DNA of 64,000 bases, from assembly GCA_011389745.1 (NCBI GenBank), contig JAABTQ010000001.1, positions 80,497 to 144,496 of the forward strand. Reading direction: 5' to 3'. This DNA comes from Desulfobacteraceae bacterium. GTDB taxonomy: Bacteria; Desulfobacterota; Desulfobacteria; Desulfobacterales; SKZT01. Numbering within the stretch: the stretch's first letter is position 1; every line of letters starts with the position of its first letter. The notes beneath the pieces are model-generated. The model was given only the letters and a program-made list of their open reading frames with translations, made no database searches and was not told the DNA's origin. Position numbers and translations under genes: made by a program. Of the stretch, positions 1 through 64,000 are shown piece by piece.

Positions 1-201
1 TTTCTCAAACGCCACCACTGTCGCATTTTTTACCATAGCAACGGTTTCAGAAATCTTTTTGGCATTCCTGCAAACAATATCAATATCGTTGGTTTCCTTC
101 CCCAGAAGCCAATCCCGAACCACACCACCTACCAGATAAAGCCGGGGAAGCTGTCTTCGCGGTGTTTCCAGCAATTTATGGATATTTTTAAGGAACCTCA
201 T
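1..201 (-). CDS. CCA-adding enzyme / poly(A) polymerase family nucleotidyltransferase, N-terminal part
   Basis: The first 67 codons are present and the gene runs off the left edge. The peptide contains LYLVGGVVRDWLLG followed by NDIDIV, the signature of class II nucleotidyltransferases (GG(V/A)VRD, then the metal-binding DxD). These enzymes add or repair the 3' CCA of tRNA, or polyadenylate RNA. The fragment starts at an ATG at 201 right after the flexible N-terminal helix, which is normal for the family. The HD or C-terminal RNA-binding parts lie outside the window, so CCA addition and poly(A) synthesis cannot be told apart. The family call is secure; the exact substrate is not. Confidence 0.85.
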   Translation of the reverse strand, partial: MRFLKNIHKLLETPRRQLPRLYLVGGVVRDWLLGKETNDIDIVCRNAKKISETVAMVKNATVVAFEK

Positions 202-465
202 TAATGAATTTTTCCTTTCCGAGCATTATTTCGGAATTTTTTAGCATTGCATTTTCAAAAGGTCAACTTTGAATCCCCCATGACATTAAAACCCTCGAAT
301 TCCAAAATAATTTCAGGATTGTCAAGTTGATTGATTAATTATTTAACAATGGATATTTTTGCAATATCATTGATTCTACTGACATTAAAATGTTATTATA
401 ATCAGAATCTTGCTTGAATGAAAAGTCGTTTAAAAATTACACCCAACCAAAACGGTGAATACGAT

Positions 466-1686
466 ATGAATATGACAACCAAAATTAATGTTTCATTTTG
501 GAAAAGTTCCCAAATATTTTTCTGCCTGGCATTTATGGGGTTATTTTTTTACATCCTGCCTTCTCAGGCTATGGCAAATTCGAGCCGGCAGGAAATTCGG
601 CTTCCAAATCCCATCACAGAAAGCCTCCAATACCTCCTTGGGAAACTCAATACTGACAACGGCGAAAATATTATCATGACCAAGATTGCACCCACGATCG
701 ATTTTGTCTCTTCCAGGGATAAAACATGGCCGGCCCTATATTATTCGGAAGACAACTTTAATGCGCAATCGGCGTATCATGAATTTCGTATCAATCAGGG
801 GCTGGAGCAAATTTTAAAGTACGCATACACCCGGAAAATTCCATCTCAGGCGGTTATACCGAGCTCTATCCGGCTTTCCTATTGGAAACATTTCAGCGGA
901 GCCGAAGACGGCAATCCCTGGTACTGGAACTACCCGGCCCCTGAAGGACAATTTCAAATCATCCGGGGAATTCAACGTGAAGCAACGTCTCCCGATGCTT
1001 CTTCCTGGACCTATTATACCTACGATCTGGAAAAACTTTTAATTTTAAGCCGCTACAAAGATCAAAATGTTTTTTTTTCCATCTCCAGACAACAGGACAA
1101 AGCGCCCGGGAGGAAGGCTTTTGCCTTGGGAGGCGATAAAGACTGGAACTATCTGTATACTCAGGAAACCGGGGTAAACAAAGCCGGAATGGGATGGGTA
1201 ACACCCTATATGTACGAATCATTTTCCATCACCGTATTTGTGGAACAACCCGACAAATCCTCGGTCAAATGCGCCATGTTCAAATGGCTCAACGCCGGCG
1301 CCGCCAATATCAACATGGTCAAAAAACACCACATCCAGGAAGGCATTAAGCGATTTGAAACCGGCTTTAAAATGGTTTTGGAAAATCCGCACCTTCCAAA
1401 ACCCAATGATCTTGCCGACGCATTTTCAGAAATCGAAAAACTGTCCATTGAAGATATGAGAAATGAAATCGGCGGGTATTTTCTTAAACTTAAAGCACGG
1501 TATCACCAGGATAATGTATTCAAGGACAAAAAACTGGCAGAATTTTTCACAGGCCCGGAATATCTGAACCAACTCACCAGAGAGGAGATGAAAGGTATTC
1601 TGAACCTTGAATATATGAAAACAATTCTGAAAAAAGATCCGATTATCTCCACCAATCGACTTTTGTCTCAGTCATTGGATTCTTAA
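466..1686 (+). CDS. Secreted protein of unknown function
   Basis: About 406 residues. The N-terminus is a clear Sec signal peptide: charged start, a hydrophobic run near residues 12-30, and an AMA/NS cleavage site, so the mature protein is probably periplasmic or outer-membrane associated. I prefer the ATG at 466 over the one at 418. A TATAAT box at 397-402 leaves almost no leader for 418, while a GGTGA lies just before 466. The mature part is rich in aromatic residues (several Trp/Tyr) and has a helical, charged C-terminal third. I recognise no domain. It is convergent with the next gene and the two stop codons share the bases TTAA. Confidence 0.6.
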   Translation: MNMTTKINVSFWKSSQIFFCLAFMGLFFYILPSQAMANSSRQEIRLPNPITESLQYLLGKLNTDNGENIIMTKIAPTIDFVSSRDKTWPALYYSEDNFNAQSAYHEFRINQGLEQILKYAYTRKIPSQAVIPSSIRLSYWKHFSGAEDGNPWYWNYPAPEGQFQIIRGIQREATSPDASSWTYYTYDLEKLLILSRYKDQNVFFSISRQQDKAPGRKAFALGGDKDWNYLYTQETGVNKAGMGWVTPYMYESFSITVFVEQPDKSSVKCAMFKWLNAGAANINMVKKHHIQEGIKRFETGFKMVLENPHLPKPNDLADAFSEIEKLSIEDMRNEIGGYFLKLKARYHQDNVFKDKKLAEFFTGPEYLNQLTREEMKGILNLEYMKTILKKDPIISTNRLLSQSLDS

Positions 1687-3731
1687 ACTGTGCCCTCACC
1701 CAACACTTTTATGGGAGTTTCTCCGACCAGTTTTTTCCGCTTTATCCATTCGGGAATTTCGGGAATCACGTTTTTGATTTCCGATGTCACCCCAAGGAGT
1801 TCCGTAATGGCCCATGGAATATCAAAGGGCCTGATATACTCTCCCGGCTTTTTTTTGAGTCTTATATTTTGATCAGGCGAAATAAATGTGGTGACGATAT
1901 GATTCAGTGAGTGTGACGAACTGAAATCCTCGATATTTCCATGGTCTGATGTAATAATGACATAACTGCCTTCTTTCAGGGCAAATTTTACAATAGACTC
2001 GATAACATGATCAATCACTTCCAGACCCCGGACGCCCTCACTGAAATGTTTGCTGACCAAATGGCCCAACATGTCCGGATTTGAAAAATTGGTGATTACC
2101 AGGTCATAAATTCCGAGCGCAAACTCATTTAAGAGTTTTCCAGCGATTTCAAAGGCTTTCATATGCGGTGTTTTGTAATAATCGTCATCGGTAAATATTC
2201 CCTGGTCCTCGGCATAAGAGGGAATAATAAAACGAGTTTCGACATCTTGTACTTCGATGGATTCTCTTCGGCCTTTAATAAAATACCCCATGTGAACCGC
2301 TTTGGTGCTTTCGGCAACCAGCAGATACTTGAATGAGCGCTGCGATTTTTTGAAATATTTACTCAAAATGGAGAGAAAATTAAATGGCTGAGGTTTAATT
2401 GGATAGGCAATTTTTGCACCATAGTTTATTAAATCCGGATGATACTCGGTAATACAATATACGGAAAGATTGAGATCTTTATTTAGCCAGCCCAATTTCC
2501 AGGTTTTGTTTTTCTTTCCGGCTTCGGTTTGAAGAAATTTTTCAGCATTCAATAAGGCTGCTATTCTCGCCCTTTGCCGGTCAGCCCGAAAGTTTAAATC
2601 AACCACAATGTCATTTGCCTCGATTTTTCTCAGATTTTTATTTTTATCTTTAATGGCAATGGGTTTTACGAAGGGATCATAGGTATTTTCCTGGTGAAGA
2701 TTTTTTATGATTTGGATAGCATCTTCATAGGTGTCCGCCTCAATGCCCTCGGCTTGCGTCAAAAGTTTATAATCCAACCGTGTCCGCTCTTCTTCGAAAT
2801 CTCTGTCCATAGCGTACCCGCGTCCAATGATCCATGCAACAGAGTCTAAGGCATTGTAAGATTGCATCAAATCTCTGAGTTTGTACAAGAATCCGTATTT
2901 TTCACCTTCCATTTCCAGAGAACTTTTCAACGGGGCATCTCTTCCGTCCAAAATGGCCTGAATTCTAAATTTTTCAGGATTAAAACCGTGATGTATAAAC
3001 ACTATCTTTAAAAAACTCTCCAGATGATTCCAACAGCTGTGAACCCGGCCATCGTCACCATATTCTCCCGAAACCATAATAGTAACATTAAGGTTACTGT
3101 TTTTTGTTTTCGCCTCCTCGATTGCTCCATTGAGTGTCGGATTCTCGTAAAATGATCCACTTTCGATATCTATTGAAATTTCAAGAGGCACCTGAGGTGC
3201 TACTACAAAATTGCCCAATTGCTGATGTCCGGTTTCTGAGTTTCCCTGTACCTCAGGAAATAAATCTTCATAGCCTGCATCGACTCCTGAAGCTTTCGTG
3301 GATACCGAAGGGTAATGGTTCCTTAAATAATCAATGAAAGGGGTTCGAGCCGCCCAGGCAGCATAGTGTTTATCTTTTGCAATACTGGAAATGAGATCGT
3401 TTATTTCCTTTACGAGTTTTGGATACGTATTTTGAATGCCGGATAATTTTTGACATAGCCATGTCATTGACTCAGGCGGAATATTTTCAATTTCCCCTTT
3501 GAGCATTTTACAAAAATGAACATTGAGCCGGTTTCGGTTAAAGATAATTACGAAGGCCAACTCGGGTGAGATGTTGACACCGGCATTTTTTAACTCCCCG
3601 CAGATCGTTTCTTTAAATTCTGTTTTTGCGTGTGAAGACAACGCTGAAAATGCAGACTTTAAAATATCCACTTCAACATCAGGATTATATCCGTATCCAT
3701 CTATGATGATTTCTATAATTCGCGGTTTCAT
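1683..3731 (-). CDS. Divergent 2,3-bisphosphoglycerate-independent phosphoglycerate mutase-like enzyme
   Basis: 682 residues of the alkaline-phosphatase superfamily. Metal-site DGYG lies at residues 11-14. The catalytic-serine motif GNSETGH is at 163-169 (Ser165), LDGRDAP-type sequence follows in the middle, and the second metal site SDHGN is near residue 595. These are the landmarks of GpmI, which interconverts 2- and 3-phosphoglycerate in glycolysis and gluconeogenesis. It is unusual: GpmI is normally about 510 residues with the serine near residue 62, so roughly 100 extra residues lie between DGYG and the serine loop, and the C-terminus is longer. The catalytic motifs are intact, so activity is plausible, but a related phosphatase or phosphotransferase role is possible. 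It is the last gene of an operon with glnS and a response regulator. Confidence 0.75.
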   Translation of the reverse strand: MKPRIIEIIIDGYGYNPDVEVDILKSAFSALSSHAKTEFKETICGELKNAGVNISPELAFVIIFNRNRLNVHFCKMLKGEIENIPPESMTWLCQKLSGIQNTYPKLVKEINDLISSIAKDKHYAAWAARTPFIDYLRNHYPSVSTKASGVDAGYEDLFPEVQGNSETGHQQLGNFVVAPQVPLEISIDIESGSFYENPTLNGAIEEAKTKNSNLNVTIMVSGEYGDDGRVHSCWNHLESFLKIVFIHHGFNPEKFRIQAILDGRDAPLKSSLEMEGEKYGFLYKLRDLMQSYNALDSVAWIIGRGYAMDRDFEEERTRLDYKLLTQAEGIEADTYEDAIQIIKNLHQENTYDPFVKPIAIKDKNKNLRKIEANDIVVDLNFRADRQRARIAALLNAEKFLQTEAGKKNKTWKLGWLNKDLNLSVYCITEYHPDLINYGAKIAYPIKPQPFNFLSILSKYFKKSQRSFKYLLVAESTKAVHMGYFIKGRRESIEVQDVETRFIIPSYAEDQGIFTDDDYYKTPHMKAFEIAGKLLNEFALGIYDLVITNFSNPDMLGHLVSKHFSEGVRGLEVIDHVIESIVKFALKEGSYVIITSDHGNIEDFSSSHSLNHIVTTFISPDQNIRLKKKPGEYIRPFDIPWAITELLGVTSEIKNVIPEIPEWIKRKKLVGETPIKVLGEGTV

Positions 3732-3761
3732 TCAGAACCAAAGCTCCTTCACGGTTTATTA

Positions 3762-4967
3762 TTATTTTAAATTGATCGGTTTTTTCATGGCTTCTATCAA
3801 CTGGCTTTCCAGGTTCTCCAATTCAAACTTCATAAAAAACCAGTTGCCACCGCTTTTGGTAATTCCTATAAGATAAAAAGGTGGAAGATTTATTTGAGAT
3901 GAAAAAAGAATTTGGATAACTGCGCTGTTTGTATGATAAGTAGACAGTCTGCATTCTGAAAAACCATGCTTAGAGGTTATCTCCGAACACTGGTTTAAAA
4001 CAGACTTAAAAGACCTGGCCAGATCCGTTAAAACCACCTCACTACCGGCATAATCACAGGCGATTAGACCAAAATTCCGGTCCAAGACACCAATGGCGAC
4101 GTAACCTCGAATTGATTTGAATTTTTCAACCTGAGAGTTTAAAATTTTTGCACCAACCTGTTCGGCGATGCCGATATTTTCATAGAGGTTCGGTTTGACC
4201 AATACCGGGATTCCAAATCTTATCCTGGTGGCGGCATTGGCGATATCTTGATTTGAATCAGATTTTACTTCGGAACTCTGATCAGAGCTGATATTTTGAT
4301 CTGAAAAATCTTTTTTCCAAGTGGCTCCGGCCATTTCCATCAAAGGGACATTGACTCTTTTTTGATAGCGTCTTCTGGGAAGCTCACCTAGAAATAGTGA
4401 ACAATTTTCCCACGACATCATTTCAGATGCAGCCGTTTCAGAGCTATAATTTTTATAGTGAGCATCAATTAAGGCCCCTTCATCAAAATACAGATACCCT
4501 TTTTTGGCCTGAGACCTGACTTCAAGGCGGCAGGTTTTTCGCTCAATCTCGATTAAGGGTAAAAAAGTATTTAAAGACATGCCCCGGCTGATACCTTCTT
4601 CATCCTTTAATGACAAACCGACCAGAATGGCCGAAACAAGGCTCACCATGCTCACCGGTTTCTCCACATGGTAAAGGATTTCTTTTTGCTCCAATGGCTT
4701 ATAAAACCAGGGTCTTCCATAAGATGACATGACAATACAGGGCATACCCTGATGAGTCTGAGAAATATATGCCAATAGCTCTAAACCGTCCACTTTTTCA
4801 GCGTTGATATCTGTAACAAAGACCGAAACCGGCTCTGAAGAAAGAATCTTTAAGGCTTCTTTGCCGTCCAGAGCGCCTCTCATATCAAATTGGTGAAGAC
4901 TGGAAAATGTCTTTTTTAAATTTGTGAGAAAAGCGGGATCTTTGTCAACAACAAGGACTTTGTCCAT
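3762..4967 (-). CDS. Response regulator with receiver, DUF4388/PATAN-like and Roadblock/LC7-like regions
   Basis: 401 residues. Residues 1-120 are a receiver domain with the acidic pair near the start (VVDKD), the phospho-accepting Asp in FVTDI and the conserved Lys in VEKPV. The middle (about 125-215) resembles DUF4388/PATAN, a domain linked to polarity and motility regulators in Deltaproteobacteria. The last 110 residues resemble a Roadblock/LC7 fold, often a partner of small Ras-like GTPases. No DNA-binding domain is visible, so output is probably by protein contact. It lies 18 bp after glnS and 30 bp before the mutase-like gene, with an AAAGGT ribosome site. The domain order is clear, but the Roadblock call is by resemblance only. 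Confidence 0.75.
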   Translation of the reverse strand: MDKVLVVDKDPAFLTNLKKTFSSLHQFDMRGALDGKEALKILSSEPVSVFVTDINAEKVDGLELLAYISQTHQGMPCIVMSSYGRPWFYKPLEQKEILYHVEKPVSMVSLVSAILVGLSLKDEEGISRGMSLNTFLPLIEIERKTCRLEVRSQAKKGYLYFDEGALIDAHYKNYSSETAASEMMSWENCSLFLGELPRRRYQKRVNVPLMEMAGATWKKDFSDQNISSDQSSEVKSDSNQDIANAATRIRFGIPVLVKPNLYENIGIAEQVGAKILNSQVEKFKSIRGYVAIGVLDRNFGLIACDYAGSEVVLTDLARSFKSVLNQCSEITSKHGFSECRLSTYHTNSAVIQILFSSQINLPPFYLIGITKSGGNWFFMKFELENLESQLIEAMKKPINLK

Positions 4968-4985
4968 AACATACCTTTTGGGACT

Positions 4986-6677
4986 CTATTTTTTAGCTTT
5001 TTTTTCAATCTTGGCCCAACTGTCCCGCAAAGTAACGGTTCGGTTGAATACCGGCAAATCCGCTTCAGAATCCTTCATATCAACACAAAAATATCCCTGG
5101 CGTTCAAACTGACAGTTGCTTCCGGGCCTAAGTTTTTTCAGGTCCGGCTCCACCCTGCAATGCGTTAAGACTTCAAGGGATGTTGAGTTTAAATAATCTT
5201 TAAAATCTTTGCCGTCCTTCTTATCCAAAGGGTTAGGCACCGTAAAAAGACGATCATAAAGCCGGACTTGGGCCGGAACTGAATGAGCTTTGGAAACCCA
5301 ATGAATAGTGCCCTTGACTTTACGTTTATCTTTGGACCAGCCTCCACGGGTTTCCGGATCATAAGTGCATCGAAGTTCGACAATCTCTCCGGTATTTTTA
5401 TCCCTGATAACTTCCCGGCAAGTAATGTAATAAGCATATCGAAGGCGCACTTCACCCCCGGGATACAACCTGAAAAATTTTTTGGGCGGATCTTCGCGAA
5501 AATCATCGCGCTCAATAAAAATTTCCCTGGAAAAAGGAACCATCCGTTTTCCCATACTTTCATCCTCGGGATTGTTGATCGCTTCCAGTTCTTCCACCTG
5601 GCCTTCAGGGTAATTGACAATGACCACTTTCAAAGGGTCCAATACTGCCATGAACCGATGGGCACTTCGATTTAAATCCTCTCTAATGGAAAACTCCAGA
5701 AGTTCCATATCGACAATGCTGTCGCGTTTGGCAACTCCGATCCTGTCACAAAAATTACGAATGGACTCCGGTGTATAGCCCCGTCGTCGAATACCCGATA
5801 TGGTGGGCATACGAGGGTCATCCCACCCTGTAACATGACCTTCTTCCACAAGCTGTATCAATCTTCGTTTGCTCAGGACTGTATAATTCAGATTAAGCCT
5901 GGCAAACTCTATTTGTTGAGGATGGCATTCAGTTTCCAGCGTATCCAGCACCCAATCATAAAGAGGACGGTTGTTTTCAAATTCCAACGTACAAATGGAA
6001 TGAGTGATTGTCTCGATGGCATCGGAAAGGCAGTGGGTAAAATCATACATGGGATAAATACACCATTTATTTCCGGTGCGATGGTGAGGGACATGCTTGA
6101 TCCGATATAGTGTGGGGTCACGCATATTGATATTGGATGAAGCCATATCGATTTTTGCACGAAGCACATGCTCACCATCTTGGAACTCGCCCGCTTTCAT
6201 CCGCAGAAATAAATCGAGATTTTCCTCAACAGAGCGTTCGCGGTAAGGGCTGTCTTTCCCCGGTTCTGTGAGTGTGCCGCGATATTCACGAATTTTCTCC
6301 GCACTCAGACTGCATACATAAGCCTTGCCTTTTTTAATCAGGTTGATGGCAAATTCATACAACCGGTCAAAATAGTCGGATGCATAATATTCACGGTCAC
6401 CCCAATCAAATCCGAGCCATCGAACATCTTCCTTGATAGATTCAACATACTCGACTTCTTCCTTGCTCGGATTGGTATCATCGAAACGCAAATTGCACTG
6501 CCCATTAAACTGGGATGTAATTCCGAAATTCAAACAAATGGACTTGGCATGTCCGATATGAAGATATCCGTTTGGTTCGGGAGGAAATCGAGTCCTGATA
6601 AATTTATGTTTTCCGGTTTTCAGATCGTTCGCGACAATTTCCCGGATAAAATCATATGAAGGTTCATTGTTAGGCAT
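4986..6677 (-). CDS. glnS: Glutamine--tRNA ligase
   Basis: 563 residues, close to the 554 of E. coli GlnRS. The class I signature [15 protein letters not shown] is at residues 32-46 and the KMSKS-like loop reads VLSKRRL near residue 270. The C-terminal anticodon-binding beta-barrels are present (LRYAYYITC and following). It charges tRNA-Gln with glutamine in the cytoplasm. It appears to be first in a three-gene operon. The ATG at 6677 has AAAGG about nine bases upstream. The AT-rich gap to the divergent histidine kinase gene (6678-7003) must hold promoters for both directions. Confidence 0.97.
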
Positions 6678-6842
6678 ATGTTAGAAACCTTTCTGAAAAT
6701 TATAGATTTTCATATATCTTTGAATAAATTAAAAGCCAACTATATAAAGGGATTTAAAAAGATTTCAAGGTTTTTATATATTTTTATTAAAGTTTTTAGC
6801 ACATCTTATCAGAAAAAAGACATTGATAAAAACTGATAATAT

Positions 6843-6886
6843 AAGTCTAATATCGTTACAATTAAAGTCTAACATTGTTACAATAA
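6843..6886. repeat. 22-bp tandem direct repeat, probable regulator-binding site
   Basis: Two adjacent 22-bp units (6843-6864 and 6865-6886) each begin AAGTCTAA and contain GTTACAAT at the same offset, with three differences between them. The 22-bp period is about two helical turns, so both units face the same side of the DNA. This is typical of operators bound cooperatively. They lie 118 bp before the histidine kinase start and about 170 bp before glnS on the other strand. Confidence 0.6.
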
Positions 6887-7003
6887 CTTATAAATTTACT
6901 TGATTTAATTAAATAAATGAGAAATGATTAACCGCTCGGATTTCAATATTTCAATTCTGTGACTTCCCTTTTGAACATTATTCAACATGAGGTAGTTGTT
7001 ATC

Positions 7004-9112
7004 ATGGGTATTAAAACAGAATCGGAAAAACCTGCAAGAAAAATGATTTCTACCAATTCAGGTCAAGCACAACCCACGGAAAATTTTTATAAAATAACGC
7101 AACACGAAAGACTGAATCAATTATTTCCAAGTCTGATCGATGTCATGGATATCGCCATGTGGGAACTTGATTTGAACTACACGGTTGTTGCATCCAACAA
7201 AAAAGCAAAAAAAATTTACGGAGAGGATGCAGTTGGAAATTTTTGTTATTATGCTGCCGCCAAAAGAGATAAAATTTGCCGCAAATGTCCCGCCAAAATG
7301 GTCTACAATGGTTGTAAAAGCGGCAGGTCGGAACATCAGCGTACGGATGCTTCGGGAAAAAAAATCTATATCGATCATATTGCCACCCCGATTAAAAATA
7401 ATAACGGGCAGTTGATCGGTTGCCTGGTTGTGATTATTGACATCACTCAACGCAAACTGATGGAAAAAGAATTAAAAAAACATCGCAGCACCCTTGATAA
7501 AATGGTTTCCGAGCGAACAAGAGAATTGAAATACAGTGAGGAGAAATATCGCCGGCTATATATCGAATCCAAAAAAGCCGAGGCTGTTTATTTCTCATTA
7601 ATTAATTCTTCGGCTGATGCAATTGTTATTTATGATTTGGATGGTCGAACCCAGTATGTCAGTTCAGCTTTTACCAAATTATTCGGATGGTCTTTGGATG
7701 AGCTGAAGGGAAAGCGTATTGATTATGTTCCGGAGGCCGAGTTGGAAAAAAGCATTACCCATATCAATAATGTCATCCAGCGAGGGATTTCCTGCCAGGC
7801 TTTCGAGAGCAAACGTTACAAAAAAGACGGCCGCCTGGTCGATGTCAGCATCAGCGCCTCAGCTTATAACGATCATGAAGGAAAACTTTTCGGATTGCTC
7901 GTGATTCTTCGCGATATTTCCGAACAAAAACGGTTGGAAGCACAGATTCACCATTCCCAGAAAATGAAAGCCATCGGGACTCTTGCAAGTGGAATTGCGC
8001 ATGATTTCAACAATATTTTAAGCATAATTCTTGGAAATAGTGAATTGGCCCTGTATGGTTTGCCCAAATCAACACCCTTATATTCATTTTTAGAGGAGAT
8101 TCGAAAGGCAAGCCTTAGAGCAAAGGATGTTGCCAAACAGCTTCTCAGTTTCAGCAGAAAATCGGGAGAAAACCGCTATCCTGTCAATATCGTGCCTGTT
8201 GTCGATGAGTCTTTGAAGCTGCTTCGATCTTCCGTTTCGGCAAATATCGAGTTCAGACAAAATATTTCAAGACATCCATATACCATTTTAGCGGAGCCTA
8301 CGCAGATCCATCAAATTATGATCAATTTGTGTACTAATGCTGTTCATGCCATGGAAAGAACCGGCGGATATCTGGATGTTACTCTGGAGAATAAAAAAAT
8401 ATCTTCGGAGAACAAGGAATTATACCCGGATCTGAAAGCAGGCAGATATTTAAAGTTATCCATCAGTGATAATGGCCACGGCATTGCGCCAGGCCACCTT
8501 GAACGTATTTTTGAGCCCTATTTTACAACTAAAGATATCGGAAAAGGATCGGGTTTGGGGCTTGCGGTAGTTCACGGCATCGTAAAAAACCACGAAGGTG
8601 TGATCAAGGTCGACAGCATTCTCGATCTGGGAACGAGTTTTGATATTTATTTCCCGGCGATTGAAGCCCGGGAAAAATTCCAGTCAGACATAAAACAAAA
8701 GTGTCCTACCGGCAATGAATCTATCCTGATTGTCGATGATGACGAAATCATTTTAAAAATGATGAAAAAAATTCTGAAGAGTCTCGGGTATCGGGTAGAA
8801 ACCTTCACCAGTCCATTATATGCCCTGGAACAATTTCTTATTGCCCCGAACAGATTTGATTTGGTTATTGCGGATATGGCCATGCCTAAAATGACAGGAG
8901 ATAAATTTATTCAGGAATTAAAAAAAATAAAACCCGACCTGCCTACGATCCTATGCACAGGCTACAGTGAATGGATGGATGAAAATAAAGCCTTAAAAAT
9001 GGGAATAAAGGGGTTTCTTATGAAACCGATTGATATGCACAAAATGGCGGTATCTATAAGAGAAGCTATCAATCTCAATAAAAATTATACTCAATTTCTA
9101 ATCCCTGTCTGA
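7004..9112 (+). CDS. Hybrid sensor histidine kinase with two PAS domains and a C-terminal receiver
   Basis: Residue numbers here count from the upstream GTG at 6959. The ATG at 7004 (residue 16) is preferred because GAGG lies about 11 bases ahead of it. PAS 1 (about 45-165) carries four cysteines, C96, C107, C110 and C119. A coiled linker (165-200) and PAS 2 (205-325) follow. HisKA has H348 in GIAHDFNNIL. HATPase_c (455-565) has N, G1 (DNGHG) and G2 (GSGLGLA) boxes. The receiver (588-710) has D639 and the switch Lys. There is no transmembrane segment, so it is a cytosolic sensor. Its last 15 bases overlap the convergent NUDIX gene. The signal is unknown, and the PAS 1 cysteines could hold a metal or Fe-S cluster. 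Confidence 0.93.
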   Translation: MGIKTESEKPARKMISTNSGQAQPTENFYKITQHERLNQLFPSLIDVMDIAMWELDLNYTVVASNKKAKKIYGEDAVGNFCYYAAAKRDKICRKCPAKMVYNGCKSGRSEHQRTDASGKKIYIDHIATPIKNNNGQLIGCLVVIIDITQRKLMEKELKKHRSTLDKMVSERTRELKYSEEKYRRLYIESKKAEAVYFSLINSSADAIVIYDLDGRTQYVSSAFTKLFGWSLDELKGKRIDYVPEAELEKSITHINNVIQRGISCQAFESKRYKKDGRLVDVSISASAYNDHEGKLFGLLVILRDISEQKRLEAQIHHSQKMKAIGTLASGIAHDFNNILSIILGNSELALYGLPKSTPLYSFLEEIRKASLRAKDVAKQLLSFSRKSGENRYPVNIVPVVDESLKLLRSSVSANIEFRQNISRHPYTILAEPTQIHQIMINLCTNAVHAMERTGGYLDVTLENKKISSENKELYPDLKAGRYLKLSISDNGHGIAPGHLERIFEPYFTTKDIGKGSGLGLAVVHGIVKNHEGVIKVDSILDLGTSFDIYFPAIEAREKFQSDIKQKCPTGNESILIVDDDEIILKMMKKILKSLGYRVETFTSPLYALEQFLIAPNRFDLVIADMAMPKMTGDKFIQELKKIKPDLPTILCTGYSEWMDENKALKMGIKGFLMKPIDMHKMAVSIREAINLNKNYTQFLIPV

Positions 9113-9523
9113 AATTAGTGCTTCAGGATCAAAATCCTGTTTTAATAAATTTTCCAAGGGTAAAAATTTGGGCTCAGGCAAATCACACCAGGAAAACCAA
9201 ACCCATCCATGGCACTTATCAGGTTCTTTCGGTTCCAAAATTCCAGAATCGTATTCTGAGATGACAAACAATGTGACATAATGCTTTTGATCGCCACTGA
9301 AAATATCATTGGTGAAAGCGCCGTAACGGATATTTTTAATGATAAGCCCTGTTTCTTCAAAAACCTCTCGTCGGGCACAGTCTTCGATGGTTTCATTAAA
9401 TTCCAGATGTCCGCCGGGCAAAGCCCAGGTTCCTTCTCCGTGGGACATTTTCCTTTTACCAAGCAATACCTTACGGTCTTTCATAATGATCACAGCAACG
9501 CCCACCAGCGGTCTTTTGGTCAT
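9098..9523 (-). CDS. NUDIX hydrolase
   Basis: 141 residues with a complete NUDIX box: GGHLEFNETIEDCARREVFE followed by ETG fits GX5EX7REUXEEXGU, which binds Mg and cleaves nucleoside diphosphates linked to another group. The short length, the start MTKRPLVGVAVII and the WALPGGHLEF loop resemble the MutT/ADP-ribose/CTP pyrophosphatase-like small members acting on nucleotides in the cytoplasm. The exact substrate cannot be read from sequence. It overlaps the 3' end of the histidine kinase gene by 15 bp tail to tail. Confidence 0.92.
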   Translation of the reverse strand: MTKRPLVGVAVIIMKDRKVLLGKRKMSHGEGTWALPGGHLEFNETIEDCARREVFEETGLIIKNIRYGAFTNDIFSGDQKHYVTLFVISEYDSGILEPKEPDKCHGWVWFSWCDLPEPKFLPLENLLKQDFDPEALISDRD

Positions 9524-9700
9524 CCTTTTCCTCTCTTATCTTATCGTCATTTTCCTGACCGTCCCCTGGAAGTCAGAACCCGTTGAAAAACATGACCGAT
9601 CGCCATCAGTGAAGCCGGAATCACATTGATTATGGCTTTTCGCCTGAATGCCGGATAGTTGCTCATACAAGCGCACAAGGTTTATTCTTTTGCGAAACCA

Positions 9701-10072
9701 TCAACTTTGATTTTGTTCGGAAATATTCTTTTCAATGATGCAAAGCCCTACGATGTGGTGACCTTTAAATCGCCCGGATTCGCACTTTGAAACGTGTTCA
9801 ATCCGGGTTTTTAACAATTCGGGTACGGCATGGCGTGAAGGAGATGCGTATAGCATTTCCATAATTTCTCCCACCCGAAGATGACTCAATGATAGTGAAT
9901 CGTCCTTGATAATAATACCCATCCCTGATGTTGAAATGTCCCGGAGTTTAAATTTGTATCGGCTGGTCAAATCGGGGATATGAATTTCTACACTATGAAA
10001 TTGATCGGCTGCAAATCGAGGTTCTGCTCTTTTTTCTTCAAAAGAAGCCTGGGGAATTGGTTCATCGGCCAT
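9701..10072 (-). CDS. PilZ domain protein
   Basis: 123 residues. The PilZ c-di-GMP-binding signature is visible: an arginine-rich start (EKRAEPRF) and DISTSGMGI about 35 residues later, followed by the beta-barrel. It probably senses c-di-GMP and acts by protein contact. The reading frame stays open for 43 more codons upstream, but that extension would cross the palindromic terminator at 10138-10171. The ATG at 10072 has GGAGGG about 12 bases before it, so I take 10072. The C-terminal tail after the barrel is short. Confidence 0.85.
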   Translation of the reverse strand: MADEPIPQASFEEKRAEPRFAADQFHSVEIHIPDLTSRYKFKLRDISTSGMGIIIKDDSLSLSHLRVGEIMEMLYASPSRHAVPELLKTRIEHVSKCESGRFKGHHIVGLCIIEKNISEQNQS

Positions 10073-10137
10073 TAATTCTTTTAACCCTCCGTGTCCTGTG
10101 GTTGAGTTTTTTCGAAATCGAATCAATTTTATGATAT

Positions 10138-10171
10138 AAAAAAGCAGTGATATTAATATCACTGCTTTTTT
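10138..10171. terminator. Bidirectional intrinsic terminator
   Basis: A perfect 34-bp palindrome with GCAGTGATATT on one arm, A-run on the left and T-run on the right. It works in both directions and lies just after the OsmC stop codon on the minus strand. It also argues against the long upstream start of the PilZ gene. Confidence 0.9.
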
Positions 10172-10201
10172 ATTATTTTTTTTATTGGTTGAAGTAAACA
10201 A

Positions 10202-10774
10202 CTATTTTTCCAGTTCTACCGTTACAGGAACCGCCCGGGTTATGGTATCGTAAACCGGAGAATAGGTCGGGCCCAGTTTAAGGATTTCTTCGAGCTTTTC
10301 AGGCGGAGCATCCGCATCAATCTTAAAAAACATCCGAATCTGTTCATACCCCCGGTGAACATCGTCGGATAGTCCTAAAAAACCTTGAAGATCAATATCG
10401 CCCTCCAGCCTGGATTCCACCGAATTCAGTTTTATTCCCTTGGCCGCGGCGTGATAAACTATGGAAGTCGTCACACAGGCCGCTAAAGCGGTCAGGAGAT
10501 ATTCCACCGGATTAGGTCCCTGGTCATTTCCCAGAAGCAAGGCAGGTTCATCCGCATCCAGTTGGAACGGGGTATTGTGATCATGATCTTTTTGTGTACC
10601 ATGAAAGTTTGTAATTACAGTGCTATTCAGTCCGCCATTGATCCATTTATTTTTAGCCCGGAACTTGAATTTTCCAATAATTGGAGCATTTTTTACAGCA
10701 TCTATTGTTTCGAAAAGCTGGTCCACATTCACCCCATTGACTGTTACGGGTTCTGCTTTTTGAGTTTCAGCCAT
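10202..10774 (-). CDS. OsmC family protein
   Basis: 190 residues from the ATG at 10774, which has a perfect AAGGAGG seven to eight bases upstream; the TTG/ATG further up is not needed. The OsmC/Ohr fold is recognisable from GPNPVEYLLTALAACVTTS and the late TITRAVPV strand. OsmC/Ohr proteins reduce organic hydroperoxides with a pair of cysteines. Only the first cysteine (in ALAACVT) is present here. The second, usually in a CPV-type motif, is replaced by SPV. A peroxidase mechanism is therefore doubtful, and a one-cysteine relative (YhfA-like or substrate-binding) is as likely. It is monocistronic, ending at a strong terminator. Confidence 0.85.
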   Translation of the reverse strand: MAETQKAEPVTVNGVNVDQLFETIDAVKNAPIIGKFKFRAKNKWINGGLNSTVITNFHGTQKDHDHNTPFQLDADEPALLLGNDQGPNPVEYLLTALAACVTTSIVYHAAAKGIKLNSVESRLEGDIDLQGFLGLSDDVHRGYEQIRMFFKIDADAPPEKLEEILKLGPTYSPVYDTITRAVPVTVELEK

Positions 10775-10867
10775 TTTATTTTCCTCCTTGAAATATGAGA
10801 TCGTCATTTTTTTAACCCGGATTTAGCCTTGCGATCGCCGGCTCCTAAACCGGGTTATACCTCTGCG

Positions 10868-11011
10868 AATTGATTCAACTTGTATAGTGGTATTTCATTA
10901 TTGATTACAAAAATAACATTATCAACGCAGCAGGAACGTTAAATGCCATTCTGGCATCTAATTTCCGGGTTTGGAAAGATGGCTGGAGATAAATTTTAAG
11001 TTGAATCAATT
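10868..11011. repeat. Gene-free 347-bp gap containing a 144-bp inverted-repeat-bounded segment
   Basis: Between OsmC (ends 10774) and the small coiled-coil gene (ends 11155) I see no convincing gene. AATTGATTCAACTT at 10868-10881 is repeated exactly in inverted orientation at 10998-11011. Inside sits a smaller hairpin, ATGCCA-ttc-TGGCAT, near 10940. The arrangement looks like a small non-autonomous element or a structured untranslated region. No target duplication is evident. Confidence 0.45.
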
Positions 11012-11154
11012 TATCCTCTATAATTTGACCTTTGAATTGAAATGTCAAATTTATTTAAGGCATGAGTTTGATTTTTAAGGCGAACCGCTGGGTAGTTCTC
11101 CGGTTTTTTGATTGATGGTTTTGAGGACTTTTTATTAAATGCTTTAACTCATAT

Positions 11155-11352
11155 TTACAGTATAGATCTTTGAGGAGGTTCTTTTTTTGCATCAAGCATG
11201 GCGCGTATCTGTCTTTCTTCAGCCCTGGCCTTTCGAAGTTTATTTTCCATTGTCTCGCGTTTTTCAAATGGGGCATTTTCCATTTCCTTTTCCAGCTTTT
11301 CCACTTCATTGATGATGCGATAAAGATCCTTTGCTATCAGACGAATGCTCAT
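11155..11352 (-). CDS. Small conserved coiled-coil protein
   Basis: 65 residues starting MSIRLIAKDLYR and continuing as one charged helix with heptads (EVEKLEKEMENAP, then EKRETMENKLRKARAEER). It is likely to form a coiled coil. From memory, similar short proteins occur in Desulfobacterota, but I assign no function. It follows the DUF2156 gene by 34 bp on the same strand, so it may be the last gene of that operon. An overlapping frame of 84 codons (11055-11309) has no such pattern and I regard it as a shadow. Confidence 0.6.
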   Translation of the reverse strand: MSIRLIAKDLYRIINEVEKLEKEMENAPFEKRETMENKLRKARAEERQIRAMLDAKKEPPQRSIL

Positions 11353-11386
11353 GTGTTTAAAATTTCCCTTCCAAACAAGACGGTTT

Positions 11387-12289
11387 TTAATTTAACCTGG
11401 ACAAGATAACTTTAAACTTGCGATTAAAATCAGCTGGTTGATAAGATAACTTTGCCTTTCGAAGGCCTTTATCTCCCAGATCCTGCATACGATTTACCAA
11501 CCTGAATTTTTCGTTGGTCTCTTTGAAAGCACGCGAGACAAACATCTGGTTGATGGCTTGATAGGACCCTTGATATGACGGATTTCCTTTTTCAAAATGA
11601 ATCAACAAAGTATCCTGAGTAAGGGTCTCCGCTAAGGTATAGGCCACGATTTTTTTATCAATGATAATTGCACCGCCGCTGATTTCTTTAAGCTTATTCC
11701 ATGCATTTAATACCTTTTCGATCACCCTGTTTTCCGCGGCAAGTGCATCATTGAGGTCACAATCTCTCCATTGGCACCAGTCCGATTGCATGGCAAGCAC
11801 ATGCTCAATCATTTCTTTTCCAAAAGAAATGTACTCAAAATCATATTTTTTCAGAAATTGATTCAAAAGGTTTTTCTTTTTGTGAAAACGATTTCCTTTC
11901 AGCTCTATCAGATCCTGAGCATCATACAGATAATCCCACTGGCCTCGATCGTTTTCAAATAAAACCTGATCCCCTAAATGTTTCTTCCAATTTTGCAAAA
12001 GTAATTCCGGAATCCTTTCAAATTGAAGTTTTTCCTGTTGAAAATTCACAAGTGACTCTTTCCAGTCAATATCTTTCCAGTTCCCTACAGGGGTCCAATA
12101 AACCGTTTGAGGCTTTGTCTGCTTTATCCAGACAAGCCTTTCTTCCCATGCCCAGACTAGCCCATATTCCTGGGCCCAACCCCATAAATTTACAAAACTG
12201 TAATCGGATGTCTTTACCGGACAGGAAGCCAGTCGCTTTAAATAGTCATCCTGAAGGTCAATACTGATGGGTTCAAATGTATAAGGCAT
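11387..12289 (-). CDS. DUF2156 (phosphatidylglycerol lysyltransferase C-terminal-like) protein
   Basis: 300 residues. The start (IDLQDDYLKRL, then TSDYSFVNLWGW) and the end (GGAIIIDKKIVAYTLAETL ... HFEKGNPSYQGSYQAINQMF ... NRMQDLGDKGLRKAKLSYQP) match the DUF2156 family. It has a GNAT-like tandem fold related to aminoacyl-tRNA-dependent transferases such as the MprF catalytic domain. It is soluble here, with no membrane part. The ATG at 12289 has AAGGA about eight bases upstream. It lies 15 bp after the B12-fold gene, so the two are probably co-transcribed. The substrate is unknown. Confidence 0.8.
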   Translation of the reverse strand: MPYTFEPISIDLQDDYLKRLASCPVKTSDYSFVNLWGWAQEYGLVWAWEERLVWIKQTKPQTVYWTPVGNWKDIDWKESLVNFQQEKLQFERIPELLLQNWKKHLGDQVLFENDRGQWDYLYDAQDLIELKGNRFHKKKNLLNQFLKKYDFEYISFGKEMIEHVLAMQSDWCQWRDCDLNDALAAENRVIEKVLNAWNKLKEISGGAIIIDKKIVAYTLAETLTQDTLLIHFEKGNPSYQGSYQAINQMFVSRAFKETNEKFRLVNRMQDLGDKGLRKAKLSYQPADFNRKFKVILSRLN

Positions 12290-12304
12290 ATAAGAATTCC
12301 TTCA

Positions 12305-12829
12305 CTACTTTTCAATGGGTTCAAAATTTAACATGAAGGCCACAAATTCGGCAGCATTTCCGGCTACAAAATAAATTCCGGCCCTTTCCGCCAGGTCAGG
12401 ATCTGCGCCAAATATTGGTCCTCCAGCAATCACACGAGTTTTTGACGGGAGATTCCGGGTAATTAAAACCAGATCATCTTCCGAATCGAACTGCAAAACC
12501 GTCATACCCAAAAAATCAGGATTAAATTTGCGGCACTTTCGTATTATTTCCTCTGGTTTTACTAACAGGCCAAGGGATCGAACCTTCAGGCCCATGGCCT
12601 TTGCCCAAAGTTGAATCAACTGCATTCCATGGCCCCAGCCGTCATCTATAGTGGCAGTTACAAACAAAGGGGGAATTTTCCATAAACCGGAAATGCGATT
12701 TTTTTTCTTCCAAAGAATTATTTCTTCAGCCGCAGATTGAAACCCGGTTCGGGTCGGTTTTCCGCTATCTTTCCAACCGGATATGAGTTCTATTAACCTC
12801 TCCCTCAAAGCCTGATTTTTATTTTCCAT
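12305..12829 (-). CDS. B12-binding-fold protein without the cobalamin His motif
   Basis: 174 residues. After about 50 helical residues, the sequence from FVTATIDDGWGHG onward follows the Rossmann-like B12-binding domain: LIQLWAKAMGLKVRSLG, then a GMTVL strand, then VIAGGPIFG and the terminal FVAGNAAEFV. The base-off cobalamin motif DxHxxG is not present; the loop reads DDGWGHG, with the His displaced. It may bind cobalamin base-on, bind another corrinoid, or have lost binding. It appears to be the first gene of a DUF2156 / coiled-coil operon. I do not assign a reaction. Confidence 0.6.
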   Translation of the reverse strand: MENKNQALRERLIELISGWKDSGKPTRTGFQSAAEEIILWKKKNRISGLWKIPPLFVTATIDDGWGHGMQLIQLWAKAMGLKVRSLGLLVKPEEIIRKCRKFNPDFLGMTVLQFDSEDDLVLITRNLPSKTRVIAGGPIFGADPDLAERAGIYFVAGNAAEFVAFMLNFEPIEK

Positions 12830-13100
12830 CCCTGACTGCCTGCTCCTTTATTTTGTTTTGATGATTTCATCAATCTGTTATTAAACCCGAGATTCAGGTT
12901 ATCATCCTAATACTTTCAGGATTCGATTAAATATGACAAAAAGCCCAAAGTGTGTCAAATATTAACCTGACAATATCCGTATGTAAAATTGGATCTTAAA
13001 TAATAAAAACTTGATTAAAGGAATTCTTGACCCATTATTTGCTGATGGGTATAAGAAATCATCTTTTAGTGAGTTTTCAACCAGAAAATGGAATATATTT

Positions 13101-13535
13101 ATGCAAGAAACTATAAAATTCAGGGAAAGCCTGGAAAAATCCATTGATTTAAAAAATGGATTGACGCTGGAGTTGTGGGATAAATCGAGGTCAATGGTGG
13201 GTGATCGTTGGAAAATAATCGTCATCGCACAAGTTGACATTCCCGTGGAAAAAGCCTTTTTAGAAACAAATACCAACGCGACGGCAAACTTTGACGAAAT
13301 GAAAAAGTTGCTGGGCGAATCCGTGCGTTTCGAAAAAAAAATGGAACGGTTTTTTATCGATGAAAAAGAAAAAGACAAGATCACCCGGGAAATGATGGAT
13401 TCTTTGATAGAAAGTCTTTTTCCTTACCTTTCTCACCCTCAGTTTTGTAAGCGTTTTATCATCATGGAATTTGCCGGAGCCAAACAAAAAAAGTTATTGT
13501 CCAAACAGAAACAACAGAAAGAAAAAAATGGTTGA
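13101..13535 (+). CDS. Conserved hypothetical protein
   Basis: About 144 residues from the ATG at 13101; the frame is open to a TTG at 13011. There is no strong ribosome site for either start. The protein mixes beta strands (LTLELWDKSR, WKIIVIAQVDI) with long charged helices and ends in a lysine/glutamine-rich tail. I recognise no domain. Its stop overlaps the start of the DUF1611 gene by eight bases (ATGGTTGA), so the two are translationally coupled and probably work together. Confidence 0.6.
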   Translation: MQETIKFRESLEKSIDLKNGLTLELWDKSRSMVGDRWKIIVIAQVDIPVEKAFLETNTNATANFDEMKKLLGESVRFEKKMERFFIDEKEKDKITREMMDSLIESLFPYLSHPQFCKRFIIMEFAGAKQKKLLSKQKQQKEKNG

Positions 13536-14586
13536 ACGGTTTGATGCTGTTGTTTATTGCGAAGGAGCATTCGATACCACCGATGGGAAAACCGCACATG
13601 GTCTCGTTCGTTTTACCAATCGCTACAGGGTCATAGCGGTTATCGATTCTCATTGTGCGGGGCAGGATGCCGGGCGGATATTGGATGGTAAAGACAACGG
13701 GATCCCGGTGGTAGCGACTCTTGATGAGGCTATAAACACGGGGGGGAAAATCAGGCCGACCCATTTTGTCATAGGCCTTGCACCTGCCGGCGGTCAATTA
13801 AACTCCATGGCCAGGCAACATGTCAAAAATGCCCTGTCAAAAGGGCTTAATGTCGATTGCGGACTTCACAATTTTTTATCCGAAGACCCTGAAATGATTA
13901 TGATAGCCGGAGAAAAAAAGGTTTCAATCCGTGATATACGAAAACCTCCATCCCGGAATCACCTCCATTTTTTTTCCGGTAAGATTCATGACGTCAGATC
14001 TTTTAGAGTGGCTATATTAGGCTCAGATTCTGCGATCGGCAAACGGACGACTGCATGGATTCTGACCAGAGAGTTTCAGCAAGCCGGTTTCAAATCGGAA
14101 ATGATTGGTACCGGTCAGACCGCCTGGTTACAAGGGGCAAGGTTCGGGGTTATTCTGGATTCGTTGATCAACGATTTTGTTTCAGGAGAAATAGAACACG
14201 CGGTTTGGAGTGCATGGGATCAAAAAAAACCGCAGGTCATGATCATTGAAGGACAAGGAAGCCTCATGAATCCGGCATACCCTGGGGGATTTGAAATTCT
14301 TGCGGCGGCAAAGCCACATGTGATCGTTTTTCAGCATGCTCCGGCACGAAAATATTACGACGGTTTTTCCGAATTTCCGATCCACCCACTCACACAGCAA
14401 ATCCAAGTAGCCCAACTTCTGTCTGAAAAACCCGTAGCTGCTGTTACCATAAACCATGAAGCATTGGATAGGACTCAGGTACCTATCATTTGCTCCGTTA
14501 TGGAAAAGACATTAGGGATGCCGGTTTTTGACGTGCTTCTTGACGGAGCTTCGGGCCTGGTGGAAACGCTCAAAAGATATATGTAG
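13528..14586 (+). CDS. DUF1611 family P-loop protein (DgcN-like)
   Basis: 352 residues from the ATG at 13528. The N-terminal Rossmann-like half contains VIDSHCAGQDAG. The C-terminal half has a P-loop-like GSDSAIGKRTTAW and GTGQTAWLQGARFGVILDS, both typical of DUF1611. Some family members act on D-glutamate or related amino-acid derivatives as N-acetyltransferases (DgcN). No partner dipeptide epimerase or amidase is next to it, so the substrate here is open. The start overlaps the preceding gene. The stop TAG lies inside the first bases of a repeat element (14584-14675), suggesting the element inserted at or close to the end of this gene. Confidence 0.75.
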   Translation: MVERFDAVVYCEGAFDTTDGKTAHGLVRFTNRYRVIAVIDSHCAGQDAGRILDGKDNGIPVVATLDEAINTGGKIRPTHFVIGLAPAGGQLNSMARQHVKNALSKGLNVDCGLHNFLSEDPEMIMIAGEKKVSIRDIRKPPSRNHLHFFSGKIHDVRSFRVAILGSDSAIGKRTTAWILTREFQQAGFKSEMIGTGQTAWLQGARFGVILDSLINDFVSGEIEHAVWSAWDQKKPQVMIIEGQGSLMNPAYPGGFEILAAAKPHVIVFQHAPARKYYDGFSEFPIHPLTQQIQVAQLLSEKPVAAVTINHEALDRTQVPIICSVMEKTLGMPVFDVLLDGASGLVETLKRYM

Positions 14587-14675
14587 TGCTTGAACGAAAA
14601 CTCCCCTCCCCTAACCCCACTCTGACCCTCTCCCGATGGAAGAGGGGGAATTATGGACTTTACCTTCAAGCACTA
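14584..14675. repeat. 92-bp repeat bounded by perfect 11-bp inverted repeats
   Basis: TAGTGCTTGAA at 14584-14594 and its exact complement TTCAAGCACTA at 14665-14675 bound a C-rich segment with an internal CCCTCTCCC/AGAGGG hairpin. A half copy sharing the left end and the AAAACTCCCCTCCC core lies at 28476-28535. The structure resembles a small non-autonomous (MITE-like) element. No clear target duplication is visible. Confidence 0.6.
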
Positions 14676-14682
14676 TGTAAGG

Positions 14683-15597
14683 TCATTCGTTGCTTTGAGG
14701 ACCAAGCCGATCGGCTGCAATTCGGAATCCCAGATAGTTTTGTCTGCTTCCGGCGGCCATGGAATAGCGGTTGGAACATCTCGCAACCATTGAAAGATGT
14801 CGCCAGGACCCACCACGAATCACCCGGAACGAATCGCCGCCGATATAGGGTTCAATGATGGAAATGTAATGATCATAGGCAGAACCCAAACCGGTATCTA
14901 TAAGCGGATTATAGGGATTGTGGCGTTTATAGGCTTTTTCATCGTAGACATCTTGCACCCACTCGAAAACATTGCCGCTCATGTCGAACAAACCCAGCTT
15001 ATTGGGCATGCGAGAACCCACAGGTCGCGTGGAGCCTCCGCTGTTTCCTCGATACCAAGCAACTTCCTCCGAATCCATGCTTCCGGAATAATTCATTGCG
15101 CTCCCATTGCCCCGGCAGGCATATTCCCATTCCGCTTCGGTAGGGAGCCGAAAGACTTCACTGCCTTTCCGGATGTTCAGTTCTGCGATATATTCCCGGG
15201 CTTCGTGCCAGGAAACTTTCTCCACCGGATTATCATGATTTCGTTGAAAAAATGACGGATTTACTTCGAAAATTCGTAGCCACTGCTTTTGGGTCACCGG
15301 ATACCTGCCTATCCAAAAACCATCCACGTAAACCTTGTGCACCGGATACTCATTGGGATTGCATTGCCAGGTATCATCTATGCAGCCCATTTCAAAAGAC
15401 CCACCATTTACCCGGACAAATTCCATGCCTGTTTCCGGGTCAACCCAAACAGGACCTGATAAATCCGGCACGAATTTATCTTTTTCGGCCCACTCGCGAA
15501 GAGGAAAATATTTTTCGTTGGATTTTTGTCCGGCCAGCATCGCCACCAGTATCATGGCCCCAAAAATAATGGCAATCAATGTTTCCTGAATTTTCAT
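14683..15597 (-). CDS. SUMF1/FGE-sulfatase-fold protein, membrane anchored or exported
   Basis: 304 residues. An N-terminal hydrophobic helix (residues 5-23) is followed by the SUMF1 fold: FVRVNGGSFEMGC, VYVDGFWIGRYPVTQKQW, NPVEKVSWHEAREY, RLPTEAEWEYACRG, LGLFDMSGNVFEWVQD and RVIRGGSW ... LGFRIA. Genuine formylglycine-generating enzymes carry two copper-binding cysteines just before the GFR motif. Here that stretch reads ARCSNRYSMAAGSRQ with one cysteine, so it is probably not a sulfatase activator. Other members act as ligand-binding or C-lectin-like domains or in ergothioneine-type chemistry. No sulfatase lies nearby. It is probably periplasmic. Confidence 0.85.
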   Translation of the reverse strand: MKIQETLIAIIFGAMILVAMLAGQKSNEKYFPLREWAEKDKFVPDLSGPVWVDPETGMEFVRVNGGSFEMGCIDDTWQCNPNEYPVHKVYVDGFWIGRYPVTQKQWLRIFEVNPSFFQRNHDNPVEKVSWHEAREYIAELNIRKGSEVFRLPTEAEWEYACRGNGSAMNYSGSMDSEEVAWYRGNSGGSTRPVGSRMPNKLGLFDMSGNVFEWVQDVYDEKAYKRHNPYNPLIDTGLGSAYDHYISIIEPYIGGDSFRVIRGGSWRHLSMVARCSNRYSMAAGSRQNYLGFRIAADRLGPQSNE

Positions 15598-15752
15598 CGC
15601 ACCAAACGAGTTCCCAAATGCCGGCGCTAGCTTTAATTCATTTTAATACCCATCATCAGCTTGATGGGCGTGATTACAGCCATTTTTGATCCAATGGAAT
15701 ACCTGAGCAACTCCCCGAAACCTGAATAAAGGGGTTAGGCGTTGACGAAATT

Positions 15753-16001
15753 CTATCTTTTCATAAACCGATACAGAACCAATAGCAGAATAGCTCCACA
15801 GGTAGCCAGCAGAATGCTTCCTATATTAAATCCTGTGACTGGCCCAAGCCCCAGAAACGACCCAATAAATCCACCTACGAAAGCGCCGGCAATTCCTATC
15901 AAAATAGTAATGAAGATTCCTCCGGGGTCTTTGCCTGGCATGATTAATTTTGCCAGCAAACCTACAATTAACCCCATTACGATCCAGGATAATATTCCCA
16001 T
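15753..16001 (-). CDS. GlsB/YeaQ/YmgE family stress-response membrane protein
   Basis: 82 residues, three hydrophobic helices, starting MGILSWIVMGLIVGLLAKL. It has the PGKDPGG loop and the GAFVGGFIGSFLG glycine zipper typical of transglycosylase-associated (DUF/Tag) proteins. These small inner-membrane proteins are induced by envelope or acid stress; their molecular role is unclear. A strong AAAGGAGG ribosome site precedes the ATG at 16001. It stands alone between the SUMF1-fold gene and the GC-rich scar. Confidence 0.9.
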   Translation of the reverse strand: MGILSWIVMGLIVGLLAKLIMPGKDPGGIFITILIGIAGAFVGGFIGSFLGLGPVTGFNIGSILLATCGAILLLVLYRFMKR

Positions 16002-16062
16002 TGCTAACCTCCTTTGTTAATTTTCCCATTTCTGAATTTTTGCATACATGTGTTAAAGCCCC

Positions 16063-16821
16063 TTAATGACTATCCGGAGCATAGCCAACAAAAATAAAGG
16101 AGTCAAGGATTCGGACTGATAAAATTTTTTCCGGAAGGTATTGGCGATCGTAGCATAGGTTTCCCTCAAGGTTCATGTAAAAGCACGCCGCGAGTGCCTG
16201 CACCTGCCGATCCAGCAGATAGCCGGCAACCGTGGATAGGGTAAAGCCCGTGTTCGCGGAAAGCTCAGGGTAAAAAGTGGACGGAGTGGACCCAGAAGAC
16301 CCAGTGGACGTCCCAAGTCCACTGGGTCCATCCCCCACTCTCTCCCGACAAAGCTCTCTCGCCGTCATGACGACCCACTGCGCCACGTCATCGGCGCTCC
16401 GGCATTTTGCATCGACCAGGGCTTGCCGTAAGGGGTGGGTGCGGTCCCAGCGGGAGAGACCATGCTGACGCAGGTAGTCCTCGTAGTCCAGCTTCAGTTC
16501 TTCGAGACTGGCCCGGGCCACCTGGGTCAATTTCAGTTCCATTTTTTTCGATGTGGCCGACGCCTCCGAGCCCTCGGCAATATTCTGCACCCCGGACCGG
16601 GCCGCTTGCACCATCTGATCCCGGGTCCGGCTGCCCCGTGGAACATAACGCTCACAGAAACGCACGGTCAAATCATACACAAGCTGCGCCACCTGGAAAC
16701 TCCGCAGCGAACGGTATCCACCATGGACCGCCAGAATCGACTCCCCCGACCCCCCGGAACCACCCCCGATTTTTCGTCCGGTTGTTCCTCTCCGTCCTCT
16801 GTGTCCACTTTGTCCACTCAT
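16063..16821 (-). CDS. Four-helix-bundle (suffix-domain) protein, 23S rRNA intervening-sequence family
   Basis: 252 residues. The core GGYRSLRSFQVAQLVYDLTV, RTRDQMVQAARSGVQNIAEG and ARASLEELKLDYEDYLRQHG is the four-helix-bundle family related to proteins encoded in rRNA intervening sequences. A second part (residues 200-252) corresponds to the suffix region. The start ATG at 16821 has GGGGGAG two bases upstream and overlaps the stop of the fragment in front (ATGA). GC content is clearly above the neighbours. Repeated GTCCACT/AGTGGAC heptads occur both near the N-terminus and in the linker (about 16265-16330). This suggests horizontal origin. The function is unknown; family members pentamerise. 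Confidence 0.8.
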   Translation of the reverse strand: MSGQSGHRGRRGTTGRKIGGGSGGSGESILAVHGGYRSLRSFQVAQLVYDLTVRFCERYVPRGSRTRDQMVQAARSGVQNIAEGSEASATSKKMELKLTQVARASLEELKLDYEDYLRQHGLSRWDRTHPLRQALVDAKCRSADDVAQWVVMTARELCRERVGDGPSGLGTSTGSSGSTPSTFYPELSANTGFTLSTVAGYLLDRQVQALAACFYMNLEGNLCYDRQYLPEKILSVRILDSFIFVGYAPDSH

Positions 16822-16946
16822 AACTCCCCCTTGAAAGCAATGGCTGCGAACTCTTCCGACTCCGGGTATAGAGCCGGGACAGTCTTTGAGGACGGAACCA
16901 CCAACCGATGTTCGTAAATGATACCTGGTTTCAACGTCTCTTTCAT
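16818..16946 (-). pseudogene. Truncated FlK-like acyl-CoA thioesterase N-terminus
   Basis: A 42-codon frame on the minus strand reads MKETLKPGIIYEHRLVVPSS, then KTVPALYPESEEFAAI, then AFKGEL and stop. The first 36 residues match the start of FlK-type hot-dog thioesterases, which continue with a PEVFATG...GLLEW segment that carries catalytic residues. Here the similarity ends abruptly and the frame stops in ATGA, overlapping the start of the four-helix-bundle gene. I read it as a gene cut by insertion of the four-helix unit, now acting as a short coupled leader. The rest of the thioesterase is not found on the other side. The identification is from memory of the family. Confidence 0.55.
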
Positions 16947-16966
16947 CTGTTTCTCCGATTTTGCAT

Positions 16967-17031
16967 AATGCCCAGATTCAGCCGCGAACGAAGCGAGTCG
17001 GACTGAAAGCTGATGTCAGCTGTTGGGCATT
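16967..17031. other. attC-like folded element (three-stem palindromic site)
   Basis: A 65-bp segment bounded by perfect inverted repeats AATGCCCA (16967-16974) and TGGGCATT (17024-17031). Inside are two more stems: TTCAGCCG pairing with CGGaCTGAA, and AGCTGA-tg-TCAGCT. GTTGGGC at 17022-17028 fits the integron core consensus GTTRRRY; the opposite end (GCCCAGA) only partly fits RYYYAAC. The size and folding are in the attC range. It sits beside a recombinase remnant. It could also be an unrelated structured repeat. Confidence 0.4.
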
Positions 17032-17032
17032 C

Positions 17033-17146
17033 AGGGTATTAACCAAAGACTCTTGGCACAGCGATGTCAGGACCACCATGATTTATAAACAAACAATTGA
17101 AAGCCGGACAATCAAAGAGGCAAAGAGCCCGCTTGATTTTTCCTAA
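17033..17146 (+). pseudogene. C-terminal remnant of a tyrosine recombinase/integrase
   Basis: The frame ending at 17146 reads HSDVRTTMIY (from 17057), then ESRTIKEAKSPLDFS and stop. HSD...TTMIY is the catalytic His/Tyr end of XerC/integron-type recombinases, and the KEAKSPLDF tail matches integrases I associate with Desulfobacterota. Just upstream, a different frame gives INQRLL, so the expected LLGHSD needs a two-base correction near 17055. There is no start and the other catalytic residues are missing. It is a dead fragment marking a past mobile element or integron. Confidence 0.65.
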
Positions 17147-17152
17147 ACTTTC

Positions 17153-18028
17153 CTACTGGTTGCCCACAAAAAAGGACCGAAACGTTTTTTCATCTCTTTT
17201 TAAAGCTGATGATATTTTTTCCAAAAGGTTTACACGATCATCAGGTAGCTTTCCCTCAAGGTTGATATAGTTGGTGTAGTGGTCGCTTGTCAGACAGGTA
17301 GGGGTCTGAATATTTCTAATGATGGCGGCGGTTTCTTTCAGGACTTCGTGGGGGCTGAGCATTTCAAAAACCCCGGTGTTGACATCTTCGAGAAGCAGGG
17401 TGTTTATTTTGGGCACAAAAGTTCTGAGCCGCACAAAATCGGGTGATATTTCGTTTATAACCCTTGCTGTTTCACGGGCATGATGGACGGTGCGCTCTTT
17501 TCCCCCGATTCCCAGGATCACATAAAGGCTAAGTTCAATTCCGGATTCCATAACCATGCGCCCTGCCTGAATTTGTTCCCGGCTGGTGGTTCCTTTTTTG
17601 ATTCGTTTTAAGATTTCATCGTCACCCGATTCCAGACCTACATGTATTCTTGAGAGTCCGGCTTCGGCCAGTTGTTTCATGCCTTCATAGTTTTTTTGGT
17701 ATATATATTGGAAAGATCCGTAAACGGTGATTCGTTCCAGGGCCGGAAACACTTCCCTGGAAAAACGACAAATTTCGCACAGGTCTTCAGTTTTTACTGC
17801 AATGGTATTGCCTGCCGGGAAAAAAAGGGTACGAACATCCGGCCCATAAATTTGCCGGGCCTCCAGAAGGTCTTTTTTGATTTCGGAAACAGGCCGGACT
17901 TTATAACTGGGGCCGTTTTTATAAACCATACAAAAAGTGCAACGGTTGTGGGGGCAACCTGCGGTGACCTGAATCAAAAGAGAATTCGCCTCGCTGGGCG
18001 GGCGGTATATGGGACCTTCATAATGCAT
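17153..18028 (-). CDS. Radical SAM protein
   Basis: 291 residues. The cluster motif is C25-X4-C30-X2-C33 (AGCPHNRCTFCMVYK), the spacing of the Elp3/B12-radical-SAM-like group rather than classic CX3CX2C. GLESGDDEILKRIKKGTT and the later LGIGGKE segment fit the SAM-binding TIM barrel. There is no B12 domain or extra C-terminal cluster, so it is a minimal member (COG1032-like) of unknown reaction. It is monocistronic. The gap behind it (18029-18355, 327 bp) holds only dispersed-repeat sequence. Confidence 0.9.
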   Translation of the reverse strand: MHYEGPIYRPPSEANSLLIQVTAGCPHNRCTFCMVYKNGPSYKVRPVSEIKKDLLEARQIYGPDVRTLFFPAGNTIAVKTEDLCEICRFSREVFPALERITVYGSFQYIYQKNYEGMKQLAEAGLSRIHVGLESGDDEILKRIKKGTTSREQIQAGRMVMESGIELSLYVILGIGGKERTVHHARETARVINEISPDFVRLRTFVPKINTLLLEDVNTGVFEMLSPHEVLKETAAIIRNIQTPTCLTSDHYTNYINLEGKLPDDRVNLLEKISSALKRDEKTFRSFFVGNQ

Positions 18029-18220
18029 TTGCTTTAGATAATTTCCTTAAAAAGTTTGATTGGCCAACGAAGAATCTTTCTTTCCTGCCGCAGGGTGTTT
18101 CCATTTGCCGCCTTCCGGGTCGGATCGGATGACCGGTACAAACTTTGAGCGAGAGATTCTTCGGTCGCCTGGATTTCGATCAACATATTGGAAAATATTT
18201 TCTTTTCAATCATCAGGCCA

Positions 18221-18242
18221 CTGCGAGTCGCTCCCTCAGAAT
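18221..18242. repeat. Dispersed repeat copy in a 327-bp gene-free gap
   Basis: The 22 bases here, containing CGAGTCGCTCCCTCAGAATG, are identical in inverted orientation to 38469-38490. Nearby GAGATTCTTCGGTCGC (about 18152-18167) and GAAGAATCTTTC (about 18068) are further parts of the same repeat type. I see no gene between 18029 and 18355; the open frame there is made of the repeat. Confidence 0.7.
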
Positions 18243-18355
18243 GACAGGCAGTGGATAATTTTCGTAATCTAAATTCTATCTTTCTTTCCTGCACACAAGA
18301 CAATATATTAACCATAAAATACCATCATTTAAAGGAACCATCAACGGCCATTGCC

Positions 18356-18895
18356 ATGGATCACCGAATGAGAAAAACAGAATGGATTGTGATAACCGGT
18401 GCTCCCTGTTCAGGGAAATCCTCTGTGATTTCAAGTCTGGAGGCTCAGGGATATCGCGTGGTGCACGAAACGGCCCGGGCTTATATTGATGAGTTGTTGA
18501 CATCGGGAAAAAGCGTTCAGGAAATCAAAGCCGACCCGCTTAATTTTGAAAGGACGATTCTTTACCGAAAACTCGCAATCGAAGCCAATCTTCCTGAAAA
18601 CAAAATGATCTTTTTAGATCGCGGCATACCCGACAGTATCGCCTACTTTCTATCGGCAGGGCTGGATCCTTCGGAGCCTGTTGAAAAAAGCCGGGTTGTT
18701 CGTTATCGAAAGATTTTTCATTTTCAAAGGTTACGGCTTCAAAATGATCATGTGAGAGCCGAAGATGAGCGGATGGCAGAAAATCTGGAAAACCTGTTAA
18801 GGCAAAGTTATGAAATGCTCGGTTATCCGGTGGTTCATGTTCCTGTGTTAACAGTTAAGCAACGGGTTGATTTTATTTTGGAACGGCTTCAATAA
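18356..18895 (+). CDS. AAA_28-type P-loop ATPase/kinase-like protein
   Basis: 179 residues from the ATG at 18356 (a second ATG is at 18368; neither has a good ribosome site). The Walker A loop is GAPCSGKSS, followed by RVVHETARAYIDELL and a Walker B-like MIFLDRGIPDS. This is the arrangement of AAA_28/NadR-like small kinases that phosphorylate nucleosides or cofactors. No second domain is present. The substrate is not known. The 3' end overlaps the convergent rluB-like gene by 23 bp. Confidence 0.75.
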   Translation: MDHRMRKTEWIVITGAPCSGKSSVISSLEAQGYRVVHETARAYIDELLTSGKSVQEIKADPLNFERTILYRKLAIEANLPENKMIFLDRGIPDSIAYFLSAGLDPSEPVEKSRVVRYRKIFHFQRLRLQNDHVRAEDERMAENLENLLRQSYEMLGYPVVHVPVLTVKQRVDFILERLQ

Positions 18896-19571
18896 GGTAT
18901 TTTTTTTCTGTTTCATCAAGGTGTCGCCATTTTCCTTCGGGAAGTCTGCCAAGCCGAACATTGGCGACTCGTATGCGCTTTAAGTCGGACACACGATTTC
19001 CCACCTTTTGAATCATTCGCCTGATTTGACGGTTTTTGCCTTCCTTAAGGATAATTTTAAAGCGGGTGTCGGAAATACGTTTAACGCGGGTATGGCGGGT
19101 TTTGGTTCCTAATATGGTCAACCCTTTTTCAAGTGAGTGCAGCGCACCCTGGGGGATTGGTTGCGCCACGGTCACCAGATATTCCTTTTCATGGTCAAAA
19201 GATGGATGGGTCAGTTTCAAATGAAGTTTTCCATCGTTTGTCAAAAGTAAAAGACCCGTGGAATCCTTGTCAAGCCGCCCTACCGGATAAATTCGCTGAG
19301 GGATGTTCACCAGTTCCATAACAATTTTTTCTCCCGGATGGCTGCAGCTTGTCACGTACCCTTTGGGCTTATTTAAGGCAATATAGACAAGATTTTCTTC
19401 CGGAGAAATCGGGGTTCCTTCCACCACGACCTTATCTTTTTCCGGGTCTACTTTTGTACCGAGTTGAGTGACAATTTGCCCATTTACAGTGACCTTACCG
19501 TTTAAAATAAACTCTTCAGCATGCCGCCGGGAGCAATATCCGGCTCTGGAAATAAATTTTTGAAGTCGCAT
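18873..19571 (-). CDS. rluB: rRNA pseudouridine synthase, RluB/RsuA family
   Basis: 232 residues. An N-terminal S4 domain (MRLQKFISRAGYCSRRHAEE) is followed by the catalytic domain with the GRLDKDSTGLLLLTNDG motif, where the Asp attacks the uracil, and KEGKNRQIRRM near the end. Enzymes of this class isomerise a single uridine in 23S (RluB) or 16S (RsuA) rRNA. Length and motif order fit RluB better than RsuA, but the two are not separable with certainty. It overlaps the preceding convergent gene by 23 bp and lies four bases after argJ on the same strand, so the pair is probably co-transcribed. Confidence 0.9.
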   Translation of the reverse strand: MRLQKFISRAGYCSRRHAEEFILNGKVTVNGQIVTQLGTKVDPEKDKVVVEGTPISPEENLVYIALNKPKGYVTSCSHPGEKIVMELVNIPQRIYPVGRLDKDSTGLLLLTNDGKLHLKLTHPSFDHEKEYLVTVAQPIPQGALHSLEKGLTILGTKTRHTRVKRISDTRFKIILKEGKNRQIRRMIQKVGNRVSDLKRIRVANVRLGRLPEGKWRHLDETEKKYLIEAVPK

Positions 19572-19574
19572 TGT

Positions 19575-20759
19575 TCAGGAGCGGTAATCCGCATTAATCT
19601 TTACATAATCATAAGAAAAATCGCAGGTATACATGGTGGCCTTGCCGTTTCCGATTTGAAGATCCACATGGATAGCATATTCCGGTTTTTTCATAACAAT
19701 GGTGGCTATTTTTTCAGCTTCGGGACCGCATCCCATACCGTTGTGATACATCAGGACATCATTGAAAGAAATATTGATCCGATCAGGTTCCAGATAAACC
19801 CCTGAACGGCCCGCGGCAGCCAGAATGCGCCCCCAATTGGCATCTCCACCAAAAAGTGCGGTTTTGACCAGGTTGGAATTTCCGATGGTTCCGGCCACAG
19901 CGTGGGCATCCCCATCGGAAAGCGCGCCACTAACATTGATCTCCACAAGCTTTGTGGCACCTTCCCCATCTTTGACCATCAGCCTGGCGAGATACAACAG
20001 CACATCATCGAGCACTCCTTGAAAGGAAGCCTTATGAATCGAGTTTTCGATAGAAACGCCTGAAAAACCGTTTGCAAGAATCAGTGCGGTATCATTGGTG
20101 CTGGTGTCTCCGTCGACGGTGATCCGGTTAAATGATCTCTCACAGGCCATATAAAGCGCATAGGACAGGTAGTCGGGGTCTGCATCGATATCGGTGCAGA
20201 CAAAGCAAAGCATGGTGGCCATATCCGGGTGAATCATCCCCGCGCCTTTGGCCACGGCTGTCACCGTGAATTTGTTGCTATTGATTTTGCCCTGTTTGCT
20301 GACAAGTTTCGGCACCGTATCGGTGGTCATCATGGCCAGTGCAAGGTCTGAAAAACCATTTGGACTCAGGCTTTTAACAAGCTCAGGAATGGCATCCGTC
20401 ACTTTATCCATGGGCATAGGGGCGCCGATAACGCCGGTTGAAGCCACAAGCACCTGATCACTTGAAATTCCGAGATCATTTGCCACGGATTGTCCCATGG
20501 TCTTTGCATCTTCCATGCCCTGAACACCGGTGCAGCAATTGGCATTACCGCTGTTGACGACAATCGCACGGGCTTGTCCGGACTGAATTAATTCCCTGTC
20601 TAAAACAACCGGCGCGGCCTGCACCAAATTGCGGGTAAACACTCCCCCGACCTTTGCCGGTCTTTCAGAAAAAATCAGCCCGAGGTCTCGGATCCCTTGC
20701 TTTTTGATATTCGCTTCCACTCCTGCAGCCTGGAAACCTGGGCAACTGATTTTTTCCAT
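19575..20759 (-). CDS. argJ: Bifunctional ornithine acetyltransferase / N-acetylglutamate synthase
   Basis: 394 residues, the usual length. The autoproteolysis and nucleophile site is KGAGMIHPDMATML, with Thr182 as the catalytic residue that becomes the N-terminus of the beta chain. NSGNANCCTGVQG and the DGDTSTND loop are also family signatures. The enzyme transfers acetyl from N-acetylornithine to glutamate in the cyclic arginine pathway. Whether it also uses acetyl-CoA (bifunctional) cannot be decided here. The next gene, an rRNA pseudouridine synthase, is unrelated in function. Confidence 0.96.
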   Translation of the reverse strand: MEKISCPGFQAAGVEANIKKQGIRDLGLIFSERPAKVGGVFTRNLVQAAPVVLDRELIQSGQARAIVVNSGNANCCTGVQGMEDAKTMGQSVANDLGISSDQVLVASTGVIGAPMPMDKVTDAIPELVKSLSPNGFSDLALAMMTTDTVPKLVSKQGKINSNKFTVTAVAKGAGMIHPDMATMLCFVCTDIDADPDYLSYALYMACERSFNRITVDGDTSTNDTALILANGFSGVSIENSIHKASFQGVLDDVLLYLARLMVKDGEGATKLVEINVSGALSDGDAHAVAGTIGNSNLVKTALFGGDANWGRILAAAGRSGVYLEPDRINISFNDVLMYHNGMGCGPEAEKIATIVMKKPEYAIHVDLQIGNGKATMYTCDFSYDYVKINADYRS

Positions 20760-20906
20760 ATCTGATAACCTTTTGAATTGTTGGTATTCATATCAAGGAG
20801 TATACGTTAATTCCGGCGGCCTCAAGAAGCTTCCAGATAATTATTAGCGTATAACAGTTTACTTTGAACAAAGCACCACCATATTAATCTTGTTAAGAAA
20901 TTTCAT

Positions 20907-20936
20907 TTGACAGATAATATCCGCCTTGTCAATAAT
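20907..20936 (+). promoter_or_regulatory. Putative sigma-70 promoter of the selenoprotein gene
   Basis: TTGACA at 20907-20912, an 18-bp spacer, then AATAAT at 20931-20936. A start near 20943 would leave a 20-base leader holding the AGAGG ribosome site before the ATG at 20963. Confidence 0.5.
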
Positions 20937-20962
20937 GGAAAATTTAAATTTCAGAGGTATTG

Positions 20963-21145
20963 ATGGGAACAAAAACAACCAAATGTGAAAAATGTGGCGG
21001 TCCGCTTTTTCTTAAAAAAACATGACGGCAGGTTCTCCTTTGCTGCAGGTTCTGCAGACATGAATACCCGTTGGAGCATTTCAAAAATCTTTTAGATGAC
21101 GAATTCGAAAGCTTGTTGGCCAATGTCCGGTGTGACCGGTTTTGA
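20963..21145 (+). CDS. Small dual-CXXC selenoprotein (in-frame TGA at 21023-21025 read as Sec)
   Basis: Sixty codons if the TGA at codon 21 is read through: CEKCGG near the start, KKT-U-RQVLL, then CCRFC, HEYPLEHF and an acidic stretch LLDDEFESLL ending NVRCDRF. AGAGG lies five bases before the ATG. Codons on both sides of the TGA stay in frame with protein-like sequence and a second cysteine pair. A hairpin with a GG-U loop lies 17-32 bases after the TGA, where bacterial SECIS elements sit. This fits the small dual-CXXC (seleno)protein family that I recall from anaerobes, in which this position is Cys or Sec. Probable role: thiol/selenol redox or metal binding. Recall of the family is unverified. 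Confidence 0.75.
21043..21057 (+). promoter_or_regulatory. SECIS-like hairpin
   Basis: CTGCA-GGTTC-TGCAG forms a five-pair stem with a GGUUC loop. It begins 17 bases after the in-frame TGA, and the loop GG is 22 bases after it. The E. coli fdhF SECIS apex is very similar (UGCAGGUCUGCA). It lies inside the coding frame, as bacterial SECIS elements do. Confidence 0.65.
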
Positions 21146-21181
21146 ACGGCGCTATCCATGGGGTAACACCATCGGACTTGG

Positions 21182-21256
21182 ATACCGGCCTTCGCCGGTA
21201 TGACGTTCAGGACTCTTGATCTGTGGAAACTTAGCTTAGGAGATCAAGAGTCCTGA
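21182..21256. repeat. Two adjacent strong hairpins downstream of the selenoprotein gene
   Basis: ATACCGGC-cttc-GCCGGTAT (21182-21201) is a compact eight-pair hairpin of a type repeated in many genomes. Directly after it, 21207-21222 is repeated as an exact inverted copy at 21241-21256 (16 bp), and the match extends outward with one unpaired base. Neither is followed by a T-run, so they look like REP-type or transcript-stabilising elements rather than a standard terminator. Confidence 0.65.
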
Positions 21257-21368
21257 CGTCAGGAAAATTCCGCAATTGAAATCGCTCATTTTAGGAGCGA
21301 TATTGTTGGCCTCCTCAGAATGACCTTGAGGGCGGATTCATATGAATACCCCGGAGGTAGTTGGACAA

Positions 21369-22286
21369 ATGATGGTTTTAGACAGCCTGTTTCCCGTGTT
21401 CACATTGCTTTTGCTGGGCAATCTCATGAAACGCTATCATTTAAGCAATGACGCCTTTCTAAAAACTTCGGACCGGCTGGTTTATTTTATTTTTTTCCCG
21501 ACCATGCTGTTCTGGAAAATAGGCAGCGCCCCATCGGTGTCGGCTGTGGATGCAAGGCTTTGTTTGGCCGCTCTATCCGCTCTTTTTGTTATATATTTTT
21601 TGAGTTGTATGGCAATTCGAACATTTAATGTGACCAGCTTTCAGGCCGGTTCATTTTCCCAAAGCTGCTATCGCTTTAACACATACATTGGAGTAGCTGT
21701 CGTTATGAATGCCCTTGGAAGCGACGGGGTGCGGCTTTTCGGGATCGTAATCGGGTTTTTAATCCCTGTCATCAATGTGCTGGCTGTATCCACCCTGATA
21801 TGGTTTTCGGGTAAAAGTTTCACACCTATGGATCGTGCCCGGATCACACTAAGGGCTATTATTTCCAACCCTTTGATTCTGGCCTGCATTGCCGGGATTG
21901 TTTATGCAAAATTCATTAACATTTTTCCCGTATTTTTGGAAAATTCCTTTCAGTTGATGAGTTATGCAACACTTCCGCTGGCTCTTTTTTCCATCGGCGG
22001 TGTGCTCACATTAAACAACCTGAAAGGCCATTTCAAGGTTTCTTTTCTGGGGTCGATCTTCCGACTGCTGATATACCCCATCACGGGATTTTTGTTTTTG
22101 AAATGGTTTAATGTTACCGGTATGGCTTTTAAGGTGGGAATGATTTTTTTCACACTCCCCACATCATCGGCCATTTATGTTCTTTCCTCACAGCTTAACA
22201 GTGATACGGAGTTGGCTTCGGCATCCATTGTGCTTTCAACTCTCCTGTCCTTTATTTCCCTTTCAATAGTATTGCTCATAATTTAA
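21369..22286 (+). CDS. AEC family transporter
   Basis: 305 residues from the ATG at 21369, chosen because GGAGGT ends ten bases before it (an ATG at 21342 has none). About ten hydrophobic helices are arranged as two halves of five. The N-terminal LFPVFTLLLLGNLMKRYHL and the central break are typical of the auxin-efflux-carrier/bile-acid-transporter superfamily. Bacterial relatives move malate, malonate or amino acids. The substrate here is unknown. It is followed 16 bp later by truA. Confidence 0.88.
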   Translation: MMVLDSLFPVFTLLLLGNLMKRYHLSNDAFLKTSDRLVYFIFFPTMLFWKIGSAPSVSAVDARLCLAALSALFVIYFLSCMAIRTFNVTSFQAGSFSQSCYRFNTYIGVAVVMNALGSDGVRLFGIVIGFLIPVINVLAVSTLIWFSGKSFTPMDRARITLRAIISNPLILACIAGIVYAKFINIFPVFLENSFQLMSYATLPLALFSIGGVLTLNNLKGHFKVSFLGSIFRLLIYPITGFLFLKWFNVTGMAFKVGMIFFTLPTSSAIYVLSSQLNSDTELASASIVLSTLLSFISLSIVLLII

Positions 22287-22302
22287 TCGAGGCGCTGAGG
22301 TA

Positions 22303-23043
22303 ATGAGAAATTTCAAACTGGTGATTGAATACGACGGCACCCATTATTCCGGATGGCAGCGGCAAAAAGGCGACCGCACTATCCAGGGAGAAATTGAAAC
22401 CGCTCTCATGACAATGACGCGCCGGAAAATTACCGTGATCGGCTCCGGAAGAACCGATGCGGGTGTTCATGCTTCAGGCCAGACAGCCAATTTCAAATGT
22501 GATACATCTCTGACCTCTGAAACGTTTCAAAAAGGTTTAAACAGCCTTCTTCCCAAAGATATTGTCATCAGATCCTGCCAACCGGCAGCTATAGATTTTC
22601 ATGCCCGGTTTGATGCCAAAAGCAAAGCCTATCGCTACCATATCCTGAATCATCACCCTCCCGTGGCCATCGGAAGGCAGTATGTCTGGCAGATTCGCCG
22701 TCCGCTGGACACCCATGCCATGGTACAGGCATCGCAGTATTTTGTGGGCACTCATGATTTTAAGGCGTTTGAGGGCTCGGGAAGTCCCAGGGCCCATACT
22801 GTGCGACATATTACCATGTCAAAACTATCTGTCGAGCATGGCGGAAAAATAACTTTTGATGTCGAGGCTAACGGATTTTTACGCTTTATGGTTCGCAATA
22901 TCGTAGGAACAATGGTTGATGTCGGCTTGGGAAAATTAAGCTTTCAGGATATTCAGGAAATTTTTCTTTCCAGAGACCGCGGCCGCGCATCAGCAACAGC
23001 CCCAGCCCATGGCCTTTTTCTGATTTCGGTGACCTACTCCTGA
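22303..23043 (+). CDS. truA: tRNA pseudouridine(38-40) synthase
   Basis: 246 residues. The active-site motif GSGRTDAGVHA contains the catalytic Asp. The starting VIEYDGTHYSGWQRQ and the ending FLRFMVRNIVGTMVDVG are characteristic of TruA, which isomerises U38-U40 in the anticodon arm of many tRNAs. It is probably transcribed with the AEC transporter 16 bp upstream, though their functions are unrelated. It is convergent with the helicase gene seven bases downstream. Confidence 0.96.
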   Translation: MRNFKLVIEYDGTHYSGWQRQKGDRTIQGEIETALMTMTRRKITVIGSGRTDAGVHASGQTANFKCDTSLTSETFQKGLNSLLPKDIVIRSCQPAAIDFHARFDAKSKAYRYHILNHHPPVAIGRQYVWQIRRPLDTHAMVQASQYFVGTHDFKAFEGSGSPRAHTVRHITMSKLSVEHGGKITFDVEANGFLRFMVRNIVGTMVDVGLGKLSFQDIQEIFLSRDRGRASATAPAHGLFLISVTYS

Positions 23044-23049
23044 AACCTT

Positions 23050-25416
23050 TTACCAGAACTTTTTCAGGATGGTATGAAAATCAGAATGGCTTTTGACTCT
23101 GACCGTATTCCAGTGATTCGGGAGCAGGGATGCATAATCGGGTTTTGAAAATCGTTCATCGATAAGAAGAATAACGCCTTTGTCGGTTTCGGATCGGATC
23201 ACCCGACCTGCAGCCTGGAGCACCCGATTGATTGCAGGGTACTTATAGGCAAAATCAAAGCCGGCGCCGATTTTTTGCTGGTAATACCGTCGAATTAATT
23301 CCCGTTCAGGACAAATCATTGGGATCCCCACGCCGATAATGGCTGCTGCTAAGAGGCAGTCACCCACCAGGTCGATTCCTTCTGCAAAAAATCCGCCCAT
23401 AACAGCAAAACCGACCAGGGTATAACAATTTTCAGTTTTAAAACTTTCAATGAATTTTTCACGCTCGGTTTCTCTCATATTCGGTTGCTGTGTCAGGGTG
23501 CAAATTCCGGCATTCATACTTTTGAAAAGCTCCATCACCATATTGAGGTACTGGTAGGATGGAAAGAAAAACATATAGTTTCCGCGCTTTTGCCCAACCA
23601 GGGATGTCAGTGTTTCTGCGAGCCGCTCCCTGGTTTCCCATCGCCTTTTATAGAGTGTGGATATTCGGTCCAAAACCGCCACCAGGCAGTTTTCCCTGGG
23701 AAACGGTGACGATAAAAGCATATTTATGCTTGATTCCCGACAACCCATTACTTTTTTAAAATAGGATACCGGCGTCATCGTAGCGGAGAAAAATACGGCT
23801 GAACCGCACCTTTTAAGTGCTTTTTCCAGAGGGCCTGCAGGATCAAGACAAAAGAGCTTGACCCGGATATCAAAATTAAAATTCTCAAATATGGTGGCAT
23901 AGGTTTGATCGTAATGACCGGCGATCTTAATGAAATTGGAAACTTCAAAATAAACATCAATTATTTTTTGACGAAAAGGGCTTTGGGGGTTGTGTAAAAG
24001 CCAGGTTTCAGCCAGTTGGACAAATTTTCCCAAAAGCGGAAGAATATCTTCCGGGACCTCTGTTGTTGACCAAAATCCTCCCTCCTGGCCGATTCGTGTT
24101 TTTTTTCCAGAAAACCATCGGATGATGTGACCAAGAATCCTTGAAATTTTGGGAAATTCCGGCCTGCCCTGGCGAAGCAGTTCAACAAAAAGACTTCTTT
24201 CAAGTGACGCTGAAAACATTTCCCGTCCCCTGTCCACCAGATTATGGGCTTCATCCACAAGAAATACATAATCTTTATTCTCATTCAGGAAAAACTGTTT
24301 CAGGTACACCCTGGGATCAAAGGCATAATTGTAGTCACAGATAATGACATCAGCCATATCGCAGGCTTCCAGAGTAAGGTCAAAAGGGCATATCCCATGT
24401 TTGGCTGCGACCGATTCCATTCGCATCCGGTTGACGATATCTTGTTCGAACAGCTCGTCAAGGGTGGCATTTAGCCTGTCGTAATAGCCTCTGGCAAACT
24501 CGCATTCCTGAGCGTTGCAGAGACGATCCGGGTTAAAGCAGATTTTGTTTTTTGCAGTGATGGTTACGGATTTAACGCTCAGGCCATGAGTTGTAAGCAA
24601 TTTCAGGGCTGATTCCGCAGCGGATTTTCCTGTAGTTCTGGCGGTCAGATAAAATATTTTTTCTGCAAACCCTTCGTTCATTGCCTTCAAAGCAGGATAA
24701 AGAACGGCAATGGTTTTGCCGATTCCGGTAGGGGCCTGTATGATTGCCTGCCCATTGTCGCGAATAACCCTGTAAACCGTCACCGCCATTTGTCTTTGTC
24801 CGGTACGGTATGTTTCAAATGGAAAATCGAGCGAGGTTATGGTTTGATTGCGCTTAAGCCTCCAGGCATTCACGGCCCTGACTTTTTGAAGACAGGCATC
24901 CACCAGGACATGAAAAAATGCCCCGAGTTCAGTTGTTGTGAAAGCCTTTTTTACATCATGAATTTTTCCGGTGTCGACATTGCACAGTGTCAGTTGCAAG
25001 ATAATATTTTCAAGACCTTTTTGCCGAGCATATAAATAACCGTAACACTTTACCTGAGCCCAGAAAACGTGATCCTCCGGGATATCGATATTATCGAGGT
25101 CTTTTCTTGTGCTTTTGATTTCCTCCACACAAGCCTGGTCGGGATATTCAAAAACGCCGTCGATTCTTCCTGAAACATTCAAAATAACATCTTCGAAATC
25201 CAGTTCCATAGAAACCGGAAATTCCTGTGAGTACTCCTCCGGGCGGATTTCCTGAATTTTTTTATGAAGCCTTATGCCCTCCATGGCAGATACGCCGCTA
25301 AAAAAAGTCAAATCCAGATTTCCGGTGCGCTGACGGTACTCCACCAGTTTGCGAACAGATATTTGAACCGTGTTTTTTTGTGTAACAATGTTCATCTTGA
25401 TTTGCTCTAACCCCAT
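23050..25416 (-). CDS. XPD/DinG-type ATP-dependent DNA helicase with N-terminal nuclease-like domain
   Basis: About 788 residues from the ATG at 25416; the frame extends to a TTG at 25425. The first 170 residues resemble a PD-(D/E)XK nuclease (MELDFEDVILNVSGRIDG, CVEEIKSTRKD). Walker A APTGIGKTIAVLYPAL and Walker B VDEAHN follow. Between them lie four cysteines (CFNPDRLCNAQECEFARG and, later, ICPFD) that match the Fe-S domain of XPD/DinG helicases. Motif VI is QAAGRVIRSE. It probably unwinds 5'-to-3' during repair of stalled forks or R-loops. The nuclease fusion resembles Cas4-DinG-like or exonuclease-helicase proteins, but no CRISPR system is present. Confidence 0.88.
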   Translation of the reverse strand: MGLEQIKMNIVTQKNTVQISVRKLVEYRQRTGNLDLTFFSGVSAMEGIRLHKKIQEIRPEEYSQEFPVSMELDFEDVILNVSGRIDGVFEYPDQACVEEIKSTRKDLDNIDIPEDHVFWAQVKCYGYLYARQKGLENIILQLTLCNVDTGKIHDVKKAFTTTELGAFFHVLVDACLQKVRAVNAWRLKRNQTITSLDFPFETYRTGQRQMAVTVYRVIRDNGQAIIQAPTGIGKTIAVLYPALKAMNEGFAEKIFYLTARTTGKSAAESALKLLTTHGLSVKSVTITAKNKICFNPDRLCNAQECEFARGYYDRLNATLDELFEQDIVNRMRMESVAAKHGICPFDLTLEACDMADVIICDYNYAFDPRVYLKQFFLNENKDYVFLVDEAHNLVDRGREMFSASLERSLFVELLRQGRPEFPKISRILGHIIRWFSGKKTRIGQEGGFWSTTEVPEDILPLLGKFVQLAETWLLHNPQSPFRQKIIDVYFEVSNFIKIAGHYDQTYATIFENFNFDIRVKLFCLDPAGPLEKALKRCGSAVFFSATMTPVSYFKKVMGCRESSINMLLSSPFPRENCLVAVLDRISTLYKRRWETRERLAETLTSLVGQKRGNYMFFFPSYQYLNMVMELFKSMNAGICTLTQQPNMRETEREKFIESFKTENCYTLVGFAVMGGFFAEGIDLVGDCLLAAAIIGVGIPMICPERELIRRYYQQKIGAGFDFAYKYPAINRVLQAAGRVIRSETDKGVILLIDERFSKPDYASLLPNHWNTVRVKSHSDFHTILKKFW

Positions 25417-25421
25417 CACCC

Positions 25422-25458
25422 TCAAAAAATCAGGCAGGGTATTTTGTATACCCTGCCT
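25422..25458 (-). terminator. Intrinsic terminator after the EamA / small-protein unit
   Basis: AGGCAGGGTA (25432-25441) pairs with TACCCTGCCT (25449-25458), followed on the minus strand by GATTTTTTG. It ends transcription coming from 26613 just before the helicase start. Confidence 0.8.
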
Positions 25459-25520
25459 TTATCTTAACCGCAATGGTACGTATCATTTGTCAGTGTTTTA
25501 TGGAGAAGTTGTGATTCGAA

Positions 25521-25682
25521 TTATCCCTGCACGTCAATGCCCAGGTCACGTCCCAGATGCTCATCAGGCCCTTCGCACTCGAAATTTTTGCTTCGGGTAT
25601 CCGCATGGCCTTCTTCTCTTTCATTATTTACTTTCATCCACTCAATCAGCCATTCAGGTAATTTGGTCAGGAGAACAGACAT
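25521..25682 (-). CDS. Possible 53-residue protein of unknown function
   Basis: A short frame beginning MSVLLTKLPEWLIEWMKVNN and ending in an acidic tail (CEGPDEHLGRDLGIDVQG). It follows the EamA transporter stop by ten bases, has AGGTGA seven bases before the ATG, and lies before an intrinsic terminator, so it has a gene-like setting. The start is amphipathic and the rest charged. I recognise no family; coding status rests on context only. Confidence 0.4.
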   Translation of the reverse strand: MSVLLTKLPEWLIEWMKVNNEREEGHADTRSKNFECEGPDEHLGRDLGIDVQG

Positions 25683-25692
25683 GTTACTTCAC

Positions 25693-26613
25693 CTACTTCA
25701 CCGGGTTAATTCGGGTATCAGCCGCCTTAAAATCCGGGAGACTGGTGATAAAAATAGCGGTAAGTACCAGAAAACCTCCACTAGTCTGCACAAGAGTCAG
25801 TGTTTCTTCTAAAAAAAACCATGCGCCGAATATGGTGACTAATGGAATACCGTTAATAAATACAGCGGCCCGCGCAGCGGGAATTTTTGTCAATGCATGA
25901 TTGTAGAATAAATAGGCTGCAATGGTAGCAAAAATAGTCAGGTAAACCAGAGCCGCCATGGAACGTCCTGAGATCAGCGACCATTGAACTTCGGGAAGTT
26001 CCCAGACAAAAGGCACCGTAAAAAATATTGTGCCGTAAAGTGTCTGCATGGTTGTAATCTCGAAGGAAGAATACTTTTTGCCAAGGTGACGTGCACAGAT
26101 GATATAAATCGCAGCGGAAAATACGGCCCCGAAAATTAGTAGATCCCCGATCAGAGCACCCTGAAAATCCCAACTGAAATCCCGGGATCCGGTAATCAAA
26201 AGCCATATCCCGAAAAGTGAAATAACAATTCCAAAGAAACCAGCTTTCTTTGCACGTTCCTTTAACACAAAACTTGCCAGAAAAAGCACCACAAGGGGTA
26301 TCGTAGCAATAATCAAAGAGGCTTTGGGAGCGGATGTATACTGTAGTCCTTTGGTTTCAAATAAGAAATAAAGCACCGGTTCAAAAAAAGCCGTCAGCAG
26401 AACAAGCCGGTGACCTTCAGGGGAAAATCTCGGAAAGCCTCTTTTTAAAATCAACAACCCAAAAAAAACGGAGCTTAAAAGAAACCGGATAAAAATCAAT
26501 GTAAAAACGGGAATAGTTTCCAGGGCCATTTTGGTCGCTACAAAAGAAAATCCCCAAAAAATTACGGCAAGAATTAATCCGGCGTAAACGATTATATTAC
26601 CCGTTTCTTTCAA
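25693..26613 (-). CDS. EamA/DMT superfamily transporter
   Basis: 306 residues with ten hydrophobic helices in two EamA repeats; the first reads VIFWGFSFVATKMALETIPV and the second begins near residue 155. The inner-membrane family exports amino acids, nucleotide-sugar or drug-like molecules; no substrate can be assigned. The start is a TTG with AAGG about 12 bases upstream, so the exact start is uncertain. A second EamA gene (54916-55791) is present in the window but is not closely related by eye. Confidence 0.88.
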   Translation of the reverse strand: MKETGNIIVYAGLILAVIFWGFSFVATKMALETIPVFTLIFIRFLLSSVFFGLLILKRGFPRFSPEGHRLVLLTAFFEPVLYFLFETKGLQYTSAPKASLIIATIPLVVLFLASFVLKERAKKAGFFGIVISLFGIWLLITGSRDFSWDFQGALIGDLLIFGAVFSAAIYIICARHLGKKYSSFEITTMQTLYGTIFFTVPFVWELPEVQWSLISGRSMAALVYLTIFATIAAYLFYNHALTKIPAARAAVFINGIPLVTIFGAWFFLEETLTLVQTSGGFLVLTAIFITSLPDFKAADTRINPVK

Positions 26614-26625
26614 AACAAAAACCTT

Positions 26626-26659
26626 GGGGGGAAAACCCGGTTAAAAAGGCAATCCCCCC
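26626..26659 (-). terminator. Possible terminator after the zinc-ribbon gene
   Basis: Six G (26626-26631) pair with six C (26654-26659). T-rich sequence follows on both strands. It lies between the zinc-ribbon gene stop and the EamA start, so it could end the former. Confidence 0.4.
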
Positions 26660-26716
26660 TTTTTTATATGTCTATAAATGGACTTGCTTGTATGTCGTCA
26701 TGTTAATAGAGCAGTT

Positions 26717-27394
26717 CTAAACTCCTGCAACCTCTTTACCGCAATGTTTACAAAGGTTAGCCCTGCTTTTGATGATTTCCGCGCAAAAAGGACATTCACG
26801 GGTAAAGAATCGCTCGTGAATTTTTGCGATAGCCTGGTTGCATTTTTCCTGAAGTATTTCGTTTCCAAACCGATAATTACGAATTGGATCGATCGCCTCA
26901 ATTTCTCCATAATCACCGATGATTTCCGCAGCTTTAACCCGCACCCGGGGCGGTTCGGACGCATCCAGTAAAATTCGAACCACTGCCACCCAGTCTTGCT
27001 CCGTGATGCAGGTTGCCAGAATGTTAAAGCCCTTCTTGGTGTTCTCTTTCAGAGTTTCCTGCTGAGCCAGAACTTCATCATCAATAATTTGTCCCGTAGC
27101 TCCCACGGGGCTGAATACCGGCATGCATTCATATTGCTCCGTGCCGGGATAGCAAAGGCATCGATAAGATGCTCTGTGGGAATAGTTTTCTTCCAGATGC
27201 TGCCACCCCTGAACATACATCGGACATTCATCATTAAAGCACAGGTACAGATAAGGAGTGCCCCAACCCAATCCGTCACTGAAATTCATCGGCGGCACCT
27301 CCCACAAGCTCATAGGCACACCGCAGTGAGGACAATTAGGTTTATCCTGGGTCATAATTTTTTCCAGAACCTGCTCTTTGGTCTCAAATGTCAT
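26717..27394 (-). CDS. Double zinc-ribbon protein with a HEAT-like middle
   Basis: 225 residues from the ATG at 27394, which has CAGGAGG six to seven bases upstream; the longer frame to 27448 is not needed. An N-terminal CPHCG ... CFNDECPMY pair suggests one zinc site. The middle (about residues 125-195) is helical and contains a HEAT-like turn (PPRVRVKAAEIIGDYGE). The C-terminus is a second ribbon, CPFCAEIIKSRANLCKHCG, like the UPF0547 type. There are additional cysteines around residues 70-85. It is probably a cytoplasmic protein- or RNA-contacting factor. I know no assigned function. It is monocistronic. Confidence 0.65.
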   Translation of the reverse strand: MTFETKEQVLEKIMTQDKPNCPHCGVPMSLWEVPPMNFSDGLGWGTPYLYLCFNDECPMYVQGWQHLEENYSHRASYRCLCYPGTEQYECMPVFSPVGATGQIIDDEVLAQQETLKENTKKGFNILATCITEQDWVAVVRILLDASEPPRVRVKAAEIIGDYGEIEAIDPIRNYRFGNEILQEKCNQAIAKIHERFFTRECPFCAEIIKSRANLCKHCGKEVAGV

Positions 27395-27661
27395 TAAACT
27401 ACCTCCTGAATGTAATTCCTGATCCGACTCTCCCACTATTAATTTCATGGGAAACCCAAAAAAGGAACATGTTATTATTTCTATTGTTCCTTATGGCATA
27501 AACTTCTTTACCTTTTCACAGACCAAACGAAATTTAAGTTGGGATTCGCTATTGTCAATAAATAAGGGTAATAAAAACAGCCTTTTTGCCTTGACCTGTC
27601 CTGAGTAATTCAGATAAACGATACTTTTAAAATAATGCTTTAGCGGAGACTGAACTATATA

Positions 27662-28393
27662 TTGAGTTGTCCGGCAAACAGTGAAAAAGAAGATGGAGTC
27701 AAGTGGCCCCTTCTTATCTCAGGCACACTTATCAGTCGCTACAAGCGGTTTCTTGCCGATGTGCGGCTTGAAAGCGGAGAAATCATTACCGCCCACTGCC
27801 CGAACTCCGGCGCCATGACCGGATGCTCTCAACCCGGGCGTAAGGTATTCATATCCTTTCATGATGACCCTCGAAGAAAGCTGAAGTATACCTGGCAACT
27901 TATTGATATGCCTACCTCACTTGTGGGGGTGAATACGATGATACCAAACCGTCTTGTGGCTCAATCGATCAAACAAGGCTTGATAGGTGACCTTCTTGGC
28001 TATAGTAATGTCTTTACCGAAATCAAAGTCGGGAAAAACTCCAGAATCGACCTTCTTCTGGAAAATAGTGAAAAGGATCGCTGTTATGTGGAGGTAAAAA
28101 ACTGCACCCTTGTGGAAAACAGGCAGGCTCTTTTTCCAGACGCCGTCACTTCAAGAGGAAAAAAGCACCTTGTGGAGCTTCAAGGATTGGTCACCCAGGG
28201 ATACAGGTGCGTCATGTTTTACCTGATCCAAAGAATGGACGCTCAAGGTTTTTCTACTGCCGATGAAATTGATCCGGGGTACGGCAGAGAACTTCGAAAG
28301 GCAGTGAACAACGGTGTCGAAATATTGGCCTATGATGTCCGGATTGATTATGAACAGATAAAAATTCACCGACAAGTGCCATGTAATCTTTAA
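27662..28393 (+). CDS. sfsA: SfsA family nuclease (sugar fermentation stimulation protein)
   Basis: 243 residues. GTLISRYKRFLADVRLESGE, HCPNSGAMTGC, RIDLLL and YVEVKNCTLVE (the PD-(D/E)XK core) and DAVTSRGKKHLVEL are all SfsA landmarks. Biochemically, family members act as DNA/RNA nucleases; the sugar-fermentation name is historical. The start is a TTG with a distant GGAG, but the N-terminal ten residues are weakly supported. No partner genes are nearby. Confidence 0.9.
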   Translation: MSCPANSEKEDGVKWPLLISGTLISRYKRFLADVRLESGEIITAHCPNSGAMTGCSQPGRKVFISFHDDPRRKLKYTWQLIDMPTSLVGVNTMIPNRLVAQSIKQGLIGDLLGYSNVFTEIKVGKNSRIDLLLENSEKDRCYVEVKNCTLVENRQALFPDAVTSRGKKHLVELQGLVTQGYRCVMFYLIQRMDAQGFSTADEIDPGYGRELRKAVNNGVEILAYDVRIDYEQIKIHRQVPCNL

Positions 28394-28475
28394 AGCAGTT
28401 TTTTATAATGAGGGACCGGAAAGAACTGCTCTTGCTTTACAGAAAGGCGTAGGGAAGCATTTGCGCTACCTTAAT

Positions 28476-28581
28476 TAGTGCTTAAATGAAAACTCCCCTC
28501 CCACTGGGCTGGGGCTGGGGGAGGGAAAGATAAAATAAGGTGCCAAATCACCAACTGCAGCATTGGCCTCCTCAGAATGAC
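28476..28581. repeat. Intergenic block of two dispersed repeats
   Basis: TAGTGCTTAAATGAAAACTC (from 28476) repeats the left end and core of the 14584-14675 element but lacks its right inverted end. GGCCTCCTCAGAATGAC at 28565-28581 is a copy of the repeat also seen near 18230, 21308 and 38504. No gene is seen between 28394 and 28606. Confidence 0.6.
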
Positions 28582-28606
28582 ACCTCAAGGCGACAAATAA
28601 AAACGC

Positions 28607-29479
28607 CTACAAAAATACCCTGGCGCAAAATTCTCCAAAAGTGCCTAAATCCTCACAGACATGAATTCCGCAGTTTTTCATAGTGTCTATTTTGCCCTGA
28701 GCGGTACCTCCTTTTCCGGATATGATGGCACCGGCATGCCCCATACGTCTTCCGGGAGGAGCGGTGAGACCTGCAATGAAACCAACAACCGGCTTTTTGA
28801 CGTGTGTTGTGATATATTCGGCAGCCTCTTCTTCGGCATTACCACCAATTTCACCCACCATCACTATGCCCCTGGTATCGGGATCATTCTGGAAAGCCTC
28901 CAGACAGTCTATAAAATTGGTTCCATTGACCGGATCGCCTCCAATGCCCAGGCATGTGGTTTGACCAATTCCCTGAAGGGTCAATTGGTGAACAACCTCA
29001 TAAGTCAGGGTGCCGCTTCTGGATATGACCCCGATGGGGCCACCCGGTTTGTGAATTTTGCCGGGCATAATGCCTATTTTACACTCTCCGGGGGTAATAA
29101 TCCCCGGACAATTAGGTCCAATGAGCCTCGACAGTTTATTCCGTAAAAAGTTTTTGACTTTCATCATGTCGAGGACTGGAATTCCCTCGGTAATCGCAAC
29201 AATGACTTCCACTCCGGCATCCGCGGCTTCCATGATGGCATCTGCGGCAAAGGGGGGAGGTACAAAAATCATACTTGCGTTGGCACCGGTGTTTGTGACG
29301 GCCTCTTTTACCGTGTTAAATACCGGAATTTGGTCCATTTTCAGACCTGATTTTCCGGGGGTGACACCTGCAACGATTTTGGTCCCGTAAGCTTCGCACT
29401 GTCGGGTATGAAACTGCCCCTCACGACCGGTGATTCCCTGCACCAATAATTTTGTTTGTTTATTGACAAAAATGCTCAA
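28607..29479 (-). CDS. sucD: Succinate--CoA ligase, alpha subunit
   Basis: About 290 residues. It has a CoA-binding Rossmann domain ([14 protein letters not shown]), [16 protein letters not shown], and the phospho-histidine loop [17 protein letters not shown]. With SucC it interconverts succinyl-CoA and succinate with substrate-level phosphorylation. I choose the TTG at 29479 because GAGG lies eight bases before it; the frame's upstream TTG at 29512 has no ribosome site. It is the last gene of the methylmalonyl-CoA operon, 40 bp after sucC. Confidence 0.95.
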
Positions 29480-29519
29480 TTTACTTTCCTCGCCTTCTAT
29501 AATTCGATGCAAAAAATAG

Positions 29520-30680
29520 TTATTTGACCAACGCGGCTACTTTTTGGGCTGCATCCTTTAGATCCACAGCAGTAATCAGGTTTAAACCGGACTCCGTAAG
29601 AATTTTCCTGCCTTCTTCGACATTGGTGCCTTCCATACGAACCACCACAGGCACTGCAATACCGGTTTTTTTTGCTGCTTTTACGACTCCGTCCGCCAAC
29701 ACATCACACCGAAGAATCCCGCCGAAAATGTTGATCAGTATCCCTTTGACATTCTTATCGCTCAGAATAATCCTGAAACCATTTTCCACCATTTCGGCAC
29801 TGGCTCCGCCACCGACATCCAGAAAGTTTGCAGGCTCAGCTCCGGCCTGCTTGATGATATCCATGGTGGCCATGGCAAGACCTGCACCATTGACCATGTT
29901 GCCCACATTGCCATCCAGGTTGATATAATTGAGATTATATTTGGAAGCTTCAACCTCCAGCGGGTTTTCTTCATCAAGATCACGATACTCCATGATATCT
30001 TTGTGGCGAAACAGAGCGTTGTCATCAAAATTGACCTTGGCATCCAGAGCAATGATGGTTTCTTCCCTGGTAATGACCAATGGGTTGATTTCCATTAACG
30101 AGCAGTCATAATGGACAAAGAGTTTATATAAGCTCGAAAGCATCTTATTGAACTGTTTGAGCACTGCGGGGGAAAGGTTGAGGCTATAGCCCACAGCCCG
30201 ACAATGGTAGCTTTGAATTCCTAGCAGGGGATCGATAAAGACCTTGATAATTTTTTCCGGGTGATCTTCCGCCACCTGCTCAATATCCATTCCTCCGGCC
30301 TCACTGGCCATGATAACAATCATGGCGGTAGCGCGATCGGGTATGATGCTCAGATACAATTCCTTTTCGATATCCAACCCTTGCTCGATAAGAAGTTTTT
30401 GAACCTCTCTGCCTTCGGGACCGGTCTGATGAGTGACCAGATTCATTCCAATCATTTCCCCGGCTAAAGTCCTGACCTCATCCACGGAATGGGCAAGTTT
30501 GACTCCACCGCCTTTTCCGCGGCCGCCGGCGTGAATTTGGGCCTTGACCACCACCGGAAACTTTCCAAGTCCCTCAGCAATTCTAACCGCCTCATCAGAG
30601 CTGAAAGCAACCTCTCCTGCCGGAGTCGGAATGCCGAAATTTTGGAACAATTGTTTTGCCTGATATTCATGGATTTTCAT
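29520..30680 (-). CDS. sucC: Succinate--CoA ligase, beta subunit
   Basis: 386 residues, the standard length. An N-terminal ATP-grasp domain ([38 protein letters not shown]) is followed by SLMEINPLV and the C-terminal CoA-ligase domain ([22 protein letters not shown]). It forms the nucleotide-binding subunit and pairs with SucD. It is 22 bp after the biotin-carrying carboxyltransferase gene. In this operon it makes or consumes succinate at the end of the methylmalonyl-CoA route. Confidence 0.96.
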
Positions 30681-30702
30681 GATGGGTATCCTTGATTTTT
30701 AT

Positions 30703-32787
30703 TTATCCGATGATGCAAAGAATATCGTTTTTGGCCACAGAATCACCGGATTTATAATTAATGGCCTTGAGTGTGCCGCTTGCCGGTGACGGCAAGGCAT
30801 TCTCCATTTTCATGGCCTCGAGGATAACAACAGTCTCTCCCTGATTAACCGCATCGCCGACTTTTTTCTCAAAACTGATAATCATGCCGGGCATGGGAGC
30901 TTTCAACGGTGTTCCCTCGGCGGTTGAAGTCACCGGTGCAGCAGGTGCAGCTGCAACTGCTGCAGCAGGCTTTGGTGATGTAGGCGATCCAGATGTCGCA
31001 GGTGCTGCAGATTTTGGCGGTGGCGGTACGACCGTTGCAGCAGGTTTTGCCTTTGCCGATGGTTTTGGTGTCTGAACAGGTTGCATCATTTGAACCGATT
31101 GAGCCGGCATCTGCCCCAATTGCTGTATATAACTTATGATCGGAGACTCGCCCAATTCATCGACACCGACTTCGAAATATTCATCATCAACAAACACATT
31201 GAATGTTCTTACGTTTTCACTTTTTTCCGGTACCTCTTTTTCTTTCTTTTCCTCCAGCAAGCCTGCCTTGGCCTTTTTGATCAGGTCCTGTTCCTTTTTC
31301 ACCTGTGTAAGGGTCCTGGGCATCACCTCAGGGGGAACATCCTCGTGCCCGTATTTCCACTTGAGAAACCGTTTACCGGTAACAGGATACAGTGCATAGG
31401 TAATGACATCGTCGATATCTTTTGCCAAGCCTCCGATTTCTTCCTTTGCCTTTTCCAATTCAGGATCGAGGACTTCCGCCGGACGGCAGGTAATTGGCTC
31501 TTCACCTCGCTTATAGCCTTTCAAAGCTTTTTTCTGCACTTCGGAATCAATCGGTACCGCAGTCTTTCCATATAAGCCGTAGCATAAATCCCTGACCTGA
31601 GCGGTAATCATCTTGTACCGTTCTTTTTCATCATCAAAAAGCACATTATTAACTGTCTGGATACCCACGATCTGGCTGGTGGGTGTCACCAGAGGAATCT
31701 GTCCCAGCTCTTTTCTTACCCTGGGGAGTTCTCGATAAACATCACCGATTTTTTCCAGAGCATCCATTTCCCGCAGCTGGTTGACCAAGTTGGAAAGCAT
31801 GCCCCCCGGAGTCTGGTGTAAAAGCACGTTAATATCGATAGTGGACATCTTGGAGTCATCCAAAAGATGTGCATACTTCGGCATCACCTCTCTTTCCAGG
31901 ATCTCGTTGATTTGCCCTAAAAGAGTAATATCAAATCCGGTGTCACGGTTTGTTCCCAGAAGGGTCATCACCAGAGGCTCTATGGCAGCATGGGAAGTCC
32001 GGTACGCATAAGGCGACATACAAGTGTCTATGATGTCCACACCGGCTTCGATAGCCTTTAAATGGGTCATGGGAGACATGCCGGACGTAAAATGGCTGTG
32101 AAGATGAATAGGGGCTTTACAGGTTTCTTTGAGCGCTTTGACTATCTGATAGGCATCATAGGGTGCACAAAGGCCGGCCATGTCCTTGATGCATATGGTG
32201 TCTGCGCCCATTTCTTCCAGGGCCTTGGCCTTATTGACATAATAGTCGATATTGTAGACTTCTCCTCCCATTCGCGGTTCAGTCATCGTATAGCAGATGC
32301 ATCCCTGAAAATGCTTGCCGTTGGCCTTGATTCGTTCCACGACAGTCTCGAAATTCCGGTAGTCGTTCAAGGCGTCAAAAGTCCTGAAAATGTCCATTCC
32401 ATTTTCACAAGACCGATCTACAAAGGATTTGGCCAGATCATCGGCGTAGTTTCTGTAGCCCACAAGGTTTTGAGCCCTGAGCAGCATGGAAAAAGGGGTT
32501 TTTTTAAAGTATCGTTTCAGGGTTCGGATTCTTTCCCAGGGATCTTCATTCAAAAACCGGTGCATGGTATCGAATGTGGCACCACCCCAGGTTTCCACGG
32601 CCCAGAATCCGACTTCATCCATTAGCTCAGCAACCGGGATCATGTCTTCAGTGCGGCCTCGTGTGGCAAACAGAGACTGATGACCATCCCGAAGAGACAG
32701 GTCTTCAACTTTCACCGGGTTTTCCGCCTTGGGCCGGTCCTTGCCATAGTTCATTTCCGTCATTTTGACTTGGGTGTGATCACTCAT
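30703..32787 (-). CDS. Biotin-carrying pyruvate/oxaloacetate carboxyltransferase subunit
   Basis: 694 residues. The HMGL-like carboxyltransferase domain (LSLRDGHQSLFATRGRTEDM, metal motif HLHSHFTSGM) fills the first 290 residues. The conserved PYC/OadA domain follows (about 300-465), then a low-complexity Pro/Ala linker (about 570-625) and a biotinyl domain with EAMKMEN near residue 660. Relatives are OadA, PycB and the 5S transcarboxylase subunit. Next to a 12S-like carboxyltransferase, it most likely moves CO2 between oxaloacetate/pyruvate and propionyl-CoA/methylmalonyl-CoA without free CO2. There is no membrane Na+-pump subunit in the window, which favours transcarboxylase over decarboxylase. 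Confidence 0.88.
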   Translation of the reverse strand: MSDHTQVKMTEMNYGKDRPKAENPVKVEDLSLRDGHQSLFATRGRTEDMIPVAELMDEVGFWAVETWGGATFDTMHRFLNEDPWERIRTLKRYFKKTPFSMLLRAQNLVGYRNYADDLAKSFVDRSCENGMDIFRTFDALNDYRNFETVVERIKANGKHFQGCICYTMTEPRMGGEVYNIDYYVNKAKALEEMGADTICIKDMAGLCAPYDAYQIVKALKETCKAPIHLHSHFTSGMSPMTHLKAIEAGVDIIDTCMSPYAYRTSHAAIEPLVMTLLGTNRDTGFDITLLGQINEILEREVMPKYAHLLDDSKMSTIDINVLLHQTPGGMLSNLVNQLREMDALEKIGDVYRELPRVRKELGQIPLVTPTSQIVGIQTVNNVLFDDEKERYKMITAQVRDLCYGLYGKTAVPIDSEVQKKALKGYKRGEEPITCRPAEVLDPELEKAKEEIGGLAKDIDDVITYALYPVTGKRFLKWKYGHEDVPPEVMPRTLTQVKKEQDLIKKAKAGLLEEKKEKEVPEKSENVRTFNVFVDDEYFEVGVDELGESPIISYIQQLGQMPAQSVQMMQPVQTPKPSAKAKPAATVVPPPPKSAAPATSGSPTSPKPAAAVAAAPAAPVTSTAEGTPLKAPMPGMIISFEKKVGDAVNQGETVVILEAMKMENALPSPASGTLKAINYKSGDSVAKNDILCIIG

Positions 32788-32828
32788 GTTCAGGTTCTCC
32801 TCTTATATTTAATTTTTCTAAAATCATA

Positions 32829-33056
32829 TTATCGGTGAAATGCTTTCATTTGCATCATGGTGCGCATCTGCATCTGATCATACCGCCCGCTTATGGCCCA
32901 CTGCCCTGCAGCCACGGAGGCGGCAGGAGCATTCAATGGGGTGGGAAACCCGGGCAGAGCAAAATTTTGCATGCAGATGAACTTCATCTCATCTTCTTCT
33001 TTAAGATAATTCAACACCGCAGAAACAGCGGCAACCATTTTTTTGTTTTCTTCCAT
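32829..33056 (-). CDS. Small (75-residue) protein of the carboxylase cluster
   Basis: Starts MEENKKMVAAVSAVLNYLKEEDE, then a Pro/Ala-rich stretch (LPGFPTPLNAPAASVAAG) and a Met/Gln-rich end (MQMRTMMQMKAF). The ATG at 33056 follows GGTGAT; a frame extending upstream to 33188 overlaps the carboxyltransferase gene and is rejected. The first helix resembles the VAAI/AAI-type helix of small gamma/delta/epsilon subunits of biotin carboxylase complexes. It has no membrane segment. Its position between the 12S-like and 5S-like subunits suggests an assembly or linker subunit; this is inference. Confidence 0.6.
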   Translation of the reverse strand: MEENKKMVAAVSAVLNYLKEEDEMKFICMQNFALPGFPTPLNAPAASVAAGQWAISGRYDQMQMRTMMQMKAFHR

Positions 33057-33093
33057 AGGATCACCCATTGGAGTTTTTTTGCTGGTTTCAGAT

Positions 33094-34647
33094 TTATGCG
33101 GGTATATTTCCGTGCTTTTTAGGCGGTCGGATCTCGCGTTTGGTACACATGATTTCAAGAGCCTCAATGAGTCTCGGCCTTGTTTCATGCGGCACGATCA
33201 CCGCATCAATATATCCTCTGGCAGCCGCACAGTAGGGGTTGGAAAAAAGGTCCTTATATTCCTGGATTTTTTCTTTCCTTTTGGCAGCCTTGTCTTCGGC
33301 CTCCTGGATTTCTTTGCGATGGATAACATTGGCCGCACCTTCGGCACCCATAACTGCAATTTCAGCCATAGGCCAGGCAAAGGCCATGTCTGCACCCAAA
33401 TCCCGGGAACACATGGCGAGATATGACCCGCCATAGTCTTTGCGAGTCACCAGCAACAATTTCGGTACGGTTGCTTCTGAATAGCACCAGAGCAACTTGG
33501 CTCCATGCCGTATAATTCCGCCCCACTCCTGGTTGCTTCCGGGAAGGTACCCTGGAACATCTGCAATGGTCAGCAATGGAATATTGAAGGCATCACAGAA
33601 TCGAATAAAGCGGGTGGCTTTATCGGATGCATCAATATCAAGGCATCCGGCCAGGCTTGCAGGTTGGTTGGCGATAATACCGATAGTTCTTCCGTTTAAG
33701 CGGGCAAAACAAACGATAATATTAGTAGCAAAATATTGATGTGGTTCAAAGAACTCTCCATTATCCACAATTGAGCGAATCACATTTTTCATATCGTAAA
33801 ACTGGTTTGGATTATCGGGGATTATGGAATCCAGTTCAGGATCCTGCCGCCTGGGGTCGTCTCCGGTGTCGATTACCGGAGAGTCCTCCATGTTATTGGA
33901 GGGCAGATAAGACAGCAGCTTTTTAATCTGATCAATGGCATCCTGATCACTTTCACAGGCAAAATGAGCCACACCACTTTTTTCATTGTGAGTCATGGCC
34001 CCACCCAACTCTTCAAAAGTAATTTCCTCTCCTGTCACCGATTTGATGACCTGGGGCCCGGTAATAAACATGAAACTGGTTTTTTTCACCATGAAAATAA
34101 AATCAGTCATGGCCGGTGAATAGACCGCTCCGCCGGCGGTTGTGCCCATGATGGCGGATATTTGAGGAATAACGCCTGATGAAATGGAATTGCGGTAAAA
34201 AATTTGTCCGTACCCGGACAGGGCATCCACACCTTCCTGAATACGGGCTCCGCCCGAGTCGTTAATTCCCACAAAAGGTGCTCCGGCCTTTAACGCAAGA
34301 TCCATGACTTTACAAATCTTTTTGGCATGCATCTCACCCAGACTTCCGGCTCTGGAAGTAAAATCCTGCGCGAATGCAAAAACCGGACGGCCATTTATAA
34401 GTCCATGGCCGGTAATCACACCATCTGACGGTATCTCCACTTTTTCCATACCGAAGTTGACGCACCGATGGTTAACAAACATGTCCAATTCCCGGAAAGT
34501 ACCGGGATCGAAGAGCAGATCCAGACGTTCTCGCGCCGTGAGTTTTCCATCGCCATGTTGCTTTGCTACGGCTTTCTCACCGCCCATTTGCCGAACCTTC
34601 TCCTCCCGGTTCTTCAGATCCTTGATTTTATCCTGAACAATTCCCAT
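33094..34647 (-). CDS. Methylmalonyl-CoA/propionyl-CoA carboxyltransferase subunit
   Basis: 517 residues of the acyl-CoA carboxylase beta type: KLTARERLDLLFDPGTF near residue 35, GLINGRPVFAFAQDFTSRAG, oxyanion-hole GGARIQEG and the C-terminal GGSYLAMCSRDLGADMAFAW. Family members include MmdA, PccB and the 12S transcarboxylase subunit, which carry out carboxyl transfer between biotin and acyl-CoA. The surrounding mutase, epimerase and sucCD make methylmalonyl-CoA/propionyl-CoA the natural substrate pair. The gene is 59 bp after meaB. Confidence 0.92.
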   Translation of the reverse strand: MGIVQDKIKDLKNREEKVRQMGGEKAVAKQHGDGKLTARERLDLLFDPGTFRELDMFVNHRCVNFGMEKVEIPSDGVITGHGLINGRPVFAFAQDFTSRAGSLGEMHAKKICKVMDLALKAGAPFVGINDSGGARIQEGVDALSGYGQIFYRNSISSGVIPQISAIMGTTAGGAVYSPAMTDFIFMVKKTSFMFITGPQVIKSVTGEEITFEELGGAMTHNEKSGVAHFACESDQDAIDQIKKLLSYLPSNNMEDSPVIDTGDDPRRQDPELDSIIPDNPNQFYDMKNVIRSIVDNGEFFEPHQYFATNIIVCFARLNGRTIGIIANQPASLAGCLDIDASDKATRFIRFCDAFNIPLLTIADVPGYLPGSNQEWGGIIRHGAKLLWCYSEATVPKLLLVTRKDYGGSYLAMCSRDLGADMAFAWPMAEIAVMGAEGAANVIHRKEIQEAEDKAAKRKEKIQEYKDLFSNPYCAAARGYIDAVIVPHETRPRLIEALEIMCTKREIRPPKKHGNIPA

Positions 34648-34706
34648 GAATACTTCCTTTCCTCTACTTTATATGAAATTAAAATTTTTTATGCCGGTTA
34701 CTAAAA

Positions 34707-35693
34707 TCATTGAGGTTTCTGTTCCAAACATGAAAGAAGTTCTTCTGCTGCAATGGTCGGTGTCATTGTTCCGTCTTCAACTTTTCTTGAAATTTTTCCA
34801 AGGCATTTTTTTACTTCCCGGTTTTTACGAAATCTCTCCTTAAGCCCTTCTTCCACAAGTGACCACATCCATGCCAGCGACTGCTGTTTTCTTTTGATAT
34901 CAAGTTCTCCCGCATCGGTGAGCTTTTTTCTATGGTCCAGGACAGTTTCCCAAATCTGCCGGATACCGGTCATTTCTTTGGCGCTACAGGTAAGAACGGG
35001 TGGAGACCACAACGATGAAACAGGCGTCAAAAGATGCAAGGCATATTCATAGGCGTTTCTTGCCTGTTCGGTTTTTTTCACATTATCGCCATCTGCTTTG
35101 TTGACAGCAATGGCATCGGCAATTTCGAGAACACCCTTTTTGATTCCCTGAAGTTCGTCCCCTGCCCCTGCGAGCATCAACACTAGAAAAAAGTCAACCA
35201 TTGAGGCCACCGTGATTTCAGATTGGCCGACACCGACAGTTTCGACAAAAATCACATCAAAACCGGCTGCCTCACACACGAGCATGGTTTCTCTCGTTTT
35301 AACGGCCACCCCTCCAAGGGCTCCCCCGGAGGGAGATGGCCGAATATAAGCATTGGGATGAACAGACAGCTTTTCCATGCGGGTTTTATCAGCCATGACA
35401 CTCCCGCCGCTTCGGGTGCTGCTGGGATCGACCGCCAGCACCGCTAACCGATGTCCTTTGTCTACAAGGTACAAACCAAAACTCTCAATAAAGGTGCTCT
35501 TGCCCACCCCCGGCACACCGGTGATCCCAAGGCGAACCGCCCGACCGGAAAGGGGTTGGAGTTTTTCCAGAATCCGGCGGCTCATTTCACGATGGGAGTC
35601 CAGAGAACTTTCTATCAGGGTAATCGTCTTGGCCAGAATTCTCCGATTTTCTTCAATCACGCCATCGATATATATTTTTGGATCTTCCAGCAT
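34707..35693 (-). CDS. meaB: Methylmalonyl-CoA mutase chaperone GTPase MeaB
   Basis: 328 residues of the G3E family. Walker A GVPGVGKSTFIESFG is near residue 60, the switch regions include VDPSSTRSGGSVMADKTRM, and NKADGDN supplies the guanine-specificity motif. MeaB gates cobalamin delivery to the mutase and protects it from inactivation. The start ATG overlaps the mutase stop at 35693, so the two are translationally coupled and should be made in step. Confidence 0.96.
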   Translation of the reverse strand: MLEDPKIYIDGVIEENRRILAKTITLIESSLDSHREMSRRILEKLQPLSGRAVRLGITGVPGVGKSTFIESFGLYLVDKGHRLAVLAVDPSSTRSGGSVMADKTRMEKLSVHPNAYIRPSPSGGALGGVAVKTRETMLVCEAAGFDVIFVETVGVGQSEITVASMVDFFLVLMLAGAGDELQGIKKGVLEIADAIAVNKADGDNVKKTEQARNAYEYALHLLTPVSSLWSPPVLTCSAKEMTGIRQIWETVLDHRKKLTDAGELDIKRKQQSLAWMWSLVEEGLKERFRKNREVKKCLGKISRKVEDGTMTPTIAAEELLSCLEQKPQ

Positions 35694-37825
35694 TATTTAC
35701 GATTATCCAGGGCGTTTAATACCTGGTTAACTGATTGGGTAATCGGCGTACCCGGTCCGAATATGCCGACAACACCTTTGTCATAAAGAAATTGATAATC
35801 TCCCGGAGGAATAACTCCTCCCACAACCACCAGGATATCATCTCCGCCCTCTTTTTTTAAATGCTCGATAAGTTCCGGTACCAATGATTTGTGACCGGCT
35901 GCCAGACTGGATGCTCCCACGACATGGACATCATTTTCCACAGCCATCTTTGCCGCCTCTTCCGGCGTTTGAAACATAGGGCTGATGTCAACATCAAAGC
36001 CCAAGTCGGCAAAAGCGGTAGCAACAACTTTAATTCCACGATCGTGGCCGTCCTGACCCATTTTGGTCAGAAGAATTCTGGGACGTCTGCCCTCTTTTTC
36101 CAGAAAGTCCTGAGTCCGTTTCCTGATGGCATCAATAATTTCACTGTCTCCAAACTCTGCGGCATAAACTCCGGAAATACATTGTGTCGTCGCCACATAA
36201 CGTCCGAATACTTTTTCCATGGCATCTGAAATTTCTCCCACTGTAGCCCTTGCCCGAACCGCTGGAATACATGCGGCCAGAAGGTTTTCACCTGTTTCAG
36301 CCGCTTTGGTGATAGCATCCAAAGCGTTTTTCACAGCGTCATTATCTCTTTTGGCTTTAATTTCTTTTAACCGTGTGATCTGTTCATCACGAACGGCCTC
36401 GGGCACTTCAAGAACTTCGAGATCAAGTTTTTCATCCTTAAGTTGATATTTATTTACACCCATAATAATTTCACTTCCCCGGTCTATCTGAGCCTGCCTG
36501 CGCGCAGCAGACTCTTCAATGCGCATCTTTGGCCATCCGGTTCCAATGGCTTTGGCCATACCGCCCATTTCCTCCACTTCATCAATAATCTTCTGCGCAT
36601 CATTGACAATGTCGTTTGTCAGGGCTTCAACATAGTATGAGCCACCCATGGGATCAACTACGTGGCAAATTTTGGATTCTTCCTGAATAACCAATTGGGT
36701 GTTTCTGGCAATTCTTGAACTAAATTCGGTCGGTAAACCGACAGCTTCATCAAAAGAATTGGTATGAAGCGACTGGGTACCTCCCAAAGCCGCGGCCAGC
36801 GCCTCCAAGGTGGTTCGAATAATATTGTTGTATGGATCCTGCGCGGTCAGAGACCAGCCGGATGTCTGCACATGTGTTCTGAGCATACTGGAGCGAGGGT
36901 CTTTGGGGTTGAATTGACTCATGAGACGGTGCCACAGAAACCTGGCTGCCCTAAGCATGGCAATTTCCATAAAAAAATTCATACCTACGCCAAAGAAAAA
37001 GGAAAGCCTCGGAGCAAAAGCATCAATATCAAGGCCCGCTTTTATCGCCGCCCGAACATATTCGACTCCGTCGGCCAAGGTAAACGCACACTGCAAAACA
37101 GAGTTTGCCCCGGCTTCCATCATGTGATATCCGCTTATACTGATGGTGTTATACCGGGGCATGTGCTGAGAGCAATAGCCGATAATATCGGAGACAATCC
37201 TCATGGAGGGTTCCGGAGGATAGATGTATGTGTTGCGGGTGAGGTACTCTTTAAGAATGTCGTTCTGGATGGTACCGGCTAACTGCTCCTGCTTAACTCC
37301 CTGTTCTTCAGCGGCTACGATATAACCTGCAAGAATCGGTAAGACAGCTCCATTCATGGTCATGGATACCGTCATTTTGTCCAGCGGGATTTGATCGAAG
37401 AGTATTTTCATATCTTCTATGGAATCAATGGCGACCCCAGCCTTACCTATATCGCCCCGGACCCTGGGATGGTCCGAATCGTATCCTCTGTGTGTGGCCA
37501 GATCGAAAGCAACCGAGAGTCCCTTCTGCCCCCCGGCCAGGCACCTTCTATAAAACGCATTGGATTCCCTGGCGGTTGAAAAACCGGCATACTGGCGGAT
37601 AGTCCAGGGCCTTCCGGCATACATGGTGGCCATTGGACCACGGACATAAGGGGGGAATCCCGGAAGGGTATTTACATTTTCCAATGATACAGTGTCTTCG
37701 GCGGTATAAAGCGGCTTTACTTTAATACCCTCCGGGGTTTCCCACACCAACTCTTCCGGAGACCTACCCTTCATCTGTTTTTTGGCAACCTCCGCCCATT
37801 TATTTTTGTCCGGTTGTTCTGTCAT
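35693..37825 (-). CDS. Methylmalonyl-CoA mutase, full-length catalytic chain
   Basis: 710 residues. The TIM-barrel domain contains [20 protein letters not shown] and GYDSDHPRV. The C-terminal B12 domain has [10 protein letters not shown], whose His replaces the cobalamin base, and a later GGVIPPGDY. It converts (R)-methylmalonyl-CoA to succinyl-CoA with adenosylcobalamin. The length and complete B12 domain fit the catalytic alpha chain (MutB/ScpA type). No small partner subunit is visible, so it is probably homodimeric. It is first in the operon and has a promoter and palindromic site ahead of it. Confidence 0.97.
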
Positions 37826-37889
37826 GGCATACTCCTTAAAATTCTTAATTGAACAAATTGATTCTGAATTTCATTGGTTCGATTTTTAG

Positions 37890-37903
37890 TGAACGAGCGC
37901 TCA
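37890..37903. promoter_or_regulatory. Palindromic operator-like site at the mutase promoter
   Basis: TGAACGAGCGCTCA fits the pattern TGANCGNNCGNTCA, typical of operators for TetR-type regulators of acyl-CoA metabolism. It lies just downstream of the predicted -10 of the minus-strand promoter and 65 bp before the mutase start, where a bound repressor would block initiation. The regulator gene is not in this window. Confidence 0.5.
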
Positions 37904-37914
37904 GTCAAAAATCT

Positions 37915-37943
37915 TCCATATAAGAAACTAAAACAGATGTCAA
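37915..37943 (-). promoter_or_regulatory. Predicted sigma-70 promoter of the methylmalonyl-CoA operon
   Basis: On the minus strand, TTGACA (37943-37938), an exact 17-bp spacer and TATGGA (37920-37915). Transcription would start near 37908 and run into the mutase gene at 37825. It lies just after the mce stop, so mce may be transcribed separately as well as through it. Confidence 0.6.
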
Positions 37944-37970
37944 TTGAAAAACCAAAGGATTTACCAAACT

Positions 37971-38372
37971 TTATCTTTCACACAATTCCACCAGAACCCC
38001 GTTAGTCGATTTTGGATGCAGAAATGCGATTTTTGCTCCACCCGCACCAATTCGCGGTTTTTCATCGATAAGACGAATGCCTTTTTCTTTGAGTTCAGCC
38101 AGAGCCTGGTCGATATTTTCCACCCGAAAAGCCACATGCTGGATACCCTCACCCTTTTTTTCCAGATATTTGGCAATGGGACCATCCGGTGCAGTAGACT
38201 CCAGCAGTTCCACTTCACTTTCTCCCACCGGGAAAAATGCGGTGGTTACCTTTTGTTCCTGAACGGTTTCAGAACCTTCAAAAGGAAGCCCAAGCACATC
38301 GGTCCAAAAGTTTTTTCCTTCATCAATGCTTTTAACAGCGATTCCCAGATGATCAATCTTTAAAATTTTCAT
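37971..38372 (-). CDS. mce: Methylmalonyl-CoA epimerase
   Basis: 133 residues of the VOC (glyoxalase) fold: [19 protein letters not shown], a metal-binding His/Glu set including [10 protein letters not shown], and [17 protein letters not shown], which is typical of this enzyme. It interconverts (S)- and (R)-methylmalonyl-CoA, linking the carboxyltransferase product to the mutase. It is the first minus-strand gene of the module, 145 bp before the mutase, with the promoter/operator in the gap. Confidence 0.95.
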
Positions 38373-38463
38373 TCAATTCTCCTTTCATGTGGTAAGTCGG
38401 TTTTAGGTATCAGGTTTTAAGTTTTAAGTTTTAAAATTTCAGAGTCCGGAACCTTCCTATTGT

Positions 38464-38517
38464 CTGTTATTCTGAGGGAGCGACTCGCAGATGTTGCAGA
38501 CCTCCTCAGAATGACAG
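38464..38517. repeat. Imperfect inverted repeat, dispersed family
   Basis: CTGTTATTCTGAGG (38464-38477) and CCTCAGAATGACAG (38504-38517) pair with one mismatch around a GAGCGACTCGC core. Copies or half-copies are at 18221-18242, 21308-21322 and 28565-28581. The gap 38373-38649 also holds a CCCCCTTTG/AAAGGGG hairpin near 38556-38578. No gene is seen. Confidence 0.7.
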
Positions 38518-38649
38518 CGAAAAGCATTTATACCGTGCTTCTAAGTAACTTCCCACAAGTCCCCCTTTGAAAAAGGGGCGAGCAGTTACTTGTCGGTTTG
38601 GGCCCGGCGCAGCCGGGTGGAGCGCTTACAACAAACAGAGTTGCCTGCA

Positions 38650-39831
38650 TTAGTGAAACTTATCCATAACCTTTTTAAATCCCGGCATGGCCCGGGTAAT
38701 GGTTTTATCATCCACGCAATAGGAAATACGGAAATGCCCGGGACCTCCAAAACCGATTCCGGGTACAGTGAGGATAAGTTCTTCCTGAAGCGCTTTGACG
38801 AAAGCCACATCATCGGGGATGGGAGTTTCAGGAAAAAGATAAAAAGCACCCGGCGGTTTTGTAAACCGGTATCCGCAGGCCATCAGGCCGTCACACAGCA
38901 GATCTCTTTTTCGCGTATATTCGGCAATGTCCACGGAAAATCCCTGAAGTTGGGCGATAACTCTTTGCATCAGTGCCGGGGCATTGACAAAACCTAAAAT
39001 GCGGTTGGACAGGGTCATACCAGCCACCAACCCCTTTTTATAGGTTGCCTTGGGACTTACCGCAATAAAGCCGATACGTTCTCCCGGGATCGAAAAATCC
39101 TTGGAATATGAAGTCGCCAAAATGCTCTCAGGGTAAGATAAAAAAATACTCGGCACCGAATGGCCATCATAAATAATTTTACGATAAGGTTCATCTGAAA
39201 TGAGGTATATGATGTTTCCGAATTGTCTGCTTTTTTCTTTTAACAGGCTGCCAAGGTCCCTGAGGCTTTTTTCGGAATATAACTGCCCTGTGGGGTTGTT
39301 GGGCGAATTGATCAGTACGGCTCTTGTCTTTTCGGTAACCGCCTGGGAGATGGCATTTAAATCCAGAGTAAAATCCGGATTTGTGGAAGCTGTCTTCAGG
39401 GTTCCGCCGTGATTATCGGCATAGAATACGTATTCGACAAAATAAGGCGCAGGAGTCAGAATTTCCTCGCCCGGATTTAAAATCGTTTTGAGAATCACAT
39501 TGAGGGCCCCTGCGGCACCGCAAGTCATGATAACATCATCAGCCATGATATCAATACCCTGATCCCTCGAAACATATTGCGCAACAGACATCCGGACCGG
39601 AGGATACCCTGCATTGGGCATGTATCCATGGTCTGCAGGGCGAAGAGAGTCCACAGTCTCTTTTAAAACGCTGATAAATTCTTTCGGAGGTGCAACATTG
39701 GGATTTCCCAGGCTGAAATCATAAACGTTTTCAGGCCCATGCACGGCTTTTAACTTTGCACCCTCCTCGAACATCTTCCGAATCCATGAGGATTTTTCCA
39801 TAAAACCAGCAATTTTCAGTGCCACAGTCAT
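38650..39831 (-). CDS. Pyridoxal-phosphate-dependent class I/II aminotransferase
   Basis: 393 residues of fold-type I. GNPNVAPPKEF near residue 43, CGAAGALNVILKTIL, NSPNNPTGQLYS and the PLP-lysine segment SYSKDFSIPGERIGF are all present, with the substrate-carboxylate Arg in GHFRISYCV near the end. It is aspartate-aminotransferase-like (AspC/AlaA-type), transferring amino groups in amino-acid metabolism. The acceptor cannot be assigned. It stands alone between two repeat-rich gaps. Confidence 0.92.
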   Translation of the reverse strand: MTVALKIAGFMEKSSWIRKMFEEGAKLKAVHGPENVYDFSLGNPNVAPPKEFISVLKETVDSLRPADHGYMPNAGYPPVRMSVAQYVSRDQGIDIMADDVIMTCGAAGALNVILKTILNPGEEILTPAPYFVEYVFYADNHGGTLKTASTNPDFTLDLNAISQAVTEKTRAVLINSPNNPTGQLYSEKSLRDLGSLLKEKSRQFGNIIYLISDEPYRKIIYDGHSVPSIFLSYPESILATSYSKDFSIPGERIGFIAVSPKATYKKGLVAGMTLSNRILGFVNAPALMQRVIAQLQGFSVDIAEYTRKRDLLCDGLMACGYRFTKPPGAFYLFPETPIPDDVAFVKALQEELILTVPGIGFGGPGHFRISYCVDDKTITRAMPGFKKVMDKFH

Positions 39832-39862
39832 TTTTTGCCCCCCATGATTGATTTTTGGAATA

Positions 39863-39994
39863 GAAATCCCCCTGAATCCCCCTTTTTCAAAGGGGGACTT
39901 TTAACTTCACCCTTTGAAAGGGGGACTTTTGGCTTCTCCCCTTAAAAGGCGGACTATTAGCTTCCCCTTTTCAAAAGGGGGCCAGGGGGATTTC
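39863..39994. repeat. Nested CCCCCTTT/AAAGGGGG repeat block
   Basis: Outer arms GAAATCCCCCTG (39863-39874) and CAGGGGGATTTC (39983-39994) are perfect inverted copies. Between them are four degenerate copies of a CCCCTTTTCAAAGGGGGACT unit, each itself a hairpin and each about 30 bp long. A single related unit lies near 38556. It would fold strongly but has no CRISPR-like spacer pattern. No gene is seen between 39832 and 40050. Confidence 0.7.
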
Positions 39995-40050
39995 AACATG
40001 TGTCACAATTTTGTGCCGATCCTTCCCTCTAAGTCTTTTTTGACCGGCCG

Positions 40051-40269
40051 TTAAACCGATTCCACACTTTTAATTTCCGGAATCTCTTTTTTCAAAAGCC
40101 TTTCGATTCCATTTTTCAAAGTCATTTGAGACATTGGGCAGCCTTTACATGCTCCTGTTAAACGCACCTTTACGATGCCGTTTTCCACGTCAACCAACTC
40201 AACATCTCCGCCATCCGCCTGTAGCATGGGCCGAATTTTGTCCATAACCGCCTGTACTTTCTCTTTCAT
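40051..40269 (-). CDS. NifU-like C-terminal domain protein (Nfu)
   Basis: 72 residues: [20 protein letters not shown], then the CXXC in [16 protein letters not shown] and a terminal helix. This is the NFU domain, which binds and hands on a 4Fe-4S cluster in iron-sulfur protein maturation. It is a stand-alone domain, common in anaerobes with many Fe-S enzymes. It precedes tgt by 81 bp on the same strand, but no direct link is apparent. Confidence 0.92.
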
Positions 40270-40350
40270 AATTACACCCCTTTTCTTTTGTATTTGAGTT
40301 TATTTACCCTGTTTTGTATTCTTTGCATTTTGAGATCAGGTTTTCAAGTT

Positions 40351-41475
<1,125 letters not shown>

Positions 41476-41556
41476 TTACACCAAATGGATTTTAATCCCG
41501 TTTATATTTTATCAACATAATGGTCAATGGTAGCCGTGGCAAGACACAAAGCCTGA

Positions 41557-42621
41557 CTAGTCGATAAACATGGCATCTCCATAACTGTAAAATCTGTAGT
41601 TGTTGACAATGGCGTTTTCGTAAGCGGCAAGAATGTTTTCCCTTCCGGCAAAAGCGGACACCAGCATAATCAATGTGGATTCAGGAAGATGAAAATTAGT
41701 GATCAGGGCATCGACAACTTTGAAAAGGTATCCGGGATATATGAAAAGGTCACAGGCATCCGAACCCGGCACAATTTGTCCATTCTTTTTCAAGACATAT
41801 TCCAAAGTACGGACACAGGTTGTGCCTACGGCGACAATTCTCCGTTTTTGTCTTATACCATCGTTGATTATCTCAGCGGTCCTTTCGGAAATGTCAAAAC
41901 GCTCGGAATGAATCTTGTGCTTCCGGATATCCGAAACCCGGACCGGCACAAATGTGCCATATCCTACATGGAGTGTAATGGGTACAATTTTTATGCCTTT
42001 ATTACGAATGTTATCGAGAAGTGTTTCGGTAAAATGAAGACCTGCCGTGGGTGCTGCAACTGCTCCTTTTCGACTTGCATAAACTGTTTGATATGATGTG
42101 TGATCATCACAAAAATCCTCCGATTTTTGATCACGACGGATGTAAGGAGGAGTCGGCATCTTGCCCACGCGATGCAATGTATCATTAAAATTACCCGCAC
42201 AGGAAAATCTTAAATGATAAAACCCATTTTCAGCATTCACCACGGTTGCACTAAGGCTCTCATCAAAATAAATGATATTTCCGGGTCTTGTATGTTTTGA
42301 TGCTCTGATAAGGCACTTGATCACACAATTGTTTTTGAATTGTTTATCCCCCGAATTTTCAAAGTATTCCAGAAGAAACACTTCGGCTTTGCCTCCGCTT
42401 TCCTTTGTTCCAAACAGACGTGCAGGAATAACCTGTGTATTGTTCACCACAAGGATATCTTCGGGTCTTAAAAGATCAGCAACCTCGTGAAAAAAATGGT
42501 GTTCAACCTGTCCGCTTTTCCGGCCCAGCCTGAGCAACCTGGAATGATCCCTTTTTTTCATAGGTTGTTGCGCAATTAAATTATCAGGCAAATGGTAGAA
42601 ATAGTCGCTTAAGTTATACAT
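41557..42621 (-). CDS. queA: S-adenosylmethionine:tRNA ribosyltransferase-isomerase
   Basis: 354 residues. The start YFYHLPDNLIAQQPM, HRVGKMPTPPYI, GAVAAPTAGLHFTETLL and the end ITNFHLPESTLIMLVSAFAG are QueA signatures. It uses the ribosyl part of SAM to make epoxyqueuosine on tRNA after Tgt. It is directly ahead of tgt on the same strand, forming the usual queuosine pair. The final reductase (queG/queH) is not in the window. Confidence 0.97.
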   Translation of the reverse strand: MYNLSDYFYHLPDNLIAQQPMKKRDHSRLLRLGRKSGQVEHHFFHEVADLLRPEDILVVNNTQVIPARLFGTKESGGKAEVFLLEYFENSGDKQFKNNCVIKCLIRASKHTRPGNIIYFDESLSATVVNAENGFYHLRFSCAGNFNDTLHRVGKMPTPPYIRRDQKSEDFCDDHTSYQTVYASRKGAVAAPTAGLHFTETLLDNIRNKGIKIVPITLHVGYGTFVPVRVSDIRKHKIHSERFDISERTAEIINDGIRQKRRIVAVGTTCVRTLEYVLKKNGQIVPGSDACDLFIYPGYLFKVVDALITNFHLPESTLIMLVSAFAGRENILAAYENAIVNNYRFYSYGDAMFID

Positions 42622-42664
42622 CCTGATTATAAATCCAATATTTTGTTTTTGCCGTGTGCCGAAT

Positions 42665-42850
42665 TTAGGTTCTTCCTATGAAAATTAAAAAAAGTCCCAA
42701 ACTCATCAGGAAAAAGCCAAAATACCTCAAAGACCTGTCTTCTATTTCCAAAAGTTTTTCAACGAAACTTTTCATTTTGTCCGGGAATGCAAAGTACGGA
42801 AGTCCCTCGATGATCATCACCATTCCAATGACACACAGAAAATAATCCAT
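42665..42850 (-). CDS. DUF2065 small membrane protein
   Basis: 61 residues with two hydrophobic helices (residues 1-20 and 40-59) and the GLPYFAFPDKMKSF loop between them, which is the DUF2065 pattern (YjeT-like). It is an inner-membrane protein of unknown role. It is 43 bp ahead of queA on the same strand and may be co-transcribed. Confidence 0.85.
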   Translation of the reverse strand: MDYFLCVIGMVMIIEGLPYFAFPDKMKSFVEKLLEIEDRSLRYFGFFLMSLGLFLIFIGRT

Positions 42851-42946
42851 GCTGCTCCTTAAAGTTGAGTATAAAAGAAAAAAATGAAAATATAAAATTG
42901 AAACGCCTGTTTTGTCAAAATAAAAGCAAAAGCCGTTAATGGCAAT

Positions 42947-43123
42947 TCAGATTGCCTTTTTACGGTTTGATTTTCTGGTCAGAAAATAAATGGCGCAGGA
43001 AGAGCGATATTTGCAATATAATTCAGGATCTTTGCATTTGAGGCATTCCTGACACATGCTGATCTGGTGCTTCATGCAAATATAGGGCGTTTGCCTGTCG
43101 GGGTGTTTATAACAGATATTCAA
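42947..43123 (-). CDS. Small cysteine-rich protein
   Basis: 58 codons from a TTG at 43123 (AAAGG about nine bases upstream), reading LNICYKHPDRQTPYIC, MKHQISMCQECLKCKDPELY and CKYRSSCAIYF before a basic tail. Seven or more cysteines are spaced C-x11-C, C-x2-C-x2-C, C-x5-C, with two histidines among them, so metal or Fe-S binding is likely. An internal ATG (codon 17) would lose two of the cysteines. The gene is missed by a size filter. It is divergent from the LpxR-like gene. I recall similar proteins in Desulfobacterota but give no function. Confidence 0.6.
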   Translation of the reverse strand: MNICYKHPDRQTPYICMKHQISMCQECLKCKDPELYCKYRSSCAIYFLTRKSNRKKAI

Positions 43124-43227
43124 TGGTAAAAACCTTTCAAAATTCTGTACAAGCGCTTTTTATTCCGATAAAAGGACATTGTAATCTGTTTTATAAAAAG
43201 TTCAATCATAATGGGTTGATAAAAATA

Positions 43228-44271
43228 ATGCTTTCCATAAATTCACGCTTTTCAATTAATTTGTTCTCTCTGGTGATCAGTTATCTGATCATCTGTTCAG
43301 GGGCATGGACAATGAAACCTGCTTTTGCAGGGGAGCAAGGAAATTTGGTTAACATACAATTTGAAAACGACTTATTCGGGGGAGGCACAGACCGTTATTT
43401 TACCAATGGAATCCGTATTCAGGCAGTTACCGAACCTATCCCCTGGATCACCGATCTTGCGGACAAGTTTCCATGGTTCAGCAAAGAAAAAGCCCTGAAA
43501 GATTCCGAGGATATTCTGCAAGCCAGAACGAGTATATCCCTTGGACAAAATATTTTTACACCTGATGACATTTCAGAAACAGAGTTAATTGAAGATGATG
43601 TTCCCTATGCAGGATGGCTTTATTTAGGACTGGGAGTTATGGCCAACCAGGGTCTAAACCGGTTTGACCAGCTTGAACTCAATATCGGTGTTGTCGGCCC
43701 GTCTTCCAAGGCTAAAGAAGTTCAGACCGAATGGCATAATTTATTTGGTATCACCAAGCCCAAGGGCTGGAAAAACCAACTGAATGATGAACTCGGGGTA
43801 GTACTTTTTTATGAACAGGCCCGCCGGTTTGAAACCAAAGACTTGATTTTAGGCTTAAAATGGGATGTTATCCCCCATATTGGCGGGAGTATCGGCAACG
43901 TGTTCACATTTGCCAAGCTCGGGGTTACTTTCAGATTCGGACCCGACCTGGCAAGAGATTTCGGGCCGCCACGGATTCGACCAAGCCTTCCGGGAAGCGG
44001 CTTTTATTCACCCAAGAAAGGATTTAACTGGTACGTTTTTACAGGGGCTGAGACAAGGCTGATGCTTCAAAATATTTTCCTGGATGGCAACACTTTCAAG
44101 GAAAGCCATTCGGTAGATAAAAAACCAGTGGTCGGCGATTTACAGGCAGGCGTTGTTATCCAATATGACCGTTTGCGGGTTTCCTACACTCAGATTTTCA
44201 GATCAAAAGAATTTGATGATCAGGACCAAACTCATAATTACGGATCACTCGGTATTTCCTACCAATTCTAA
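43228..44271 (+). CDS. LpxR-like lipid A deacylase family outer-membrane protein (DUF2219)
   Basis: About 347 residues from the ATG at 43228, where a signal peptide begins (LFSLVISYLIICSG, cleaved after AFA); the frame is open to 43123. The mature start FENDLFGGGTDRYFTNGIRI carries the Asn-Asp and Thr that line the LpxR active site, and WHNLFG and the final GSLGISYQF fit a C-terminal outer-membrane strand. LpxR removes a 3'-acyloxyacyl chain from lipid A. Activity is not certain from sequence. Predicted location: outer membrane beta-barrel. Confidence 0.85.
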   Translation: MLSINSRFSINLFSLVISYLIICSGAWTMKPAFAGEQGNLVNIQFENDLFGGGTDRYFTNGIRIQAVTEPIPWITDLADKFPWFSKEKALKDSEDILQARTSISLGQNIFTPDDISETELIEDDVPYAGWLYLGLGVMANQGLNRFDQLELNIGVVGPSSKAKEVQTEWHNLFGITKPKGWKNQLNDELGVVLFYEQARRFETKDLILGLKWDVIPHIGGSIGNVFTFAKLGVTFRFGPDLARDFGPPRIRPSLPGSGFYSPKKGFNWYVFTGAETRLMLQNIFLDGNTFKESHSVDKKPVVGDLQAGVVIQYDRLRVSYTQIFRSKEFDDQDQTHNYGSLGISYQF

Positions 44272-44298
44272 AAACATATCTTTCGAAAGAACTTTTCT

Positions 44299-45363
44299 AT
44301 GGATAACAAAGATCATATTACCCGGCAAGTGCTGAAAAATTGTGACATCTCCGATGCAAAACACGCCGGGCTTTACTCTATTTGCGGACTGGCTCTTCGT
44401 TTGAGGGATCTTTATAAATGGGAAAAACATCTCGACCCCTGGATTGAAAAGGATTCAGCTGAAATACTCGATTGGATTGGATTAAAGGAAGATCTCTGGG
44501 CCCATCTTGCTGATCAGGATTATTGCCGCTTGTCAATTAACGGAAAATCCTTTGATCCTTTTGATACCGAAAACATCAACAAATTGTTGGCCTCACACAA
44601 TATCCTATACGGAGCCGGGTACGCGCAAAGTTTAAAGCCCACTTTTTTTCTGGCGGTTATTGATAAAAAAATGACTATTGAAGGCCTTGATGTTTTTGTA
44701 TTGGGACAGGAGCTTGCCAGAGATTTGTTGACCTTACCAGCACTTTCACAAGACAGTAAGGTGCTTTTCAGGAAAGATTCCGCAAGGCTGTTTTTATGGG
44801 ATCAGCTCTTTTATCTGAAAAAATCCGGACAACCTTTTCTATGGTATGCCCTGAAAAAATGCGGCATAGAAAAGGCAACGCCCAAATTTTTGCGGCAACA
44901 TCTGAATTCTCTTCTGGACTTTTACCAATACACCTATATTTATCACGAACTCGGAGAAATCAAAGATAAGGATTTCGACAAAAATATCTGGCAAGAAATC
45001 ATTGGTGCATACCCACAGAGCATTGTCGAACATTTTACAAGAACCATAAAAGACCTCCTGGCCGATACCAATGCTTACGGAACCTTGCACCATATTATCC
45101 GGGAGCATAAAGATATATCTCTGGGATTATATGCCGCCTTTTTTGATGGACTTGCACGCAGTCTTTTTCCGGAGCTGAGAGCCTCATTCGAACATTTTTC
45201 CAAATCCGGCAATTGGGAAGATATTAAAAAAGCCGTCTCCATTGGCCATGACACGGCCAGACGCGGCAAAGATATGATTATTGACCTTTACCATGAAGGC
45301 CTGGACAGGGAAGATCCTCAATGGGTTGAAAAAAAAATCGAGGCGCACATCAACAGCCTCTAA
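44299..45363 (+). CDS. Conserved hypothetical helical protein
   Basis: 354 residues, almost entirely helical, beginning MDNKDHITRQVLKNCDISDA and ending VEKKIEAHINSL. There are no transmembrane helices, signal peptide or known catalytic motif. WDQLFYLKKSGQPFLWYALK and GHDTARRGKDMIIDLYHEGL are the most distinctive segments. I recall similar proteins in deltaproteobacteria with only a placeholder name. It follows the LpxR-like gene by 27 bp, so the pair may be co-transcribed. Confidence 0.6.
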   Translation: MDNKDHITRQVLKNCDISDAKHAGLYSICGLALRLRDLYKWEKHLDPWIEKDSAEILDWIGLKEDLWAHLADQDYCRLSINGKSFDPFDTENINKLLASHNILYGAGYAQSLKPTFFLAVIDKKMTIEGLDVFVLGQELARDLLTLPALSQDSKVLFRKDSARLFLWDQLFYLKKSGQPFLWYALKKCGIEKATPKFLRQHLNSLLDFYQYTYIYHELGEIKDKDFDKNIWQEIIGAYPQSIVEHFTRTIKDLLADTNAYGTLHHIIREHKDISLGLYAAFFDGLARSLFPELRASFEHFSKSGNWEDIKKAVSIGHDTARRGKDMIIDLYHEGLDREDPQWVEKKIEAHINSL

Positions 45364-45686
45364 AGCCATCCTCAATAAAGAAAATAAATCCCTTGACATT
45401 TGATCTGAGTATGTTACGGTTTATCCAATATTGTTTGAGATGAAATTAATTTAATAAAATATTTATCAGCTACATTGATTTATGTTGTATTTTTGCGTAA
45501 TATGTACAATGTTTAAAAGTTATTTTTAAAAATTTCCTTTATGCGGAATTTAGCTGACTTTGACCAAATCCTTTCATAAGCGTTGGAAAAGGATAACGCC
45601 CTCCCGCTGCATAACATCCTGGTAAGAGTTCCAATATTGATGAAGCCCGTGAAGCGGCAAGGTGGGAGTGGCATTTAAACCCATGG
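45364..45686. other. 323-bp gene-free leader before the methyltransferase operon
   Basis: No gene is visible. The first 170 bases are very AT-rich (TTGACA at 45393-45398 but no good -10 at the right distance). The last 130 bases are structured: ATCCTTT/AAAGGAT forms a hairpin near 45567-45594, overlapping a GCGTT/AACGC pairing. Further on, CTCCCGCT pairs with AGCGG and GGGAG close to 45600-45668. This could be a regulated leader. It lacks the cobalamin-riboswitch core GCCACTG and I could not match another riboswitch class. Confidence 0.35.
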
Positions 45687-46913
45687 ATGGAGAAAAGTGT
45701 GAATAACAAACAAATAGAAGAATCAAATAAATTATTGGGCGATCAAACTGTAGAGATGCTTCTGAAAGTACATCAAGATGCTCTCTGGATACTGGAGAAT
45801 ATGGGTGTGGGCTGCAAACAGCCGGATATCCTGGAACTTTTTAAAAACTATGAAAAGGATGGATTGGCTGTTGTTTATGATAATCGCATCTATCTCATGG
45901 AGGATTTGGTAAAGCAGTGTCTTGAGAGTGTACCCGGCATAAAGGATTTTTTTGTTCCAAAAAGCTCCTTTTTTGTGGGTGGAACCGCACCCTACATTTA
46001 CGATGACAAAGCCGGCATCGGAGGCGTGATACCGACTCCGGATCATGTAAAAAAAATAGCTCAAATCGCCGAATCTAAAGATATTATTGCCGGAATGGGC
46101 CGCGGGGTAAAACTCAATGATGAATCCGTACAGATGGATATCATGGTAAAAAACTGTTCCAAACCGCTATATGTTGCAGTCACCAGCGACAAGTCATTGG
46201 CAAGGGCTTGTGAAATTTATGAATCCCGCAAAAACATCATGATTGTTTTCTGTCTGACACGCCCCCCGCTTGAGGTGAATGAAAATTTCTCAGAAGCGTT
46301 TTACAAAGTTGCAAAAGCAGGTCTTCCATTGTTTATTTCTGCCATGCCCATGGCAGGAATCAGCGCACCCTACTCCTATAACGGTGTGCTTGCCATGACC
46401 CATGCCGAGGTACTTTTCGGTATATGCGCAGCTCAATTGATCAATCCTGGAATCACCTGTATTCATGCGGGATTTCCTACAATTGCAGATCCAAGGATCG
46501 AATACAACCCAAACTACGGGCTTGTCAGCCATAATTTATTAAACATTCTGATGAGTCATCTCAATATGATTCTTGACTTGCCTACGTGCCAGAATGCGGG
46601 TGCAACCCATGAAGAACATCCGACACCGCGGGCTTATGCAGATGGAAAAATGGGACAGGCTTTGTGCATCAAATATGGTTTTCATATGATTCGGCATCCT
46701 TTTGCGTTTTTACGTTACCTGATCGACTTTTCCATAGAAAAACTGGAAAAATCATCGCAGATGGCTGTCAATGTCACACCCGAAGATACGCCCGATGTGG
46801 AAATGCCTGCTTATGATCCTCGCGCCATGGAGTCGATTCAGAGAACCGGTTTTGGAATGTACATGGACGATCCACTGACGACTGCGAATATCGGCAAAAT
46901 TTTTGTTGAATAG
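45687..46913 (+). CDS. MttB-family (non-pyrrolysine) methyltransferase, short form 1
   Basis: 408 residues of the trimethylamine-methyltransferase superfamily. Family segments: VGGTAPYIYDD near residue 92, ISAMPMAGISAPYSYNG, THAEVLFGICAAQLINPGIT and IHAGFPTIADP. No in-frame TAG (pyrrolysine) interrupts it. It should move a methyl group from a substrate to the corrinoid protein encoded downstream. It is about 70 residues shorter than typical MttB/MtgB. A GTG at 45699 with GGAG six to eight bases upstream is an equally good start. It pairs with the second short form (49586), which has the same motifs. Confidence 0.85.
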   Translation: MEKSVNNKQIEESNKLLGDQTVEMLLKVHQDALWILENMGVGCKQPDILELFKNYEKDGLAVVYDNRIYLMEDLVKQCLESVPGIKDFFVPKSSFFVGGTAPYIYDDKAGIGGVIPTPDHVKKIAQIAESKDIIAGMGRGVKLNDESVQMDIMVKNCSKPLYVAVTSDKSLARACEIYESRKNIMIVFCLTRPPLEVNENFSEAFYKVAKAGLPLFISAMPMAGISAPYSYNGVLAMTHAEVLFGICAAQLINPGITCIHAGFPTIADPRIEYNPNYGLVSHNLLNILMSHLNMILDLPTCQNAGATHEEHPTPRAYADGKMGQALCIKYGFHMIRHPFAFLRYLIDFSIEKLEKSSQMAVNVTPEDTPDVEMPAYDPRAMESIQRTGFGMYMDDPLTTANIGKIFVE

Positions 46914-47035
46914 CTCATCTGATCAAATTTGAAACCGTCACCTGACAAAAGTGCCGGTAAATATAATCAAACAGCCCGTTTCTTGCGCCTATTGCGAGGC
47001 GGCAATCTTAAAATACGAAACCAAAGGAGAAACAT

Positions 47036-48700
47036 ATGTGTGGTATAGCCGGATGTTTTGGCACCAAAGACGAAAAAACCATCAACAAAATGCTGGATGC
47101 CTTAGTGCATCGGGGACCCAATGACCGGGGTATACACAGTTTTGGAAACAAGGCTGTTTTTGGTCACACCCGACTGTCTATTGTAGACGTGGCCAAAGGC
47201 CATCAGCCCCTTCTTGCCGAAGATGGCCGATTGGGCCTCATTTGCAACGGTGAGATTTATAATTTCAGAAACATCCGAAAAGAGCTTAGGGACGATTATA
47301 ACTTTAAAACCCGTTCGGATTCGGAAGTTATTCTTCACAATTACAGAGAAAAAGGTCCCTCGTGTGTCGAAGATCTCGACGGCATGTTTGCCTTTGCTAT
47401 CTATGATGGAGATAATTACATGCTGGCACGGGACCCTATTGGTATCAAGCCTCTTTATTACGGTTACTACAGGGACAACATGTACTTCAGCTCCGAGCTG
47501 GGTGCAATGAGCTTTGCAGGTGTGGATGAAGTACACGAATTTCCGGCAGGGCATTACTACACGCCCAGAGAGGGATTTGTCGAGTATTACCGGGTTCCCG
47601 ACGTGGAAGACCATTTGCTCACCGATATCGATGAAGCCAAAGAGTTGATCAGAAAAACTTTTATCCAGGCTGTTAAAAAGCGCTTGCTGGCCGATCCTGA
47701 AGTTCCAGTGGGTTCTTTTTGCTCCGGAGGGCTCGACAGCAGTCTGGTGGCAGCCATTGCAGCCGATGACATTCCTAATTTGCATACCTTTGTGGTGGGA
47801 ATGAAAGATGAAAACGGCAATTTCAGCGATGATATCAAAGCTGCGAAAATCGCAGCAAAACATATCGGTTCCACTCATCATGAGCTGGTTTTTACTGAGC
47901 AGCAATACTATGACGCACTTCCTCAGGTTATCAACAAGCTGGAAACTTATGATCCATCACTGGTTCGTTGTGCGGTGCCTTGCTATTTCACATGCAAGCT
48001 GGCTGCGGATTATGTGACCGTGGTACTGACCGGTGAAGGAGCGGATGAAGTTTTTACCGGTTACCATTACATGAAACATTTTCCGGAAGATAAACTCAAC
48101 GAAGAAGCCAGGCGCTGTATCGGAAATCTTCACAATATCAATCTTCAGCGGGCAGACCGCATGGGAATGCTTTTCAGCCTCGAACTGAGGGTACCTTTTC
48201 TGGACGTCGATATGATCGAATTGGGAATGAAAATACCGCCGGAACTTAAAATCCGTGAACACCGGGGCGCTCGTATCGAAAAATGGATCCTGAGAAAAGC
48301 TTTTGAAGGTACGGGTTATCTTCCGGATGAAATCCTGTGGCGTTATAAGGTCCAGTATACACAGGGTGCCGGATGTGAAAGTCTTGGTGAAGAAATGGCC
48401 GAAAAAATGATGACCGATGATGAATACCATCAAATTAAAGAACAAAATCCCAAGGCCGTGATCAACAGTAAGGAAGCTGCCTATTACTTTAAAATTTTCA
48501 AACAGTATCATCCCCAGGAATCGATCTTAGGATCCATCGGCATCTGGACCGGATTCGATTTTGCCGAGGAAAGAGAAAGGGTTTCCGGCACTGTAGATGG
48601 TGATTTAAAGCATAATCATGCAGAAGAAAATTCGAAGGAAGCCGGCAACTTCGAGATGGAAGAATTGGCTGATGAAGGCACAGAGGCTTCCGCAGCATAA
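47036..48700 (+). CDS. asnB: Asparagine synthase (glutamine-hydrolysing)
   Basis: 554 residues, like E. coli AsnB. Cys2 (MCGIAGCFG) is the glutaminase nucleophile. RLSIVDVAKGHQPLL, NGEIYNF and the ATP-pyrophosphatase loop SGGLDSS (230-236) are intact. It normally makes asparagine from aspartate, glutamine and ATP. AAAGGAG lies six bases before the start. Its place inside a methyltransferase operon (122 bp after the first MttB gene and 20 bp before a hydrolase) is unusual. It may amidate a carboxyl group of the pathway substrate, or simply be the cell's AsnB captured by the operon. The C-terminal 40 residues are an acidic tail. Confidence 0.92.
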   Translation: MCGIAGCFGTKDEKTINKMLDALVHRGPNDRGIHSFGNKAVFGHTRLSIVDVAKGHQPLLAEDGRLGLICNGEIYNFRNIRKELRDDYNFKTRSDSEVILHNYREKGPSCVEDLDGMFAFAIYDGDNYMLARDPIGIKPLYYGYYRDNMYFSSELGAMSFAGVDEVHEFPAGHYYTPREGFVEYYRVPDVEDHLLTDIDEAKELIRKTFIQAVKKRLLADPEVPVGSFCSGGLDSSLVAAIAADDIPNLHTFVVGMKDENGNFSDDIKAAKIAAKHIGSTHHELVFTEQQYYDALPQVINKLETYDPSLVRCAVPCYFTCKLAADYVTVVLTGEGADEVFTGYHYMKHFPEDKLNEEARRCIGNLHNINLQRADRMGMLFSLELRVPFLDVDMIELGMKIPPELKIREHRGARIEKWILRKAFEGTGYLPDEILWRYKVQYTQGAGCESLGEEMAEKMMTDDEYHQIKEQNPKAVINSKEAAYYFKIFKQYHPQESILGSIGIWTGFDFAEERERVSGTVDGDLKHNHAEENSKEAGNFEMEELADEGTEASAA

Positions 48701-48720
48701 TTCGTGAAGGACGAACGGGA

Positions 48721-49572
48721 ATGGAAATCACAATACTGGGCTCTGGGGGATGCATGGTCATCCCCAAGCCCTGCTGCGATTGCCCGGTCTGTGTCGAAGC
48801 CCGGCAAAGAGGTGTTCCCTATGAACGAACAGGTCCAAGTGCATTTATTCACGATGAAAACCTGCTGATCGACACTCCGGCGGAGATTGCATTACAGCTC
48901 AACCGATGCAAAATCATGCACGTGGATTATCTGATATTCTCGCATCTGGATCCCGATCATATCGAGGGTATCAGGGTTGTGGAACAAATCGCCCTTGATT
49001 TTCGCACCTGGAAGGCTTACCCGGAAAAGAAAATCCAGCTGATTCTTCCGGAATACCTTTACAATCGGCTGAAAAAAATCCGATCCGCTTACGGCCCGCT
49101 GCTTGAATACTATGAAACACAAGGGTTTATTGAAACAACATTTTTTAAAACCCATATAAAAGTCGGTGACACTGATATCACCGGCATTGGGGTGGACAGG
49201 GGTACGCAAATTGCCTTTATATACGTGATTGAAAAACAGGGAATAAGGATTGTTTATGCCCCCTGCGATATCAAGCCATTTCCCGAAAACCGCCCTGAGA
49301 TTGCTGATGCCGACCTTTTGGTTATCCAGCCAGGGATTTTTGAAACTGGTCTGAAACACGGGTTTGCTTATCCAAAGCATCACATTTCCAGAACCACCCT
49401 GTATACATTTGAAGAAACTCTGGAATTATCACGCAGAATCGGTGCAAAGCGTGTGCTTTTTATTCATCTGGAGGAATACTGGAACCGAAGTCATGACGAA
49501 TACCTGAACATCACAAATGATATCGATGGAATCGATTTTGCCCACGACGGATATCACGCCCATATCAAATAA
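48721..49572 (+). CDS. PhnP-like MBL-fold metallo-hydrolase
   Basis: 283 residues. ITILGSGG starts the fold, and Cys18, Cys19, Cys21 and Cys24 match the zinc-binding cysteine cluster of PhnP-like cyclic phosphodiesterases. The metal motif reads SHLDPDH (H75, D77, D79, H80): the second His of HxHxDH is Asp. Later ligands VDRGTQ, APCDIKP and HLEEYW are plausible. PhnP cleaves phosphoribosyl 1,2-cyclic phosphate, but no phn gene is near. The operon position, 20 bp after asnB and 13 bp before MttB form 2, suggests a substrate-specific hydrolysis step. Confidence 0.8.
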   Translation: MEITILGSGGCMVIPKPCCDCPVCVEARQRGVPYERTGPSAFIHDENLLIDTPAEIALQLNRCKIMHVDYLIFSHLDPDHIEGIRVVEQIALDFRTWKAYPEKKIQLILPEYLYNRLKKIRSAYGPLLEYYETQGFIETTFFKTHIKVGDTDITGIGVDRGTQIAFIYVIEKQGIRIVYAPCDIKPFPENRPEIADADLLVIQPGIFETGLKHGFAYPKHHISRTTLYTFEETLELSRRIGAKRVLFIHLEEYWNRSHDEYLNITNDIDGIDFAHDGYHAHIK

Positions 49573-49585
49573 GAGGAAATATATC

Positions 49586-50824
49586 ATGTATGACATTAAA
49601 ACAGAATCCGTCGATATGGAGAAAACCAAAATGAATGAGAGAAATAAAGACCTTGATAATATAGACCTTCTTGACCTGATTCATAAGGATGCCCTTCGGG
49701 TGCTGGAAGAAGTCGGAGTTCGCGTTGAATCACAACGTGTCCGACAAATTTTTGAAGATACCGGAATGGCGGCTTACGATGAGGAAACCAGACATCTGCA
49801 TATTCTTTCACCATTAATCGAACAGACACTTTCAACCGCACCTAAGCGCGATCAATACTGGATTCCGGAAAATTCATTCGGCATAGGCGGAACCGCTCCT
49901 TTTGTATACGACGATACGACCCGCGACTTGATACCACCTACGTTTGAACATCTGAAAAAAATCGCCACCATTGCCAATGAAGCCGATGTGGTGAACTTCA
50001 TGGCAAGGGGCGTACTTCTTAAAGGTGAAGAAGTCAAAGTCCTGGATACTATCATCGAGCACTGTGACAAACCAATATATGCCGCTGTTATTACCGAAAA
50101 AGGTATTGCGAGGGCCAAAGAGATTGTTAATACCCGCGGAAAACTGACCATTCAATTTTCCATTATCAACAGTCCGTTAAACCTGATCAACAGTATGATG
50201 GATTCATTTTTTTCATGCGTGGAAAACAAGATTCCCATTTATGTCTCCACCATGCCCATGGCGGGACTTTCGGCCCCTTATTCCATGTCCGGCCTCCTGA
50301 CGCTGACCCATGCTGAAGGGCTGTTCGGCGTTGCTCTTACCCAGCTCATCAATCCTGGTGTGACGGTCGTACACGCAGGATTGCCGTCCATTGCCAACAT
50401 CCAGAAAAACTATTCGGTGGACCTGGCAATGGTATCCCACAATGTGGCCAATTTACTTCAGGATAAAATAAACCGAAAACTTGGCCTTCCATCAATCCAG
50501 ACCGCTTGCACCACAAGCCAGGATCATCCCAATCAACGAGCCGAGCAGGATGCCGTCAATGGATTTTCAATAATGAAAAAGTACGGGTTTCACCATATGC
50601 GCCATTGCTTTGGTTTTTTGCGGGAACTGATTTCATTTTCCATCGCCAAGCTGGAAAGACATATCGATCTTTGCCGTGAAACAACACCTGACCAGGCTCC
50701 GGAATTTACCTTAGAACCTTATGATACCGAAGGCTTTGATTGTATTGCACGAAACAGCAGCAACCCCAACTATATGAGAGATGATCATACCCTGAGAAAT
50801 ACGGGAAAAGCTTTTACGGAATAA
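49586..50824 (+). CDS. MttB-family (non-pyrrolysine) methyltransferase, short form 2
   Basis: 412 residues from the ATG at 49586 (AGAGGA eight bases upstream; the frame extends to 49517 without a better site). It matches form 1 segment for segment: GGTAPFVYDD, STMPMAGLSAPYSMSG, THAEGLFGVALTQLINPGVT and VHAGLPSIANI. There is no in-frame TAG. Like form 1 it lacks the first ~70 residues of classic MttB, but each starts with a similar helical segment. The two may be paralogous subunits or act on different substrates. It precedes the corrinoid gene by 41 bp. Confidence 0.85.
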   Translation: MYDIKTESVDMEKTKMNERNKDLDNIDLLDLIHKDALRVLEEVGVRVESQRVRQIFEDTGMAAYDEETRHLHILSPLIEQTLSTAPKRDQYWIPENSFGIGGTAPFVYDDTTRDLIPPTFEHLKKIATIANEADVVNFMARGVLLKGEEVKVLDTIIEHCDKPIYAAVITEKGIARAKEIVNTRGKLTIQFSIINSPLNLINSMMDSFFSCVENKIPIYVSTMPMAGLSAPYSMSGLLTLTHAEGLFGVALTQLINPGVTVVHAGLPSIANIQKNYSVDLAMVSHNVANLLQDKINRKLGLPSIQTACTTSQDHPNQRAEQDAVNGFSIMKKYGFHHMRHCFGFLRELISFSIAKLERHIDLCRETTPDQAPEFTLEPYDTEGFDCIARNSSNPNYMRDDHTLRNTGKAFTE

Positions 50825-50865
50825 ATATTACTATACTACTTGTTGATAAAAAGGAGAAAATAACC

Positions 50866-51501
50866 ATGGCAAATCTTCAGGATCTTACCGAAGCAGTGAT
50901 AAAAGGAGATGAAGATAAAATTAAACTGACAATTCTGGAACTTTTAAATGCGGGCACTCCCGCCAAGGAAATCATGGATGACGGCTTGATCGCCGGCATG
51001 AACATTGTCGGTGGAAAAATGGAAACCGAGGAAATGTTTATCCCTGAAGTTTTAATGTCCGCAAAGGCCATGAGTGCCGGTGTGGAAATATTAAAACCTC
51101 AGCTGACCGATGAAGAAAACGCCGCTTCAGGAACAATGATCCTTGGAACAGTTCAGGGCGATCTGCATGACATAGGTAAAAACCTGGTGAAAATGCTTAT
51201 GGAAGGAGCCGGTTTTTCAGTGATTGACTTGGGTACGGATGTTCCGCCTGCGGCTTTTGTGGATGCAATAAAAGAACATAATGCCGATATCGTAGCAATG
51301 TCCGCCCTTTTAACCACCACCATGCCCAAAATGAAAGAAACCATGGAGGCTATGGAAAATGCCGGCATACGCGATCAGGTTAAAGTGCTTGTGGGCGGTG
51401 CTCCGGTCACTGAAAATTATGCCGATGAAATAGGCGCCGACGGATATGGCTACGATGCAGGATCTGCTGTCAGAATTGCTAAAGAATATATGACTAATTA
51501 A
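50866..51501 (+). CDS. Methyltransferase corrinoid protein (MttC/MtbC-like)
   Basis: 211 residues. The N-terminal helical cap (EAVIKGDEDKIKLTILELLN) is followed by the B12 domain with the base-off motif D99-L-H101-D-I-G104 (VQGDLHDIGKN). The SALLTTTMPKMKETM loop and VGGAPV strand complete the domain. The cobalt-bound methyl group is passed from the MttB protein to a second methyltransferase. Only one corrinoid protein serves three MttB-type proteins. AAGGAG precedes the start. The activating RamA ATPase and the corrinoid:tetrahydrofolate methyltransferase are not in the window. Confidence 0.95.
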   Translation: MANLQDLTEAVIKGDEDKIKLTILELLNAGTPAKEIMDDGLIAGMNIVGGKMETEEMFIPEVLMSAKAMSAGVEILKPQLTDEENAASGTMILGTVQGDLHDIGKNLVKMLMEGAGFSVIDLGTDVPPAAFVDAIKEHNADIVAMSALLTTTMPKMKETMEAMENAGIRDQVKVLVGGAPVTENYADEIGADGYGYDAGSAVRIAKEYMTN

Positions 51502-51525
51502 TAAAATTAAGGAAGGAAACCCTAT

Positions 51526-52974
51526 ATGACAACCATCTGCAGCAATCAACAGGCATTGAACAGCCCGTTGGCAAAAAAGCTTTCCGAGGACCAATGCCGC
51601 AAACTCTACTGGGCATGTCTCGAAATTCTGGAGCGAACCGGAGTCCAGTTATTTGAACAGGAAGCCGTCGACTTGCTGAAAAAAGCCGGTGCACACATCT
51701 CGGACGGAAATCGTGTCCGGATACCGGCAGGCCTGGTGGAAAAGGCCTTTGCTACGGCACCCAAAAAGATTACCCTTTGTGATCGAAACGGAAAACGGGT
51801 GATACAGGCAGGAGGGCACCAGAGCTATTTCGGAACCGGTTCAGATTGTCTGAACATTTTGGATCATCGTACCGGCGAACGCCGACAGGCTGTCTTGAAA
51901 GACATTGAAGAAGGCATGAAATTGTGCGACGCATTGGAACATATTGACTTTGTCATGAGCATGTTTCTTCCATCAGATGTCCCTCAAGAGACCCTGGACC
52001 GCTATGAAATGGAGGCCATGCTCAACTATACGACCAAACCGATCATTTATGTGACCACGGAGTTTTCAGGTTGCATGGATGCCGTCAAAATGGCTGAAAT
52101 CGTTGCCGGAGGACCGGATGCCTTGGCGCAAAATCCTGTTGCCGCCTGCTATATCAATGTTACAACCGGACTTCGCCACAATAAAGAGGCCCTTCAAAAG
52201 CTTTTGTACCTTTCTGAAAAAGGGCTTCCTTTTACCTATATTCCTTCAGCGCAGGGTGGTGTAACAGCACCCATTACCATTGCATCCACCATGGCCGTCA
52301 ATAATGCGGGCGTACTTGCCGGGCTGGTCATATCCCAGTTGAAACGTGAAGGTGCTCCTTTTATCATGCCCGGGTGGGGCGGCAATATGCTTGACATGCG
52401 CACCACAATTCAGCCCTATGCTGATCCTGAAAAACGGGGACAGGCAATCGATTTCGCCCACTTTCTGGGAATTCCCACTTTTGGTCTGGCAGGTTGCAGC
52501 GAATCCAAACTGGTGGATGAGCAAGCTGCGGCCGAAGCTGCGCTTACCCTTTTTACCGATGCCATATTCGGCGGCAACTTTGTCCATGATGTCGGATACC
52601 TGGAATCCGGCCTTTGCGGCTCTTTACCACAGTTGGCCATTTGTAATGAAATTTTAAGCTGGCTGGATGCTTTCATGAAAGGTATTGAAATTTCCGATGA
52701 AACCCTGTGTCTCGATTTAATTGATGAAATCGGCCCCGAGGGCCAATACCTTGATTGCCGGCACACTCTGGACCATTTCCGGGAACGCTGGTATCCGAAT
52801 CTGTTTGATCGCTCCAGCTACGACGGATGGCAGGCCAAAGGGGGAAAATCTTTAGGGGAAAGAGCCGTAGAAGACGTCGATCGCATCCTTCAGGAACATA
52901 AACCGGAACCTCTTCCAAAAGACATTGCCAAGGCAGTACACAAAGTCACGGAAGACGCTGAAAGTAAAATCTGA
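51526..52974 (+). CDS. MttB-family (non-pyrrolysine) methyltransferase, full-length form
   Basis: 482 residues, the usual length of MttB/MtgB. FGTGSDCLNILDHRTGERRQ, PSAQGGVTAPITIASTMAVN and GGNFVHDVGYLESGL are family landmarks. There is no in-frame TAG, so it belongs with pyrrolysine-free members such as glycine-betaine, carnitine or proline-betaine methyltransferases. It lies 24 bp after the corrinoid gene and ends the operon before a strong terminator. It is probably the primary substrate methyltransferase; the short forms are accessory or act on related compounds. The substrate is unknown. Confidence 0.9.
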   Translation: MTTICSNQQALNSPLAKKLSEDQCRKLYWACLEILERTGVQLFEQEAVDLLKKAGAHISDGNRVRIPAGLVEKAFATAPKKITLCDRNGKRVIQAGGHQSYFGTGSDCLNILDHRTGERRQAVLKDIEEGMKLCDALEHIDFVMSMFLPSDVPQETLDRYEMEAMLNYTTKPIIYVTTEFSGCMDAVKMAEIVAGGPDALAQNPVAACYINVTTGLRHNKEALQKLLYLSEKGLPFTYIPSAQGGVTAPITIASTMAVNNAGVLAGLVISQLKREGAPFIMPGWGGNMLDMRTTIQPYADPEKRGQAIDFAHFLGIPTFGLAGCSESKLVDEQAAAEAALTLFTDAIFGGNFVHDVGYLESGLCGSLPQLAICNEILSWLDAFMKGIEISDETLCLDLIDEIGPEGQYLDCRHTLDHFRERWYPNLFDRSSYDGWQAKGGKSLGERAVEDVDRILQEHKPEPLPKDIAKAVHKVTEDAESKI

Positions 52975-53007
52975 TACAGCCCCTAAAAACTCATTTTATT
53001 CTCACTC

Positions 53008-53050
53008 AAAGCGCCGGATTTTCATATCATCATGAAAATCCGGCGCTTTT
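53008..53050 (+). terminator. Strong intrinsic terminator of the methyltransferase operon
   Basis: AAAGCGCCGGATTTTCAT pairs perfectly with ATGAAAATCCGGCGCTTT around the loop atcatc, followed by T-run. It lies 33 bp after the third MttB stop and closes the operon. Confidence 0.95.
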
Positions 53051-53264
53051 TACTGTTTAACAGTATGACAAAAAAACTTTGCCGAAATGGAATCACTCAA
53101 TCTGGTATTCACAAAAATAATACAGTGAAAACTTGGATAAAATACACTCTATTCCTGATTTTATTTTCGGGCTTATGACTTATTTTAGTTCCATAAGAAA
53201 TATAAATTAATTGGTTATCGAGGATTTAACAACTCTCACCCAAAAAAAAGGAGAAATTTTAATC

Positions 53265-53576
53265 ATGTCTATGCCAAAAGATGAAATTCAAAGTGAAATG
53301 ATCAATGCATGGAGAACCTATTTGAATTCCCTTCAGACCGCCATGGATAAAATGGATAAAGATATCAAGGAAGCCTCTGAGATGGCCGGTGTATGCACCA
53401 ACGAGTGGTGTGAGGCCACCGAGCATTATATTGATGAACTATCCAATTCCCTGTTTTCCATTAGCGAGCCTCGCTGGTCTGATCCGGTGGACTCGAAAAA
53501 GCTGAAGGAACTCAAAAAAAGAGTTTATGACCTGTATGCGAACTACAAAAGCGTATACCAATCGATTAACACTTGA
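53265..53576 (+). CDS. Small hypothetical helical protein
   Basis: 103 residues from the ATG at 53265, with AAGGAG about 12 bases upstream; ATG 53271 is an alternative. It is helical and acidic, with a CTNEWC cysteine pair near residue 42. AWRTYLNSLQTAMDKMDKDI looks like an amphipathic coiled coil. I recognise no family. It lies beyond the operon terminator, so it is probably expressed separately; a link to the methyltransferase cluster is possible but unsupported. Confidence 0.55.
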   Translation: MSMPKDEIQSEMINAWRTYLNSLQTAMDKMDKDIKEASEMAGVCTNEWCEATEHYIDELSNSLFSISEPRWSDPVDSKKLKELKKRVYDLYANYKSVYQSINT

Positions 53577-53712
53577 GGCAGTCTTAATTTCTCCCATCAA
53601 TATCAGGAGGAAGAGGACAATTTTCGAACCCTGAAGCACTTAAAACATGATGGTTGAAACCGATTTTCCTCGCATCCAAACCAATCTAACCATTCCATTG
53701 CGGAGGTAAAGC

Positions 53713-54111
53713 ATGCTGTATATCGGACATTTTTCTTTTGACGAGATCAGTGAAAATTCGGAACGACACCATGGATACTTTACTTGTATGGTTGACACGG
53801 ATAACGTGGATATGTCCGTTGAATTATTCCAGTCTCTTATTAAGAAGATGAAAGTGGAAAACAGCAGCTTTACGGATATTGCCGCGGTTTACGTCGAAGA
53901 TATTTTCGAGATTCGAAAAGTTCCGAAAACCGCGACAATTCTCCGCATGCAGTCATCAGCCGGAGAATTTCCAAAATCAGTGAGCCGGACCCTGCCGTTA
54001 ATAGAAACCGAAGAAATTACCGCTTACGGGTGGGCACCTGATGTTCGCAAAATCCAAGCCGCGGAAAAAGACAAGGTTATGGAAATGGAACCTTTCTTGA
54101 GTTTCACATGA
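53713..54111 (+). CDS. Hypothetical protein
   Basis: 132 residues beginning MLYIGHFSFDEISENSERHH, mixed alpha/beta, ending in an acidic helix and EPFLSFT. GGAGG lies five bases before the ATG, a good ribosome site. No signal peptide, membrane helix or known motif is visible. It shares orientation with the 53265 gene 136 bp earlier. A function cannot be given. Confidence 0.55.
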   Translation: MLYIGHFSFDEISENSERHHGYFTCMVDTDNVDMSVELFQSLIKKMKVENSSFTDIAAVYVEDIFEIRKVPKTATILRMQSSAGEFPKSVSRTLPLIETEEITAYGWAPDVRKIQAAEKDKVMEMEPFLSFT

Positions 54112-54165
54112 TTTAACAGGTATAGCCTTCCCTTTGCTCGCCTTAATTTCCGATAACTATCATCC

Positions 54166-54360
54166 TTGAAAAATTTATTCGATACATATAAGATTGCCGC
54201 ATTCGAATGGCTGAGTAAACATTACCAGAACAATGATCCTCGTATAACAATCATCAGAAAAATCAATGTGAGAGAAGATCAATTTCCCGATTGGAAATCA
54301 CCCACGACCCAGCGGGGTAAGCATTATTATGAACAAAAATTATATAAATTTAATCAATAA
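54166..54360 (+). CDS. Possible short hypothetical protein
   Basis: 64 codons from a TTG, reading KNLFDTYKIAAFEWLSKHYQ and ending KHYYEQKLYKFNQ. There is no clear ribosome site, and it overlaps the next gene by 32 bp in another frame. It has a reasonable protein composition but could be a chance frame or a remnant. Confidence 0.3.
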   Translation: MKNLFDTYKIAAFEWLSKHYQNNDPRITIIRKINVREDQFPDWKSPTTQRGKHYYEQKLYKFNQ

Positions 54361-54856
54361 AGAAATTACCATAAAAATATATGTAATCATATTCGCATCA
54401 CTAATGATTTCTTTATTATTTATAATTATTATTCTTAATGTAAATAGTTTATATAAACATAAAAATAAGGAAAAAAGCTTGATCAATAAAATTACTGATC
54501 TTGAAAAGAAAAACGGAATTTCCGCAACAACAATTAACCAATTAAGCAGAAAAATTGCTGATTTTGACCAGGTATTACAATCTGTTCCACCTTCCCCTGA
54601 TATAACAACAAACAATATTGACGATCTGTTAAGCCATTTAAAAACAGATTTGAAAGAACGAAAAGATCTAATACCATATAAGGGAGTTCTGGGTGGCACA
54701 ATGGGGTTTTATGATGATAAAAGTATCCATATTCTAAACTACAAGTGGGTTTATGCACATTTTGAAGACGGACATATTGGCGGAGAAATGTTGTTGGAAT
54801 ATGACATATCAGAGGATGGAAAAATTAATTGGAAAGTTATTGCTTCTTTTCAATAA
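54329..54856 (+). CDS. Membrane-anchored hypothetical protein
   Basis: 175 residues. One transmembrane helix (about residues 18-38, rich in Ile) precedes a coiled coil (LINKITDLEKK...) and a small beta-rich domain with GGTMGFYDDKSIHILNYKWV. It is probably anchored in the inner membrane with the domain outside. The codon use is much more AT-rich than its neighbours, which suggests recent acquisition. GGGGTAAG lies 11 bases before the ATG. No family is recognised. Confidence 0.5.
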   Translation: MNKNYINLINKEITIKIYVIIFASLMISLLFIIIILNVNSLYKHKNKEKSLINKITDLEKKNGISATTINQLSRKIADFDQVLQSVPPSPDITTNNIDDLLSHLKTDLKERKDLIPYKGVLGGTMGFYDDKSIHILNYKWVYAHFEDGHIGGEMLLEYDISEDGKINWKVIASFQ

Positions 54857-54915
54857 TCAGACAATTACGATATCTCTGTTTGCTTTTCATGAAAGAATCC
54901 ACTAAATGAATTTCC

Positions 54916-55791
54916 ATGGCATATTTATTTCTCATATTGAGCACCCTTTTCTGGTCGGGCAACTTTGTTCTCAGCAGAGGAATTGCCGAAATCATTCCTC
55001 CGGTTGCCCTGGGATACTTTCGATGGATTACGGCTTTTCTGATACTGTTTCCATTCACATTCAGGTTGGTTTTTCGGCATAACCATCTGATTATAAAACA
55101 TATCCGATATCTTCTGGCACTGGCGTTTCTCGGGGTAGCCGCCTTCAACACTCTCATTTACAGAGCAATGCATTATACCACGGCCATCAATGCGGTTTTG
55201 GTCACCTCATTTATCCCGATCCTGATCCTTATCATCTCATCAGGGGTATACAAGGAAAAACCAACGCGGATTCAACTGATCGGAATCCTGGTCTCTATCA
55301 CCGGAATTGCAACAATTATTTTAAAGGCGGACATCAACCGACTAATTCAGCTTTCCTTCAACACTGGCGATCTGCTTGTCCTCATAGCAGCCTTTTCCTG
55401 GGCCGCCTACTCCGTATTGTTGAGAAATTTTCCCAAAGACCTGCATCCGCTGGTTTTTCTTCAGTCTATTATCTTTCTTGGTCTGATCATTCTGACCCCT
55501 TTTTATGTTGCGGAACTTCATTTCGTGGGCGGTTTCCCGATAAACCCGACAACCATTGTCAGCATCCTTTATGTCGGCCTTTTTGCTTCTGTTCTTGCTT
55601 TTATCTTCTGGAACAAGGCCGTGCGGGAAATCGGCGCGAGTAATGCCGGACCCTTCGTACATCTGATGCCTGTATTCGGAACAATCTTTGCCATTATTTT
55701 CCTGGGAGAAAAAGTGGCCTATTATCACGTGATCGGCATCATGCTGGTTTTTACCGGTATTCTGATCAGCACGAAAAAGTTTGGGAAATAA
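54916..55791 (+). CDS. EamA/DMT superfamily transporter
   Basis: 291 residues, ten hydrophobic helices in two EamA repeats. The first begins LILSTLFWSGNFVLSRGIAE, and the second ends with FLGEKVAYYHVIGIMLVFTG. It is an inner-membrane exporter of metabolites, with the substrate unassigned. No ribosome site is obvious. It lies between orphan small genes and a TRAP transporter, in the same orientation as both. Confidence 0.88.
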   Translation: MAYLFLILSTLFWSGNFVLSRGIAEIIPPVALGYFRWITAFLILFPFTFRLVFRHNHLIIKHIRYLLALAFLGVAAFNTLIYRAMHYTTAINAVLVTSFIPILILIISSGVYKEKPTRIQLIGILVSITGIATIILKADINRLIQLSFNTGDLLVLIAAFSWAAYSVLLRNFPKDLHPLVFLQSIIFLGLIILTPFYVAELHFVGGFPINPTTIVSILYVGLFASVLAFIFWNKAVREIGASNAGPFVHLMPVFGTIFAIIFLGEKVAYYHVIGIMLVFTGILISTKKFGK

Positions 55792-55991
55792 TAGGCTTTA
55801 GTGGTTGTCAGGATTATAAATTGTTCCTGGAGCCTGATTTTTTGATTGAATATAAATGCAAAATAAGATAAAGGACTTTACTGCATTTATTTATGAATAC
55901 TATTTATTTAAAAAACTAACGCCATTTATTAAGAGCTGTTTTTAAATGCACCATAATCCGTCTTTTTTCTTCCCTAAATTAAGGATGATCA

Positions 55992-56522
55992 ATGAAGCTT
56001 GCCGAGATGCTCTGCCGTTGGATAGATGCATTAAACTTCTGGGTGGGCCGATTCGTTTCCTGGGTGACTTTACTGGTGGTTCTGGTTGTATTTGTTGATG
56101 TGGTGATGCGCTATGCCTTCAGAACCACTTATGTTTTTACCCAGGAAATGGAATGGCATCTTTTTTCATTTATTTTTCTGATGGGTGCAGGATATACCCT
56201 CTTAAAAGACGGCCACGTGAGGGTGGATATTTTTTATCAGCGTATTAGTCCCAAAGCACGGGCCTGGATTAATCTGATGGGCGTATTATTGCTGCTGATC
56301 CCGGGCTGCTATCTTGTCATCACCACATCCTATAGATTTGCCTATACATCCTGGTTGATCCAGGAAGGATCTCCCGACCCTGGAGGTATCCCCTACCGTT
56401 TTGTGATCAAATCCATGATTCCTATCGGTTTCACGTTGATTTTATTACAGGGATTTTCCCTTGGATTAAAAAGCCTTTTAGAGATTCTTGGAAAATTTGA
56501 AGGCTATGAAAGGAAATCATGA
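55992..56522 (+). CDS. TRAP transporter small permease (DctQ)
   Basis: 176 residues with four hydrophobic helices. VFTQEMEWHLFSFIFLMGAG and KDGHVRVDIFYQRISP are the hallmark of the small TRAP membrane subunit, which pairs with the large permease. AAGGATGATCA precedes the ATG. It overlaps in spacing with the large subunit (stop directly followed by ATG). First gene of the Q-M-P operon. Confidence 0.95.
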   Translation: MKLAEMLCRWIDALNFWVGRFVSWVTLLVVLVVFVDVVMRYAFRTTYVFTQEMEWHLFSFIFLMGAGYTLLKDGHVRVDIFYQRISPKARAWINLMGVLLLLIPGCYLVITTSYRFAYTSWLIQEGSPDPGGIPYRFVIKSMIPIGFTLILLQGFSLGLKSLLEILGKFEGYERKS

Positions 56523-57848
56523 ATGGAATATCTCCCGGCGTGGATGTTTTTAGCTTTGACAATCCTTCTGATGTTCGGTTTTCCGGTAACTTTCACATTG
56601 CTGGGAACAGCCCTGGTTTTTGGTCTAATCGGTTTCGGATGGTCGTTTTTTAATTTACTTCCATTGCGTATCTGGGGTGTCATGACCAATGTCACCCTTT
56701 TGGCCGTACCGCTTTTTGTTTTCATGGGAGTAATGCTGGAACGATCCGGATTGGCAGAGGAGTTGCTGGATACCATGGGACTCTTATTTGGCAGATTGCG
56801 CGGAGGGTTGGCCATATCGGTGGTGGTGGTCGGTGCCTTGCTAGGGGCCTCAACAGGAATTGTGGGTGCAACTGTTGTAACAATGGGCCTTCTGGCCGTG
56901 CCTACCATGATGCGCAGGGGATATAAAAAGGAACTGGCCACCGGTACCGTTTCAGCAGCAGGTACCTTGGGACAGATCATTCCTCCCAGCATTGTTTTGG
57001 TATTGATCGGTGATATTGTGGGAGTCCCGATCGGAAACCTTTTTATGGGGGCGGTGTTCCCGGGTCTTGTTCTGGTGTTGCTCTATATTTTGTATATCAT
57101 GATAGCTTCTTTTATCTGGCCCGATAGCGCACCGGCCATTCCCCGGTCGGAACTAGCCGCCTACACACCGAAAAAATTATTTCTCAAAGTTTTACGAGCT
57201 CTTTTTCCCCCGCTTTTTTTGATGGTTGCCGTTTTAGGTTCCATCTTTGCAGGAATTGCCACCCCTACCGAAGCCGCGGCTGTAGGAGCTGTCGGTGCCA
57301 CTTTGTTGACCATCGCCAATGGAAGATTCAATCTTAAAGTTCTGCAGAAGGTCATGGATTCAACCACGCAGCTGACCTGTATGGTTTTTATTATCCTGGT
57401 AGGTGCCGCGGCTTTTGGGCTTGTTTTTCGGGGGACCGGTGGAGATGAACTGGTGCGAAATTTTCTAAGCACTTATGCCGAAACTCATGGCAAGTGGTTT
57501 GTTTTAGCCATGGTCATGGGACTAATTTTTGTAATAGGTTTTTTTCTGGATTTTATCGAAATTACTTTTATCCATGTCCCTGTTCTTGCCCCCATTATGA
57601 TAGAATTCGGTTTTGACCCGGTCTGGCTCTGTATCCTCATTGCTGTAAATCTTCAAACTTCTTTTATGACCCCGCCTTTTGGCTTTTCCCTTTTTTACTT
57701 AAAAGCGGTTACACCTCCTGAAATTTCCACCGGACATATTTACCGGGGTATTATTCCTTTTGTTATTTTTCAATTAATAGGTTTGTTGTTGATTGTATTT
57801 TTTCCGGTGCTGGTGAACTGGCTTCCCGAGGTTGTATATTCCCGTTAA
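56523..57848 (+). CDS. TRAP transporter large permease (DctM)
   Basis: 441 residues with about 12 hydrophobic helices. FGFPVTFTLLGTALVFGLIG, GATVVTMGLLAVPTMMRRGY and QIIPPSIVLVLIGDIVGVP are DctM signatures. It carries the substrate across the inner membrane using a Na+ gradient. It starts at the base after the DctQ stop and is followed by the solute-binding protein. Confidence 0.95.
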   Translation: MEYLPAWMFLALTILLMFGFPVTFTLLGTALVFGLIGFGWSFFNLLPLRIWGVMTNVTLLAVPLFVFMGVMLERSGLAEELLDTMGLLFGRLRGGLAISVVVVGALLGASTGIVGATVVTMGLLAVPTMMRRGYKKELATGTVSAAGTLGQIIPPSIVLVLIGDIVGVPIGNLFMGAVFPGLVLVLLYILYIMIASFIWPDSAPAIPRSELAAYTPKKLFLKVLRALFPPLFLMVAVLGSIFAGIATPTEAAAVGAVGATLLTIANGRFNLKVLQKVMDSTTQLTCMVFIILVGAAAFGLVFRGTGGDELVRNFLSTYAETHGKWFVLAMVMGLIFVIGFFLDFIEITFIHVPVLAPIMIEFGFDPVWLCILIAVNLQTSFMTPPFGFSLFYLKAVTPPEISTGHIYRGIIPFVIFQLIGLLLIVFFPVLVNWLPEVVYSR

Positions 57849-57909
57849 TGCTAAGCTATATCCGGCATTTAAAAATCTTATCCGATCTTTTCCCTGAAAG
57901 GAGAAAAAA

Positions 57910-59013
57910 ATGAAACGAAGAGAATTCTTAAAAAAAACCGGAATCTCTGCCGCTGCTGTCGCATCGGCAACCATCGCAGCCCCGACAGTATGGGCAAAAG
58001 AAAAGACCTATCAATGGAAAATGGTTACCACCTGGCCACCCAATTTGCCTATTCTGCAAACAGGTGCCGAGCGTTTTGCCAAAAGAGTGGAAATTGCAAC
58101 CAATGGGCGGATTAAAATTCACGTCTTTGCCGCAGGCGAACTGGTTCCAGCCCTGGAAGTCTTTGATGCCGTTTCAAGCGGAACGGTGGAAGTGGGAAGT
58201 GGGGCTGGTTATTACTGGGCCGGCAAGGTCCCGGCAGCCCAATGGTTTTCAGCAGTACCTTTCGGTTTCAATCCGCAGGGGATTAATTCCTGGTTTTACA
58301 GCGGCGGTGGTTTGGAACTATGGGAGGAAACCTATGCTCCCTTTAATCTGGTACCTCGTCCCCAGGGAAACACGGGGGTACAGATGGGTGGATGGTTCCG
58401 CAAACAAATGAACACCATTGATGATTTTAAAGGACTTAAAATGCGTATCCCCGGGCTGGGCGGCAAGGTAGTGGCAAAAGCCGGAGGAACTGTAGTCCTG
58501 CTGCCCGGAGGAGAAATTTTTACCTCTCTGGAACGCGGCGTGATTGATGCCACGGAATGGGTAGGGCCATTGCATGATTTACGCATGGGATTTTACCAGG
58601 CCGCTAAATACTATTACTATCCCGGATGGCACGAACCCAGCACTTGTCTGGAGGTCATATTCAACAAGAAAGTTTATGATGACCTTCCTGCAGATCTCAA
58701 AACCATCCTGGATGCCATTGCCATGGAAACCAATCTTTGGAGTCTGTCCGAATTTGAAGCCTCCAACGGTGCTGCTTTACAGGAATTAATCACCAAACAC
58801 AAAGTCGAGCTGGTGCGGTTTCCGGAAGAATTGCTTAACAAACTGCGGGTAATGGCTGAAGAAGTCTTGGAGGAGGAAGCAAACAAGGATGCCATGTCAC
58901 GCAAAGTGCATGAGGCTTATAAAACCTTTAAAAAACAAGTGGGGATCTGGGGTACCGTGGCTGATAAAGCTTATTTTGACCTGATTGCTGATAAATATTC
59001 ACTAAAAGCATAG
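57910..59013 (+). CDS. TRAP transporter solute-binding protein, TakP/DctP type with Tat-like signal
   Basis: 367 residues. The N-terminus MKRREFLKKTGISAAAVASA is a twin-arginine-like signal, cleaved before KEKTYQWK. WPPNLPILQTGAERFAKRVE, GRIKIHVFAAGELVPAL, GGWFRKQMNTIDDFKGLKMR and GVIDATEWVGP are the features of the subfamily including TakP, which binds 2-oxo monocarboxylates. Thus a pyruvate/2-oxobutyrate-type or lactate ligand is plausible; other carboxylates remain possible. AAAGGAG precedes the ATG. Confidence 0.92.
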   Translation: MKRREFLKKTGISAAAVASATIAAPTVWAKEKTYQWKMVTTWPPNLPILQTGAERFAKRVEIATNGRIKIHVFAAGELVPALEVFDAVSSGTVEVGSGAGYYWAGKVPAAQWFSAVPFGFNPQGINSWFYSGGGLELWEETYAPFNLVPRPQGNTGVQMGGWFRKQMNTIDDFKGLKMRIPGLGGKVVAKAGGTVVLLPGGEIFTSLERGVIDATEWVGPLHDLRMGFYQAAKYYYYPGWHEPSTCLEVIFNKKVYDDLPADLKTILDAIAMETNLWSLSEFEASNGAALQELITKHKVELVRFPEELLNKLRVMAEEVLEEEANKDAMSRKVHEAYKTFKKQVGIWGTVADKAYFDLIADKYSLKA

Positions 59014-59082
59014 CCGGCGGCATTTTTTAAATGATTCAACAATAAATTCACTGGGGTCACCAACGGTTTTATATCCGATGGG

Positions 59083-59110
59083 GGGGTTGGGCCCATCAAC
59101 GCCCAACCCC
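59083..59110 (+). terminator. Hairpin after the TRAP operon
   Basis: GGGGTTGGGC (59083-59092) pairs with GCCCAACCCC (59101-59110). It is a strong stem but no T-run follows, so it is a possible terminator or transcript-end stabiliser. The rest of the gap to 59273 contains a degenerate copy of the dispersed GAAGAATCTC-type repeat. Confidence 0.5.
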
Positions 59111-59273
59111 ATAAACCCTGAATTAAGGTGCCGACAACACATTCCAGGTTGTCATTCCAAGGAGGCCGAAATCACCGATTATCAGTCAGTACGTAAACCC
59201 TGGCCGATGAAGAATCTCCGGCACCCCCAAAACCTCCACGATCAGTCCGGGCATGGGACAGATCAGGAGCTTG

Positions 59274-60467
59274 TCATTTGTTTTTTTTAATAATGGCCAT
59301 GACAGGGCCGAGCTCGAGTTGAAACTCAGGTGGTGGATTACCATTACGGGCTAACGCTTCTCTTGCGATCTGGATGCCCACACCAAAGTGCTGTGCATAC
59401 CCAAGATGACGCATAGCCTCCGCCAAATTCGGGTTTCGGTAATCATTTATCCCCGGCAGACCGAAATTTTCCTTGGTTACCTGACCGTAAGGGCTGCCGG
59501 GGCTGATCACTTCGATTCGATTGCTGTACCAGTAAATACGGACCGGGGCATTGGTTGCTTCGTAAGTGCGATGCATGATGGCATTGCGAACGATTTGCTG
59601 AAGAGCTGCTAATGGATAATCCGGGTAGCGGCGCTCCTTGTCTGTGGACGTTATATCGACAGCTTCCATGATGTGTATTTTGAGCAATTCGTCAATCTGG
59701 GACATCATGCGGGGTAAAGGCCCATGAATGTCATGACTGCTGATCACATCAGAACCCAATTTTTCGCCGACCAGGCGAAGAAAAGAGACATAGGCCCCGG
59801 GCAGATGATCGGATGGCTTCTTCCCAAGAACCAGTAACCCGAGCACAGTAGGAACCAAAGGAGGGCCAGGATCAACCAGACGCAAAGAGGCCATCTGGTC
59901 TTCCAAAGTGCGCGAATTTCCGGCAAGCACTTCCGCACTGACTGCGGCCGGCAGGTATGTCTCTCTGAATAGTGCTCGATCCAACTCTTTTATGTCAACA
60001 TCTCGCAAGGGTTGAATGTCTGCAGGGGCGTCACGATAACGTCGTCGCTCAGCAAGGATACGTTCCTCCTGGGGACTAGCAATTGCACGTCGGGGTCCGA
60101 CCCGCACCCAAGCCGTACCTTTGAATCGAACGGGAGGAGCATCCGCGGGTTGAACAATGACAACCGCCATTTCATGTCCCTTTAGAATCTTTTTCTCTAC
60201 GGTCATCGAAGGAAAAGGCAATATATTTCCATCCGCTCGCATGGAAGCCAACTGCTGAAGCAACCGGTCCGTAACTGGTCGTCCTGTTGGAATACCTGCA
60301 TCATCAACGCCGATAAAAAGGATTCCGGAACGATTATGGCCGGGAAGATCGTTTGCAAAAGCACATATTGCCTGGCGAATTTTATTGCCATCAACAATTG
60401 ACTCCTTTCGTTCCACTCGGTCGGATTCAATGTCATCAAGAAGTTTAATCAATTCTTCATCTTTCAT
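59274..60467 (-). CDS. AlbA_2/Schlafen-type ATP-binding regulator (COG2865)
   Basis: 397 residues from the ATG at 60467, which has GGAGGTTGGGGAG immediately upstream. The N-terminal AlbA_2 domain (ESDRVERKESIVDG, FANDLPGHNRSGILFIGVDD) covers residues 10-130. A C-terminal GHKL ATPase-like domain follows (QIVRNAIMHRTYE, NRIEVISPGSPYG). The family is annotated as putative transcriptional regulator or RecG-like. The frame extends to 60572 without a better start. It is flanked by terminators on both sides, so it is a single-gene unit. Such genes are often mobile or defence-linked; no partner is seen here. Confidence 0.85.
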   Translation of the reverse strand: MKDEELIKLLDDIESDRVERKESIVDGNKIRQAICAFANDLPGHNRSGILFIGVDDAGIPTGRPVTDRLLQQLASMRADGNILPFPSMTVEKKILKGHEMAVVIVQPADAPPVRFKGTAWVRVGPRRAIASPQEERILAERRRYRDAPADIQPLRDVDIKELDRALFRETYLPAAVSAEVLAGNSRTLEDQMASLRLVDPGPPLVPTVLGLLVLGKKPSDHLPGAYVSFLRLVGEKLGSDVISSHDIHGPLPRMMSQIDELLKIHIMEAVDITSTDKERRYPDYPLAALQQIVRNAIMHRTYEATNAPVRIYWYSNRIEVISPGSPYGQVTKENFGLPGINDYRNPNLAEAMRHLGYAQHFGVGIQIAREALARNGNPPPEFQLELGPVMAIIKKNK

Positions 60468-60656
60468 ATCTCCCCAACCTCCAAAATCTGAGTGTGGCCG
60501 ATAAGAACGTCGATTGATTCTACTGTACCACGTACCATACGCTCCACCGTTAATGAAGCTCCTGATTGCCAACAGTGATTTTGAGTTTGAACTTTAATAA
60601 ATGATACAATGGCTGTCAAGATATCACTCGAAACTCTCATTATGCCGGGCGCACAT

Positions 60657-60690
60657 AAAAAAAGGGAAGCCGAAATCGACTTCCCTTTTG
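60657..60690 (-). terminator. Terminator of the qmo operon
   Basis: On the minus strand, AAAAGGGAAG pairs with CTTCCCTTTT around a short loop (one mismatched pair) and is followed by seven T. It lies about 33 bp after the qmoC stop. Confidence 0.85.
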
Positions 60691-60722
60691 ATTTTCCAAA
60701 TACAAACAAATTTCCGGCTTAT

Positions 60723-61871
60723 CTATTTCCTGTTGGAATACTCCGCATAGGTCATGGCCAGGGTTCGGTAAACCAGGTGTGCCAGTTTTGAATACGGAAC
60801 ATAAACAAACAGGCAGAAAACAAAGACCAGGTGAATGAAATATATGAAATAAGTCAATCCGGCTGCTCCGGCAAGACGGGTCATTTCCGTCAGCATACCT
60901 GTGAGGCCTAATGCCAGAACAAGGCCGATAAGTGACCAGTCTTTGTAAGTCGTGCTCTGATCAGGTTTATCAAATCTGCTTTTAACCATCAGCAAGCCTC
61001 CGATGACTAGCGCCACACCAGCCACGTTGGCCAGCCATTTCACCGGATTCAACTGAGAGTATGGACCATGAATCTGGAACACATAGAGTGTAACAAAGAA
61101 AATGTTGGTGACGACAAAAAGCCCGATAAACCCATAAAGCACCATCATATGTGCAGTACTTCGTTCTCGATTTTCCGTACACTCACTGAATTTTCGGTGT
61201 TTTAAAATGGTAGGGATGACACGCCCTAAGGCCTGGACAAAACCAACAGGATCGATTTTTTCTTTGTCGGTTTTACCTTCCATCAATGCGTTCTGGTGAA
61301 TATCACTCAAAAAGCGTTTGACACCGATAAAAAAGACCGCAACTGCAAAAATAAATGCCGGTATAAAAATTAAGTCCACCAGCCATGTAGAGAAGAATTT
61401 GGCATGTGCTATTTCATCTCCCCCGGGTGAAAAATTAAGCCAATGGATGCCAAACATTTTGAGGATCAAACCAAGAGCGAGAAAAAGCACCACCGGAATA
61501 CCTAAAAGCACCGGAAGCTTCTTGGGATCGTTGACCATTTTTGCCAATTTCTTGGGAACGGCATAATCGGTAATTGCGTAGGATCTTAAAGCGGCCAGAA
61601 CGTCAGCGGGTTTTGCTTCACGCGGGCAATGGGTTGAGCAGTCTCCGCAGTTGTGACAAAGCCAGATGTCGGCATTTCCTACCAGGCGGTCTTTGAGCCC
61701 CCAGGAGGCGGCGATCATCTCTTTTCTCGGAAAAGGATGGCTATCCGGTGAGATTGGGCATGCCACGGAACATGTCGCACACTGATAACATTTTTTGAGA
61801 TCTTCGGCACCAAGGATCCCAATTTCTTTAATAAAATTAATATCCGAATCTATCATATAGGGTTCTGCCAT
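60723..61871 (-). CDS. qmoC: Quinone-interacting membrane-bound oxidoreductase subunit C
   Basis: 382 residues from the ATG at 61871, chosen because GGAGGGACC is just before it; the longer frame to 61931 is not needed. Two 4Fe-4S motifs: C28-C31-C34-C38P and C72-C75-C78-C82P. After these a cytochrome-b-like region of six helices (residues 115-370) with conserved histidines anchors it in the membrane. This is the HdrC/HdrE-like fusion of the Qmo complex, which passes electrons from menaquinol towards APS reductase in sulfate reduction. It is the last gene of the operon. Confidence 0.95.
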   Translation of the reverse strand: MAEPYMIDSDINFIKEIGILGAEDLKKCYQCATCSVACPISPDSHPFPRKEMIAASWGLKDRLVGNADIWLCHNCGDCSTHCPREAKPADVLAALRSYAITDYAVPKKLAKMVNDPKKLPVLLGIPVVLFLALGLILKMFGIHWLNFSPGGDEIAHAKFFSTWLVDLIFIPAFIFAVAVFFIGVKRFLSDIHQNALMEGKTDKEKIDPVGFVQALGRVIPTILKHRKFSECTENRERSTAHMMVLYGFIGLFVVTNIFFVTLYVFQIHGPYSQLNPVKWLANVAGVALVIGGLLMVKSRFDKPDQSTTYKDWSLIGLVLALGLTGMLTEMTRLAGAAGLTYFIYFIHLVFVFCLFVYVPYSKLAHLVYRTLAMTYAEYSNRK

Positions 61872-61937
61872 ATCGGTCCCTCCTCGCTGGACAGAGTTAT
61901 ATTGACTACAGGAAAAGTATCTCTTGTGCACATAGAC

Positions 61938-64000
61938 TTAAAATCCTTTAAACGGGTTAGGCCCAATTGCTTCAATTTCTTCAACGAACTTATTGATAAT
62001 GCCGGGAAGCTTGTCATATTCATCAATAGCCACCTGGAACATGGCAACACGCTCCTCTTCTAAAGCAAGGCTGGTCAAAGCATCCCCGATTTTCTTGACA
62101 CGAATTTCCGCAAGTTCGCTACCTTTCATAAAATGGCACTGGTAATCATCACCATGTTTGCACCCGAGCAAAAACACCCCGTCCATTCCCTGTGACAGCG
62201 CATCTTTAATCCAGATCACGTTCATGGAACCAAGGCAACGTACCGGTATAAACCGAACATCCGCAGAATAGCTCAACCGATTCAGACCGGCAATATCCAA
62301 CGCAGGGTATGCATCATTTTCACATACCAGACCTAGAATTCTCATGGGCGGTTCTTCATAATCATCCGAGGACGGAACTTTCACCGATTTGACCATGGAA
62401 CCGACGCTATCCGGGCTATAGTCAGCAAAGGCAATGATACGTTCCGGGCATGCGCCCATACAGGTTCCGCATCGACGGCACCTTGTCGGGTTGGGTTTGG
62501 GCGTACCTTTTTCATCATCATCCAATGCACCAAAGGGGCACTCCTGGGTGCATCGTTTGCATTGCGTACAACGCTGGAAAAAGAAATCGGGAAAGGTAAC
62601 ATCACCGGACCTGGGATGTACAGCCTTACCTTTTTCAGAGCATTCAAGGCTCTGGATGGCCTTTAAAGCAGCTCCTGTGGCATCTTCGAGGGACTCCTCG
62701 ATAGTCATGGTTCTTCGGATAGGCCCTGCAGCATAAATTCCTGTGCGCTGAGTTTCATATGGAAAGCAGATAAAATTGGAATCAACGTAGCCGTTGAAAA
62801 GGTCGATATCCCTGAATGAGGGCCCCTGACGATAAGCCATGTTGACAATAGGTTCATCAACGGTTTTCGGTACCATTCCCATTGCCAGTACCACCAGATC
62901 CGCCTTGACCTGAATTTTTTCACCGAGCAACGTATTGTCGGCCTCAATAACCAATCCGTCGCCATTTTGTGCGACTTTGATCACTTCGCCCTTTGTCATG
63001 AAAATTCCGGGATCCTGCTGGATGGTCTTGTAGAAATTTTCCAGGAGTCCGGGAGTTCTCATATGCTGATAGAATATATAGGATTTACCATCTTCGGGAA
63101 AATACTCACGAACATATTTGGCATGCTTTAATGCCACCATGCTCAAAACCGATCCGCCATATTCAAAATCCTGGTCATTTCCCAATCCGGGGCTCTGAAC
63201 AAAAACCACGGATTTAGCTTCTTTACCGTCGGAAGGACGGGTCAGTTTTCCGCTTGCGGCCATTTGTTCGAACTGGTGGTTGGAAACAACATCAGCGATT
63301 TCACCATATCCGAGGTGTGCGAATTCTCCGGCGGCCGGTTTATAAGGACGCCATCCTGCAGCAAGAACAACTGCACCAAATTTTTCACCCTTGGGATCAA
63401 AGGTGAGAATGTCGACTCGCCCTTTGTTATATTCCTTATATTTTTCTACCAGGACTTCCTGATCCAGTTCTTTCCCGTTTTCATCAACTTTCATTTCTTC
63501 GGGAAGCGGATATGGAACATCAAACTCAATTTTTTCACCCGGGGTTTTAAATGTTACCGTAAAATCACCCGGTTGACCCGCTAGTCGTGCCACTTCCGTT
63601 TTGGTTTTTAATGTAATTTTAGAGTCAGCCTTAACTTTTTTGATCAGATCATCCACGATGGGAGGAATCAATGAGTCATAAGGTATTTTCATGGGAAGCT
63701 GTTTTCGAAGTGTTTTGGCATAGCCTCCCAGTGCAGCTTCTTTTTCAACAAGGGTCACTTCATACCCTGCTTTTGCCGCATCCAATGCCGCACTCATACC
63801 CGTAACACCACCACCGATGACCAGGATCTTGCTGGTAAATTCATCCAGCTTATAAGGTTCAGGAACTTTCACCTTCTCCATTTTTGCCATGGACATACGA
63901 AGGTAGTCTTCGGCAAGCATCTGGAGCCGATCAAAATTAACGCCATCATCTTTCTGATCTTCGGTTAAAGGGGGAAATTGTGATCTCGGATGAGACCAGA
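61938..64000 (-). CDS. qmoB: Quinone-interacting membrane-bound oxidoreductase subunit B (5' end outside window)
   Basis: The frame stays open to the window edge at 64000; the ATG at 63920 is internal because the sequence upstream (WSHPRSQFPPLTEDQ...) continues the family pattern. FAD-binding VIGGGVTGMSAALDAAKAG lies close to the truncated end, two ferredoxin motifs follow (CTQCKRCTQECP and CRRCGTCMGACP), and a C-terminal MvhD-like domain contains CLGSMNV, CKHGDDYQCHF and EIRVKKIGD. QmoB is an HdrA-like flavoprotein of the Qmo complex. It may take part in electron confurcation with AprAB. qmoA should lie just beyond. Confidence 0.95.
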   Translation of the reverse strand, partial: WSHPRSQFPPLTEDQKDDGVNFDRLQMLAEDYLRMSMAKMEKVKVPEPYKLDEFTSKILVIGGGVTGMSAALDAAKAGYEVTLVEKEAALGGYAKTLRKQLPMKIPYDSLIPPIVDDLIKKVKADSKITLKTKTEVARLAGQPGDFTVTFKTPGEKIEFDVPYPLPEEMKVDENGKELDQEVLVEKYKEYNKGRVDILTFDPKGEKFGAVVLAAGWRPYKPAAGEFAHLGYGEIADVVSNHQFEQMAASGKLTRPSDGKEAKSVVFVQSPGLGNDQDFEYGGSVLSMVALKHAKYVREYFPEDGKSYIFYQHMRTPGLLENFYKTIQQDPGIFMTKGEVIKVAQNGDGLVIEADNTLLGEKIQVKADLVVLAMGMVPKTVDEPIVNMAYRQGPSFRDIDLFNGYVDSNFICFPYETQRTGIYAAGPIRRTMTIEESLEDATGAALKAIQSLECSEKGKAVHPRSGDVTFPDFFFQRCTQCKRCTQECPFGALDDDEKGTPKPNPTRCRRCGTCMGACPERIIAFADYSPDSVGSMVKSVKVPSSDDYEEPPMRILGLVCENDAYPALDIAGLNRLSYSADVRFIPVRCLGSMNVIWIKDALSQGMDGVFLLGCKHGDDYQCHFMKGSELAEIRVKKIGDALTSLALEEERVAMFQVAIDEYDKLPGIINKFVEEIEAIGPNPFKGF

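Follow-up and report, generated by a model that had tools for sequence, protein, structure and literature searches.

A six-gene operon encoding three MttB-superfamily proteins

The window, the whole 64,000-nt stretch analyzed here, comes from a Desulfobacteraceae bacterium (GCA_011389745.1, contig JAABTQ010000001.1, forward strand, 80,497–144,496). The source genome (G000) comprises 3.6 Mb in 80 contigs, and the window corresponds to G000:C1:80497-144496. Six genes in one direction, followed by a terminator, make up the locus:

45687..46913, + strand: M1, short MttB-superfamily protein, clade 1 (408 aa; PF06253, 79.9 bits; TIGR02369, 72 against a cutoff of 525)
47036..48700, + strand: AsnB, putative amide ligase of the asparagine synthetase B family, 'c2' type with intact glutaminase residues (554 aa; PRK09431, 618.7 against a cutoff of 499)
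48721..49572, + strand: MBL, metallo-beta-lactamase-fold hydrolase, distantly PhnP-like, HxDxDH motif (283 aa; PF12706, 44.6 bits)
49586..50824, + strand: M2, short MttB-superfamily protein, clade 2 (412 aa; PF06253, 108.3 bits; model pLDDT 91.5)
50866..51501, + strand: Cor, MtbC/MtgC-like corrinoid protein (211 aa; B12-binding and B12-binding_2 domains)
51526..52974, + strand: M3, full-length non-Pyl MttB homolog with Cys at the Pyl position (482 aa; PF06253, 300.4 bits)
53008..53049, + strand: intrinsic terminator with an 18-bp perfect stem (−32.6 kcal/mol, z = −11.1)

All six reading frames are open, and the gene order, strand, sizes, gaps and terminator agree with the original prediction, which had been made from the sequence alone. 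Profile searches also recovered the families it had named (MTTB three times, Asn_synthase/GATase, Lactamase_B_2 and B12-binding), and all six reading frames lack internal TAG, in agreement with the proposed absence of pyrrolysine codons. From M1 to M3, the intergenic gaps are 122, 20, 13, 41 and 24 bp. Since the M1–AsnB gap in relatives is mostly 12–128 bp, with one overlap, M1 is probably part of the same operon despite the 122 bp that separate it from AsnB. An in-frame ATG at 49517 is an alternative start of M2 and would yield a protein of 435 aa. None of 200 shuffled sequences was as stable as the terminator stem.

A search of the window against Rfam gave no match. Two short reading frames right after the terminator (53211–53576 and 53713–54111) have no Pfam or NCBIfam match. 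TRAP transporter genes (DctQ, DctM and DctP; 55992–59013) lie 3 kb downstream of the operon, past an EamA exporter; their position beside the cassette is not conserved in the mapped relatives.

Conservation of the gene set

The gene order is kept in other genomes far beyond chance: within one Desulfobacterota order, many genera share the M1–AsnB–MBL–M2 core, which is also found in other orders. MBL orthologs (55–70%) were detected in 5 of 58 relatives (E<1e-100, the source genome included), in 8 genomes of a phylum-wide sample of 395 and on 10 named contigs. Every such MBL gene adjoins M1/M2/AsnB genes, with one exception (L025), in which the neighbors are AsnB, M3b and Cor. Among named records, the same cassette occurs in Desulfobacterales, Desulfobacteraceae and Desulfotignum MAGs. 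M1 and/or M2 are present in 59 of the 389 genomes of the order (searched with M2 as the query). Some loci appear to represent the same record (for example L018 and G002, L021 and G478, L025 and G731), and loci were therefore tallied per genome wherever a count is of consequence.

The recurrent layout is MarR, M1, AsnB or its paralog AsnB6, in some cases a FAD-dependent DAO, MBL, M2 and a CN-hydrolase. The conserved unit consists of an AsnB-family ligase and M2, usually M1, and often MBL, a CN-hydrolase amidase, a FAD amine oxidoreductase, MarR and Opu neighbors. Opu betaine ABC transporters are encoded near the cassette in several relatives. The composition varies, however: several cassettes have no MBL, four M2 loci have no AsnB of any type, and the operon of the window has no amidase or FAD enzyme gene next to it. 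Cor and M3 are a variable extension of the core, directly following M2 in only a minority of loci (G000, G002, G036, G050, G455 and G568); in the last five, the gene after Cor is an M3 ortholog (77–84%). Other genomes have a different set upstream of M1, namely an activation-domain protein, M3b, an MtrH-like enzyme and CorB. M1 without the rest of the core adjoins SoxA/SoxD-type and Opu genes in G008, G497, G461, G642, G572 and others, and in G008 a CN-hydrolase gene lies between SoxA and M1. More generally, sarcosine-oxidase-type genes, ETF, CN-hydrolase and Opu transporters recur next to M1 or M2. One locus (L109) reads M2-DAO-EtfB-EtfA-CNH and has no AsnB.

A protein of the MmgE/PrpD family is repeatedly encoded next to M1 or M2 loci, along with Opu transporters (L086, L089, L101, L109, L111 and L112). 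A protein of about 1500 aa that starts with MCGIV and contains a GlmS-like SIS region is encoded in the source genome (G000:C6, L051, 3115–7677), where it adjoins MetH-activation-domain and RACo genes, and near M1 or M2 in several others (L089, L090, L099, L111 and L112). We considered this protein as another AsnB substitute and rejected the idea, as it is a GlmS-like SIS/amidotransferase relative scoring far below the cutoffs of the GlmS family models. A plasmid search for M1 and M2 relatives returned only distant MttBs of about 22% identity, mostly from Sinorhizobium and Leisingera.

Two short MttB-like families

Enzymes of the MttB superfamily transfer methyl groups from quaternary amines to corrinoid proteins. 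The PF06253 scores of M1, M2 and M3 all exceed the cutoff of 25, placing the three proteins in this superfamily. None of them reaches the cutoff of the trimethylamine methyltransferase equivalog TIGR02369 (M2 scores 85 bits and M3 364), and none contains Pyl. The original prediction had set the two short proteins apart as a distinct type, and the phylogeny bears this out. Among the 106 rows of a tree (97 of them different), M1 (46 rows) and M2 (41 rows) each form one clade, with SH-aLRT values of 99 and 97, respectively. Together, the two sister clades are set apart from M3-type proteins, MtgB and MttB by a single branch with a length of 1.71 changes per site, although a few long branches make the deeper placement unsure. 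In the window, M1 and M2 are 38% identical to each other, and each is only 16–23% identical to M3, MtgB and MttB.

We then compared the structural model of M2 with MttB. Residues 20–371 superpose on MttB residues 17–395 (Z 39.8, rmsd 2.4), and residues 372–412 remain unmatched. In the alignment, MttB positions 440–480 are empty in all M1 and M2 rows. In MttB, residues 396–452 form the dimerization loop contacting MttC and residues 453–495 the anchoring helices (PMC9842639). As judged from the model and the alignment, M1 and M2 thus retain an intact MttB barrel and lack the second half of the C-terminal corrinoid-docking loop together with the anchoring helices. Without a complete loop and anchor, they depart structurally from the corrinoid-dependent MttB type. 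The barrel and active-site shell of M2 are MttB-like; the Pyl334 position of MttB is mostly occupied by Thr in both families, and an Arg is invariant at or beside the Tyr364 position.

M3, Cor and corrinoid partners

M3 aligns to MttB residues 11–489 (7xcl). With its full-length barrel, docking loop and a Cor gene directly upstream, it is a putative corrinoid-dependent MttB-type methyltransferase. Cor clearly belongs by sequence to the same superfamily as the MtgC/MtbC corrinoid proteins, and it scores below all curated cutoffs consulted (NF047996, 227 against 370; TIGR02370, 202 against 215; NF047995, 183 against 310; NF041607, 203 against 350).

It had been proposed that this single corrinoid protein must serve all three methyltransferases. 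Our results speak against that necessity: Cor and M3 accompany only a minority of loci, M1 and M2 have no docking C-terminus, and some near-complete genomes with M1 or M2 have no match to a methyl-carrier protein. TIGR02370 and PF02607 searches found no cap-domain protein in G527 (99% complete, M1 and M2), G564 (98%, M1 and M2) or G001 (95%, M1), nor in G013 and G451. PF02607 matches were only CarH-like in G537 (100%, M2) and G024 (97%, M1), and G495 has one divergent MttC-like protein. These searches covered cap-domain proteins in draft genomes. At this level, they suggest that some M1/M2 genomes may have no methyl-carrier corrinoid protein, or only one of the CFeSP or core-domain-only B12 kind.

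The original prediction had suggested looking nearby in the genome for ramA and a corrinoid:H4F methyltransferase. Elsewhere in the source genome, RACo-type activators are encoded on contigs C40, C66 and C6, and contig C45 carries the gene of a MeH4F:corrinoid methyltransferase.

The AsnB slot

AsnB exceeds the cutoff for asparagine synthase B (PRK09431) and has the N-terminal Cys along with the glutaminase and PP-loop residues. Cys2, Arg49, Asn74, Asp98 and the PP-loop are kept in nearly all of its 37 relatives. The c2 type is found in only 36 of the 389 genomes of the order, and its distribution tracks that of M2: 24 genomes encode both, 12 only AsnB, 15 only M2 and 338 neither (Fisher OR 45, p 1.7e-19, an optimistic value, as the genomes are related and not independent). 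The tie between AsnB and MttB enzymes therefore exceeds chance. Where the two co-occur, they lie within 8 kb of each other in 16 of 23 cases. AsnB also adjoins long MttB and corrinoid genes at loci without M1 or M2 (L125 and L025/L127) and long MttBs at L130 and L137. At L130, a 414-aa protein with a SAM-type methyltransferase domain (10169–11410, − strand) is encoded between a corrinoid gene and the c2-type AsnB.

In other cassettes, the slot is filled by the paralog AsnB6; in each of the 20 rows examined, Cys2 and the counterpart of Arg49 are missing. Mapped onto the M2 tree, the slot type (glutaminase-intact or Cys-less) changes 7 times, with at least 4 changes forced by well-supported branches, although an ancestral tandem like that of L114, followed by differential loss, would look the same. 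Repeated swaps of this kind suggest that the slot most likely holds an amide ligase of the pathway, which fits better than a bystander.

The source genome has both types: c2 AsnB is part of the operon described here, and AsnB6 lies on C77, close to an Opu operon. The Cys-less type is the only other Asn_synthase-family protein over the cutoff. The possibility that asnB is the sole asparagine synthetase of the genome, transcribed on its own, holds in part: c2 AsnB is the only glutaminase-competent one found, yet it is not an isolated gene. Since AsnRS is present and AsnA was not found in this genome, c2 AsnB may also supply asparagine in a housekeeping role.

Several related ideas were rejected. 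The CN-hydrolase does not behave as the missing glutaminase of AsnB6, because 15 cassettes with it comprise 6 with Cys-less and 9 with intact AsnB. The DPSLVR motif is common to other AsnB paralogs of the order and thus does not mark a changed substrate; the residues around the aspartate site give no proof of another substrate either. Finally, several AsnB6 cassettes occur in genomes without c2, and a constant need for both types together is therefore not supported.

The MBL hydrolase

Residues H75, D77, D79, H80, D183 and H249 as well as C19, C21 and C24 (CxCxxC) are invariant in 15 aligned MBL sequences. The modeled fold is closest to 6b9v (a PhnP-family diphosphatase), PqqB and PhnP. Nevertheless, MBL scores 30 bits against a cutoff of 272 for PhnP cyclic phosphodiesterase (TIGR03307) and has HxDxDH instead of HxHxDH, so the phosphoester role once proposed for it now looks weak.

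A possible route for betaine-type osmolytes

In anoxic marine sediment, glycine betaine and similar osmolytes rank among the main sources of carbon and nitrogen. To our knowledge, there is no good account of how anaerobes use them once the first demethylation, the corrinoid-dependent one, has taken place. Because the AsnB–MttB link exceeds chance, the gene order is kept and the short MttBs are distinct, a demethylation-related pathway is a fair reading of the operon. The Opu transporters, sarcosine-oxidase-type genes, ETF and CN-hydrolase recurring beside M1 or M2 support a betaine-type substrate. Our tentative interpretation, to which we assign a probability of about 0.4, is that the module mediates catabolism of a methylated ammonium (betaine-type) osmolyte through an ATP-dependent amide intermediate. 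M3 and Cor would take a first methyl group off the quaternary amine and hand it on via a methyl-H4F enzyme whose gene lies outside the operon. At the expense of ATP, the AsnB-type enzyme would amidate a carboxylate, either of the substrate or of its demethylated product. M1 and M2 would act on this intermediate or on its tertiary or secondary amine; in some relatives, flavin enzymes (DAO with ETF, or SoxBDAG) could strip the methyls that are left; and the amidase and the MBL hydrolase would free the acid. Spending ATP on derivatizing the substrate before an MttB-type step would be analogous to the choline route, in which phosphorylation by MthK precedes demethylation by MthB (PMC12155760). Against this reading count the uneven makeup of the cassettes and the asparagine synthase B features of AsnB, whose product may just be asparagine.

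Possibly, though with somewhat less confidence, M1 and M2 are enzymes with the MttB fold that have become independent of corrinoid proteins and either catalyze another reaction on a betaine-derived intermediate or use a different methyl acceptor. This concerns only the M1/M2 step and is compatible with the amide route. The C-terminal truncation, which removes part of the MttC-docking region, the long branch, the invariant Arg and the genomes with no PF02607 match or only CarH-like ones all point in this direction; the draft state and scope of the corrinoid searches, the MttC-like protein of G495 and the MttB-like barrel and active-site shell count against it. The fuller proposition, in which M1 and M2 constitute a corrinoid-independent MttB branch, with neither pyrrolysine nor a methyl-carrier protein, acting with the AsnB-type ligase on an amidated betaine-derived intermediate, strikes us as unlikely.

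It is hardly more probable that a methyltransferase operon has captured an ordinary asparagine synthetase in the form of AsnB, with the three MttBs being ordinary corrinoid methyltransferases for three different quaternary amines. The PRK09431 score, the complete set of glutaminase residues and the asparagine-related gene complement of the source genome would all fit, but few genomes of the order have AsnB, its distribution follows that of M2, a Cys-less paralog can take its place in the slot, and it recurs beside other MttB genes. The genomes without a detected carrier protein also count against this reading. We find it improbable that the AsnB-type enzyme and CN-hydrolase run a cycle of protecting groups, akin to glutamylation or aspartylation, around a FAD amine dehydrogenase in the manner of the Puu pathway for putrescine. 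Without the glutaminase Cys, AsnB6 could accept an amine other than glutamine-derived ammonia as the nucleophile, and DAO and amidase share many of the cassettes, L109 included. However, L109 has no AsnB, a glutaminase-intact type fills the same slot, and AsnB6 has Ser in the position of E. coli AsnB Arg325, a residue with an important role in that enzyme.

Relation to known systems

The amide route has its closest parallel in the MthK-MthB-MthC-MthA choline:THF system of Eubacterium limosum, in which ATP-dependent substrate derivatization is encoded beside an MttB-superfamily gene and the route includes a corrinoid protein and a methyl-H4F enzyme; in contrast, that system uses a kinase rather than an AsnB-family ligase, has one full-length MttB, and has no MBL hydrolase or short MttBs (PMC12155760). 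M3 and Cor resemble MtgB and MtgC of the MtgB/MtgC/MtgA glycine betaine demethylation system of Desulfitobacterium hafniense, and superposing the M2 barrel on MtgB gives a Z of 38.6. However, M1 and M2 are only 19–23% identical to MtgB over the aligned part and lack its C-terminal end, and Cor falls below both MtgC cutoffs. The dual GBT demethylase/methionine synthase MtgBCD of marine bacteria likewise involves pfam06253 betaine-demethylation proteins with downstream demethylation genes nearby, whereas AsnB, MBL and short MttBs are not described in the parts of that report consulted (PMC12478193). Beta-lactam and carbapenam synthetases are AsnB-fold ligases that, like AsnB6, have no glutaminase Cys; nonetheless, AsnB6 matches AsnB (1ct9) best, at E 1.7e-46, with CarA (1q15) and BLS (1jgt) trailing far behind at E ~1e-12. 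Our literature searches found no published description of the cluster. Its components are of familiar kinds; what is new to us is their combination and the pair of short MttBs.

The MttB superfamily is very large and mostly unassigned. A widespread module of an amide ligase and a diverged MttB-fold pair offers named genes and a testable order of steps. If the proposed route is correct, part of the superfamily performs chemistry other than corrinoid methyl transfer, and the annotations 'trimethylamine methyltransferase' and 'asparagine synthase' in these genomes are probably misread. Should M1 and M2 be corrinoid-independent and act with the AsnB-type ligase on an amidated intermediate, anaerobes would have a new way of removing or processing N-methyl groups.

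The source genome also encodes a fourth, very divergent MttB-family protein of about 480 aa (G000:C2, L039, 8788–10230), which lies on a very long branch.
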